Origin: Pomacea canaliculata
Taxonomy: Eukaryota; Mollusca; Gastropoda; Architaenioglossa; Ampullariidae
Assembly: GCF_003073045.1 (NCBI RefSeq)
Contig: NC_037600.1
Span: 14,527,188 to 14,591,187, forward strand
Direction: 5' to 3'
DNA: 64,000 nucleotides
The notes beneath the pieces are model-generated. The model had not been told where the DNA came from. It saw nothing but the letters and a program-made list of their open reading frames with translations, and searched no databases. A program made the position numbers and the translations under genes. Of the stretch, positions 1 to 64,000 are shown one piece after another; the first letter of the stretch is position 1; each line of letters begins with the position of its first letter.

Positions 1-59
1 TTCTCTAAATCAGGGTAAATATTTCCTTTCAGTATACATCGATATGTGTAAACTGTGCA

Positions 60-190
60 GGTCTCAATCAGAGCGACCGGAGTTCAAATCCCGCCTGGGA
101 TAGGCTGGGTTTTTTTCTCTGCTTGCAGCACCTGCTTACAGAGCTGACTACTTGGTCGTGGTATACCCACAGTTGCTAGCTTCACATAAA
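60..190 (+). repeat. tRNA-derived SINE, family A, copy 1 (5'-truncated)
   Basis: A box-B-like segment (ggagttcaaatcc, about 78-90) is followed by a body matching three other copies in this window: ttctctgcttgcagca, then gcttacagagctgact, then cagttgctagcttcacataaaac. The other copies lie at about 17412-17580 (+), 45335-45545 (-) and 58505-58737 (-). This copy is diverged and lacks most of the tRNA-like head. Confidence 0.6.
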
Positions 191-1229
191 ACATCCATTA
201 TACTCACCTCGGCCAATGGCTCGCCCGCGCAAAATCCAGTTTCAGATCGATGTTGTTTGACTTTCCCCAGCTCTAGCGAACTGGACAAGTGCATTAGCAG
301 GTAGTGGCCACATACAGAAATTCTGAAGAGGTTTAATAGCCCGAACAATGGACTAGAGAGGGGGTAGCTATAATAAACAGACTACGGGGAAGGGATGTAT
401 TGACTGTAGTTTGATCTGCTCCAAAGACTGCCGCCATGTTCACAAGGGGCAATTATGACTCAACGCCCTCCACCGAGTACACCTGAGCTGCCACATCGTC
501 GGTGAGCTTGCTTATAACCGTGACGAAGTTCATCAAATTCTACCAGCCTGGAAGATTTCAGAGGGTTAATGAGTCTTATTGAGGTTTTATGTATGGAAGG
601 AGATTTGAAAATGTGAGCCGCTTTTTCCTTGGCCTGCTGGAGATGAGATTAGAGCGGGCGCCATTTTGATTCCAAAACGAGACTATGTAGGCACACACAC
701 ACACACATTTACACCACTACTAACAAGAACACATTCAAACACAATACAATTCTTACTCCAACACAATCAGACAAATGTACATTCGCTTAAAGTTGTGTCT
801 CAAAATATTCTTTGTGAATGGTAAAAAAGCTTTAATGTCGATCTTCTACCGTCCGGCAGAAAAGAATGGCGAAGGGAGGTGGGGACACCTATCAGGCCAG
901 ATGAAAGCAATTAGTGGAGCATGACCACAAGAGTGGCCGGCACTGAACGTGTGATTCTCGACTCACCTGAGTCACCGTGAGTCGAACCATTTCATCCCAC
1001 CCTAAGAAAGGTTCGACTTTAACTATGTGCTGTACAGCAAGGGGGTTCATCAAGCCTCGCGATTTTCGGTTTTAAAACAATGTCTGTATGTCATGTATTG
1101 TCAATCTAAGAAAAAACAAAACAAAACAAAAAAAAAAAAGTCGCTTATATCTGACCTTTCACCAAATCGGTTGCTCCCGTAAGAACTGTTCTGCAAGTGG
1201 GGACAAAGGTTGTGGAAAGGGCTTCCTGT

Positions 1230-1280
1230 GTGTGTGTGTGTGAGTTCGCCTAAGCGGTCATAAAACTGTAACGGTCAAAA
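1230..1280 (+). repeat. Low-copy direct repeat, copy 1 (second at about 2800-2850)
   Basis: The string aaaactgtaacggtcaaa occurs at about 1262-1279 and again at about 2834-2851. Both are preceded by a TG run and a partly similar spacer. The shared stretch is about 45-50 bp, which is more than chance would give for the exact 18-base core. Confidence 0.55.
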
Positions 1281-3139
1281 ATGAAGGAGAAGTATACCCA
1301 GACATGCACACCCTAGAAGTGCTGCCTAGACGAAAGTTGTGGTTGGCTATTAAGTAGAACAAAAACCTCCTTAGTGATCGTTGGCATGAGTGCACACTGG
1401 CGTACCTGCCCGGCATCGCTCAGAAGATAGTTACAGAAGCATGCATGTCCTTTCAACAAAACTCCTTCCTCTACAACTTTTTACTAAGCAAACGGTGTCG
1501 ACCGATTTGTTATATGCACACGCACAACGCAAACGGACTTTTAAGATCGGTGTCTCACGCTAATCACTTGACCTGCTTCAGGATTTAAAGGTCGAGAAGA
1601 GTGCAAATTATTTTTTCTAATGCTTCTATAAAGCTCGGTGCACGGTACTACATTAATCCCCTTCCGTTCTCGCGATACACACCTGAAAACATCAGCATAA
1701 ACAGAAAGAGATCGACAACACAGGATTGTACGTGTATATGCATGTCTTTTACTCTGTGAAGGGAATTAGTGGACAAGCTGGGAACACAAGTTAATTAGGC
1801 ATTTTTGTACAAACGTGACGTCACGATTTTACATCTTTCTGTGCATGGTGATGTTTGTATGTATGTATCTCGAGACTAGAAACAGGGTATTTTCCCTGAT
1901 TTGGGGTAACTAGAATCTTGCACTAAGCTTTACCCAGTCGTTAGAAAAACGTTTTGACCTTAGTAGATCTTTAAGTGTAGAGAGTGTGGCTAGTCTACTG
2001 GCGCTGGGGTTATATTGGTAGTTTGGGTATGTAATAAGAAAATGTCCACGAGGTGTAAAACAATAATAAAAGATAAAAAAAAAGAAACCGGGAAGACGTA
2101 TACAAAGTATGCTTGTATTAATCCACAGGTCCCTGTGTTGCTTTTTACTTTTTTATTAGTGCGATTCAGAGAGCCCGAGAGTAAGACAAATTCAAAAAAG
2201 CTACATAAAATAAGTAAGCGAGGCAGGTAGGACATAGAACAGGAAACAGAAATCAAAAGGATCGCGTGAAAAAAAAAACAATTGTTGAAAATCCTGCAGA
2301 CTTTAGTACTCATACTACACACATACACACTTCATGACCCACCTTATCAGTAAGCTGTCGACCCACTTCTGACCTGACGGCGATGAGCGTGCAGTCACAG
2401 ACAACGACGAGGGAACCTTCTAACGTACCACCTGTATCTCTCTCACCTGTCCCAGACTTTCAGATTTGGTGCAAGAGTTTATCGGAGACGAGCGAATGTT
2501 TCAGCCCAGTACCACGGCTGCTCTCGCACGACCTCGGAGGTGCCCTCGGTGCTGAAAGTCCTGTCGACTACTGTCATCGGCGTCCTATCGACGGCAGTTG
2601 CTGCACAGCAGCTAAACCTCCTCCCCATCCCCTTCTCCCTCCCTCCCAAGCTCGCGGACCCGTATGCGCAGGCCTCCACGTCCCTCCCTGCACACACTTC
2701 GTCGCGGCGTCCCGCCTGTCGGTGGGACTGAGGACGGGTTGGCATGCACGAGCCTGGACGGACCCAGCAACTGCTTGTACAAAGATATGGCTAGCTCGAA
2801 GACCAGTGTGTGTGAGCAAGCTCGCATACAGTCCAAAACTGTAACGGTCAAATATGTAGAACGGTCTAATCTCCTCTTCTTACGAGCGACAGCTCGAGAC
2901 AGACTGTGACCTGTGCTCCCTCCCAACATTGTAAACCCTCAGGGTAGCGACATGGTGTAAGCAGACGTGCAAATCTACAGGACACAGCTAGCCGTATACC
3001 TCGTAGACATCTTGGCTTTACTTTATTGTGGAGCTTCGTCCATCGACGACAGAAAATGTTACTGTTCGACGTTTGTGACTTAGAACATACAGACCCCAGA
3101 CTATGGCAAAGGTGATATCAAGCACGGAAATTTCGACAA

Positions 3140-3205
3140 TAAAAAGTATTTTGCTTAGTTTTATTAATATCTGACAACAAAAACGTATTCCTTCATTACA
3201 TATGC
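3140..3205 (+). repeat. Low-copy direct repeat, copy 1 (second at about 3795-3860)
   Basis: Both copies contain gacaacaaaaacgtatt preceded by an AT-rich segment with tt(g/t)gcttag-like sequence, and both are followed by a cat-rich tail. They are diverged and lie about 660 bp apart. I cannot assign a family. Confidence 0.45.
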
Positions 3206-3539
3206 ATTCAAACTTCAAACCACCAAATGTAAATCCTAAGTCTTTATTTTCTCTCGCTGTCTCGCGGTCGACATCTTTGTTTCTAACTTAGAGAAAAGAC
3301 ATTTTGTGACAGGATGAAAGTTCATAATGGCTACTTTCATAGCCGCAATAGCTCTACTGTATTTTTTTGTACTGATAAATGAAAAATTGCCCATTTTGGT
3401 AATCACAACTGGCAGTTTAACTTGGGCAGTTTGCTCGGTTATAAAAAAAAGTTGCTTGATACAAGGAGACAATAAGGCAAAAGTTATGTCATAGCAACAC
3501 ACAATGACATAATGACATAAAATGATTCGTAAAACAGAC

Positions 3540-3665
3540 CAACAACATCACACACCCACAAAACCTACTAAATTACACACCTACACAAACCTGCAATATC
3601 ACACACAAACACCATCCTACACCCACACAAACCTACAACATCCTTCACCTCCACAAACCAACAGT
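3540..3665 (+). repeat. Imperfect A/C-rich minisatellite
   Basis: Repeated variants of cacacaaacctacaatatc occur with units of roughly 20-40 bp (for example at about 3585-3603 and 3625-3643). The open frame over this stretch is a by-product of the repeat. Confidence 0.6.
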
Positions 3666-5885
3666 CCATCTGTGGTTCAGCAGCTGGTGTGTAGAGGGTT
3701 CGGATGACTTCAAGTTCCAATAAAGCAAATTCTCCAGCTAGTACATGTTCTGGAAAGGATAGAATGCTGAAAGCTTTTCTGACAGTTTGCTGAATGTAAA
3801 AAAATGATTTGGTTAGGCTTGCAAATACCCGACAACAAAAACGTATTTCATTGATCACACATCATGCAGCAGATGATTTGTTGATCCATTTTATACAAAG
3901 AAGGGCCAATGCCATACCAAAAAAAATTTCACTCTTATTCTTTCTTTTTTTCTGTCTGTCTCTACCCCTTTCACTATTCTCTAGCTCGAGGCCATAAGGG
4001 TTTGTAACAGAAATTTCACACCCACTCACTTCCACTTGCTAATGGGTATTTGATTCTTCACAGATGGTAAAAGGCAATGAAAGCAAAGTTAGCTTCCACT
4101 TCCACTTCACTACAACTACGGCACTTCAGCTCTGAGAATCTTTACATGCAAAGAGATATTTCTATTTTTAAATAACAACAAATCTTAATTATCATCTCGA
4201 GCAAATGAATGTTTCCAATTATGGAGTCGTATAAGTGCTAACTGCGGCAACAGTAATCTCGGGAGCAAAACTCGTGCACTTTCATACCTTCGTCGATAAC
4301 AAAAAAGGAAAAATAAATAAAAGGGATTAATAAAACAGCCATTTACAGTTCCCTATCTTCCATCCATCACCTTCAATGGGCGGCTGCGCAATCTTGAACT
4401 TTTTACTTTTTTATTTGTTACTTTTTTTTGTTTTTTCGTGGAGGTAATCACGCGCACACACGCGCTGTCGACTCGGCGCTGATTGACATCAAAAGGACAT
4501 ATTGCACGTGTGTACCTGTGATCGCATCTCAGAACAAACACCACCGGTCTGCTGCTGGAACCAGAAGAAAGTACAGCAAGAACCACGCCGCGTATTGATC
4601 ACGTGGGTGGACGTGAATGCTCGCGTCGGCTTCCCATTGGTCGACGATTATTGTGCTCGCTCCGAAGTGGCGACCTTCTCAATCTGTGCAATTTCTAACA
4701 AATGAGGCGGCTTGAGTTGCTGTGTTTATGGGGGGAGATGTGGGAGGGGAAGTCTCTCGATCTTTTACTTTTGGGCCTAACATACTGCACAAACCGATCT
4801 CTCGCACCTACCCCATCACTCACTCCACCCTGTTAGTCCCCACCCCGCCCACGAACGCTCTTTTCACAAAATATGTGAACACATGTTTCTGTAAGTCCTA
4901 GAAAATTTCGTTACACTCTCACTCAGCTATCAAAGCCCTTTGGGACAACAACAACAACAGTCGAAGGGTGACACACGCAAGCTACAGATCGAAGAAGATA
5001 TAAAAGTCTACAAATCCTTTCATGTCACTTTCCAAAGGGTCTGAGAGGTTAATTGGTACAAAAATTCCACTGACAGCGATTTGTTATCATAACCTGTTGT
5101 CTTGACTGATCAATTTGTGACAGACGGAATAAAAGGACTTGAATCCACGTTTTGTAGAAGCTGCGCATCGGAAGCAACGAACAACCAGCTTGCATGATAG
5201 AATACTTTTCGTCCAACGAGCAAAACATTTCTGGAACAATAATATGTATGTAGAAACAAGAGTCCTCTGGGGCCAAAGCTATTTAGTCGTTAAGCTATTA
5301 AGTTGTTTCGTGTTATTTAGACAAAGAGCAGGATAAAACTGCTAGCAATTTAATATAGGGATCCATCCCCATACAACGAATTCCGGCAAGCCTGTTTCCT
5401 TCTACTAACAACTTTAGTGTATCTGATGCTACGCCATCACATTTACTGAACAACCGTTAGACTATAGGTAAGGTACTGTTTAACGGCGTTTTTGGAATTT
5501 AAAGTACTTATCTACTATTTAACATGCTTAAATCAGTTTAACAAACGATCATAATATTCTTTACTTTTTACAAGTTTCATACCTTTCATAATTCTTTTTA
5601 TTTATATCAGAAGACAAAAGACTTATACTTGTTGTACCAAGCTATGATATGCAATCGTCTGTATAACTGTAGATATAGGGAAACTTACTGATTTGTATTT
5701 ATTTCAGGTGGGGAACTTTGGGAACTGAGGACGACTTGGTCTTCAGGCACGTTCTTCAGCATTGACAACACTACCGACATTAAAGATAACGCATTCAACG
5801 AGGCGGTGATGAGGCTGGCTTAACTCGCAAAAAAAGAAACTGTCGGGGACCCAGTCACCACCTTTTGAGGACGGTAACTGGCGCA

Positions 5886-5973
5886 GCCGCCATTTTTTCT
5901 CTCTGCCAGGGGACCGGAAGGCATCGGAGAAATCGATGTTGGGCAGAAAAGACCGACCGGAAGTGACACCAAT
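5886..5973. promoter_or_regulatory. Promoter-like cluster: YY1-like, ETS-like and CCAAT sites
   Basis: Seen directly: GCCGCCATTTT at 5886-5896 (YY1-like), ACCGGAAG at 5913-5920, ACCGGAAGTGAC at 5956-5967 (consensus ETS/GABP-like) and CCAAT at 5969-5973, in a locally CpG-richer stretch. Such combinations are typical of TATA-less promoters in animals. The nearest downstream gene is the nrf-6-like gene, whose first recognised exon begins near 8755, so this could be its promoter with an unseen 5' non-coding exon. Which strand it drives is not determinable here. Confidence 0.4.
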
Positions 5974-6030
5974 CACGCTACACTCGTCGTCCATTAGCAA
6001 ATGCTAATCGTCGAGGTCAAAGGGCAGGGC

Positions 6031-8754
6031 GAAATCAGCCGGTCTGGCGTAGGCGTTAGAGATCGAAGATCCTTTCTGTAGGCACTGTTAAATGGAGTTA
6101 ACGTCTCCGACCTCTTCAAGTCTTGAACCCGCTTTTATTTACTGTTTCCTAGGCGACATCGTGTTTCCGTGGATGAAGTTGATGGTGTAATGGTTGATAT
6201 GACACTTTTATATGTGTGGCTAAAAGCGGTTAATTAGTTCGCTCAGATATACAGTCTACCACAGGACAAGATGAACGCCAAAGAGAAGTATTTCGTGCTC
6301 ATAATCCTCCAAGACTTGTTCAGTGCTTTTCCAGTTCCGTTAAAACTATCTTTGCACACACACAACACACACAAACTATTCACAAGTCGTGTGCCTGTAA
6401 GATGATATAACAAAATTCTTATTCCGATTGTCCTGCTTGAATCAGAATCACACAGAATCAGCGACTGGAGAGGACAGAATTCTCTGGACAGAATATTCTT
6501 TGCTCCATTGACTTTGACAATGCTGTGAGACTTCGACTCTGTCCAGTGGTTGTAGAAGATCTTTCATTGCAACGAGACGGTTTGTCGGATCCTTATTATT
6601 AAGATCATCCTTTCTCTCCATTTTTTAAATTATTTATTTTAGATCTAGTATTTTATTTTTGCATATTTTTTTAAGGTCTTGTGTATAACTAAAGGAACTT
6701 ACACGGCTGTCTTTTGGGTTTAGAAATTTAGACATGTCCTTTTGCAATCTCTACAGAAGATTGTAATCCGAGTTTAGGATAGGGTTAATCAGTAGTAATA
6801 AGCCATAAGGATGGGTAATCAATCAAAAATATAAATAATTGTGCATGAACATGGACCTAAACGTCTTCTGAACACAAAAAATACTGTAAAATGAGTCCAT
6901 GAAAAGTGTGATCCGTCAAAGACAATGGTGTAGGAACCGAGGTGAGTGGAAGGCAAGGGTAACAGCTGCCCCCTTTAAAAAAAAAAAACTACTGTGGAGG
7001 CAAGAATGTGAATGTGGTTCACTGTCAGCATGAAGTTCCCTCTCCCAATAAATGGCTGCTAACCACAAGAACACCTTAGTTCACTGTTTGCTTTAATTGT
7101 TTACTTATAACATACAGGGGTACGTATCCTGCTTCGTCCCGGCTGAAGTGTACTGTTAGCTCGATCTGGTTGGCTGTGGTTTCATTATTAACCTTTACCT
7201 TGAAGTCACTTCATTTGAGTCAAGCTCATGCATGTGAGGCGTAAGTATAACTATACAATGAAACGTACATTTATACAGCTTGATTCCCCTCCCTTACTTG
7301 ACAGGTTGACATCTTATACTTGGCAAGGTAGGTAAGACGTTTCGAATTAAATGAAAAATGAAATCTCAGTGGTATGTATCAGTCTTCAAGCGACTATTCG
7401 ATAGCTCGCTCGCTAAATTTCCCCTGCCAGGCTTTCTTTCAATCTGTCTTTTACTTTCACATAGTTTCCTTTATTATGATACTGTAGAAAACTAGAAATC
7501 TGATTAGCTAGCGTAGCAGACGTATATCGATCGACACTTAATTAATTCCTCATACAATATTTTTCTCCATTTGAAGCCACCATATGTAACGTCTTAAAAG
7601 GGAGAAAATAAGCATATGCGTTTCGAACAACGTACGTGCACTAACTATGCATAGTGAGTGAACTATATATATATAGATGAAAAAAATATATATGATCTGC
7701 CCCTCTAAAACAGTTGCCCACATTAACATCATGATTAAAAATACATCACGGTAAACATTTCTGTCATCTATTATTATAAATAAACGAAAATAAACGTATC
7801 TATGCTCTGTCCTGATGTCCGTGAGTGTTATTCTATCATTCGGGGGAAAACCACGCACCCCATCAGTCATAAGTAAACAAGAACAATGCATGTTCTAAAT
7901 TTAGTAACACGCTCGCTGATCACATGATGACGGATCAGGCACCGGGGTAGCAAGGTCGGTAAGTTCTGATTCTTAATTCCACGGATCAGTGACTATTATC
8001 TCAAACTGGAGATGGCAAACATTTCTCTAATGGTTCTTTATTGTGTGAGCACTGACAACATAACTATATGTAAGCTCTCGATAGATATAACTATGGCGAC
8101 AGGATCAGAATTAAAAATATTAAATTCCCGGAAAGTAAACAGATCGAGGTCTTTTTTTAAAAATGAAACAGAACACTGAAATAGATAAGGACGAGTAAAA
8201 TGAAAAAAGAGAAAAACTGAACACTTAATACGATCATTGTAAAACAATGATATTAAAGTCGACAAGAACAAAATATTTCGTTAATTTTTCAGAAAATTTT
8301 GTTTCCCCTAATCCCGCTCAACAGCTTGCCAAAGACTGTAAACGATAATCTGTACCATGGTATACTCTGATGCCTGACCAAAGGCACTAAATTTCCTAAA
8401 AAATAGAACGCAAACTCTGTGTTTAGCCGATGTGTTGCCTCGTAAATATGTTTGACAAGAATAATATTATGTTGACGAGAAAAGCTCCAGGAGTGGGTAA
8501 GCAGTGTCCTTAATAGTAAGGGGGGTAATCCGAATAATCGTTCTTTGACATAGAGCACCTATGTACAGTATATGTATTTAGGTGTATGCACGCTTTATAT
8601 TTATCTATTTAAACGTAAATCCTAATTTTAAATAATAAACGATTTTTTCGTCATCACTGAAGGAACATTTTTTTTTAAATTAAACTTTATCACTCTTTTG
8701 GCTTGCACTTTCACATTCTATGTGTTCCTATATCATTTGACATTTTTGTTCCAG
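6031..8754. other. Putative promoter-to-exon interval of the nrf-6-like gene
   Basis: AT-rich sequence with no recognisable coding exon. Short open frames on the minus strand (7550-7891, 8038-8271, 8289-8558) show no family resemblance I can defend. If the 5.9 kb cluster is the promoter, most of this is the first intron, ending at the acceptor ttgttccag at 8754. Confidence 0.4.
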
Positions 8755-8817
8755 ATCTCACCGATTATCCTCAAGCTGGTTTGTTTACCTCAGCATAGTT
8801 TTGCGTAACTTTATCTG

Positions 8818-11800
8818 ATGCTGCAGCTTCATGTGTCAAGGAACCTGCCAGCTGCTATGGGTGTTGTGATATTGCTAACAGCATTGCTTTGCGTGCAGAT
8901 ATGCACCGCTCAACAAATGCCATCCTACTTCCAAAAATTTGCCATGGCAAAAGCTTCATCATCCAGCGCAGAAAAATCTTTTGTCTCAGAGCAGTTTCTT
9001 GAAGATTTTCCATCTTATTATCCCCAACACGCTTTCAAGAAGAGCTGTTTAATGGAATTGATGATTTTTTGTCTGGTAACAACACTGCAGGTATAGCAAA
9101 TGTTTCCAAACTTTGCTTCAACCAGACAAGACATATTTTGGTAGGTTTGGTAGGAGGAGAGCCTTGGGCACTTACATGTAAGTTTAAATATAATTTTCAC
9201 TCATCAAACATTTCTTTAATGTAAAAATAATGATTAATATCAAGAAATTTCTTGCATAACTTTTTAAAAACCCTTTTCATCTCAGGACTGTTATGATTGT
9301 TTCCTCGTGTAGGAATAACAGATATCCTGCTGTCCCCCTTTTCCTAGTTGTGGGTGGGGTAGGGTGTGTTTTATGTGTGTTTGAGTGACCTTTTTTTTTA
9401 TTCCATATGCTTGTCTTACTTAATATGGAAGAAGCAGTAGTTCTAGAAAGTCGGTGTTAAACCAGCAAGTTATGACTGAAATAAAAAAAGAAATCTCATT
9501 ATTTTCAGTGCTGGATATCATAGGCAAACCCCCACCTAACTTGAAAGGCTTAAACTTTGTTTGGCCTGGGGCATACAAAGAGTGCTTCAACTTGACTGTA
9601 AATGACAGCAACAGCTTAATCCAGGCAGAATTCAAGGGACAGTACTGTACAGCATCACTGATACTTTCTGAGGTGATTCAATGGGTCGTGTATATAAATG
9701 TATACATCAGTAGTCTAACAATACCATTGTACTTGATATTTATTTTTTAATTTTAAACAGCTGTCATAACTAGTTAACATTTCAACAACATTATTTCAAC
9801 TGAATTTCATTTTGGACAGGTTAGAATTTAAAAATAGATAAGCCCCCTAATACTGAAGTGATCTACAGTATGTGCATAAACAGAAATTTCCCAGAAGCTA
9901 CAATCTGTGGTCACAGCAAATATTTCAGGAATAGATTGATTGCTGAATGGAGTTTATACTTTATTATGTGCTTTTTTGTAGTTTAAAAATGTTCAGAGGT
10001 TGTTTCAGTGCTATTGTGGATCATCTTTCCTCTTGCTGTTTTTATTCGTGATGCCACTCACACGTTGCGTCTCATGATGCTGCAGGCAATACCTTTTGCT
10101 GTTATCAATGAGGGACTCTGTGTACCCAATTCTTGCTCAAGTGAAGATGTTACTCTATTTTTACAAGTTTGTAAGTTGTTGTTTTTTTTCTTTAGAAGAT
10201 TAGTGGAATATTGGAATAATTTTCCCTTTTAAACTATTTTGTTTGGGAAATTATGGTGGTAAAAAGAAAAGAAAGGGAAAAATAAGCTTCTGCAATTAAA
10301 AAATTAACAGCTCTAAATAACTTTATTTTAACGGAATGAAAATAAGCTACTGAAGCATTTTATCTACCTATAAAGTGTATAAATCTGCATGTTCTGCTTA
10401 CAAAGTACACTCTTTTGATAAGGCAGAAACTGGTATTTAAGATCATCCTTATTGTGAAAACCCATGGGAATGTATTAATCTTTTTTAAACTTCATTATGG
10501 ACATATTTTACAAAGTATAAGAAGTTAGTTTATTTATATTAGAAATGGAGGTGGTTCCTACCAGACGTCAAATGGCATTGTGGGGTGACTACAACTTAAA
10601 AAAATCGTCTCTAAATTATCTGTAAATATTTGTGTTATAGTGGCAAGGAGATGGAATAAAGAAAAACAAGTATCTGCAACATGTCAAAAACCAAGCAAGC
10701 CTTTGGACAGATATGCTATTGCAGGAGTGTAAGTAGAATTTGAATAAATACACTGTTGTTGATATTTAAATATATATTGATGCTGGAATGAGTCAACCTA
10801 GTAATCATGTTTAGAGGATGTAATAAAATTATAACAAAGCAGATACTAAATAAGCCTGGCCATTTTTTCCTGTTTACCTTGTGATTGCCTTGATTTCTGT
10901 CATTAATAATCATTAATAAACAGCTTCTTAGCATTTAAGCTGCATTTTACTTTCACTTAAAGTGAGATTAAATACTAAGTTTAGAAAAAAGGGTTGGTTA
11001 AGTAGATAAAATGTGTAAAGTCTGTGTAGGAAAACTAAGACATTCTAGTAAAACCAGTTCTATGGTTTGAAACATTTACTCATGTGATTGCTCCCTCTTT
11101 GTATTAGGGTTGTGTGCAGTGTGTTTGCTGCACTGATGGTGATTGGCACGTTGATAGATATAGTTGCCATTCAAATGCCTAAATGGAGGTCCCAGGAAAT
11201 GGACAGCCTTGGCATCAATTCTGTGTTTGAGAATGTACCTGAAGAAGAGAAGCCTTTGTTACTGGGTTTTAAAACAGGCATAGCTTCACCTGAACCAGGT
11301 GTGTTTTAGGCAGAGATTTTCAGAAGACATAGAAGGGGGTAAAAAGCTTAAAAATCTTTATTTAGCTGCACCATTCAGTATGAAAAATGTATTTTCCTGG
11401 GAGAATTATAAATCATCCTCATCAGAGCACTTTGCAAATATCAAAAGAAATACAGAATGTGTTTTCCATACAAACACTGGCCTAAACATATTTAAGCAAT
11501 ATAAGAATATTGAAAACAATTCTGTTTATAAAATGTGTACTAGCACAGCATCACCAACATCATTATTTTTGATTTGTGAATTAATCGTAAGTTTAATACA
11601 CAAGAGGATAATTATATATATGTATCCAGCAAGACATTTTTTGTGTTGTATTTTTTTCTAGAGTTACAAGAACTCCTCCTTTACTTCTGTTTTAAAGGTT
11701 TTTGTTCATTGTAAACAGGCCTAATTGTCCAGATCCTGGTATCATTTTCTGTGTATACAAATGGCTCTAAGCTGCTGAGTACCACTCAGTCACACAACAA

Positions 11801-14800
11801 CCTTGCCTGCTTGCATGGGATACGTTTTTTCAGCATGACCTGGGTGGTCTTAGGTCATACATTCATCACGCCACTTGGAGCTGCATGTAGGTACATTTGT
11901 GTTTTTTATTTAAAAATAGTTAGTACATTATATTAACAACATTTTATTTCTTCACGTTTTCTTTTATGGGAGTTTTCATCCTGTTACTTTTATTCATTAT
12001 CTTAAAAATAAGTCAAGTGAAAAACCATTTGAGAAATGCCATGACATAGGCAAGATTTACGTTCATTCATGATTGAGTTGCAGCCAAAGCACATTTCTGC
12101 ACCCACTTTTGGGTGCTGATGTTACAACAGATTTTTAAAAAGGCCCTTAACTGTAATCTTGAGCTATCTGATTGTCTTGAGAAAAGGAAAAGAAATTTGT
12201 TCCTGGCTCTATAGTATATACACTGGTCAGTAATTAATTCTTTTCCCAACTTAGAAAAGATTTTCCTTTTTAATCAGCAAGTATTGCCCATATGAGCTGC
12301 AGACTACTTTTTTCTTTTACAGCAAACTTCTATAGCTACTATATGGAAGTACAGGATCGGTGGAGTTTTCTTGCCATCTCTAATGCAGTGTTCTCTGTGG
12401 ATACTTTTTTTGTGCTAAGGTTTTTACATCTTTTTTTTATAGCAGATATCATATTATGTAGACAAATGATGCTAGTTGTAAAAGATTGAAAATGTATAAA
12501 ATTTAGTTCGTTTTCTTCATAATATGTTTTTTTTTATTTTTAAAGCATTATTTTATTTATCCTGACACATTTTAATGTTATCTTTAGTAATAGATTTTGT
12601 AATTAAATTTTTATCAAAGTCCTGATCAGGACTAATTGAATAAATGTAAGCTAAGCTGACATTTGAATTATTTATTGTCTGTTATTTTCAGTGGTCTTCT
12701 TGTCGCCTTCTTATCATTGAAAGAGATGAAGAGATGTGCTGGAAGATTAAACTGGGCCATTTTTTACTTACATCGCTTTTGGAGGTACTATTTATTAATA
12801 CTTTAAATCCAACCTTGACCTTGAATTCTGATCTCAAGGCATGTACGAATTTGAAATATTTTTTTAAAACATAACATGACATCCTAATTACAATGAAATC
12901 TTTACTTTAAAATTTTAAATTGAGGTCTTCTTGCTCCTGTGTTAAAGGATGTAGCTCTTTTCAACTGTGATTCAACTACCTAAATGACTGGATTTTGTCC
13001 CTTTTCACCTAGCTAAATGAGTGGATTTTGTCCCTTTTGGCTTAGTTTATCAAGCTTCTAACCACCACAATTTGCCCTCGATGGCGATGGTTCATTTTTA
13101 TCTGTGTGTATGTGTGCACCCTGGTTTTTCTTTCTTTTAATGATAGGCTCACACCACCTTACATGCTGATCCTCCTTCTGTATGTGTGTCTGGGACCATA
13201 CTGGGGAAGTGGCCCAATGTGGCCTGACAAGCAACCAGATCGAGACAACTGCAAGATGTCATGGTGGACCAACTTGCTGTACATCAACAATTTTGTAGAC
13301 CTGGATAACAGTGTAATTCTTTATCATTTTTGGGCAGCACAAGGAGGCTGTCATGTTTTGTTGTCAAGTGATGTCATCAAATCCATCCATTTCCCAGGTC
13401 CACGAAATTTTTAAACAGCAATGATTCAGAGCATCAGTATCTATATTTTAAGCCTAAACTGCCCATTTCACTTGCCTTTTCCTTTAACCTTTGATTCTTC
13501 ACTATATGCAACAGCTTTATGGACCTTGAGGATTATAATGATTTGGGCAACAGTTAGCAAAGGTGTGGAGGAAATAATCAATGTGATTGAAGAACTGTCA
13601 GCCTAATTAGTTTATCAATGTGTAAACATGTATCATTATGGAGATGAAAGGTCATTTCATTGTCAACTTTTGTCTTGTTTTCAGTGCATGGGCTTCACTT
13701 GGTACCTTGCTAATGACATGCAATTTTACATACTGAGCCCTCTCATTTTTGTTCCATTCTATTAGTAAGTTTTGTGAGTTTTAATTGTATAGTTCTTGAG
13801 CAAAGAAACAAAACATACTGAATGTTGTATGTGCATGAATTTGCATGGCAAGTTTATTTGAAAAAAATTATAGCTTTTATATAAGGACATGTATGAACAA
13901 GTATAAAGTCTCAAATGTTATTAAAAATAAGTGTGTGGTGTGTGTGTGCACATGAGAGTGTACCACATTTTCCTGTAACGTTCCTGAGCAGAAATATCTC
14001 CAAATTCCAACACCAAACTATTTTTATTGGTGTTTATTAATTTAATTTTTTCAGCTTATGAATCAAAACGTGACATTTTCAAAGCACAAACTAGACACTA
14101 CAGATTTAAGAAAATGGCGGAGCTTGAATTAAAAAAAAAAAATAGCATTAGTAGCCTGCCAATATTTATTTAACATTGCTCCTTAATAATGACAACAACA
14201 TCATTACCAGACTTCTGAATCTGGCTGTTCTTCTTGTGTACTGTTTCAGCTCGGTGAAATATGGTATGATCGCATATGGAATTTTTCTTACGGCAACAGT
14301 CGTCACCCCTGCCTGCCTTACTGTGGCAGACCATCTACCAGCCAGCTTGTTCACTGCTGGTACTCAGGGTGTAGTGTATGTGTCATACATATTATTAACC
14401 CCACCCACCATCCACCATCCACCTATTTCACTTTCGCCAAAAACTTAAGGGATGAAAGTTTTGTCTTAGTGTGATAAGAGGAACTTTGTGCAGCACTGAG
14501 TGGACTGTAAAGTTCTTTTCCAACTTGCTTATCTGATTAGAGATAATAAAAATACCTGTGTTTGTGGTGTTTCTCTGCATGCACATTTGTGCACATTGTA
14601 GTCAAAGCTTGAGTTGATGTATTTGTGCTTTATACAAAGTAAATGAGGTTGTACTCAGCAAACAATTTCAGAAGATATATATTTATTATTTTTGAAACAT
14701 TTTTCAGGGAGAAATACCAGCATGAGCTGTACATCAAACCATACACTCGCATGGGTCCATATATAGTTGGCATGGTAACAGGATACCTCTTGTACCACTA

Positions 14801-17800
14801 TAATTGCAGAATCCAAATTAATAAGGTATTTTAATTTTTATTCAACATTATATGTATTAGTATGTTAATTTAGTTGGTAATGATTGATTTTTGACAAGCA
14901 TGTTTCTTGGGAATTGTTTGGTATGAAGTATTATGCAGCATTCACACGGCATGCATTATATGTCTATAATGAAACGTTGATTTTCTTTAGTTGTACAGCA
15001 ACAGTTTTTCAGTATTTATCTCCATCTGAGGTTATATATGGGAAATATTTATGGCATTGGTACACATTGGTAATGTACTCACCATGAAGACTTAAAACAG
15101 TTCATTACTGAAGACTGAAATGGGTTGAGATCTTGCCAAAAAACCCTGAGGAATTTATATGCATCTGCTATCTGCTTATTGTGCTACCCACAGTATTGTC
15201 TTCAAGTGTTCTGATTTTTCTCCCACATACCGAAACTTGTCTTAGCATCTAACCTATCTGCTGTCCTTGGTGCAAAATGGTAACCAGCCAAGAGCAGTTT
15301 CATTTACAAGATAGTGCTAAATATTTGCATCACATCATTGTCTGGTACATATCTCTTGTCTTTAGCATAAAAATATTGAGATTTATATAATTCTGAGATT
15401 GATATGCATTGGGAATAAAGTACCTTGATTGCATTTATTGACTGGGAAAGTGGATAGCCTAGTGGTTAGAGTGCTGGTATCTGAACTGAGAGTGCACTGG
15501 TTCGATACCCATGTAGCGCAGTTCACTTTGCCCCAGTCGACCCAGCTGGTGGCAATAGGTACCTGACTCCAAGAGGGTTTGGGAAAGTAAGGCTGCGAGA
15601 AAAGGAGATGGACACCACCATCACATAAAGCTGGTCCCCAAGAAAAGTAGTCTCCTCCCTAGCGACCTGAGAAAGATCACAGGGACCTTTGCCTTTTTCA
15701 CATTGATTGACGTTCTTGATTGTTTGTAATCTATGGCGTCATGATTAGAGCTAACATTTCAGTAAGTATATGGTCTGCAATCAGAAATTCAGTTACAATT
15801 AGAACAAGTTAACAGGCAGTGGTAATATGTATTAAGCTGTGTCAACCATAGAGTGCCTGAAATTAGTAATAGCTAGGTTTAAAGATAGATAAAATATTAA
15901 ATAGTGGAAGCCATGTTTATGTCATTACACTCATTATTTACTGTTGTGCAGATTCTGAATCTGTTTGGGTGGATAGTTGCAACTGCTGTGGGTTTGGCCG
16001 TGGTGTATGGACTTTATGATGACTTTGAAGGTCATATTTGAGCGTGTCATTGTCTGCTTTGTACAATGCTCTCAGCCGCACAGCCTGGGGAGCCTGTGTA
16101 GCATGGGTCATTTTTTCCTGTGTTACTGGCAATGGAGGTAAGCAGAAGCATTTTTTTCATGTCTCAGTCACCTCCATTTTTTTTTTTTTAACTCCAAAAC
16201 CAACTCTTCTATATATAAAGACTTACTGGCATGGCAATCAGCTATGACATCTCACCAAATATCACTGATGCGGTCAGAATTAAAATTTGATACCCCAGGT
16301 TCAATTAAAAAAAAAATACAGGAAAACTGATTATTTGAAAAGTTGCAAAATAATAACTATAAAATTTATGCTTTTTTATACCCGCTGTATCTTGATAATT
16401 GGCTTTTATCCCCTGACTCAGAAGTAAATTCTCCCAGTGTGGGACTTGACCATGCAAACTAGGACATCTTTTGTATGATGCTTAAGAGAATATGTGCATA
16501 ATTTAAATAATTGAATAGTAGGGGTGGGTGGAAACATCCTCTTAGTGTTCATTGTCGTGTAGTTCTGCATTCTGCCTTTGATTTGTGCAGGATTTGTGAA
16601 CACTATTTTGTCATGGAAAGCACTAGTGCCCCTAAGTCGTCTGACTTACTGTGTCTACTTGGTACACATCATAATAATGGAAGCATACTTCTACAGCAGA
16701 GACACCCCATTCTATGTCTCAGATGAGAATGTGGTGAGTAATATCACTCTAAGCTAAATCATGAGTTTTTATTTCTAATGGACTCTGGTGTCAGATTGTA
16801 TGATTCCTTATCGTGAGATACCGTTTTAATTTTTACCTATGCTTTGTAGTTCATGAGTTCTAGCTGTAACTAAACACATTTTCTTCCATTTTTCTAAGTG
16901 TTTCTTCATACATTTCTTTTAAATCAAAACATTTTGGTTAATGGAGGACTACATATACAATCATAGTCCCATAAGATTATAACGGTAAAAATCCTGTCGT
17001 TGGTAACATTCTTGTCATTACATCATTGTTCAAGGTATCACTCATGTGTTTGGCGGTGATGGTGGTATAGACATAACCTACTGTGCTGCAGGTCTTATAA
17101 AAGAATACACAATATCTCACATTATCATAAATGACAGGTAAAAGATGAAGTCACCTAGCAGTGTATTTTTCAGAACATATCGCCATCATTAAATGTCCTT
17201 GCTTATAACCCTAAAATCATAATTACGGATCGAAACATGAAAACTTAATCAACCCAATAAGCACTTTTTAGAAAACATGGAACAGAGGGATGCCTTACCC
17301 AGCAGAGCGTGACACAACGGAAGGGGTCTCACAAACATATTAATGGTCTACTTTCTCACAGAATACCAACAGTGATCCTTCGAAATCCCTTCATCACTTT
17401 CACCAATATTTGCCATGCCCCAGGGTGCTCTGGTGATGCAACAGTGTCCTGGGTTCAGCTCTCATCTTGGGAAAGCTGTTCTTTCTCTGCATGTGGCATC
17501 TGTTTACAGGGCTGGCTGCTTTGCTATGATATAGCCATGGTTGCTGGTTCTGTGTAAAACACCTATCCCACCCACCATGCCTCCATCCCATAATAGTAAC
17601 TTTCTAGCAACTCTTAGCAGCCCTGAATAAGTAGGAAAGGGGTGTACAGGTGCTCATCCATGAGCATCTGTAAGGCAGCCTGACAGGGAGCTCATTTCAT
17701 AGAAATGATTTTGGGCTTGGCATTAGGATAATTCATTTTGTCACTGCTGCTGCTTAGTTGGCTGCTTGTTTGTTTTCTGTCAACAGTGGTGGTGATAGTA

Positions 17801-17965
17801 ATATATATTGATAGTTGCTGCTGGTTGCTTGTGTTGCAGGTGATAGCCTTCCTTGGCCTTCTTTTATTCTCCTTCATGGTTGCTGCAGTTATTTCCATTG
17901 CATTCGAGGCGCCCATGATGGCATTGGAGAAGGTGCTTCTGAAAACTCTGAAGAGGAGAGAATGA
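8818..17965 (+). CDS. nrf-6-like: nrf-6-like multipass membrane acyltransferase (16 exons, two apparent single-base frame breaks)
   Basis: Exons: 8818-9177, 9509-9672, 10086-10170, 10641-10728, 11108-11298, 11366-11586, 11733-11886, 12323-12419, 12692-12784, 13147-13312, 13685-13764, 14250-14375, 14708-14825, 15952-16137, 16591-16733, 17840-17965. Phases agree throughout and give about 799 residues. The order is: hydrophobic signal peptide (VVILLTALLC), an NRF domain with Cys motifs (GLCVPNSCSSED, ATCQKPSKPLD), a first membrane helix (VFAALMVIGTLI), FSVYTNGSKLLST, then an acyltransferase-3 domain with GIRFFSMTWVVLGHTF (its His is the likely catalytic one), LNWAIFYLHRFWRLTP, LGPYWGSGPMWP, LSRTAWGACVAWVIF and LSRLTYCVYLVH. 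The C. elegans relatives act in lipid or yolk uptake and drug sensitivity; the substrate here is unknown. The frame changes once within about 9002-9045, and once at 16036-16044, where the expected frame meets TGA at 16039-16041. Each fits one missing base. Exon 6 is the least certain: it implies a 67-bp intron. Confidence 0.9.
12975..13043 (+). repeat. Short tandem duplication in an nrf-6-like intron
   Basis: Two adjacent units of about 35 bp share taaatgactggattttgtccc and taaatgagtggattttgtccc (one difference). They lie in the intron before the exon at 13147. Confidence 0.7.
15445..15700 (+). repeat. tRNA-derived SINE, family B, full-looking copy in an intron
   Basis: Box A-like tagcctagtggttagagtgc (15455-15474) and box B-like ggttcgatacc (15499-15509) are correctly spaced for a tRNA-type RNA polymerase III promoter. 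A non-tRNA body of about 180 bp follows (cccagtcgacccagctgg onward). A truncated second copy lies at about 39835-40039. A functional tRNA is unlikely because the body continues and no cloverleaf closes. Confidence 0.75.
16915..17208 (+). mobile_element. Tigger/MER2-like non-autonomous DNA transposon relic (Tc1/mariner, pogo-Tigger type)
   Basis: The left end (attttggttaatggaggact, then agtcccataagattataacgg), an internal stretch around 17041-17110 (acctactgtgctgcaggtc, then ttataaaag) and the right end (cagaacatatcgccatcatt) match, in order and from memory, the ends and interior of mammalian Tigger/MER2 elements. Most mismatches are C-to-T or G-to-A changes of the kind expected from CpG decay. 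The element is about 295 bp, has inverted-repeat-like termini, has no open frame, and lies in the last intron of the nrf-6-like gene. Family assignment rests on remembered consensus and needs a search. Confidence 0.65.
17412..17580 (+). repeat. tRNA-derived SINE, family A, copy 2
   Basis: Sequence gctgttctttctctgcatg, then tggcatctgtttacagggct, then tagccatggttgctggttct is shared with the minus-strand copies at about 45335-45545 and 58505-58737. The segment gggttcagctctcatc near 17451-17466 is box-B-like. It sits in the last intron of the nrf-6-like gene. Confidence 0.75.
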
Positions 17966-18862
17966 ACTTTGCTATTTCTACACTCTATTTTTTTTTTTTT
18001 GCCACTGATTTGATGCAACACTGACTCGGGCATAGGAAAGGGTAAGGAAGACGATCTGAATATCTCAAGTGAGCTGTGACTGTATTAAAAATTTTTATGT
18101 GTCAAGATTAAGGATAGATCATTTTTAAATGCAGACAAAACTGTTTAAAACTAACAAAGACTTTTTGATTGGTATGTATGAATCACACGATTTCAACTTG
18201 TTCATTGGTCGTCAGTACACTGTCCAGTGCTTATAGTGTGTGTGTGTGTGTGCACACATGCACATATTTATGCATAAAGTTGTTTTCTTGCTCTTGTTGC
18301 ATTTATTCAACAGAATTAAATAGAATTTAAGTCTGTACTCATTAATTTTTTTGTGCAAATACAGTCATAATTACAAATATTCTGTACAGTTGAAAATAAT
18401 AAGTTGGAATGCTTGTGGAGACATTAGATTCAGATTGAATTAACATGTAACTTTCTTGCATAACCTTATAAAATGCTTTCACATAAAGTTGATAGTTGTA
18501 ATTATTTTACAGCTGATATAGTTTTGTACATGATGTTTAACAGATTTGTGATATCTTTTCAGAGCTCAAAGTGTTGTTTACCTATTTAGTAGCTGAGTTT
18601 CCTTAGGATTTTTGGTGGAAATCTTTTACTAGGATATTCTATTTGACACTATATCATCCTAATTTGAAACACAATCTCTAAATGACATTAGATGAATCTC
18701 AATTGTATGTGCCATCTTTATTAAAGAAAAATATTTACACCTTTTGAATGTCACAGTTTATATTTTCCAGTGTTGTATTGCATAACACATGTAGCATTAA
18801 GGTTCTTTTAGATATACATGTATTTGTAATTTTATGACATCACAGTGAGCTCACCCTCACTG

Positions 18863-18868
18863 AATAAA
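18863..18868 (+). terminator. Polyadenylation signal of the nrf-6-like gene
   Basis: AATAAA lies about 900 bp after the stop codon at 17963-17965. The intervening sequence is AT-rich and behaves like a 3'UTR. A TG run at about 18237-18252 lies within it. Confidence 0.6.
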
Positions 18869-18889
18869 GACGTTTTTAAGGAACCCGTT

Positions 18890-20340
18890 GTTTTTATTTG
18901 GTGTTGCCAATTTTGCAGTCATTTGACTAGGGGCAGAAGATGCCAGTTTGTGCAGCTTCTTGTCTTCTCTTATAACAGATTGCTGTCAGCATGCCATTAG
19001 TTACAAGTTTTCATTACAATAAACCAAAAGATGAAATATAAAAAATACATATAAATTAAAAACCAAATGCTAAATGAAGCAGAACGTAAAAATCAGACCA
19101 TACAAAGGGTGTGACTTTAATCAGGTCTGTGTCAAGTACAGTATTGTGCCAGGGTGTAAATAAAATGCTAGCTTAAGCCAGAGACTTGAAGAAATGTAAG
19201 ACTGACAAATTATCAGTATAACATGAAATGTATAACAGTGTCCATAGCCTGCATGCAGAGAGACGGAAAAATATCAAAAACTCACACTAGGCGAATTGAT
19301 ATTTCCTTGGTTGCAATATTGGCCGAAGATTGAAAGTGAAAAGTGGTCCAGTGCTGGCCCTAGATTAGTGTATCAAAAACTCATGCTTGGTGACTACACA
19401 ACAAATTTTGTTTACCTATTGATAATGGAATGAACGAGTACATAATGGCGTGTACTTAGCAAATTTACTGTGTAAAATATTTGATATCAAGCTGTTTGAA
19501 TTCGCTCACAATAAAACTTGAAAACCAGCCTTTCCTTTGAAGGCAGCCGCCCCTGATACTCTTTAACGACTCTATGCCAGCCGTGTTATTTGTTATCTTT
19601 GTACTTATATATAGTGTTAAAATACTACGGGCAGCCTATTTCTAATGGTGTTGTACTTGATAAATTACATTTCAGTCAAATTAACCTAGGATGAATTTAA
19701 AAAATGAAAACAAGTACATTTCACATTTTGGCAGACGATCGACTGGTTCAAAGAAGTCCGTAGGTCGCTCGATTGTCTTACATGTACAGTCGTAATTACT
19801 TGAGATGCCAGGCAGTAACTGCGCGAATACAGAGTGCCCTGCGTGCAGAGATCTATCTTTAATTTTGGAAATCCTGGCGACTCTGCATGTCACATAACTA
19901 ACGCTGAAAGCAAGGAAGCTCATTACTTCCACTTACCATAATGGGCATCCAGCTATAAACAGATCATTTTAATTGTTTCACTTTTTTTTTTTTTTTGTAT
20001 TTCAAATAAATCTGCGCAATATCTCACATTATCTTAAATGACAGGGTACAGCCCCAAAATAAATAAGTTAGCCTAACGATGGCTGAATACACACTATACG
20101 ATGTAGGGTTTCCTTTTCAATAACTCTTCCAGAGTTTATCTTGATTTCGAAGCAGACGAAAATCCCGACATCATGGGTTACTCATTTTTTGAAACAGGTA
20201 ACATGCATTGAGATGACTTCAGGCATCCTAGATTTGTTTCCTCATCCTAGCTCCCGATATGTCAATAACAATTTCTGAAGCAAACAATTTGGAAAACACT
20301 TTTAAATTTCGTTAAGATGATGACAAAATGTACATAAAAA
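18890..20340. other. Intergenic stretch between the nrf-6-like gene and the coiled-coil gene
   Basis: No gene seen. It contains a T-run near 19983-19996 and a second Tigger-like fragment at about 20010-20117. The minus-strand open frame at 19681-19932 has no recognised feature. Confidence 0.5.
20010..20117 (+). mobile_element. Second Tigger-like fragment
   Basis: The string aatatctcacattatc, followed by (t/a)taaatgacagg, recurs from the relic at 17110-17138 with about 25 of 27 positions identical. Downstream, gttagcctaacgatggc and cacactatacgatgta resemble other parts of the remembered Tigger/MER2 interior. Only part of the element is present, in the same orientation as the first. Confidence 0.45.
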
Positions 20341-20389
20341 TAGAAAGGAAGACGCCCTACTAGCCAAGGGAGGTCACTCTAACTACAAC

Positions 20390-20470
20390 GTAGGCCTCGT
20401 TTTCGGACAGCCGAGACGTTTACTTCCTGTTTTAGTACGTCGTTGTGTTACAACGCAAGGTGTTGGGGAT
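20390..20470 (+). promoter_or_regulatory. Possible promoter of the coiled-coil gene
   Basis: Locally CpG-richer sequence with an ETS-like acttcctg at about 20431-20438 and several CG dinucleotides (agccgagacg, tacgtcgttg), about 0.8 kb upstream of the ATG at 21234. No TATA box is evident. Confidence 0.25.
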
Positions 20471-21233
20471 TTCGTACATGAAATTTTGCATTTCTCGGTT
20501 GGTTCAGCACTGTCGTGACATAAAATAAATCTCACGATTCAATGTTTACTAGTAACTATTTTTTTCAAAACACTGGATTTCATTGTTTCTGTTTAAACCC
20601 GTGTTGACCCCTTCTGACCCCTGTCAATGTGAAAATTGCACCACAGCTACAAAGTGCCAGACACAGCCGACGTTTGCTATGACTACGCATCAAACAGTTT
20701 CATCAAGTTCGTGTGAAAAATCATCGTTGAATTTTGAAACCTCAAGGTTCCGCTTGCAAGAGATGAACCTTATTTTGAGTCGAAATCAGATTGTTTTTGT
20801 CAACATCGAATTCACTTCGTTAGTTGGTGTATGAACTTGAAAGCATTCGACATAGAGTCGTTGAAGAAGTCGGCGTTTACTGGCGTAAACGAAGGAAACG
20901 CAGGTCAAAAAGCACTACATTCTAAAGTGGTTTATAATTTCACGGATTGCAGACTGGATAAAAAAGGATTTCATCGGAAAAGGGTACATCGGACCAAAAA
21001 AAATATTCTGTGGTTTGGTGCGAAATACGTGCTTTTGGGATGGTGTCTAGAAACCATTTTCACATTTGAGTTGTGGTGTATAAACGCTTAATATTATACA
21101 TTTGACACTATATCACCGTAATACGTTCGTACTCTATAAGAGAGTATATGGTGAAAGGTGGTACAGGGATATTGCATTTAAAATAACACAGCCTTGCTAA
21201 TCAGTCCTGAGTACAATACTGTTTTAAGATTGT

Positions 21234-21530
21234 ATGATGGCAACAGTGCCAGTGGATGCCACTCATCTGGATGAAAAAATGAGTGAAGCCAGGACAAAAT
21301 TTGAAAAAGCCTGTCAACAGATTGTGCTACTTGATCAGAAAATCAGGGACTTAGAAGTTCGTTACAAACGTGCTGTAAAGAATAAGAAAAATTCCTTTCG
21401 CTATAATCTGCGGCTGCGGCTATCAGTTGTGACAGGTGTTAAGATGATGTATCATCACTACGCAAGCACCAAGGCAGAAGAACTGACAAGGCTTCGAAGG
21501 CAGCAAGTTGAAGAAACCCAAGAAAGATGA
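21234..21530 (+). CDS. Small coiled-coil protein, family not recognised
   Basis: The frame encodes 98 residues. It has heptad-like helical character and is charged (ARTKFEKACQQIVLLDQKI), followed by a basic stretch (RYKRAVKNKKNSFRYNLRLR) and a second helix (KMMYHHYASTKAEELTRLR); it ends ETQER. There is no signal peptide or membrane segment. The codon pattern and conserved-looking tyrosine/arginine core make chance unlikely. An acceptor-like gttttaag ends at 21228, and the frame stays open back to it, so an upstream coding exon is possible: the open frame ending at 20826 (donor GTGTAT) would join in phase, adding a Ser-rich N-terminus. I cannot tell whether that exon is real. The second Met (21237) has a better start context than the first. 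Confidence 0.65.
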   Translation: MMATVPVDATHLDEKMSEARTKFEKACQQIVLLDQKIRDLEVRYKRAVKNKKNSFRYNLRLRLSVVTGVKMMYHHYASTKAEELTRLRRQQVEETQER

Positions 21531-24500
21531 TATTAAAAGGTATGTTGTAATGAGCAGTTTGATCTGCAAGATGTACCTTATGTTTCTTAAATTATAAGAT
21601 TTTAAGTAATGTTATTAAACAATGACACCAGTTACTGGAAATATGATTCTCTAGGATATGAAGTGTTCTAAACACTTTGACAAGTGTTAAAATTGTTTCA
21701 GATATGTGTCAAGTGTTACTTAAATGCTAAGAATAGTTGATGATAATGATGGTGTTAACATTAGCTTACTAGCAATGCTGACCTAGCATCTTTGGCATAT
21801 GTTTCAGGACAAGCAGATTGAAGCAGTTACTAGTATCAGTATAATATCTTTATTAGAATAAAAGCTCTTGGGACTTTATACACACATAAACACACCTGGG
21901 TTTTTTTAACACTTTGTGGGCTAATAATAATGTGTTATGATGCATGTTAACAGTGTCCATGTAATTAATCTTTTATATGTTATAAAAGTTCTTGTCAAAA
22001 CATTAAGAAGTATGGAGGGGTGGAGCATAGATGTGCAACTGTGTGGAAGAAAGAGATTGACAGAGAGAGAGAGAAAGAGAGGGAAAAGAAACAAAATTAT
22101 ATGTTTTGATTTATAGACAAGTGAATGCATATTTAATTACAACCCCTTAAGTTTTTCATGTGTTATTTTTTATCTTCAAATCTTTAAAGCAAAGGTTGGA
22201 TAGGGCTGGAAAAAGCTTCTCTTTTTATAGGATCTGATTCTGAAGGGCAGTGTGCAGTCTGGATTTTAAATTGAAATTCATTTATTAAGTTCATTCTTTC
22301 TTTCGTCCCCTTGACTAATATCTGTCATTGAGGGAGGTGGGGGGAAAACACCTGGATAGATACAGCAGCTGACAAGTACAGTCTCTCAAGCCTGCTTTTC
22401 AATTGAAGAGGAAGGTGGGTGCCACCCGGTATGTAAGTCCAGAGACTGGTGTAAAGTCCATCTGCTTGAAGCTGGGTAACTGTTAGCAGAAACTTTTCCA
22501 GCATACCAGTTATGGAAGAAAAAAATAAAGAAGTGTTCAAAAAGATTACATTTGGTTTACTTTCACTTTAGTAACAATAAAAAGAGGATTTCAGCAGTCT
22601 CTGCAAAAGATGTCATCTTCCATTTAAGAAGGAAAAAAGAATTTTGTGCTTGTATTTTGTTTTAAATTTTCATTTGACTTTATGCTTTTCAGCAGTAACA
22701 ACTAATAATTGTCTATCGAAACGTGTTCATTGGTGTCTAGAAATATTTGCCCAAGTGTTTTTTATGCATGTTTATTTTTGCACTAATGATTATTAATTGT
22801 TAAATTTAAAACATGCACATTATAAACCTTATTTTGAGATTAATGTGTAGTTTATTTTTATTACTCTTTACTGTATCAGTTAATTTAAAATTATACATAT
22901 TGTTGATTAATTTATTTTTCTAAAATTGTATACACCTTATATAAGAAAACTGCATGTTTCCATTACTCTCTGCTTCATATGTATTTCTTTCATATGTATT
23001 ATTTGTTGTAAATAATGTAATGAAGCACATGCCAACACAAATAATTAAAACGACATGAAACATGTTAAACACATTTTTTTAAAGTTCTACTCAATGACAC
23101 GGTACCTTAGTGTATTTCTATATTTGTCAAATTCTTAATAAGGTTAGAGAGAGGGGAATCTGTAAATATAAAATGCTAGTAAAACTCAAATTTTGAATAT
23201 TTTCCAGGTTTTATTTGTAGCCATGTATTTCAACCCTACCCCCACGTTTCCACCATTTTAAAATGCATGAGGTAAAGTGGTTGCAGCTTACTTAAAAAGA
23301 AATAGATCTAATTTGTGCTTTTTTTTAAGACTCAGAATCCTTTGTCAGTAAATACTTTTGCGTGATGCTTACTAAATATTTATTGCTTTTATTTGTAAGG
23401 CATAAAAAAGCATTCTGTAGTATAACGGATAGAGATTTTTATGCAAGTATTGTGCAATTATTTAATTGGTCAGTTACAGGATGGCCTCACTGCATATTTC
23501 CTAGTAGCATGCACCATTCGTATTGACAGTAAAATCTGTCTAAGAAGTAGTTGCTATTTGTGTTGTAGTTTATTATATTCTATTTGGTTAATTTTGTGTG
23601 GCATTATCAACAAGTTAAATCTTGTCAGTACATTTTGATATTTTGAAACTGCATGGAAGCGTACAATTTATTTAAACTTCATTTTGATATGCAAAGGGTC
23701 TGCATGAGTGACAGTCTGGGAAGAAGTTTGTGTGTGTTGAGATGCATTTGATGCGTTCTCACAGAATGAGATAGTATTGTGAAGTATCATGAAGATGTGA
23801 TAGAATTGACAGTTGTTAATATGTTATCAAAGATGTCGAAAAATAAAACTATGATGAAGACAGTGCTATGATAAAAGGTAGGCATTTGCTGAAATTTGTT
23901 TTTTCTCTTAAGTCATTAATCTTTATTTTCATGACATTGGAGCATGTGGAGTAATTATTGCAATTTCAGTGAGTTGGCTGGGGTTTTACAGTAATTTGTG
24001 CTGTCTTTCTATACATAAAGATCTCTATAAATTTTAGAGGGTGAACTGTTCCAGGTTGGATGCATGGGATATCAGCTCCTGTATCCCTGCACAGTTCTGT
24101 GGGATAAACCCCTTAGTTATGTTTAACAAGACTTATGTGATGTTACTATTTCCATGTTCAAATCATGTTAGTTATTGTTAGATTTGTGTCAGGAAAGCAA
24201 AATATAACTCAATCAGATGAAATGCTGTTTCTTGAACAGATTTCACATCACAGTCTTTTTCTTGAAGGGACAGAGAGGCAGTATGTATCGGCTTTCTTTT
24301 GGTGCTACATGTGTATATTTCTTGTCAATAAGTTTGATGGCATTTCCACTTTAAGTTATCTTAGAAATGTTCCAAGCATCATGGCAGTAATAACAAGATG
24401 AGCATGTTTCCCCTGTACTTTATCCAAGATCATCTTCCTTTTGCAAAATATGTAATTGTTTTAGCATCACCTTTTATTAGTGGTTGGTAAAGATTTTTTA

Positions 24501-25170
24501 ATTCTTTAGGTTTAAGTTTTGGGGTTTTCTTTTTTCTTTTGGTCCGGTATATATTATAAAAGTTAGCAGCAGGCATTTTAATGCTTATTTCTGAAGACAG
24601 TACGTGAATAAACTGATATGATTGGCCAAAAGGTGTGAATGTCTTCTGTTTTCTAGTTCATGCTTTAGTCATTCTACTTTTGCCTCCACCATAAAATTAA
24701 TATCAGTTACTGTTTTGATTATTTTGTCATGTTGCATTTTTAAAGAGGTTTGTGAGACGCACAGACGTTGCGTATAAGAAAATTTATACAGTTCCTGGCT
24801 CATAGACTGCTTGTGGCATGGGTTGGAGAAAGGAGATAATATAGGAAAAATAACACGTTCTGTCTTCCAAAGTTTGCGAAAATTTATGAGAAACTCAACT
24901 GACGAATGACAGATCCTTATTTAAAGACCAGAGTAATGAACTGTTTCAGTGAGGTCTCCTTTCATGAAAAGTTTCTTTTCTTCAGTTTCACAGAGTGCTG
25001 AAGTGCTAATGTTACTTTGAAAAAAATGTGAAGAAGCTAACATATTTGGAAAAAAGAAGCTGAAGTGGTTTTGAAAATAAATAGCGAATTTAAAATGTTT
25101 GCTTGAGAGTATTTTCTTCGTGTTTCAATAATATACAAACAGAACAATAAAGTGCAATGCTGTCAACATT
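21531..25170 (+). other. Probable long 3'UTR or unannotated AT-rich interval after the coiled-coil gene
   Basis: AT-rich, without coding exons, splice-site pairs or recognised repeats. AATAAA hexamers occur at 21857-21862 and near 23842, 24607, 25074 and 25146, so the coiled-coil mRNA could end early or carry a 3'UTR of up to about 3.6 kb. A GA run at about 22056-22090 is the only obvious simple repeat. Confidence 0.35.
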
Positions 25171-25248
25171 TTATTGAATGGTGTTTTGTGAATTAATGGA
25201 GGCATGAAAGGGATGGGAACAGGAGAAGAGAAAGATACAAAAGGATTT

Positions 25249-25335
25249 AACTATGATGATGATGATGATGTAGTTTTGTAGCGCGCTAGTATCCGCATCA
25301 CAAAGATGCGCTCAATGCGCGGTGATCCCATGACA
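25249..25335 (+). repeat. Dispersed repeat C, copy 1, with GAT microsatellite at its 5' end
   Basis: A (GAT)n run leads into ttttgtagcgcgctagtatc and cacaaagatgcgctcaatgc. Related copies lie at about 57346-57440 (+) and 56245-56360 (-), each also bordered by an ATT or GAT microsatellite. It may extend further right; the family is unknown to me. Confidence 0.6.
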
Positions 25336-26279
25336 TGAGAGAAAGAAAAAATTAGAGTAGCGGTGTACCAAGCTGGAATTTTCCCCAAATGTGAAGCGCA
25401 CAAGCTTAAAAATAAAGTATCTCACACTGACGTCGACTTACAGTAGTGCACGAACTTCTATCCCACGTCCATGAGTAGTGCAAACAATGTAAGGGAAGTA
25501 ATGAGGTACACTAGCTATCTGGTTAAGCATTCGCAGTTGCTTCCCTTGCATCATCCTCGCTTTAAAACATACTTCAACAAACAGATCATGGCTTTCCTTG
25601 CCTTCTGTTATTACAGCAAATTTATTCAGCCATTTAAAATTTTGTTAGTTTATCCAAGATGCCCATAACAGTGACAACGTGCACAAATGCTGGGCAATTT
25701 ATATTGAGTCATGCAGCATGGCAACATAATAGGTTTCAAGCAATTCTATTGCAGACGCCATGCACTGCATGACTCCACCGTTCCACATTCCCCATAAATC
25801 ACATATACACTCCCCATCCTCCATTAAGATGACATCACTGAGCGGCTAAAGCATGTCTCCCTCAAACTGACTTTTTAAAAGTCATTTCCCGTGAATAGCG
25901 ATGATTCATGGGCAGGATACCTGCTGTATATTATAAAAGTTTCATGGTTTTGATGATCAGCGTAAGTTATAAAAAATGTATAAAAACTGTTCGGATGTTT
26001 TTTACATAAAAAGAGTAAAAGCTTCTAGAAATTACAACTTGCAACACTGGGATGTTTACATAGTGATTTTAAACAGAATGTGATAACGCATTCAAGCAAA
26101 CTCTTTTTGACAGAGTATACTTTATTTACTCGCAGACATTTGACTTCGTCCAATGTGACTTCACTGAACGAGACACATATGGACATTCAACACTCAGTAA
26201 CTTTAAGTGGGAGATGCATTTTTATGTTTGAACTGCTCACATCCTCGTGTATGCCTTTGACTTGTCTTTTGTAAAATTC

Positions 26280-26690
26280 TCTCGTCCGGCTATCGTTTGT
26301 ATCTTATCAACAAACTCCAGCAACTCTACATGATCTGCAGCACGAGTCATACTCTAGGCACGCAAGCGAGATCATCAAAATATGTTTTCCGTCTTCTCCA
26401 CTAGCTTCCATAAACTAGAAATAATTTCTTCAATCTGCTTCAGGCTCTGCTCCTATTTTCACTTCTATGACCTCTGAACTGCTTACAACCCTAGCAGACA
26501 TCTTCATTCTTCTGCCTCCTTTCCCTTCCCAGAATCAGGACGAAAACATTTGGTGAAGACATGTTTGCCCATTCAGCATCATCTTGTTGGAGCTCCCTTC
26601 TTCGTGTGATACGCCACCAGCACACGATCGAGCCATTCAAGCATGCCCTTAAAACGCACATATTCGAGAAACATTTTATTTGTAGTTTCT
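26280..26690 (+). mobile_element. LINE fragment (3' end of the reverse-transcriptase ORF), degenerate
   Basis: Interrupted translation on + gives YRLYLINKLQQLYMI and later RTKTFGEDMFAHSASSCW, SLLRVIRHQHTIEPFKH and LKTHIFEKHF. This is the familiar C-terminal pattern of non-LTR retrotransposon ORF2 proteins (RTKTxGxRSFSxxxPxxWNxLP, then FKxxLKTHLF). Stops and small indels show it is an old 5'-truncated copy. Confidence 0.7.
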
Positions 26691-27671
26691 GGTCAGGGAC
26701 ACCGTAATTTGTTGGACCTTCCCACTCGACGCGGCCAGCGTTTGATCTAGCCCTAACTCTAACTTTAGTTAATTCTATAGATTCTTCTAGTAGTCAAGAC
26801 TTCAACAAGATTGAATGGAATTCATTTTGGTGAAGAGACTGAAACTGAAGATTCAAGGACCCACCTGTCATGTCTAGACGTGATTCACCTTCATTTCGCC
26901 AGGTTTCGGCAAATGGCAGCAAGTAAGTATCCCTGGGTAACCGGAAGTTGCGTACCCACACGTCAAACTCGTCGCTGACCTCAGAATGAGCTCATTAATG
27001 ACGTAGCAACGTTACCAAGCTACCCGATCTCGGAAACAATTAGACTTACAAGCACCAAGACAGAAAAGCTACTGACCATTGGCGATTCATAATGTATAGG
27101 AGCAAAAATGTTTTTCAGAAAATGATTTTAGAAAACTGCTTAGACTTTTTGAAGACATAGCGTCGACATTTTAATCTGTGGTGCATATATTGGATTGGGA
27201 ACAGTTTATTATACGACGATATCGCTTTGTGGATAGTACTAATTAACGTAAGTACACGTTCAATTTATACTCCATAATTGATTCTTTATATGCTTGGTTG
27301 TAACTGCAATGGATATGCAGTTTGTGTCTGTGTTCATCATTGACTGAACTTTACTTTCTGATGTGTTTCTGTGACCGACTGTAGGAATCATGTTCTGTTC
27401 TTTAACCATTCTTCTGCCAGCGTCCGCCATTCATTTTTCAGCTTCAGGGCATAGTACGTACAGAAACATTAACCTCTCACTGGAACATTTTGCTACCATG
27501 CAGTTCTTGTAATTATCAATGACTTTGATGCACGACAATTATTCTGGTTTCCCTGTATCTTTTCCAGCTCCTTGTTCCAAGATCTACTGTTTAGTCTTTA
27601 AAAACAGTCTTTGTATTTGTGTATCTTAAGTTATGGACGATGATTTGCTCTGTGGACAAGAACTAATTCTA

Positions 27672-27741
27672 GTTATTATATTATATTATATTATATTATA
27701 TTATATTATATTATATTATATTATATTATATTATATTATAT
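27672..27741 (+). repeat. (TATTA)n microsatellite
   Basis: About 14 near-perfect pentamer units. Confidence 0.95.
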
Positions 27742-27875
27742 AATCTACTTTTATACGAGCATAATAATGCTTTGTGAATCTGAACTACGAGCTTTAGATC
27801 TGTACCTCCATCTTGCACATCCTAATCTGTGAAAAATGATGAGCAGTTGAAACCCTTAACACTGCACACTATTTT

Positions 27876-28018
27876 ATACACACTATTATATACACACAGT
27901 TATATACACACTATTATATATGCACTCCTATATACACAGTCCTGTATATACAATTATATAGACATTATTATATAGACATTATTATATACACACTATTATA
28001 TACACACTATTATATCGA
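27876..28018 (+). repeat. Minisatellite with unit near ACACACTATTATAT
   Basis: About nine variable units of 14-17 bp, differing mainly at the junction (cactattatatacac, gacattattatatag). It sits about 290 bp upstream of the first small-paralogue gene. Confidence 0.85.
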
Positions 28019-28307
28019 TGGATTTCTCTTCTGACCGCTTAAGACCTCATTAGGTTTCAAATAAGCATTTTGCACGCAGACCGATGAGTGGCCGAAATAA
28101 AAAGAAAGACCTAGACCTATTAGATCCACTATATGACTGGGCGTGGTGGGGACAGGATCATTTGCAGCCTGGATAAGATATACTAATTAGGACTCGCAAT
28201 CGCATGCTACACTACACAGCCAAAACAAAAAAGTATGCCAACATTTCATTATAGAAATGCCTTTTTTATTTTTTTATTTTTTTTTTTACAAAAATCAGAT
28301 AGATACC

Positions 28308-28580
28308 ATGAACGACCAGGAGGTGAAGAAAGGAGAAGTGAATGACAGCAATTCTAATAGTCAGAGCAGCTCGTTAGCTCACAGAAAAACCTTTTACGAG
28401 GGAAAGTACAGTCAGCTGCTGGAGAGGCGGGACTGGTTCAAACCCAATCTGCTGACCAGCCTGGTGTGGGAAAAGCACATCAAGGAGGTGTCCACCCGCG
28501 TTTCACAACCCACCATGAGTTCCAAAATTCGGCAAGTGGGTCGTAAGAAACCGTACGATGTCTACTTCTGCTGTGCTTAG
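28308..28580 (+). CDS. Small basic protein, paralogue 1 of a tandem pair (unrecognised family)
   Basis: The frame encodes 90 residues from ATG 28308 (gataccATGA) to TAG 28578-28580. The N-terminus is polar and Ser/Asn-rich (NDSNSNSQSSSLAH). The core YSQLLERRDWFKPNLL, then TSLVWEKHIKEV, aligns with YKKLLMPRDALKPRML, then WSLVLEKHLKEM, in the gene at 31093. There is no signal peptide or membrane segment, and it is rich in Lys/Arg. A strong acceptor (poly-T then aaaatcag, ending 28298) lies 9 bp before the ATG, so the whole CDS sits in one exon behind a non-coding 5' exon, as in its paralogue. AATAAA at 28695-28700 gives a compact 3'UTR. Function is unknown. Confidence 0.7.
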   Translation: MNDQEVKKGEVNDSNSNSQSSSLAHRKTFYEGKYSQLLERRDWFKPNLLTSLVWEKHIKEVSTRVSQPTMSSKIRQVGRKKPYDVYFCCA

Positions 28581-28694
28581 TGCACAAGATGTTGAACAAT
28601 GACCTATTAGGTATTTATTATAATTTTTATGCTTACTGATGTATGATGTGTGTATTTCATATTTTTGTAGGGTTTTTTTTATTAACGTTACGCA

Positions 28695-28700
28695 AATAAA
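28695..28700 (+). terminator. Polyadenylation signal of small paralogue 1
   Basis: AATAAA lies 115 bp after the stop codon and is followed by T-rich sequence. Confidence 0.65.
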
Positions 28701-29229
28701 CGTATTTTGAATTTACATTATTTTCATTTCTTCGGCGATCACGAAATGTTGCATCAGTTGGGAGTGCGTGACTTCTGGATTGTTGTTTTTTTTTTTATGT
28801 TGTTGAGGTGGTCATGGTGGTGGTGGTAGTCTTATAATTTTTTATTGACCATTTACAACATCTCTCTACAGATCTCTATTACACGTTCGTTTCCTTTCGA
28901 AGGATATGTGCGTGTGTGTGTGTGCTTGCACGCGAGCTTTTGTTTGAATATGTGTATACTCATGAGTACAGGTGTTTTTTTTTTTAACTGTTGGGATTCA
29001 CTTTAGTTTTGGGAAGTTTAACAGCTTCTGTACCCTGTGTGAAATTTATCAAACACATCAAGAATGTTGTCGCCGTCATATCATCATCATCATCGTCATC
29101 ATCATTGGAGTGGTTTTATTTTATATCCTGGAAGTCAGTTCACACGTTACGGCATTCTGTCCAATGGAGAACACAAGGGAGAAAAAGAAACCATTACATC
29201 ATTTCCGTTGCCATGCCAACGAGTTTTGA

Positions 29230-29365
29230 GGTCACGGAAACTGTGGATGACGTCATTATCATGTGACGCAATTCCTGCGAGTTGAATCCACAGGCAGACG
29301 ATATCTGCTGTCGCTCTCTCGCTCCGTGCGGGCGCAGCAACATTATCTAGTCTCCTGGGCGACAC
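29230..29365 (+). promoter_or_regulatory. CpG-richer promoter-like patch with CRE octamer
   Basis: TGACGTCA at 29248-29255, with a second CRE-like half (atgtgacgcaa) close by, then a CpG-rich run (gctccgtgcgggcgcagcaa). It lies about 1.7 kb upstream of the exon that begins at 31031, so it may hold the 5' end of the second small-paralogue gene. This is inference only. Confidence 0.3.
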
Positions 29366-29505
29366 TAAACATTAGCTGCATTTAGTGCCAGTGAATGTCT
29401 CAACCTCAGGATCATCCAGGTGCAGGTCAAAAGTGAGGAGTTCTCCTGATTTAAGTTCAATGCAATCGTTGTGAAGGTCTGGCGACATCTTACGAGATCT
29501 GCTGC

Positions 29506-29600
29506 TTGGTTGGTTAGTTGGTTGGTTGGTTGGTTTGTTTGTTTGTTTGTTTGTTTGTTTGTTTGTTTATTTGTGTGTGTTTGTTTGTTTCTTTGTTTTT
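29506..29600 (+). repeat. GGTT/GTTT microsatellite
   Basis: Tandem ggtt units run into gttt units and then a GT run. The open frame across it is low-complexity. Confidence 0.9.
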
Positions 29601-30457
29601 CTTTTAAGACACGACTGATAACACGACACGAAACGACAGATAAGACGATATGACACAGAATCTAGTCTTTGTCTGTCGTGACAATCTGATGATGCTAGAT
29701 GACGTAGACGACAGGTGTGTGCGTTGGGGTGTGTGAACAGCTGAGAACATGTCCGTGTGAGGATGTGCAACCCTGCACGTGCACGTGAGTTCTGACATAC
29801 ACAGGACGTTGCTTGTAGGAGTCTATTTAATTAAGTTCACTTTTAATAATCTTTTAAACGTGCATTCAAACATCTTTCCTCCTTCTAAACACACTACTAA
29901 ACTCTTTTTTTTTCTCTGTCTCTCTGCCTTTTATATCTCTTGATTTATCTATTTTTTGCCGTTTTTGAACATTTTTTTCCCGAATGTAAAATAAAGACGT
30001 GGGCTTGCGAAGTACGCAGTTTACGTACACACGAACTGAGACCGGACGAGGGTGAATGAAAAGGATGATCTAGAAAGTAGATAAAAATCTAATCTAAAGA
30101 ATCGTGCATTGTTCACTGCATATCATGCGAGGAGTGAGTGGGTGACAAAGATAATGACAAACCTTTATTTACGAGAGTAACAGAATAAGCAAAGTTATGT
30201 TGGTTTTTTTTTTATCTAAGATAAGAAAACTGAAACACTACTTCACTATAAAACTGATTTATTAAAGAAAAAAATTCAAATATGTACAAAGATCGGAGTT
30301 GTTGTCAAATTTGACAGGGATTTGTGACTAGGAAATTAGTAAATGATATCCTCGTGCAGTTTTTTTATTGTTAGCATAAGTATTTGAGTGGGATAGAAGG
30401 TCTATGCAAGTGATCAAAGGTTTTGATATGGATGTTTTAGAAATCCTATTTTGAACT

Positions 30458-30526
30458 AGTGAGTGAGTGAGTGAGTGAGTGAGTGAGTGAGTGAGTGAGT
30501 GAGTGAGTGAGTGAGTGAGTGAGTGA
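30458..30526 (+). repeat. (GAGT)n microsatellite
   Basis: About 17 perfect tetramers. Confidence 0.95.
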
Positions 30527-31092
30527 ACAAAACAGGCATTATTTATTACTAATGTACAGTCACAAATGTCATAACTTTAAAAGTAAATAAATAATTCATA
30601 AGTCATAGCATTTTTAGTTCGCTATTTAGAAGTCAGAGCCTTAGATAACACGAAGAAGCGAAGCATTTATTTTCTTTATTTATTCTTTCTTTTTCAGGTT
30701 TACCGTCTGCTAAGAAGAGTTCGCTGTCTTGGCGTTTCTGAAGCGACTGGGTGGCAGAAGGGAGACCCTGTCTACCCAGCTGTGAGGTCACGTGGTAAAA
30801 TTACTGTCCTAGGACTTGCCAAGTGTCAGGTCAAGTTTTGATATTACGTGAGTTTTGCGATCAAACTATGATGTAACAAACAATTAACGCTAACTATCCG
30901 AAAAGATGCGTTTACAAATGGTTAACCTCCTTGTTGCCAGTTTGCTCCTTGCTTTTTAAGAAAAAATTCAAGTTACAAAAGTTTGTTTTCAGCAACGACA
31001 TCAACAACCTTGCATCTTTTTTTTCTCCAGTTATCAACTTTCGCCTGAAGTTTGTGGACGCCGTTCTTTGAGTCATTCGGAAAGTCTCAGCG

Positions 31093-31398
31093 ATGTCGTT
31101 GCCACCTTTGACCCGCCATAACAAGGCCCGCGTGATGGACCGCGACAGACGTGATGATCCCTACAGGCCCGACCTGCGGCCCCAACACCAGGTCTCAGCG
31201 CCGTTCCGCTCGAAATCTCACTACTGCATTGTGTACAAGAAGCTGTTGATGCCAAGAGACGCACTGAAGCCCCGGATGCTGTGGAGCCTGGTGTTGGAGA
31301 AGCATCTGAAGGAAATGTTATACGAGCACTGCCGAGCTACCAAGAACTCCCAGATGAAGTACACTCGCCGTGTCCTGCCTCGTCAGATTTATATTTGA
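31093..31398 (+). CDS. Small basic protein, paralogue 2 of the tandem pair (unrecognised family)
   Basis: The frame encodes 101 residues, ATG 31093 to TGA 31396-31398. The N-terminal half is very basic and acidic-mixed (VMDRDRRDDPYRPDLRPQ). The C-terminal half carries YKKLLMPRDALKPRML, then WSLVLEKHLKEM, shared with the gene at 28308 (Y..LL..RD..KP..L, then SLV.EKH.KE), and ends in a basic tail (KYTRRVLPRQIYI). An acceptor ttttctccag ends at 31030, giving the same layout as paralogue 1: one coding exon with a short leader behind a spliced non-coding exon. There is no signal or membrane segment. Codon usage is GC-richer than the surrounding DNA, supporting real coding. Function is unknown; DNA/RNA- or filament-associated roles would only be guesses from charge. 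Confidence 0.75.
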   Translation: MSLPPLTRHNKARVMDRDRRDDPYRPDLRPQHQVSAPFRSKSHYCIVYKKLLMPRDALKPRMLWSLVLEKHLKEMLYEHCRATKNSQMKYTRRVLPRQIYI

Positions 31399-31889
31399 TG
31401 TACCGTGAGTCCCCGTGCTGTAGTCAATCTGAGGTCCGGGTTTTTTATTTCTTCTCTCATTCCACATCAATCTCCACCCCTAAAAAAAGACACAGGAACA
31501 AATGTAAGTCTCTGAAAGTAAGTTTGCATCTGACTGCATGAACCAATACCTATCCTCCCTCCTCCAACCCTGATTTGCCCCAAAATTTCTTGTCTCAATC
31601 TTTCACGTTCCTTCTCCTCCATCTTTTTTCGTCTATTTAATACTTAGATAATGAAAAGAGGACAAAAAAAAAAAAAAATTCACTGACTCAATTCCATACC
31701 AAAAATTATCTCACTCTACCAAACACAGTATAAGTAACGGAGACTCGCCACATTAAAAATTTTAAATTAATTTTAACATGCATGTCGATAGCGGTGCAAA
31801 TAATTCTCTTACCGTAATCACAAATATCAACAACAACAAAAATTAAACAATTTTTTCAATTATAAACTAGTATTGAGTTTCTTTCCTGC

Positions 31890-31895
31890 AATAAA
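31890..31895 (+). terminator. Polyadenylation signal of small paralogue 2
   Basis: AATAAA lies about 490 bp after the stop codon; the interval is non-coding. Confidence 0.5.
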
Positions 31896-34800
31896 CAGCT
31901 GGAGCTGGAGAACAAAAGAACTGTTTGTGAATGTGTACTCAAAGAAAAATCAGTCGCTGAATGTTCGAATCTTGCAGACATTTGCTGTAGTCACGTGACG
32001 CAGCTTCCACACCTTCTTTTTGGACTCGATGTCCTGACACAAGTTTTTACGAAAATTACAGTCGTCACTCTGGAATCGACGTTCCTTGAATCACAAAATA
32101 CTTCCTAAAAGCAGAAACAACTCTAGAGGCTGATACAAAAGTAGGTGTCACCTCCAGGGTAGAGGCGGCTATAGGTCCAGCTACCCAAAACTGTAGACTA
32201 CAGGTAGGGAGTGACATCAGATCATCTACGTAGCTTTACTTTCTGGTTCGCGATTTAATGGCAGACGAAATGTACAGAAGCTGTACAATAGCTTATTTTT
32301 CGAGATTATGATAAAGTTCTTTTCAAAACAATTAAAAACGATCCAGAGGCGCAATCATTTAGGGGTGGGAGGTGCGATGCTGGTCCGCTGGTTGTTTTTT
32401 TTTGTTTTTTGTTGTTTTTGTTGTTTTTTTTTAAAGTGATGAATGACTTTGGATAAAAATATAAATTCAATAACATAACCTTTCCTCTGCTTGTAGGTAT
32501 ACAACCAGGCGAACTGGGAAGTTGCTTAGTACGCAATCATTGAGGGGTAGAGGGGTTGCAGAGATGGGTTTTGTTAATATAAGTGACTGATGATGCTGCT
32601 AGGACTGTTTTGTAGCAGATACCCGAGTGATTAGAGTCCTGGCATAGTGCTTTACATAAATCATACATAGACTAAATCAACAACCATGCATCCGTATTCG
32701 CATATTACAGACACACTTCTACAACACACTCACACACACACACACACACACTCACACACACAAAGTAAATTACAGACATGCGTTATGCACTCTCAGGGTC
32801 AGGACAGGGTCACAGAGAATCACCGATTCTGAAAAGATTAAAGACTTAAAGGTGGTAAGAGAATCAACGTGGAGTCATTCAACCATGCACTGATGCACCT
32901 CCTTATGACGCGAAAGTTCTGAACCGTTCCATCAACAGTCCGGTGTGTTCAAACAATATTCCTATTAATGTGCGATGAAACAAATAATTCAATTCCTTAA
33001 TTAAGCTATCAAATGTTTTATTGCTAAGTCTGCCGTCCGATACCATCTGGATAGTTATCAAGTAATGAGATTCACAGATGTAATTTATTATGGAAGCCTT
33101 ACTTGTAAAACTGTTGTAAAGACAGCTTTTTCCGTCTTATTTCTCCTCTAGTTGTTCTCTCTCTGTCTCTTCTCTCGTCTTTTTCAGGTATTTCTTCCTT
33201 TCCTCTTTCCTTCAGGTTTTCCGTTCAGTGTCATAGAGAAATGTTTTTGTGTTCACGACGATTTTGTGACGATGCATAAATTAGATAAAAATTAATCGTA
33301 TGTTTGTCGCGAACTATGCAAATGTCTAGGGGCGAGAAACGGTCAATGTTTTTTTTTTTATGACGATGATATTAGAGAAAATATCTTTTTGTTTTATCAT
33401 ATATTTGCTAGATATTTGTCTATAAATATGAAAAAAAAAATAGTTCTCTTTTCTCACATGACAATTTAAATAACGTGAGTAGGCTTACATAATACCAGGA
33501 AGATTATCGCAGTTTGACATCCACACGCCATGGACGTGTCTCTCTGAACTGCTGCCTGTTGGCCGAGAATTACTCAGGTCTGTAAGGTCTCAGCGAACCA
33601 TTTAAAGTCAACAATGGATTTACAATAAATTTGTACTCAGCGTGACCAACCCCGTCGTCATTAACAGCATCATCACACCGCTCCTTCAATGAGAACACCT
33701 GCTCCACCTGGCCTGCAATGCTTTATTGCAATGCATCAATCGTTGATGAGTGTTCAACAGGTAGTACAGAGAAAATAAGTTACTGTCTGGGTTGTTATTG
33801 TCTTTCTGGCTTGAAACCTGCAAAAAAAAAAAAAAAGGAACCACCTGCGACCACTGATTGATATTCTGCACTCACCTTGCGTTTGAAATGACAGTGTGTT
33901 TGATGTGAGCTGTCCACCTGTAATCACAATAATAAACATGTGACGTATAGAGCTCATAATGACACCACGCCTTTATCCCATCATCACCTCCCACCTCACC
34001 ACACAAACATGCTACAAAGGAAACAGCTTTGACGACGCATTGACGATATTCATCACTTTATCGAACAAGAGAGATCTCAAAAGGGATGAATAACAAACAT
34101 TATTTCCGTCTCACGTCGCTGGATCACTGCCTTCTTCATTCCTCCATTCGGTTCTTTCGATGAGCTCTGTCAGGCCTCCTGTGAACTTCACTTATTTTAA
34201 GATACTCATCATCGTCGACAACAATTATTTTCAAGCAGCCAGAGAAAGAGAGAGAATCAAGAGAATAATGAAGGTCGCTGTCGTGACTTTTCTGACTATA
34301 GTCTTGAAGTCTTGAACAATAATAGCAATCCAGTTTTAATGATGCGATATAACCCAAGAATTAAAAAAAACGGAAGAATATTGAGACAATGATGTCCGAC
34401 CAAATGACAGACCACCAAAACCAACAAGCTACCCGTTCTAGAGACGTGACCAAACTGTCATTCACTGAGAGCTGAAGAAAAAGTTTGAATACTACTGCAC
34501 AAAACATTGATAAAAATATATCATACATAACTAACAAATTCAATCACTATTTAAGGAAATTACTAAACCAATACTTCAACAAAATGAGTTCACAGCAAAC
34601 AAAAGTAATGAATAAATGAAGAATAACAAGAAAGAATAAAAGAAGCTTGATTTCTAGGACACAAAAGTTCACTGGGTCACTGTAAACTGATGGAAAACAC
34701 AGATTGCGGGAGTGGAGAAAAAAAAACTTGTCGCCAACTGAATCCCTGGCGGAGCCCATGAGCCCTAAGGCACGTTACAGTCAGTGTTGACAGTGAACAC

Positions 34801-35231
34801 GACTCAGGACAGAGCTGTGTACTTAGTCCTTAACAGTCCACAGTCTGTGACAAATGTCTGCACAGCAGAGAAAAGACATCTGAATAAGAAAACCATTTTC
34901 TTGTAAACAAAAACCGATCTACCTCTAACATAACTGAAAAACCTTTAGAGATATAATATACCATTAGGAACAAAACAAGATAAGGAGCTAAAAAAAGAAG
35001 ACGGAAGGCCATATTAATGTGAGTAAGTTAAAGACATCAGGAAATTAAATTAGATTATTAATTAAAAGGCACTTGTAGCCCAGTAACTAATGGCGGTGCA
35101 AAAGGTCAGGGGACAGTGTTTATTAACTGTTAGAGGAAGCTCGCTAACGATCGCGGGGTGAGGACGAAAGGAAAACGAGCGACAGCCAAAGATCTCGGCA
35201 GAAGCGAGACAGCGAGATCTCAACCAGGAAA

Positions 35232-35266
35232 TGACGTCAATGCTCAGCCACCATTAAGTGACGTCA
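35232..35266. promoter_or_regulatory. Pair of palindromic CRE octamers 27 bp apart
   Basis: TGACGTCA occurs at 35232-35239 and 35259-35266, separated by an intervening atgctcagccaccatt-type spacer. The surrounding 35.1-35.3 kb is CpG-richer than its neighbourhood. CRE octamers bind CREB/ATF-type bZIP dimers. No gene is identified beside it. Confidence 0.4.
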
Positions 35267-37392
35267 GTAGCCTGGCTCTGTCTCCTCTTGCCTCCCTTTC
35301 CAATATGTTTCTCCTGTTAATGCTCGGGACATTTGTATTAATGGTTTAGTTGGGTTTTTTTTTTCTTTTTTTCTTTCTTTCTTTTTTTTTTTTTTTTTTT
35401 TTTTGTTGTCAGACCTGCTCTTCGTTCTATTTATGGACGCTCCCCAATGGAGTATAATTTGATATGTTTGTTTTAGATCACGACGAGGACGTTAGACACC
35501 CGCGAGTGTGACGCAAGCTATGTCACATCTCAGAGGAAGTTCGTCCACATGTCACCTGCGTCAACGTCGACGATTCCTGTTGTAAAAACGTTTTAGTATC
35601 TGAAGTGAGGTCTGCGGCACTTATCTAGAATCCGGGAAATATACAGCTGCCATAAGATCAACTCACAGAATGGTATACACATATATCAACACACCTACAT
35701 ACACACCTACATACTCACACAAACATGAGAAACACGCTCTCTCTCTCACACACACACACACGAAAGTAGGCGCATGCACACACAAACACATGCACACAAA
35801 CATTTTTTTCTCATCTCTTTGCAAAATCTGTTAACCCACTATTTATTCAAAATTTTCTCTCTGATTAAAACATGAGATAGTTGTGAAGATACTAACGCAG
35901 ATACCACCACGTGCCAGGCCTGGCGAGGAAGCCTGAGGGAGGGTGAGGACGAGGATCTGCTGGAGGCAAAGGTTTGGTGGGGAGGGAAGAATGGCATGTT
36001 TCACAGCCAGAGGCCAGCGACTGACTGGGTCGTCGAGATGTATCTACCCGGGGTTAATGCCGTCACGGACTCGGCAATGGCGCGCCCCTGGTGAGAGGTT
36101 CACCCTGGTCCTCGACAAAGCCTGGTTTTCCATTTATTTTCTCTCTCATGTAAAAGTCACATCCACAAACAATACTGCTCCTCAGTCACCATAAATAGAT
36201 TTTTTGAAATAGAGGTAAAATTCATATTTTGTACTGGTTTAGTACAGAGTAAGTGAAAATATGTCTTCTGTTTTGCTTTGTTGGTTTTGTTCAGCAAGAC
36301 CTTGTGAAGACACCCCTGCAGTTGTCAAACATGGCGACTGGCTGTTGTGTCCTCCCCCTCACCACCATCCGTCATCCAAAAAAGTTCCGAGGACCTCCAC
36401 GAGTGTCCTGGCTGATGGTGACAGAGACGAAGACAAACGCAGTGCCGGGGACATCGTTCACAGGTCACTGACCGCAACCATCGTCACCTTTGTCGTCGTC
36501 GGGATTACTGACAGACATCATCTGGACAGCAACGATCTGTCAGTGTTTTGACACAATTCTTCTTCGCGAACGGACAGTTTGGGTTTCTTCAGCTTGAAGA
36601 GGGATCCTTGTTTTTAAATCACTAACATTCAAACATAAATTACGTAATTAAAGTACATATTATATATACATATATGTGTGTTAATATATATTTTTATATT
36701 CCCAACCTTTTAATGCAAAGAGATCCAGAGCTTTTCTTTTCAATCTAGAAACACAAATTTAAGAAATTTTTAAAAATTGCGTAGGACTTATTAAGATTGG
36801 TGTGGTTCCTAAATTAAGTAACAGAAAAGATAAACAAACAAAATAACTGCATGACTAACGAACTAGAAAACGTGTGTTTTGATAAACTGGTGAGATAAAT
36901 GCTTTTCCAGGTAAGGTGGGAAGAGATCAGCCCCTCCTTTTCCTCCCTCGTGTTCCGTCTCAGACATAAAGACATCAGTCGGTGTCATGGCTGTCCTTTC
37001 TAATGAACTCATGTGAAGTCATGCGGAAGACTTCGCACTAACGAAAGCAAAGTGATATCTGTTAATGAGGACAGACTGATGGGTATTTGCGGGAATGTTT
37101 TCGTAAGCAGGATATTTATCGAGCATATACACCGATTTGAGGCGGTATCGCTTTGAGTCCTGGTCTTTTGTTACTCAGATGAACGCGACATCTCCTGTTT
37201 CCATTCTGCTCCAGGAACTAAGTTCATCAAGCGAAAAAGATACAAGCAATCACTGATAAGCAATGGGTGGGGAATAAGAAGAATTTTTCTGACAAAAACA
37301 AAAAACGACCCTCTACCAATTTAAAAACAAACACATTTAGGTTTTTTACATCGTCAAAATTACTGTTGCTTACTCGACTTACTTTATAACTG

Positions 37393-37735
37393 ACAATGAC
37401 AATGAAAGGGATGATGGCCATAATGACAATAACCATGAGAATACAGTTATCATTGATGGTGACAATGACAGTGACAATGAAAATAGCAATAGCAGTTGCA
37501 CTGATAATAAATAACAATGGCAGTGACAATAACACTGAGAATGACAATGTCAGTGATGATGACAACGGCCATGGCAATACCAGCGACAATAGCAATGACA
37601 GTGATAATGAAAACAGTTGCAATGAAAATAACAATGAGAGGGACAATAACCGTGAGGATGACAATGCCAGTGACAATAGCAGTAAGAAGGATAATGTTCG
37701 TGACGATGGCAATGAAAGTTGCAATAACAATGACA
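37393..37735 (+). repeat. Imperfect (TGACAA)n-type tandem array
   Basis: About 340 bp of variants of gacaatgacaatga with substitutions (gacagtgataatgaaa and similar). Open frames on both strands (170 residues on -, 122 on +) are products of the repeat and show hexapeptide-like monotony. Confidence 0.85.
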
Positions 37736-39111
37736 AAGAATTAATTAGTTCTTGCCGAAATTAAGCACCAACAGATCTTGTCCCTACCAAACGCCGATAT
37801 CTATCACTGGTTATAATAACAACATAATATATAATAACAATAATAAATAATAACAACAAACACGTTGGCCGATCAAACATAAAATAAAAGTATCAAAACT
37901 TTGCCAAATGATACCAGATGCCAAAAATATCATTGCCGTTCACTGACAAGACAGACAGGAATAAAACCCTGAACACTGTACTTCTATGACAGAAGCATGT
38001 GAATAAAAGAAATTTTTTTTTAAAAAGAAAAAACTAGAAGTTAATAACAAACATCAGTCTCTGATGGACATCTTCTCAAACGTCGCTGTCAGGTAAAGTA
38101 GGACGTCCACGACACACCTGTACTTACCTTGACCTTTAGCTGCAGGAAGTTGGCGCGTGCGGGGGAGGAGGAGGAGGAGGTCACCTAGTGAAAGGTTGAG
38201 TGCCCTCCACTCTAACCGCAGACAAAGCAGACTCCCTCCTCCCCCCACATCTATGCTGCACCCTTCTGTCGCTCGCTGGATAAGAGCCAGACATCCGCCA
38301 CCGGTCAGGGTGTTGGGGTCATCGGGAAAGGCGGGGACGTGACGTCATCAGGTTTAAACCCTGGATCCTTCTTCGATAAGATACGATTGAGCACGTGACA
38401 CTTCCCACAAGATCTGGTCAACAAACAACTTGCTAAACAAACAAGTAGTTATGTAAACATATCCGACCACGAAGCATGCATTCTTGTGAAACCATCGACT
38501 TCTATTTCACATTCAGGCAAAAATGAAGAGAAGGACATCCATTTTGTTTTGATAATACTATTTCTTTCCCAAGTTAATATTTATTAGCATACTCTAAAAC
38601 AAAGATGCACAGGTTATAGAAAGGATTGGGGTAAAACCAAGTGCAGATCGTTGTCTTCGTAAAATACAACCTTCACCATGAGGCTTGGTGTCTGGTAAAT
38701 ACGAGGTCATGGAAGGGCAGGGACATTGAAGTTCGTGACTGCCTCAATAGAGAAAATACGATGACGGGAACTTATTTAAAGTTTACAGGACAGAAAGTTA
38801 TATATATATGGGCTCCGTTGTACGACATATATAGCACCAATGGTGACAAACCACCCACACTCTAGATTGAAATAAGATGGGCAAAAGGTTATAACTGGAT
38901 AACATGACCATTAATACAAAACAACTCAAACAATAGCCATAGACGTTTTAATAAATGGGTTAATAAAACTAAACACCAACATGAAAGAGGCATCAAATCA
39001 CCTAAAAGCCAGGTTAAAAAATGGAAACTAAAATTATATCCTAATTTTTTTTTTAATATTAGAATAGGGCAACACAAGGGATCCGGTAACCAATACAGAA
39101 TACCACCAGGG

Positions 39112-39315
39112 TGGACTTAGGGAACCTCCTAGGCACCGATAGCGAGTGACAACAGCAGGGAAAGAGGACACCAGCACAGTTCACCACAAAGGACACTTGG
39201 CTGACCTCGCAGACTGACAACAGGAAAGGAGAGGACAAACACAGCTCAGCACCAATGCGCACTTGGCAAACCTCCCAGACATCAACAGGAAAAGAAGTCA
39301 CAAGCATGAGTAGAA
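39112..39315 (+). repeat. Three diverged tandem units of about 60-77 bp
   Basis: Units begin gtggacttagggaacctc (39112), ggacacttggctgacctc (39189) and gcgcacttggcaaacctc (39257). Each contains a gacaacaggaaaggag-like segment and an acacagctcagcac-like segment. The frame downstream (to 39551) ends with FQHRSEVKTLFN, faintly like a LINE ORF2 C-terminus, so the array may be part of a retroelement. Confidence 0.6.
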
Positions 39316-39834
39316 CAACACCTACAAACCCACAAAACAATCTAACCCCACACCTCACCAATCCCTTCCCCCCTTCTCCCACCTCCCACATACCCCCACG
39401 ATCCCCATCCCCCACAGTGCGAAATCACCTCGAGGTGGAAGCACTTTCCCTTCCAAAATCATCAAAAGGAATTACAACATATTCCGAATTTCAACACAGG
39501 TCTGAAGTTAAAACACTTTTTAATACAAAGGGTTTAGAAGCAATTTCATAAAACACTTTAAAACTTGCTTCTGAAGTTTTAAGGTTTAAACTTGAACCGT
39601 TAAATTAGCCAAGGTCTGACCCCTCCAAATTAGGTCTAAGTTTGTTTGCATGGTTTTCCCCAGGGCTACTTCGAAAAGAGACAGGATATGGATCCTTTCA
39701 GGATGATCTAACCATACTTAGCTTCCCTTGCTGAAGAGTTTATTTCCTGTTAAACAGGATATCAGGATGTGGCGAACAAGACACCGAACATTTCAGTCCG
39801 AAAAAAATTTGACCAAGTTATTTTGATTTGACGC

Positions 39835-40039
39835 CAGGTAAGCACTAGGTCCTGCTAGCTCGATACCTGTGTGACGTAGGAGACCCACTGAATTAATGAA
39901 TACCTGATTTCATAGAGGGTTTGGAAAGGTATAGCAGTGAAGGGTAGAGGAGATAGTCACCGCCGTCTCAAAAGATACCTTGCCCTGAAAAATTTGTCTA
40001 ACACTTTCCTACCTACCCAAAGTGCCAAAAAAAAAAAAA
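39835..40039 (+). repeat. tRNA-derived SINE, family B, 5'-truncated copy with poly-A tail
   Basis: Box-B-like agctcgatacctgtgtg near 39857-39873 aligns with ggttcgatacccatgta of the copy at 15445. The body continues in register (agagggtttggaaagg, agtcaccgccgtctca), and the copy ends in a 13-base A run (40027-40039). Box A is largely missing. Confidence 0.65.
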
Positions 40040-41119
40040 CCTTTTAGCTTTATGCCATCAATTATCGTTCCTACCCTAGCGTATATTTAAAATATTTGCA
40101 GCAGGGGTGCAGTCTGCACTTCTGCTCACCTGACAATTTAGTCAGAATGACACGGAAACTATTATTATAAATGTTGTCGAGCCATTGTAGTCGAGACTTT
40201 ACGTCATGGAGGGTTTCCCCTCTTCCTGTCTGCCTCAACCCTCGCTTTCTCACCTCACCCTTCTGTTTCATAGAATACAAATGGCGAATTTTAGCTGACA
40301 TGCATCGTCCTTACAGGGAGCTCACATCAGCATAACATTTATATGCAAATGAAGAATAAAAAAACCCCAGTCCTACTAACCTCAGGTATCCTTCCTTTCC
40401 TTTCCCATAAAACTTTTTTTATAACTTGTGGTAAGGTGCAGAAAGGTAAAGTACATAGTTTTATCTACATGTTGGCCTGTCTGTTTAGCACAGCCTAGAT
40501 TTTTTGTCAAAGGATTTGACGAGGTGAGAGCATTCGACGAGAGGACGGATCCCCGGTGCAAGGTTGTAAAGAAATCAAGGAGAGAGTTACTGGGAAAATC
40601 GGTTTAGCCATAAACATCACACCCGAAAATTGTCTTCGACCACAACACACTCCTTTCTTTGTTCCGTGAACAAAGACGAGACACTTTAACCAGAATAAAA
40701 AATATTATTTTTCCACGACGGATCAGGAAGTATTCATCGAGTTCTAATACTTTGTTGACATTCGAACTCTTCCTTTCACACACCTTCAAAACACCTGATC
40801 ATAATCGTTTGAAAATAGATTTCACACCTGCAGGGGATATAGACCTCTAAGGGTTATATATAGAAAAGAATATTGACAAACACAACAGTGTGTTTGTGTG
40901 TCTGGGTGGGAATAATAAAATGATTGGAGATTGCACATGCGTGTGTTCACGTGCATCACTAAAGCAAAGTATCATTTTATTCATCCTGTCTGCAAGACGG
41001 AAGATTTGAATAACCGATGTTTCTTTGAATAACCTACAGGTGAAGAAACTTTCAATAGACAGGGTCTGAAGTTAGATATAAATAAACTTCCAATACACCT
41101 GGTATTGATTCCCAAAGGT

Positions 41120-41190
41120 TTTGTTTTGTTTGTTTGTTTGTTTGTTTGTTTGTTTGTTGTTGTTTTGTTTTGTTTGTTTGTTTGTTTGGA
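41120..41190 (+). repeat. (GTTT)n microsatellite
   Basis: Two blocks of gttt/tgtt units separated by a gttgttgtttt interruption. Confidence 0.9.
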
Positions 41191-41208
41191 CTGGAAACGT
41201 TTAGTAAC

Positions 41209-41362
41209 GAAGAAACAAGTTTCAACCAGCGGCTTACAGAATAAGAAATGATATATCAATCGTCAAAGATTTTAGTATTTCGTGAGACTGTTGAAGAAAC
41301 ATGTTTAAACCAGCGGCTTACAGAATAAGCAAAGATATTTCAATTATTAAATATTTTATTCT
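41209..41362 (+). repeat. Tandem duplication of about 84 bp
   Basis: Two units contain aaccagcggcttacagaataag preceded by gaagaaaca(a/t)gttt and followed by atatttcaat-like sequence; units start at about 41209 and 41293. Divergence is modest, so the duplication is fairly recent. Confidence 0.75.
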
Positions 41363-43553
41363 TATTTTATTTCTTATTTTGTTAGAGATTGATGGATGAT
41401 TTTTGTTACCAGAAGTGTTGAGAACAGTTGTGTAGCCAGATTTGTCGACAGGTTTAACAAATATTAAATTAATTATTATATTAAAAGTGATACAACTTTT
41501 TCTTGATATGAGCAAAAAAACCTACTGTGTTATTTAAATTCATGTGCATGTAATAAAAATAAACATTTAATGTGTTACGAGAGATGTTACTGTAAATGTT
41601 TAGATTGCGTGTCTGTAACACAAGAGACATTACATGTGTTACAAGGGTTAACAAACATAAAGCTGAGTACTTTAAGGAGCAGTTTACACTGGAAACTAAA
41701 CAACATTTAAAGTGCTTTTAATCACTTCTCACAAACTGCAGGTAAATATAAAAAAAATCATTGTCGTAAAAACAAATATCCACGGAGCTTAATTTGTAAG
41801 CAAAAAAAAATAACCGCCACTAAAGATTTTGAAGCTATTTTATTATAAAACATCAAAGACACGGAGAGTTGTTTATTCAATAACTGAAAACAGTTGACGT
41901 GTCTTCAACGTACGTCAACAAGATATGGATATAATGCCAGGCTTTATGGCGATGAAACATGATAAATAAGTGTTTGGGTGCGATATTGTACATAAACACC
42001 AGATATAAAAGAATTCATTGCACCACGTGTTGACGATGTCGTGGTTGTAGATCATTGAAGCGGCAATAAACAAGTTCTTCATGGAAAGATATCCGAGGTG
42101 GATCGATGGCGTGACAGTAGGGCAAGGCTGGGGTAGATGACAAACACCAACAGGATACAGGGTAAGTGCAGGATACTGTTTGTTTCTGATGACTTGCCAG
42201 TTATTGCACGAGTGGGTGTTGGGGTCGGGTACCACCCAGAGTAAACATAAAAAAGCTTTAAATAAATCAAGAACAATTTACATTTCTAAAGATATTAATA
42301 AATGTATGCATGCTCTCTCTCTCTCTAACACAAGCACACACATATATATACTCGCACGCACATGAAACATTCATAGACGATACACTTCCAGAAGAGAAGC
42401 TCAGATAGACAACTTTCCTTCCTAAGCTAATTAGTTGTGTTAGTAAACACTTAACAATAACAATAACAATAACAACCAACTTTATTAGTCCCAATGGGCA
42501 ATTCAAATAACTTAACTCGTCATGTGCATCAATACATTAAGTATTCTTGCGCATGTGTATTCTTCATTTCCCCTGGCTTTGTTTTATCTCAGAACACTTA
42601 GATCATCTTCTTTTTCTTTTTCTTTTTTTTTTTTTCTTTTTCTTCTTCTTCTTCATACAACGATAGTGCAATTAGAACCTCGTGCCTCATTATACTAATG
42701 TCAGACGTGAGACGCATGCGCACGACGCCTCTCCAGGCAATGTCAAATGTAAAACCATTATTTTTATCATTGGCAATCGTACTTTTAGTGCATTCAAAGT
42801 TATTAGTCTCCCCCTACGCCCTTTTAAAAATATATTTTCTCAGCGCACCCCTCCATTATGCACTATCCCATTTTGATGGAGTGAGTAGGGGAGGTCGGTA
42901 GCGGAGAAGGAGAAGGAAAGAAGGCTGAAAAAAAAAAATCAGAGACCTGTCCGGTTTCTTGAAGGTGCGCTACAGGATGTAACGAAATTGAAATTGTAAT
43001 ACTTATGGAAGCACTACAGTATCAAAATTGCTAAAATAAATTATCAAGGATCGTTAAAAAATTCTATCGATAATAGATAAAGGAACAGATGGTTTCCTAT
43101 CTTGACATTAGCTGACGACCCTGAACAGGAAGAGTTGATAACAAAGCTCGAGAACAAAGAAAGTCTTGGACGAAAGAAAGACGTCCTGTGGACAAGTGAG
43201 ACTGGTGAGAATGTTCTGGAAATAAACTCACCTACAGATAGCGAATGTGCAATTTAATTTAAATTTATGATCGGTATATGACATAAATTCTGTAATAATT
43301 CTGTAAAACCTGTAAAACTATGAAAGTTTTTGTTGAAGCGACACAACGACACAACAAAACTCAGAACAACAAAATGTTGTTACGTTTGCAGTTTGTTTTG
43401 TAAAATATTTGTAACTGTTCGTGGGATAGTTAGCGAATGTTTAGCACGTTATGACACAAATGTCCTACCTTAGTATATACCTTTCTTACCTGTCTGCCCA
43501 CCCACTACAGTCGGTGACTCACGTTACCGGAAAGACTCACAGGTCGGCGCTGC

Positions 43554-43561
43554 TATAAATA
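43554..43561 (+). promoter_or_regulatory. TATA box of the + strand mucin-Ly6-like gene
   Basis: TATAAATA lies 97 bp upstream of the ATG at 43651. A start near 43585 would give a leader of about 65 bp. The - strand paralogue has a matching TATA box. Confidence 0.7.
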
Positions 43562-43650
43562 GTCGGACGTGACCCTGTTGTTCACTGTTCTCTACAACGC
43601 TCGGTGTCTCACCTGCTGTTAACTTGGTCTGCTTCAGGAAACAGTGGAAG

Positions 43651-46600
43651 ATGAAACTTTCAGTCGCACTGCTTTGTCTTGCTTTGGGTAAGAGTGTACT
43701 TTGTATGACTACAGTGTGTGACATTTATTTTCGTTTGAAAACGCTGTGGGAGGGTTCTTTCTTTTTTATTTTATTTTTTTTTTGGTTTTGTTGTTGTTGT
43801 TTTTTGCTGGTTTTTTTTGTTGTTGTTGTTGTTTTTTTTTTGTTTTTGTTTTTTTGGTTTTTCGTTTGTTTTTTTTGTGGAGGTGTTTGTTTTTGTCTTA
43901 CATTCTTTCGTATAGGAGCACATAATTATGTCAGAAACTTAATTGCTCTAAGGGTTCGGGTGATTAATTTGGAATTTTTTTTATACCTCTTGGGGACATT
44001 TCTAGCTTAGGCAGATATTTTTTTAAAAAATGTAAGGATGTTCAGGTAATTATGGGTGTGATTGGTTTTACACCGTTAAAATTCTCATTTATAATCTTGC
44101 GTGTGTCATAGCCTATTTGTTTGCTTGCTTGATTGCTTGCTTGATTGCTTGCTTGATTGCTTATTTATTTGTTCGTTCGTTTGTTCGTTCGTTTGTTCGT
44201 TCGTTTGTTCGTTCGTTTGTTCGTTGGTGGGTTGGTTCGTTCCTTCTTTTGTTAGTTTATTTGTCTGAGTGTGCGCGCAGGGATGCACCTGTGTGATCCA
44301 AATCCGATAACAGATGAACTGTTTCTTGTATTTTAGGTATATATTCATAAATGAATATAATACAGGCATACATACAATATATGTCACAGGCATACATACA
44401 AACATCTACATATGAATGTGTGAAATCTAGGAGGAATATAGACAAACGTATTGTAGCTAACAAACTCTCCCAGTCCTAACCCCTGGGCATACAACGAAAG
44501 CCTCTCTAATTCTATTTTGTCTCAAATGAGCTGACTGAAATATGTGTTTCTTGTCTCTGTTAGGCAAGCGAACAATTCTTCTTTGTTTAGCTATGCATTT
44601 GTCGACTCGGGGAATGGGGAGGTAGATGGATGGTTAGCGCCGAAACGTCAACTGAGCTGTCTGTAAACGAGGATGAGTGCAGTCGACAGCTTGGTAGCAC
44701 GTGACCCCACAGGTGTTCGCTTGAAAACGTCCCGCAGTGTGTGTTGATTGTGGTAATGAATTGCCATCCATTGATGATGATGATGATGATGATGCACATG
44801 ATGATGATGATGATGCAATACAAAGTCATTAATCCACATGGACATTTGAGGGAAAACACCTGTTCATTATTGAAAGCAAAGCAATAATTTGTTTCTGCTC
44901 TCTCTATTCAGGTGTTTGTGCTCACGCATTCACCGTGCCAGCTGATGAGGTCACCACCACAGCAGGTCTCCCGCCCATTGAGACTGTGCCGACTGAAACG
45001 ATCCCTCCAGCAGTTGATGACTCCACGACCACGCCTCCTGCACCTGTAGTTGATGACTCCCCGACCACGCCCCCTGCACCTGTAGTTGATGACTCCACGA
45101 CCACGCCCCCTGCACCTGTAGTTGATGACAACACGACCACGCCCCCTGCAACTGTAGTTGATGACTTCACGACCACGTCCCCTGCAACTGTAGTTGATGA
45201 CACTACCACGCCCCCTGCAACTGTAGCTGAGGGCACCACGACAACGACAATCCCACCTCGTGAGTTGTGTTGCTTCGACAAACAGAAGGGAATACAGAAA
45301 AAATGTATAGACACAATGAAAGACAGAAAACGAAAAAAAAAAAAAAGACAAATACAGCACAAGGGAGGTGGGAATGATGTTTTTCGCCGAGCCAGCAACT
45401 AAGGCTATATGACAGCAAGGCAGCCAGCCTATAAACAAATGCCACATTCAGAGAAAGAATAGCGTGTCCATAACGAGAGTTGAACCCAGCACAACCAACC
45501 TGTGTGTTGTGTGTGTGTGTCTTGGTGGCCGGTGGGGCGGGTAAAGGAGCAGACGACAGAGAGCAAGACACCTGTGCCACCTGTCTAGCTGACAGGGGAG
45601 GGAGGAGCAGGGGGTTAGCTAACCTCCCACCTCTTATCCTCATTCTCTTTGTTGCAGCTCCTTACCAATGCTACGACTGCAACAGCGGCACCCACACCGA
45701 GGGCGGCTGGCTCAACCCCGACTGTCCCGTTAACGGCGCCATCACCCCTACTAGTGCGACATCTCCTTGTAACGGGCCCTGCGTCTCTTTTGGATCATTA
45801 TGGCCGGCTGGAAGTAAGTGAAGCGCTCAAAGAATGCGATTGGTCCCCCACTTCTCCCCTTTCTCAGAAATCTAGTGCTTGGACCCATCACGGTCTATAA
45901 GTACAGCGGAATAACCAGATGAAAACAGGTGTGACGACGTAGATAACCAAGATGACACACCTGTCCATATTCATAGTAGCAAAAGTGATACAACTGTAGA
46001 TTTAGCCACTATGGGCCCTGGTTTAATTTCTAATTCCATTTGGGCCTGAATATTTCTTTTGACCATCAGCTACACTACCACTGACTTTAAAACTCCAGTA
46101 CTCGAGAAGTAGCTGCTGATGATGGACGTTTCTAGAGAGTCAAACACGAAATTTATACAAAGATTATTTTTAAACATTTTGACTTTATATAGTCAACGTC
46201 AAAGAAAACCTACATGATCCTGGTTTATAGCTTCATACTTCATTATTCGTCATCATCGACATCGTCATTAACGTCCTCCGTTATTTGTCTGTTGTCCTCA
46301 TTATAACTATTCTCACATGAAGTCCATCGCCTCTTTTCTTGTCTTACCCGGTCAGTTTCTTGTCAACTTTTTTTCTCTTTGGTACCCTGGGTAGTTTCCT
46401 GCCAAACTTTCTGTTTTCTCTTCAGTACTTTGTCGATTTCCTGTAAAGGATTTGGTTTATAATCAATTTCCAGAAAATGTTTGCTTATCCTGTCAATATT
46501 TTCAAATCAGTATTAGGGTTAAATTCTTGCTAAAGTTTTCCTTACCATGACAATGTATGTTTTATTTTTAAACCCTAGCGATCAATCGTGGGTGTGAACG

Positions 46601-46784
46601 AAACTTCTGGTTTCCTGAGACCTATGACACCTCACCTGGATGCCGAGTATTGGACAAGGTCTATTGGTGCTTCAGCCTGGGAGATCTGAGTAACACCCAG
46701 AATCTGACAGACGTGTCAAAGTACTACCTCGAAGAGCACTACAAATCCACGACCACCACCACCACCACCACGGCTAGTCCCTGA
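43651..46784 (+). CDS. Secreted mucin-like protein with C-terminal Ly6/three-finger-like domain (copy 1)
   Basis: Exons: 43651-43687, 44912-45259, 45658-45813, 46579-46784; all introns are in phase 1; 248 residues. The signal peptide is MKLSVALLCLALGVC. Residues about 20-130 are a Thr/Pro/Asp-rich region with six 12-residue repeats (VDDSTTTPPAPV), expected to be heavily O-glycosylated. Exons 3-4 encode the cysteine domain: YQCYDCNSGT, then SPCNGPC, RGCERN, PGCRVLDKVYWCF, eight Cys in all. It starts like Ly6/uPAR domains (xCYxC) but lacks the terminal C and CN cysteines present in the - strand paralogue. The tail is KSTTTTTTTTASP with no GPI-type hydrophobic end, so a soluble secreted protein is likely. 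A SINE lies in intron 2. A mucus, epithelial or shell-matrix role is inference. Confidence 0.85.
44106..44245 (+). repeat. GCTTGATT and GTTCGTTC microsatellites
   Basis: Two adjoining arrays, tgcttgcttgat units then gttcgttcgttt units, in intron 1 of the mucin-Ly6-like gene. The antisense open frame there is repeat-derived. Confidence 0.9.
44774..44816 (+). repeat. (GAT)n microsatellite
   Basis: Two GAT runs separated by gcaca, in intron 1 of the + strand mucin-Ly6-like gene. Confidence 0.9.
45013..45225 (+). repeat. Coding minisatellite, 36-bp unit, six units
   Basis: Units start at 45013, 45049, 45085, 45121, 45157 and 45193; the last is 33 bp. Each encodes VDD(S/N/F)(T/P)T(T/S)PPA(P/T)V. 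The frame is preserved, and the differences between units are few. Confidence 0.95.
45335..45545 (-). repeat. tRNA-derived SINE, family A, copy 3 (reverse)
   Basis: On the minus strand: gggttcaactctcgtt (box-B-like), gctattctttctctgaatg, tggcatttgtttataggct, then tagccttagttgctggctc, matching the copy at 17412. The + strand A-run at 45332-45345 corresponds to T's at the element's far end. It sits in intron 2 of the + strand mucin-Ly6-like gene. Confidence 0.75.
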
Positions 46785-47581
46785 GTTTTGCTTTCAAACA
46801 GCTTATGATGCATTCTCTGTAAGAGGAACCAGCAAGAAGTGCACGAAGCGATGATGACACACCTGCGCTCATGTTACCTACTTGATGCCACGACTTCATG
46901 AAACTCTCGGAGGCGACATGGTGACCCTAGTCCCTCCCCATTTTTTTTTTCTTCATGATTCTGGTATTGTTTTATGAAATAATCCTTTCGTGACTACTCG
47001 TTTTTTAAAGGAACGACTGAAAATCTGCATTTATTAAAAAAAAAAAAATTAAAACAGCAAAACTGTACGAGCAAACCTGAAGATTACGCCATGCCTACAC
47101 ATCACGAAATGAAACATTAAGAGTTGGGACTTATTTGGTGCACTGTATTTTCATCTTAGACATTTTTAAACTGATTCTCAAAAGAATTTTGTCCGTTGAA
47201 TGAAAGTATTGCGTCACTGAGGTTCTTTTTGTGCACTGTGCTTCATTGACAACTGTTTGCTTGATGTCGGCTTTTTTTTTTTTTTCACAGAAATCCAGAG
47301 AAAAAACATTTACTGTAGCTCTGACGAGCATGCGCACTGAGACACTCTCTCTCTCTCTCACACACACACACATACATACACATCTTGTTATGTTTACCTT
47401 GTTGTGTTTATTTTAAAGCCCATGAGCATTACTCTCGTTGTGCCAGAGATTCCGCCAGCATTGGTTCCACTACTCCAGTAGCTGTAAATAAATAATGTTG
47501 TCCAGTTCTTTTTCTTCTACAAACTGACAACAATAATGTTATCTGTTGAAGACCTTGTTTTACATCGATGACAGTTTTGCA

Positions 47582-47587
47582 AATAAA
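47582..47587 (+). terminator. Polyadenylation signal of the + strand mucin-Ly6-like gene
   Basis: AATAAA followed by gacttcaaatgtctgtcg and a T/G-rich stretch, about 800 bp after the stop. An alternative AATAAA lies near 47488. Confidence 0.55.
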
Positions 47588-47905
47588 GACTTCAAATGTC
47601 TGTCGACTCTTTGTTGTTATGAGTTACCTCTCTTTATACATATATATTTATATTGACTTTTGGATTGATCGCTTGATTGCCTTTATTTCTTCCCACTCAC
47701 ACACAAATGTTCATAAATTCCAGAAAATTAATTAAAACCATTTTATGAATATTAAGACTATGCAGCAGCATGTGGATATTTCATGTGTGAAGGGGGATAC
47801 GACAGCGCCTCCTTGTACCGAGGAGGATCTAAATGTCACGTGCGTTCTGGACACTGATGTCTAGGACCCGGATGTTTATGGGACAAATATAGCCTCTGCA
47901 CTCCA

Positions 47906-47962
47906 TGACGTCATCTGGGAAAGTCCCAAGTGCCCTGATTGGACAGTTGGTTCTATTTATAG
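47906..47962 (+). promoter_or_regulatory. Orphan promoter-like cluster: CRE, inverted CCAAT, TATA-like
   Basis: TGACGTCA at 47906-47913, ATTGG (inverted CCAAT) at 47938-47942 and TATTTATAG at 47954-47962, in the order and spacing of a core promoter. No convincing coding exon follows; the overlapping 88-residue frame starts inside the CRE and has no recognised feature. Confidence 0.35.
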
Positions 47963-49212
47963 CCAGACCCAGGGCAAGTGTCTCGTCTCAGTTGCGTGCA
48001 GACCCCGTGAATAATGATTTAAATTGCGTTGAGCATATTTACCGCTTGTTTACAGCGACAACCACCCGAGGAGAAGATTCGTCTGCGGTGTCTGTACAAC
48101 GTTTTATAACTACCATAACAATAAAACATAGATTTATCCATGGTGCCTCCGGGGTAAGGGCTTACTCGTAACTGCGGCCCCTTGGGGTGTTGGAGAGCTA
48201 TGAAAGGACGAGGTTACAACCACTGCACTCAGCTGCTGTCTTGTTAATGGTTGTGTGCCTTTCCCGACCGCGATATCACAATTTAAAAATGAATAAAACT
48301 TAAAAGTCAACTATTCCTACTGAAACAGAGGATTTTGTGGAATTTTGGCGCTATATAAAGATCAACAGGTTTCGAAATACCTAATCACGTGATCACACTG
48401 ATGAATATGGACGCAAGGCATTTCCAGGAAAAAAAAATAAATTGAATCAAGTGATTTCTGTTGGAAACTTTAGAGATGATGTAGATTAAATAGGAATATT
48501 TTGCAAATCAAACAAAAATTCTTGTCCATAGGTTGCGATGAAATCTTTATTTTTTTATTCAGTCAGTGGAAATCTGTACTACGGGAAAGAATTTAAAGGA
48601 AGAAGCGGTTGCACAGAATAAACACACAAACACATGTGTGCACACACACATCTGGTCGAATCAGTAAATGGTCGTATTAGGCGCAAAGAACATTCTTTTC
48701 AACTTTAATTTTATAAGGAACAAATAAACAAAACAAAAAAATCACTTAAAAATAACAATATTTTTACAATATGTGCACATACAAAATCAAGCATCAATAT
48801 ACACATAAAGTAATACAATTTAACATTCCATCCATCAGCAAAGTAAGCCATCCATATCAATGTGCACAAAATCTTTTGTCAGCTTCTCATCCTCATCACC
48901 TTTTGTCATGCGCAGTAAAGTAGCAGCTGCCCACAGACACTCAAGCTTTAAAGATCGGTACTATCTAGCCTTTTCTTTATACATATGGCATATATCTCAA
49001 AGACGGATTCAACTGGTTTAAAAGAAATTATTTTATCGTATACTCATCCCATGTTGTCTCAAATAATTTATCCACATATTAAAAAGTGTATCTCCAACTT
49101 TACTGAAATAAGTCCTTGTCTCATTTTCCATACTCCCTGGAAGAGGATTTGAAGTCATATTTTAAATGTAGGATTTCAGACTAAGGCTTCTTGTTATAAC
49201 ATAAAATTGTTC

Positions 49213-49302
49213 CTTGACCTAAACATACTATATTCCTGTATTTTGGTCTAAACAAACTATATTCCAGTAAACTGACATAAACAGACTACATTCCAGGAAA
49301 CT
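49213..49302 (+). repeat. Tandem array of about three 30-bp units
   Basis: Units resemble ctaaacaaactatattcca, then gtaaactgac, with substitutions (ataaacagactacattccag). It lies just beyond the 3' end of the - strand mucin-Ly6-like gene. Confidence 0.7.
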
Positions 49303-49747
49303 GACTGCTAAAGTTTCTATCCCATTCTTTGAAATACCTTGCAGTCTTACATTTCCATGTACAAATCCAATACCAACAGTCGTAAAATTCGTTGCTTGAT
49401 ATTCTGTCACAGTACAATGAAGATTACTCACAAATACCAGTATTTTTTAAATGTAAACAATTATTTAAAAATTCAGAAATTTTTAAGTTTTTCTTTCAAA
49501 ATTATGTTAGTCACATGACAATCAAATAGCGTTGAACCATTCTGATTTAACAAATTCGGTAATTTAAAAAAAAAATATTTAATCAAAAGCTGAAAGAAGG
49601 TACAGGATTTCTTGCTCCACGTGAAGGTCTGTCACTGGTATTACAAATCTCTTATACAATTTCTTTTGTCTGTCATTTGCTTCCATACAACATTGATCCA
49701 CAATACACCGTCAATCCACCCGAAGAAGAATGTTAATGAAGGAATTT

Positions 49748-52700
49748 TCAGACTGACTCCATGTATTGCTCCATGTCCTGAATGTTACAGCCGTTGCGAT
49801 GGGAGCAGAAGCACCATGTCTGTCGAGGTCTTTGATGGCAGCCGTGTGTTGGAATCCCGCCTGGAAAAATTGCTTGAAGTCCAGCTCCACAGCCTCGTTC
49901 TACATCTGTACAAATATTGAGAAACCATTTATTATTTTATTTTACAACTAAAATGTTCTGCATCTGATTTCCTGCGAGGAGAGGTCAAGAGGACAGCGAG
50001 AAAAAGACAACAGGACTTCCAGTCCGCCATGATGAGCGGACAGACGAGAAGATTGAGAGAAGGATGTGTCACAGGTACGAGAGTTGTACTCACACATATG
50101 TCCGAAATAGTTTTTCTGCAATCTGCTGTAACAGGGGCCGTTGCAAGGGAGAGAACTGTGCAAGTAGCGGCGGCTTACGTCCCCGTCAGGGGCACAATAC
50201 TCGTTGAAGGCAGCACCGGAAGATGCGCTGCTACATTCGTAGCATTTCAGCTGAAGACGAGCTGGTGAATAAATTGAATAAATTTGATAATAAAGTTGAA
50301 ATGAAAATTAGTATGATCAAAGAATAATTAAACCAAAAAAATGACATTTTCCGAAATTGTTTCACAGAGGTTTAATTTTATCTCTGATAGTTTGTTCTGT
50401 TAGCTAACAACCCGAGGATCCAGGAATATTCCTAAGGGATCCATCGTCCCCACACTTTCTTTCTTTGACTTTTGTTGGCGTTGTTGTTGGTTGTTGTTGT
50501 TATTATTGTTATTATTATTATTGTTGTTATTATTATTGTTGTTGTTATTATTATTATTATATTATTATTATTATTATTATTATATTATTATTATTATTAC
50601 CATGCGCCATCAATATTGGAATATTGGAAAACTGTCAACCTTGGAACGTGGAAGAATGAGACTAAAAGTGAGACCCGTTACATAAAATGTAATAAAGATG
50701 GATGCAAAGACTCGAACTCAACTCACGTTTCGGGGGGACGAGTGGTTGCGGGGGAGGCGTAAATGGTTGCGGAGGAGACGGCTGCCCCGTCTTTGCTAAG
50801 GGAACAGTAGCTGTAGTGGTTGTCAGAATGAAGTTCCCAGTCAACGGGACCGGAGAGGGAGTCGTTGCCAAGGGCAGCTGAGTGGCCGGTCTCGCCGGAC
50901 AACCAGAAGTGGCTCTGAATGGCGAGAAAGTGTTGTACAGCAAGTCCCGGATGCCGCTTGCAGCACTGGCACTGCAGCGAGCGAACACTTGGCTGGCGCA
51001 GTCAGTGTATGCCGACATCAGGCTAGAAAGACATTAAAAAGACATCAACGAATGTTAGGTGTAGGGTAAATAACCCCTTCCCCCACCTCAAAAGAATTAA
51101 ATTATTTAAATTTAGATTATGTTAAATTTGAATGTAATTATAAGGCATCCCTATATTCCCCTATTTTTCTGCTCTTTGAGAATTGTTTACAGACCAACCT
51201 AAGTGATTTGCGTTTTTTGCAGATATCACAGATACAAAAATCTAACCTGTAAATTTCAACTTCAAAAACCCATCCGTTAATTAATTATTCGCTAGCAAAG
51301 AACGCGATTCACACCTGCGATCAACCAGCGCCTACGTCACGTTGGTACACCATTCACAAGGTTGCCACTAGCATCACTGCACAAGTAGTAGACCAAGAAG
51401 TCCAGAAGGACAACAGGTATGAAATTTCTCACCTGCACATGTCACCCTGTCTGAGAGCAAGCTGAGCACCGCCAGAGCATTGCAGAAGACCTCCACCTGT
51501 CTGTGCATTCTGCAAACATGGCAACACAGCTGCGACCACTGCAACCCAGAATTAATTTATAGTTTATATTTATTATCTGATTTTGTTAAGCTTTAACTTA
51601 TTTATACTTTATTTTTACTCTTGTTTAATGAGGTTTTTATTTCTTTAACTCTTTTGCCGTCAAAGTTATTTTTGCAATATCAACATAAACTGCAAGTTAC
51701 TGAAGGATAAAAGCAATATCCGACAACAATTCTTCCCCCGAGCTCTTTTAATGACCACGCCCACTTGAGTCAACGCCTACTCAGACCCTAAAGCAAACAT
51801 TCCACACTGATGGTGTTGCCCCATTACCTTTGAAGTCTTAAGCGGCAAACATAAAAGACTTTTCGTAACGGTTTGGGGATGTCCGGAGGCTAATTCATAC
51901 CTGTGAGATAAGGATATGATGTATTATGTCCTCTACCGTGACCTGGAGATGAGCATAGATTAATTATTTTGTCATGCCTGTGACCCCTGAGGCAAATATA
52001 CTTTCAGGGTTTTTGGGGTTTTTTGTTTTTTTTTTACCTTGGGTGGCCTGAGGTAAGCAGATGAAGTCCATCGCTGCCATTAACACGTCATGCCGAAGAC
52101 GCTCCTTTGAAGTACAGGACCTCAGGTGTTCTTGCAAACAGGTGCGGTGTGCGCTAAATTTGCTGCCAGGAAAATTTTTACAAAAAATTCGTTACAAACC
52201 AACAGACAGGCGCCTTTTTATTCGACTTAAGATTCCTTTTAAAGGGAAACTAACCCTACGGACCTGTGAATGTACATTCCACAGACATTCCACTTAAGAT
52301 TCATTTTAAGAAATTATTTTACAAAGAAAAACAAAAAAGAAACAGAAAATACACGTGACACTTACCCGCAGAAGTAAGGAACGGTAACCTGGGGTTTGCG
52401 AAATGTGAAGAGAAAGAAGAGCGATTGGCTCAAATCATTGAATCCTGCTTGGAGACATCGATTGGCGGAAATGAGGTCACAGGGAGTCCCTGCCGTTGTA
52501 GCATCAGTCGACGATGCTGTCGTTTCTGCGACCAGGTCAGGAAGTGCATTCCCCCCACTGGGCTGGGCTGGTGACGATATGACGACATTCACGTCTGGGA
52601 AGGAAGATGTCAGATTGTCACTTGATGACGTCAGGGATGCATTCCCGGGGTCGACGCCTGTTGCTGATGGAGGAACTACCGGAACCGTCTGCTCTGCGGG

Positions 52701-53072
52701 AGGCGGCTGTGGAGTTGTGACGTCACCTATGAACGAGGCGTTGCTAGGGGATGCGTCTGTGAGGGAGGAGTTATTTGGCAAAGAGGACTCGGTAGTCTGG
52801 CTGCTGGTGTCTGTGGTGCCAAAGTCTAAGGATGGCGCTGCTGCGCCGGCGTCTACAGCGAAAGAAACTGTTGTTGCGCTGACATCGCCTGCAGGTGAAG
52901 ATGCTACCGTAATAACTCCCGCTGATGATGCAGTTATTAGTGATTCTGTTGATGACAATGCTGATGTGACGTCGACAGCGACAGATGGAGCCGCGGTGCT
53001 GGCGCCATTGACATGTGAAGCTGGAAAATAGAAAGAATGTTAGAAAATGTCCACCAGTTATCCAATTGTCAC

Positions 53073-53108
<36 letters not shown>

Positions 53109-53400
53109 TCATCATCATCATCATCATCATCATCTTCTTCTTCTTTCTTCTTCTTCTTCTTCTTCTTTTTCTTCTTTCTTTCTTTCTTTCTTTCAGAATA
53201 ATGTCATATTTTAATTGCTAAAAGTTCTGCAATAAATGTAAAAATACAGCATCCATTTTTAATTTTAAAATATATATGTCTATATTAAAATTGTCAACTA
53301 GGGATTAACTTATTTGTTGAAATAGTTGTCTGTGGATGGTATTGTACTTACCGAGAGATAATAACAACAAAATCGCCGTTAGTTGAACAACAAGTGCCAT
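49748..53400 (-). CDS. Secreted mucin-like protein with Cys-rich helical domain and Ly6/three-finger-like domain (copy 2)
   Basis: Exons in transcript order: 53400-53352, 53020-52389, 51509-51433, 51022-50727, 50261-50094, 49905-49748; 459 residues, phases consistent. The signal peptide is MALVVQLTAILLLLSLG. Residues about 17-190 are Ser/Thr/Ala-rich and mucin-like. Next comes a cysteine-patterned helical domain: CDLISANRCLQAGF, then LRQGDMCSLMSAYTDC, then VFARCSASAASG, ending near SGC; this resembles repeated secreted domains I associate with gastropods, without a name. A Pro/Thr linker leads to LKCYECSSAS, SLPCNGPC, ERGCGAG, HGCHQR and TWCFCSHRNGCN: ten Cys with the Ly6-typical C-terminal CN. 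It ends at MESV with no GPI-type tail. Exon 2 is joined through a weak donor (GTTACC); a perfect GTAAGT lies 23 bp further on but leads to an early stop. Confidence 0.82.
50498..50600 (+). repeat. (TTG/TTA)n microsatellite
   Basis: A run of gttgtt then attatt units in the last-but-two intron of the - strand mucin-Ly6-like gene. All open frames here are homopolymer-like. Confidence 0.95.
53070..53195 (+). repeat. (CAT)n, (CTT)n and (TTTC)n microsatellites
   Basis: Three adjoining simple arrays in intron 1 of the - strand mucin-Ly6-like gene. Confidence 0.95.
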
Positions 53401-53532
53401 GACCGTAAACAAAGCTCCTTGAGATGTGCGCAGTGCCAGGAACACAAAATATATTTCTCTCGGCTCAAATTTTAGTCACTTGCTTTTTTTTGTATTTTCT
53501 CAGCTTAGTTCCCAAATCTCATCAGCTCTCCA

Positions 53533-53540
53533 CTTATATA
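53533..53540 (-). promoter_or_regulatory. TATA box of the - strand mucin-Ly6-like gene
   Basis: Minus-strand TATATAAG, 133 bp upstream of the ATG at 53400, mirroring the arrangement in the + strand paralogue. Confidence 0.65.
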
Positions 53541-53745
53541 CCTCCGAACACGTGACAGAGCCACAGACCTAGATGTCAGCACGCGCTAGAAATTTCCAGA
53601 ATCTAACTCTGTTACTGTCGGCTGTTTACGATGTTGGGTGTAAGACAGTGGTCGGACTGAAAGTAAACAGGCCCGACAACAAGCCTTCGTTAATATAACG
53701 CCCGAACGATGACAATGACAATGACAGGTCTTCATCTTCTTCTGT

Positions 53746-54009
53746 CTACGTCAAACGCTCCAGAACCACGTCACGAGCAGAGGCCCTGCAAGGGATGCTT
53801 TGTCCTTTTTTGTTCGGCCTGACCAACAATTTATCGTGATGTTTGAGAAAGTTTCCGCGAATATAATTCCTCAAACATTTCAGTTCTTTCATAATTATGC
53901 ATCTGTTGGTAACTAGTATTTCCTTGTAAGTTTTCCACCGAGAAACAACTATATTTTTCTCTAGGCCAATGACGGAATGCTTCAACTGTTGGTTATAATC
54001 ATGTTCCAT
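53746..54009 (-). CDS. Candidate small basic single-exon protein, unrecognised
   Basis: An 87-residue frame starts with MEHDYNQQLKHSVIGLEKN and continues with KTYKEILVTNR, KELKCLRNYI, KHHDKLLVRPNKKGQ, ending RDVVLERLT. The start context is strong (A at -3, G at +4). It is rich in Lys, Arg and His, probably helical, with no signal peptide. A minus-strand TATATAAAA (54040-54032) lies only about 25-30 bp upstream of the ATG, which would leave almost no leader, and no nearby AATAAA is seen. It is neither repeat-derived nor a shadow of another gene. Composition looks protein-like, but nothing proves expression; a solo exon or chance frame remains possible. Confidence 0.35.
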   Translation of the reverse strand: MEHDYNQQLKHSVIGLEKNIVVSRWKTYKEILVTNRCIIMKELKCLRNYIRGNFLKHHDKLLVRPNKKGQSIPCRASARDVVLERLT

Positions 54010-54559
54010 GATCTCTCCTGGTCAATTTTTGTTTTATATACGTATAAATATATTTATTTGCAACCATTTTAGGAAAATTATATATTAGTCTCTAAAGATC
54101 ATCATCTACTTATCAATACTTATAGACACCCTGGGTAATACTCGTCGTCTTTCCCGTAATCAAGATGCTCAGATAACAGTATACGTATTGTACGTACATG
54201 GAAGTGTTCTGAACTGATACTTGAAAACAATTGTAGCTGACGAATACACATGAATATCTTTACAGCCATACAGTTGTCTTCCTTATTGCCATTTCATAAG
54301 TTTTGGAGACATTAAGAGGTACAGGAGAACTTTACAGCAAAAGTAAATTAAATCTGAAGAAGGACATGAGTTAAATAATTTTCTGTAAATGTCTCTCGTC
54401 TCAGTAAATCACTTTGTAAAGGTATGCAATTTCGATAAATTTTTTTTTCAAAAAGGACAGTCAAGTTTGAATCTGTACAATACTTAGTTTAATTTCTGAC
54501 ACCAAGTGTCAACTGAATTAAATTAACTTCCATGCTATATTTTGATATAGGCTGAACAT

Positions 54560-55240
54560 GGTTTAGATGCAGTTGTGCAGGCAAAAGCATTGGTTGTTCT
54601 TTGGTTGTCGAGTCATTCCTGCCAAAAAATTGAAAACCTTCTCTCTTCCACCAACCACTGCTATTCTAACATCCAGAACTGGATGACTGAAAGTAAACTC
54701 GAGCTGAACTCTGAAGCAATAATCACTGAAGCTAGAAAACTGTCTCTTCCTCTGGTCTCAGATTGTCTGACACCACGATTCCCTGATTGTCCAGCTCTAA
54801 GAGTCTTGGTGGTGTTCTTGATTCCTCCCTTTCCACGTCCAGCATCACGTCTCCTCTTTGGTGGAAAACTTGGGTTTTTGTTGTTATTCTGTTTTATTGT
54901 TGTTGTTTATCTTCTCTTGACGCTTTCTGATTACTAATGTCACCGTCAAGCCAGGTGTCTCAAGCCTGGATTACTGCACTTGTTTTTTGGCTCCTCCCTC
55001 TTGCCGTACTCCACCCTTGGACACGTTCTGGTGCTCTGGGGGCATTTGACTGATCCCTCCAACCCTTTACTTCTATTGTTTCACTATTTGTCTCTCACCG
55101 ACCTTACACCCTAACAATAGTTTTACTAGAAATATCTCTTGTCTTCCTGTTTACACTTCATTACTCATAAGCTTCTCATTCTTCCGCCTGAAAGATTGAT
55201 GGCTTTGTAATTTTTCAATCTGCATATCATCTTTCCAGAT
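54560..55240 (+). mobile_element. LINE fragment (reverse-transcriptase ORF, 3' half), degenerate
   Basis: The + strand translation gives IQNWMTESKLELNSEA, then RKLSLPLVSDCL, then in another frame SSLDYCTCFL. These match the order IxxWMxxNKLxLNxxKTE, xxxLxxSDxxxxLG, SRLDYCNxLL seen in many non-LTR retrotransposon ORF2 proteins. Frame changes and missing 5' sequence show an old truncated copy. Confidence 0.7.
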
Positions 55241-56244
55241 TTTGATAAGTTTTTACCCCAGTACATTTTTTTTTGTAACTTAATTTTTTGTTCACGAGTA
55301 GAAAATCATTGTTGGTAATTTCTCAAAAAAAGTTTTTAACGACTTTTAATGTTTCTAGCTGCTGTATATGAGAGCTTCAAACATGATCGAAATAAAGTAA
55401 TTATAGCTGTGACGGAAATTACAAACCTCAAAGAAAAAAATCTCAAAAATTAATCGAGACAGAAACTCAGTTTTTGTTTTGTTTTCATATATTTTCTTGT
55501 ACTTTCATGTGAACAAAAAGTACTCAATTTTCTAAAACAAAACTTTCTTTTGCGTGCTGGTACCTCGTTTAAGCCTTTCCACATGTGACAGTCAGTATGC
55601 GAGAAAAATAAAAATAAGAACATTTTTTATTTATGTGTCTTTGTGCGTCCATGTGTGTGTGAGTGCAGGCGTGCGTGCGTGCGTTCGCGCATGCGTAGTA
55701 AGACGGGTGTGTCCTCTTCAACCTTCCTCCCTGCTTCTTTTTCTCATTTGTCTCTCCTGACATCCTTTCGCTTTTTATATATTAAGGTTTGCCTCATCGC
55801 CCGTTGAAACTGTGTCAACACGATGTAGGTTGTAGGCGTTCTGTCAGCAAACGTTTCAAATTCCAGGTGGCGCCTCGCCTCGGGCAGAAGTCATTGAGGC
55901 ATGGCGCAGTGTCTGTGGGTTTTTTGGTAACGGTTCACGTCACAGGGTGCTGTGGGCCCTGAATAACCTTTATCGTCACCCCCACACACATACACGTATG
56001 CCATGGGCATTCATCCCATTATTTATGGTAATGATTTCTAAGGAATATCCTCTGAACATTAAAGTTTGAGGTTTGTAGACCATTTCTACGTCTGAAAAAA
56101 ATCTTCAATCTATCTCGTTATTTGGTTCTTCTTTGTGTTTTCTGTATTTGATTTTATTTTTCGGTAGTACTGTTGTTTATTCTTTTATAGTTCACCTGTT
56201 ATTTGTTTGTTTGTTTTCCTGTCCCTCGTATGCTGTCCATGTTT

Positions 56245-56360
56245 TGTTGTTGTTCTTTAGCGCTTGCTCCTTAGGAATGTGAGTATGCGCTTATAAATTT
56301 TGAATTATTATTATTATTATCATCACCATCATAATCATCATCGTCATCATCATCGATTTA
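56245..56360 (-). repeat. Dispersed repeat C, copy 2 (reverse), with ATT/GAT microsatellite
   Basis: The minus strand reads gatgatgatg-type sequence, then (ata/aat)n, then ttataagcgcatactcac, then aggagcaagcgctaaag. This aligns with ttatacagcgcataatcac, then aggagcatgctctaagcgc, at 57386-57430. The microsatellite is at the same end as in the other copies. Confidence 0.65.
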
Positions 56361-57345
56361 TCTATCTTGGTTCCTCCTGTCTCCTTGAACTTTCACATAT
56401 GGCAACAGTTTTCCAGTGTCCTCACCAGTTACAAATACGCTTCACAAGTGTTTGTAACAAACATATTTTTTGTTAAAATAATATTGAAATAAGGAAAGCA
56501 CATATTACATATTACACTCGAGAACGTGCACGTTTGCATGACAAACTAAATTCACGTGCAGATTAACAGACTTTTTCAAGTCGTCTAGACTCTAGAGCAT
56601 CCAACTTTGTCCTACGTTCAATCTTCTATGAATCAACAAAGAGCGCTATGTACACCACTTTTATTCGGGTCCCTAAAAAGTAAATCAACAGTCTCAGAAA
56701 AAACAAAAATACAACCTTCTACCGATAATAATCTGTTGATATGAACAACCAATCCTTCTTACCGCTGAAGACTCACTACGAATCGTGCAAAACATTTTTC
56801 CCAGCGACCCTTAAGGGGCCTCATGATGAATGACTTTGTCACTTTAAAACACTAGCGAGGGAGGGTGACAGTCACGTTGAGGACGAGCCCCAAACATGAA
56901 GCAGAAATATCTCCACTGACTTCATCCGTCGATGATACTGAGGTCCAGCTTCTTTTGCATGAGCAAAAGATAATTAATCCACAGCTGAACTGCTTCCCTT
57001 CCTTGAACGTCATCATCGAGATGTTTGTCGCAAGGTGAGGGAAGAGGAAAGCTACTCTCATCTCACACATTGTTGTGGGTGCTAGTTCCTGCTCTTGCCC
57101 TGACATCGGAAGTTTTAATTTACTACTTTCATATTATTTAAAATGTTCTCCATTAAGCCTCTACTTTTTTTAAAGACAATCTTATAACAACATCCCATTA
57201 AACGAGTTTTCACAAAATTTCAAGATATTCGGGCTTCGTGTTTCACATTCAATTGCTTGATTATTAGCGGGTTTTGACTTAAATAGTTAAACAGGATACT
57301 GTTTAGTTTTATTTAGGATACTGTGGAAAACCACAAATGACATTT

Positions 57346-57440
57346 TTAAAAATATAGTAATAATAGTAATAAATGTGTGATTTATACAGCGCATAATCAC
57401 GTTCACAAAGGAGCATGCTCTAAGCGCTTAAGACAGGAGA
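57346..57440 (+). repeat. Dispersed repeat C, copy 3
   Basis: An aatagtaata run leads into tttatacagcgcataatcac, gttcacaaaggagcatgc and tctaagcgcttaagac. See copies at 25249 (+) and 56245 (-). Confidence 0.65.
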
Positions 57441-58402
57441 CATAGAATATGGACAAATGGAGAAACGACTATACAGACAAAGAATAGAAGACAAACATAA
57501 AAGACACATAAAAGAAGTTTTGTAGTTTGTTACAATGACCTGTAAACATTTTATCGCTCAATTCTGCAGCTTAACCAGTTTCTTGAGAAGAAATCAGGGA
57601 GAAAGGTTTTCCTGTTTTGAAGTGACATTTTTTAGGTCTCCTAAAAACATTAGAGCGTTTTAGGTAGTATTAAATGATAATTATTTTTGTGTAGTAATTA
57701 ATTTTTGCAGTCATGACATTTTGAAATCATAATTTCATTCATTTTTAATTTCGACCATAAAGTTACTTGGAAATTAAAATATTAAAAAAGCAATAACTTG
57801 GAAACTACAAAATGATATCAAAATCATGAAGAAAAAATCTATCATACAATTAATTATTATTATTATTTAAAATCAGGTTGGAGATATTACGATTTGTCAA
57901 ACGTCGACGTTTGTATTAAAGGGAGACACCTCGTGGTAAGTGGTATTTTGTTCAGTTGCCTCCCCTGCAATTTATAAGACCACAGTAGGACAGGCCTCAA
58001 ACTCGACACTAAAACTTATAAGTTAGATATTTCAACATTCGATAGAAGATGTTTGTCATCTGCAGACTGCTGCAAGTCTGTGTCCAGTTCTAAATCCTTT
58101 ACCAGCTCTCTCATGTAGGATAATCCTGCAGAACCTGTCACGTGGCTTCCTTAATCACCTGTAAGTGTTCTACATCCGTATTAAGTGACTGACCTCTGCT
58201 CCTAACGCGGATTCACCTCTGAAAGGAGTGAAAAGAAGAATTTAAAGCACTGCTTTTACTATATATTTGTAGCAGGAAGAGTTCCCCTGGATGTACTTTT
58301 ATTTTATGTGTGATGTGGTTGGTGAATTCGCTAAACAGGAGGATGTTTGTAACTAGCATTAGGGACAATAAATAGAGATGTGATAAAGGGGTGAACCTGA
58401 GT

Positions 58403-58490
58403 TTTTTTTTTGTTTTTGTTTTTGTTTTTTTGGGCCCTTTCGCCCCTCCTGGGGCATAGGCCATCGACTACAGTCTTAACTGTTGTCGAT
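58403..58490 (-). mobile_element. 3' tail of a LINE with A-rich end
   Basis: The minus strand encodes VVDGLCPRRGERAQ and then runs into an A-rich tail (aaaaacaaaaacaaaa). This is the familiar C-terminal end of RTE-like or similar ORF2 proteins (xxDGLCSxRxxG). The same kind of tail appears at about 60485-60560. Confidence 0.55.
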
Positions 58491-58504
58491 GTTTTGGTAG
58501 CAAG

Positions 58505-58737
58505 GATTTGTTTTTTTTTTTACGGGGTGGGGGTGCTGGCCCCACGCCCAACCCTCCTCCTTTTTCAGCCGGGCTTGGGACCGTCCTTGGCGGAGGGCGG
58601 CCAGCCCTGTAAACAGATGCCACGTGCAGAGAAAGAACAGCATGCCTGAGACGAGAAATAACTCAGGGCAGCCAACCTTCACTGTATTGGTGACAGGCGC
58701 TAACAGCGCTAGCCGTTGTGCCACCGGACCGCCTGGT
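58505..58737 (-). repeat. tRNA-derived SINE, family A, copy 4 (reverse, most complete head)
   Basis: The minus strand begins ggcggtccggtggcacaac and ggctagcgctgttagcgcc (tRNA-like head with box A), then ggttggctgccctgagtt, and the shared body catgctgttctttctctgc, then tggcatctgtttacagggct. The + strand T-run at 58509-58520 lies at its far end. It abuts the LINE tail at 58403-58490. Confidence 0.75.
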
Positions 58738-58849
58738 GAACCTGAGTACCCTGAGTAAAGTCACCGGCCACCAGTCAACAGATGCCGCAGCGCGAGTCTA
58801 AATATTAGAGTTGTACTTAGAAGTGAGGGCAACCCTAACCCCTAGGACA

Positions 58850-59125
58850 GCGGGGGGAACTCAAGGAAAAGCGTTTCGTTTCCAAAACTATACAGAGGTG
58901 TACACACCCCGTAGATGATGTTTTTACCGAGTGTATGTGTAGTTATAAAGTGATGGCAAAGTTGCCGTGAGGTAAAACAAACAACAACAACAACAACAAC
59001 AACAACAAACATCGGGTAGTGTCAGCGAGATCTGGACATCGCGTTGTAACTACGGAAACGACTTGCTCTTGGTTTTTATAATTACGGCCCCTGATTACTA
59101 AGAGTGTTGGGTGACTAGAACGCTC
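58850..59125 (+). repeat. Dispersed repeat D (MITE-like), copy 1
   Basis: It begins ggggaactcaaggaaaagcg and ttccaaaactatacagagg, later accccgtagatgatg, and ends tttataattacggcccctg with agtgttgggtgactag. The opening segment recurs directly and inverted in the copy at 62335. A (CAA)n run occupies 58979-59007. Confidence 0.55.
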
Positions 59126-59150
59126 GCACACAGACGTCTGCATCAGTTCA

Positions 59151-59261
59151 ATGCTTCATTTCGTCGCCGTTATCGCTGCCGTCGCCGCTGCTGCTGCTGG
59201 TGTTGGTGCTGGTGATGGTGCTGCCAGCTACGGACGTCGAAGTCTTGAGCACGAGCTGTGA
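59151..59261 (+). CDS. Candidate short ORF with signal-like N-terminus and GRR site
   Basis: A 36-residue frame begins MLHFVAVIAAVAAAAAG and ends ASYGRRSLEHEL. The N-terminal half is hydrophobic, Ala-rich, and encoded by imperfect GCN trinucleotides. The GRR tripeptide is the kind of amidation/dibasic cleavage site used in neuropeptide precursors. The trinucleotide bias could create such a frame by chance, and no splice or expression evidence is visible. Confidence 0.2.
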   Translation: MLHFVAVIAAVAAAAAGVGAGDGAASYGRRSLEHEL

Positions 59262-59611
59262 TGCACGTTCTACACACACAGTCGTGGCTGCCTTCTGAGT
59301 CCATTTCTCACAAAAAAAGAACGAAGATGTGTTGACAGAACATCATCTGTTCTGAGGTCACGTGGCTTTCTTCCAAACCCACACCCCCAATCGTCTCTGC
59401 CCGTGGAGGAAAAAGGGTGAAATGTGAGTGACTTTTTTCTTCACCGAAACAACCAACCCTAGAATGAGAAACAAATAATTCATGGATGCGACGCCCACGC
59501 AAATATTGGGTTATTCGTTCTAACCCTGATTGGCTGTGACATTTGTATTTGTTTAAGTGCGGCGCCTGACCAGGAAGGGACGATCATTTGTCGTTTGCAA
59601 GCAAAAGCGCA

Positions 59612-62600
59612 ATGGGGCTTTACCTTTGGACATTGCTGTTCACAATCATCCACGTAATCCTGCTTGGGAATTTCACCTTCTGTATACCAGGTATGGAATG
59701 TACCCACTTTATTGATAGAAATAGACTAAGTAGGGAATTCCATTATCCAGATGTATTCCTGTTGCGTAATGGACCAGATCAGATGAATTCTCGGGTATCG
59801 TTTCAGCTTTAAGTCGCAATCAGTGTTGTGTATATTAAACGTCTTACATCTCTCTTGTTCTCTTTTTCTTTTTTGTTCCTTTTTTCACTCTGTGTGTTTT
59901 CTCTCTAATTTATTTATATATTTTTGACATTTTACACTGAAATGGTGAATACGTCGATAAAGTTCGGATTTAAATTGCTGTAAATGTTAACCTTCCTTGG
60001 CTATATGGCGACCTTTTTAAATCAGCCCTTTTAATTTTAAATCTCGGCAATCTTCTTAACGCATTTTATTGTCTTTTATTGTTAACGTTTTCAAATAATG
60101 TTGACTTTACAGGTAAACTGAAATCTTATCCGAGTTTCACCGATGTTAGAGTTGTTGCGCTTTAAGAATGTTGGACGAGCTTTACGAGAAGACATTCTAA
60201 CTTTATAGATATAAAAATACACCAAAATAATTTTGCGATGTCATATTAAAATTAGACCTTTGTTTGCTGTTTGTCTTTGTTTATTTATTGATTTCATAGA
60301 AAATCCCAACAGAAAGAGTCAAGTTGAATACCGAATCAAATGAGATTTGTTGATACTTATTGTCAGAGGACAAGGAAACATTTTTGGCCATATGACAAAT
60401 CAATATATATTTGTTGGATCATGTCAGAAAACAATTATATATGAAAATTGAATTAGTTTCTGCTGTCCGTGACAACTGTATATTTTAGTCTAGCTGGGTC
60501 TTTGTTACTCCTGGGAGGAGCATAGGGCCGCAACACCACCTCGCCGGCGGACCCGTTTTTGGACAGACAGCCCCTTTAGTCCTTTCCTGGCTCTCTACTG
60601 TTCTTTTCCAAGTCTGCTTTGGTCTCCCAGCTCTCCTCTTCCCCTGAGGATTCCAGTCAAGTGCCTGCCTGGCAATGCAAAATGTGAAAGGAATTTTTGT
60701 AAATATGTCGATGAGATGTGGCTCACAATTGTAAATACTTAACAGAGAGAAAGAGAGACGGACTGATGAAAAGTTATTCAAGTGCTATTTCCCTTTAGTA
60801 ATATTCTATGTAATTATTTTAGGATATCTTTTATACTCTCTTTTTCAGTTCGATAGTCTAAAGAGTCGATTTCAAATATTTTATGGTCCTTTCATCTTCC
60901 CTGTGAGCTCCCTACAATAATGTTGACATACAGAGTCAAGGGAGAAAACCTGGCTCATGATTGTTACCTTCACAGTGTTCATAAGCGTCTGTTGTCATCT
61001 TATATAACTGTATGACTTTATAACTGCCATAAAAGCCCTAAACATAACAGACTCCCGCCAAATATTTATGGTTTTAATCTTTTAAGTAAGTGTTCCCATA
61101 AATGTTTTACATGAACAATCTACGGCCATTTTGGATCGTATCAGATTTCTACTGATTACAATATCCGCCACGATATGACCTTTCTCGCTGACCCGGCGAT
61201 AAACAACAATCAGTCCGTCAGTCAATCATTCCATCAATGTTGTGTGTTCTCTAATCATGACATCTAAGCTTCCGCGTAAATAAAACATCTCGACTGATTT
61301 CGTGCCTATCGGAGGTGCTTGACAACACTCGTCATAAAGAACAAAAAGTCGAGCACGACAACCAGGACGTCCCGCAATAAGATCAAACTTAAAACTGAAA
61401 AAAGATCTCGGATTCCTATTGGCCATATACTTACTTCGTTTATTGCAATAATATGTCCGGTACACAAGTATATATCCTGTTTGTGAAGATTATGTACTTT
61501 TTTCTGAAAACACACACCCACTTATGCGTCTGTACTTCTTCAGCGAAACAAAATATTATTTCAGACAAGCCATTAGTGTGGGTTTGTTTTTGGTTTGTTT
61601 TTTCTTTTTTTTTTCTTTTGTTGTTGTTGTTGTTGTTGCAGTTTTGTTTTTGTTTTTTTGTTTTGTTGTTGTTGTTGTTTTTTTTTTTTGGGGGGGAATT
61701 CTTTGTTTTATTTTATTGTCTCGTCGGACATACAAAAATGAATCACATGAAAGGAACGTTCGCGATCAGATACGCGCAGGTAATTTGTAATCACTTGACA
61801 GAACTGATCTGATGAACAAAAAAAAATAATAATAATAAATTCGAGTAATTTTTGCTGATAACGATTCCTCGAACTCACTTGAAAGTCTCAACTCAATCCC
61901 GCCATGTCACCTCAAGTCATGCACGTTTATCTCAATCACTCTATGTTTGTTTTTCTTAATTCCTGTATTCGACCTTTGACCTTTCCTCCCAGAGGCGGAG
62001 CACATGTGGGGCAAGTGCATCACGAGCAGGAAGGACAAAATTCACGTGACCTGTCCTCTCGGCTACGTCATCTACCGCCCGGTCTTCTACGTCGCTGCGC
62101 ACACGCGTCACGACAAAGAATCCTGCGGCTTCTCGGCCACCGACTGTCACGGACAAGCACGTGACACGAGCGTTCAGGTGATGCTGGTTGCAGGGTTTCT
62201 GTAACAATTGTAACCGGGAACGTTTATTTAAAAAAAAAATCAAAAACGAGAAGGAAGTGGAATCGATCTCGCTTTCATTGTTAAAAGAAACGCTCTTTCA
62301 TCTTTAAAAGACTTCCCCAGTGTGGACTTAGCGTTAGTAGAGTGATGTCAAGGATAAACGTCTTGTTTCCGAAATTATAGAGTGGTGTCTAGACCCCGCA
62401 GATGTTATTTTTCCCCTAAAGCCGTTATTATAAGACGGAGGGAAATGTACCCTGAGGTCAAGAAACATGAAAAAATGTCCACGATTTCTTGAAACTGCTT
62501 TATGATTTTGGAAACAAGACGCTTTTCCTTGAGTTCCCCATTTTCGCTCTGAGAAAAGACCATACACTCACTTTACAACTATGGCCCCTGGTGATTTGAA

Positions 62601-63088
62601 AAATGTTCCTGAACAATTATAAATTCTGCGTTCCTAACAGAAGAACGATGAATTGATGACCAGTAGGTCTGAGTTCGTGACTCACCAACATTTTGGTCTG
62701 TGATAAGGATGTGAACCTGAATAACACCGACCCATGGCTTCCATTAACTTCCCAGAGCCAGCCACAGAATTAGTGTCCTTGTGCTGTGTTCTATTTACTA
62801 TTTTGTTTGTTTAGTTGTGCTTCCTTATTAGAGAGGACAAGAGACAATTTTTTTTCTTAACGTTCTTTGTTTTTATTTTCATGCTTATTCTTATTATAAG
62901 TATGTGTTGGTCTGTCTTTCTGTCTATCTTGTATATTGTGTCTATATTTTTCTTTTACTTTGTCTGGGTTTTTGATCAGTTAATGCCCTATTAATAAGAA
63001 AAAATATTCAACTCTTTCGCTAACCGATTCCGCGAAAGAGATTTACTGAATCCAGCTTTTGTTAACCCGAATACACTCTCGTTAACAT

Positions 63089-63124
<36 letters not shown>

Positions 63125-64000
63125 GTTGTCTTTGATGAAACAGATAAACAAGTGTCTTTGGGAAAACACCTGCACATTGAGATGGCATGAGCACATGCCT
63201 ATTGTGAAATCATCCAACTCCAGCTGTGTAGGAGTCACCCCGAACTACGTCGCCTTCAACAATCCACTTTGCCTTCCCTCAGGTGAGAGAATCAACTCCA
63301 TGTTTACAGACTTCGTTAGGATTTTATTTAGGAAGAATAGCAAAGCCATTCCAAAAAACAAAAAACAAAAACGTGTGCATGTGCGAGATACATGTCTACA
63401 AACATCGCCTTGTACAGAAATGTCGAACTCGTGACGTCACGTTTGTACACAGATACCTATATGCAATTACCATACTTTTCCACAGACCGAGGCCTTCATT
63501 AACCTTTATAAAAGGTTCATGTACACTCATGTCTCTCCACAATACTGACCTATTTCTTACTGGAAGGTTTGTTGACAAGTATTTTGAGAACGAAACTGGG
63601 GTATCTACGCAGACTTGGATGGAAGAAGTATCTTCCACTGCGCTTTACCCAATTATTGAGGAAAATAAATTGCACCCCAAGTAAGAGTACTTTAAGATGT
63701 GTTCACCGATTTACTTCTTCCCCTCACCCAGAATCCTATTTTTGCTTGCAATGACCTGGGGATCAGTTTTCTGGGAATGAGGAAGTCGAGAAAATAGCTG
63801 ATGCAGCACTTTTGTAAACTGCCTTGAATGTCGTGCCTACCCCGGCCCTCACTCGGGCAGATGAACTGCAGGACGGTGGTGAACTGTCAGGTCTTTTTTC
63901 GAGAAATTTCAGTCGAAACTGAGTCGAATTGTCGACAGAGAGGAAGAGTTTTCTCTACATCCTCCTCACCTTCCACAACTCCTCCTCACGTCCGGCTACC
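59612..64000 (+). CDS. Secreted SUEL-lectin-like protein, 5' part (gene continues past window)
   Basis: Exons: 59612-59690, 61993-62177, 63144-63282, with phases 1, 0 and 1 in agreement. The signal peptide is MGLYLWTLLFTIIHVILLG. The domain spans exons 2-3: GKCITSRKDKIHVTCPLGYV, then TRHDKESCGFSATDC, then INKCLWENTCTLRW, then NSSCVGVTPNYVAF and NPLC. The cysteine order fits SUEL/rhamnose-binding lectin domains (C, TCPxGxxI, C, C, VxxKC, C, C, C). However, the usual ANYGR and DPCxGTxKYL sugar-contact motifs are not intact, so carbohydrate binding is doubtful. A possible next exon starts after the acceptor ttcag at 63912: it stays in phase and open to the window edge with a Ser/Thr/Pro-rich sequence (VFSTSSSPSTTPPH). 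A LINE tail and repeat D lie in the introns. CCAAT-type gattggctg at 59528-59536 may be a promoter element. Confidence 0.75.
60485..60700 (-). mobile_element. LINE 3'-end fragment in an intron
   Basis: The minus strand reads IARQALDWNPQGKRRAGRPK, then QTWKRTVESQERTKG, then an ending like RWCCGPMLLPGV. The motif WxPxGKRxxGRPKxTWxRTVE is diagnostic of the C-terminal part of many LINE ORF2 proteins. It lies in intron 1 of the SUEL-like gene, opposite to the gene. Confidence 0.8.
61595..61695 (+). repeat. T-rich and (GTT)n simple repeat
   Basis: Poly-T and gttgtt runs with a short G run at 61691-61697. The overlapping Phe/Val-rich frames are artefacts. Confidence 0.9.
62335..62600. repeat. Dispersed repeat D (MITE-like), copy 2, with inverted ends
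   Basis: The left part gtcaaggataaacgtcttgt, then ttccgaaattatagag, recurs as the reverse complement at the right (plus-strand ttttggaaacaagacgcttt, then tccttgagttcccc, 62506-62540). The right flank acaactatggcccctggtga matches the end of copy 1 (ataattacggcccctgatta). It sits in intron 2 of the SUEL-like gene. Confidence 0.6.
63086..63122 (+). repeat. (GAT)n microsatellite
   Basis: About eleven units, 22 bp before the acceptor of the exon at 63144. Confidence 0.95.

What the first reader, a model, noticed from the sequence alone, without database searches (positions are those of the whole stretch)
16915..17208. Tigger/MER2-like transposon relic with non-coding sequence resembling mammalian elements
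Both ends and an internal block match, in order, what I remember of human Tigger/MER2 non-coding sequence (for example agtcccataagattataa and acctactgtgctgcaggtc), with mainly CpG-decay differences. Non-coding parts of a DNA transposon should not stay alignable between a mollusc-like genome and mammals by descent, so a shared, horizontally moving Tigger lineage is one explanation. A second fragment at 20010-20117 argues for a genuine resident family.
Basis: partly seen in the sequence, partly recalled or inferred. Interest (0 to 1): 0.7.

Follow-up and report, generated by a model that had tools for sequence, protein, structure and literature searches.

The report
Decayed Tigger jumping-gene relic in intron
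A roughly 260-base dead fragment of a Tigger-type jumping gene seems to sit in an intron of an invertebrate gene, and its ends look, against sequence recalled from memory, so much like the mammalian version that the jumping gene probably moved between animal lineages sideways rather than by descent.

Summary
The recalled right end follows in order at 17141-17192 (48; best of 500 local shuffles 35; not significant over 64 kb). Outside CpG sites 155 of 181 bases agree; of 26 consensus CpGs 17 read TG/CA, 1 is intact. The left block has no long reading frame. It lies in an intron of an NRF-type acyltransferase gene where CpG depletion is confined to the gene region, an invertebrate-like mosaic; mammalian contamination is unlikely. 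Recalled MER2 and Tigger1 do not match. The second fragment (19997-20045) repeats element sequence but does not itself match recalled Tigger.

Best reading: a dead, internally deleted Tigger copy of a horizontally spreading lineage. Mammal-arthropod Tigger transfer is published (PMC9219625), and Tigger is annotated in molluscs. Weak points: the consensus is recalled, no Dfam/Repbase was available, no TIRs are detectable, and the host genome could not be searched.

The parts
16929..17111 (+). Left (5' non-coding) part of a Tigger-type DNA transposon; starts about 20 bases inside the recalled terminus
   Evidence: Local alignment to recalled mammalian Tigger left end: score 150; 60 shuffles over 64 kb max 44; 500 local shuffles per strand max 41 and 45; 140 matches, 41 mismatches, 12 gap columns. 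A shorter recalled piece shuffled 40 times against the masked window reached 54
17112..17140 (+). Internal stretch that the recalled mammalian consensus does not match; stands where the interior is missing
   Evidence: Lies between the two aligned blocks; 17110-17138 recurs at 20017-20045 with 28 of 29 identities
17141..17192 (+). Right (3') end part of the same Tigger-type element, stopping 14 bases short of the recalled terminus
   Evidence: Score 48 versus maximum 35 of 500 shuffles within 16891-17240; over the whole 64 kb not significant on its own (48 versus maximum 51 of 60) though it is the best place there
19997..20045 (+). Second repeat fragment sharing 49 bases with the element's interior; family unproven
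   Evidence: Score 55 versus maximum 37 of 500 and maximum 52 of 40 over the masked 64 kb; no significant match to recalled Tigger ends (best strand: 28 of 500 shuffles as good)
16734..17839 (+). Intron (probably the last) of the host NRF-type acyltransferase gene, in which the relic lies
   Evidence: Read from sequence: GTGAGT at 16734, TTGCAG ending at 17839. Upstream exon frame matches Pfam Acyl_transf_3 positions 265-294 of 326, E = 0.00063, below Pfam's own cut-off; the downstream exon frame 17840-17962 has no Pfam match and ends at a TGA, 17963-17965. NRF N-terminal domain at 9424-9747, E = 6e-08

Best explanation
16929-17192 is a dead, internally deleted copy of a Tigger (pogo-type) DNA transposon. 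While alive it carried no transposase and would have been moved in trans, by cut-and-paste at a TA, by a Tigger transposase binding its ends (inferred from the family). It landed in an intron of an NRF-type gene, and its CpGs then decayed to TpG/CpA because the gene body is methylated (inferred from CpG depletion). Its parent was nearly the same, in non-coding sequence, as mammalian Tigger, most simply because one Tigger lineage spread horizontally among animals and reached both the host's lineage and mammals. Shown: position, collinearity, significance against shuffles, CpG bias, lack of a long frame in the left block, gene-like context. Inferred: mobility in trans, methylation, horizontal spread. 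Recalled: the mammalian sequence itself.
For: Left block score 150 versus shuffle maxima 44 over 64 kb and 41 locally; right block collinear; identity spread over the left block, 16 to 25 of 30 columns in each of six full bins. Non-CpG identity 125/145 left and 30/36 right. CpG transitions enriched, 15/36 versus 7/48, p = 0.0065. Longest frame in the matched left block 36 codons in the recalled sequence and 44 in the window. CpG o/e 0.24-0.35 in the three 4-kb bins 8001-20000 versus 0.58-0.90 in the other 13. Published: Tigger in 8 mollusc species and mammal-arthropod transfers (PMC9219625); 4,548 TcMar-Tigger copies in the scallop Pecten maximus (PMC7191990).
Against: The mammalian sequence was recalled after reading the window, not fetched. 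Terminal CAGT, TIRs and a TA duplication are not recognisable: left versus reverse-complemented right end scored 14, reached by 487 of 500 shuffles. The right block alone is not significant over 64 kb. The element's own CpG o/e, 0.47, is higher than the intron's 0.26, which fits a later insertion but not complete decay. PMC9219625 found no mollusc-mammal transfer; mammal-arthropod was its only cross-phylum case, and much of that runs through one mongoose assembly, which may be contaminated (my inference). No further copies in the host could be sought.
Confidence: 0.7

Rival explanations
1. Tigger relic, but inherited vertically: the non-coding ends stayed similar in both lineages because transposase binding or a promoter constrained them while the element stayed active.
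For: Tigger is spread through most animal groups (PMC9219625), so long residence is possible; the outer parts of a DNA transposon must stay recognisable to its transposase.
Against: The similarity runs about 180 bases inward, not only at the tips, with non-CpG K2P 0.156-0.197, far below the saturation expected over more than 500 million years on two branches (established knowledge).
Confidence: 0.12
2. Mammalian DNA contaminating, or chimerically joined into, the assembly.
For: A match to a mammalian-type repeat in an otherwise invertebrate-like window. The flanks were not compared with any mammalian genome.
Against: It sits between an exon with an acyltransferase match and a gene's final frame, shares a 29-base block with 20017-20045 in the same window, and shows CpG decay like the surrounding gene.
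Confidence: 0.04
3. A conserved domain shared between unrelated elements, as the V domain is shared by SINEs and the mammalian MITE MER6 (PMC6887750), gives the resemblance without a common Tigger parent.
For: Such sharing between SINEs and a mammalian DNA transposon is published, and a SINE-like repeat lies next to the relic at about 17445-17519.
Against: Both a left and a right end are present in order and orientation, which one shared internal domain would not give; the SINE-like repeat lies outside the aligned blocks.
Confidence: 0.07
4. Biased recall: the mammalian consensus written from memory was shaped by the window, and there is no real match.
For: Every Tigger letter here was recalled after the window was read. 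One shared word and six recalled mammal-form words were found in none of 5.39 million papers, and no sequence collection gave a related copy.
Confidence: 0.07

Closest known systems
Mammalian Tigger of the recalled type (subfamily name, Tigger2/3/4 group, from memory)
   Same: Order, orientation and sequence of the left 183 window bases and of 52 bases near the right end; internally deleted copies are usual in mammals (recalled)
   Different: Host does not look like a vertebrate; the 29 bases between the blocks are not matched by the recalled consensus; outermost 20 and 14 bases not alignable
Tigger elements of molluscs and other invertebrates (PMC9219625)
   Same: Mollusca listed with 8 species; cluster B holds 2 mollusc species together with 33 mammals
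   Different: Those are defined by transposase; this relic has none, and their letters were not available for comparison
MER2
   Same: Also a mammalian Tigger-related non-autonomous element (recalled)
   Different: Recalled MER2 does not match: best score 33 at an unrelated place, shuffle mean 33.6, max 41
MER6/MER6A MITEs with V domain (PMC6887750)
   Same: Short non-autonomous Tc1/Mariner-type DNA element in mammals with parts resembling elements of distant animals
   Different: Sharing there came from a captured SINE domain plus turtle-like Mariner ends; here both ends match one recalled element

Membership tests
Tigger (pogo superfamily), non-autonomous relic | Sequence similarity to a known Tigger family over most of its length | tested here: inconclusive
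Tigger (pogo superfamily), non-autonomous relic | Both ends present, in order and orientation | tested here: met
   Left 16929-17111 and right 17141-17192 on the + strand, against recalled ends; right block significant locally, not over 64 kb
Tigger (pogo superfamily), non-autonomous relic | Terminal inverted repeats | tested here: inconclusive
   Result was negative: left versus reverse-complemented right end scored 14, reached by 487 of 500 shuffles; but the outer 20 and 14 bases that hold the inverted repeat in the recalled ends do not align, so this copy cannot show it
Tigger (pogo superfamily), non-autonomous relic | TA target-site duplication | tested here: inconclusive
   Termini cannot be placed: end-to-end alignments need large gaps
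Tigger (pogo superfamily), non-autonomous relic | Transposase with CENP-B-type HTH and DDD domain in an autonomous partner | not testable with these tools
MER2 | Similarity to the MER2 consensus | tested here: not met
   Recalled MER2: best score 33 in 64 kb at 27713-27747, 60 shuffles mean 33.6, max 41
Horizontal transfer | Element divergence well below that expected by descent | tested here: inconclusive
   Non-CpG K2P 0.156/0.197 against the recalled consensus; no host-gene distance or tree could be computed

The most novel reading that the evidence does not exclude
A single Tigger lineage crossed between the mollusc-like host's ancestors and mammals (directly, or through shared parasites or a third host) recently enough that even its non-coding ends are still about 85% identical outside CpG sites; this would be a mollusc-mammal Tigger transfer, a pairing that the published survey did not detect, visible in non-coding sequence.
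Probability: 0.5. Interest if true: 0.6.

Novelty: new member of a known kind. Interest (0 to 1): 0.4.

Why it matters
Mammals carry many Tigger fossils whose source is unknown. An invertebrate copy with nearly the same non-coding ends would give an outside reference for dating and tracing that invasion. The cross-phylum Tigger transfers in PMC9219625 link mammals only with arthropods, so a mollusc link would widen the set of partners and could be checked at once with public genomes.

Tried and rejected
Searches for relatives found nothing: the 25-mer of the shared block, two Tigger left-end patterns, a right-end pattern and a mid-left pattern in viral contigs (0 hits each); a SINE pattern (0); phages and plasmids by blastn (no match); a 20-mer in genome contigs (0). 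The 17-mer GTCCCATAAGATTATAA gave 9 loci in genome contigs and 1 in viral contigs; all 10 look like chance, scoring 34-42 against the element where the word alone gives 34. Rfam: nothing at gathering score in the window, two weak hits at E 1.5 and 2.3 in 16850-17260. ARAGORN found no tRNA. Window-wide scan for further copies, best three per strand: only 19997-20045 exceeds shuffles. Paper searches for sequence words gave 0 papers; 'MER2, Tigger, mollusc' gave 0. Pfam: of 10 frames of the host gene region 2 matched NRF (one below cut-off), 1 had a weak Pheophorbide a oxygenase hit (E 0.016, below cut-off) and 7 had none; the upstream exon matched Acyl_transf_3 below cut-off and the last exon matched nothing; NCBIfam gave nothing for 3 frames. 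Rejected: MER2 and Tigger1 as the match; a coding explanation for the left block; contamination as the likely cause.

Full report
What is there. The sequence at 16915-17208 was read directly. I therefore typed, from memory, longer pieces of mammalian Tigger (left and right non-coding ends), of Tigger1 and of MER2, and aligned them to the whole 64 kb against dinucleotide shuffles. The recalled Tigger left end aligned at 16929-17111 with score 150; 60 shuffles gave mean 36.5 and maximum 44. (A shorter recalled piece, shuffled 40 times against the window with the element masked, reached 54.) The recalled right end's best place in 64 kb was 17141-17192 (score 48), not significant alone over 64 kb (maximum of 60 shuffles 51) but significant within 16891-17240 (maximum of 500 shuffles 35), and just downstream in the right order and orientation. 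Tigger1 (43 versus maximum 49) and MER2 (33 versus mean 33.6, maximum 41) did not match. The subfamily name of the matching Tigger (Tigger2/3/4 group) is from memory.

Quality of the match. The left block has 140 matches, 41 mismatches (30 transitions) and 12 gap columns; the right block 38 matches and 14 mismatches (12 transitions). Of 26 CpG sites in the recalled pieces, the window shows TG or CA at 17, CG at 1 and other states at 8. Outside CpG sites identity is 125 of 145 (left) and 30 of 36 (right); K2P 0.156 and 0.197. In the left block C-to-T or G-to-A changes hit 15 of 36 CpG bases and 7 of 48 other C/G bases (Fisher p = 0.0065), while 8 of 97 A/T bases changed the other way. This is what a methylation-decayed descendant of a sequence very like the recalled consensus should show. 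The match runs through the left block (16 to 25 identical of 30 columns in six full bins), which holds no long open frame (longest 36 codons in the recalled sequence, 44 in the window; the right block was not tested for frames).

What was not found. Left and right ends of the relic do not form a detectable inverted repeat (487 of 500 shuffles as good), the outer 20 and 14 bases do not align, and no TA duplication can be placed. The interior is missing: 29 bases (17112-17140) that the recalled consensus does not match lie between the blocks. Nearly the same 29 bases (17110-17138) recur at 20017-20045 (28 of 29); the similarity extends to 49 bases at 19997-20045, and among the best three places per strand no other exceeds shuffles. 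That fragment does not significantly match the recalled Tigger (best strand: 28 of 500 shuffles as good), so it shows a resident repeat rather than a second proven Tigger copy.

Setting. The relic lies in what reads as an intron from 16734 (GTGAGT) to 17839 (TTGCAG). The upstream exon translates in frame to ...LSWKALVPLSRLTYCVYLVHIIIMEAYFYSRDTPFYVSDENV and matches positions 265-294 of 326 of Pfam Acyl_transf_3 with E = 0.00063, below Pfam's cut-off; the downstream frame 17840-17962 ends in a stop and has no Pfam match. Upstream, 9424-9747 matches Pfam NRF (nose resistant-to-fluoxetine N-terminal domain, E = 6e-08) and 9987-10229 more weakly (E = 0.0035, below cut-off); the other 8 of 10 frames scanned gave no NRF match. 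An NRF domain followed by an acyltransferase domain is the known layout of NRF-6-type proteins (established knowledge); that these pieces form one gene is inferred. CpG observed/expected is 0.35, 0.24 and 0.35 in the three 4-kb bins from 8001 to 20000, and 0.58-0.90 in the other 13; it is 0.26 in the intron and 0.47 in 16909-17208. Such patchy depletion fits invertebrate gene-body methylation, described in oyster (PMC4378273, PMC3840415: only titles and abstract starts seen), and does not fit a vertebrate genome (established knowledge). So the host is most likely an invertebrate; 'mollusc-like' was not proved. Contamination is unlikely at such a place, though the flanks could not be compared with mammalian genomes.

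Relatives. No database of eukaryotic genomes or repeats was available. Patterns from the element found nothing in IMG/VR, and blastn nothing in the phage or plasmid collections; 10 of 10 hits of a 17-mer in prokaryote and viral contigs look like chance. The host genome could not be searched, so copy number and transposase remain unknown.

Literature. PMC9219625 (abstract, passages and section 3.3 seen) reports Tigger in 180 invertebrate and 145 vertebrate species, 8 mollusc species among them, two in a cluster with 33 mammals, and 13 horizontal transfer events; mammal-arthropod was the only cross-phylum pair it detected, and many of its events run through one mongoose, Helogale parvula, whose assembly might be contaminated (my inference). 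PMC7325037 (passages) states that 'Tigger' is polyphyletic and that Tigger1 and Tigger2 are distant, in line with Tigger1 not matching here. PMC7191990 (one passage) lists 4,548 TcMar-Tigger copies in Pecten maximus; PMC8967140 (one passage) names Tigger among cephalopod repeats. PMC6887750 (parts 1 and 2 of 5) shows another route to distant-animal sequence in a mammalian MITE, a captured SINE domain, which I weighed as a rival. PMC10294476 (passages) has no occurrence of Tigger or pogo.

Judgement. Horizontal spread is the most likely cause of the similarity: a neutral non-coding stretch parted since the bilaterian ancestor would be saturated, whereas here non-CpG distance is 0.16-0.20, much of which could be decay of this one copy (inference). 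The kind of event is known. I saw no report of the mollusc-mammal pairing in the section read of PMC9219625 or in the listings (0 papers; 7 of 8 listed, 2 opened; 10 of 80 listed; 10 of 14 listed); this is not an exhaustive search.

Noticed in passing
17445-17519 (+) and 58597-58670 (-): Two copies of a SINE-like repeat, about 75 bases alignable (60-base block 88% matched), the first downstream of the Tigger relic and followed by GTAAAACACC at 17554; resembles molluscan V-SINE/RUDI-type elements from memory, not tested.
   Followed up: partly
8001-20000 versus rest of window: CpG o/e is 0.24-0.35 over the NRF-type gene region and 0.58-0.90 in the other 13 bins: a mosaic gene-body methylation footprint.
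   Followed up: yes
20017-20045 versus 17110-17138: 28 of 29 identical bases while neighbouring sequence is much less alike; just upstream the fragment outside the gene keeps a CpG where the intronic copy reads CA (alignment).
   Followed up: partly
45012-45246: 36-base tandem repeat, 6.6 copies, inside an open frame 44833-45399 that gives a T/P-rich repeat (VVDDSTTTPPAP) segment.
   Followed up: no
1796-1829 and 63426-63459; 58854-58895 and 62498-62539: Inverted pairs of 34 and 42 bases, 88% complementary, the first with a TGACGTCA core; possibly dispersed repeats.
   Followed up: no
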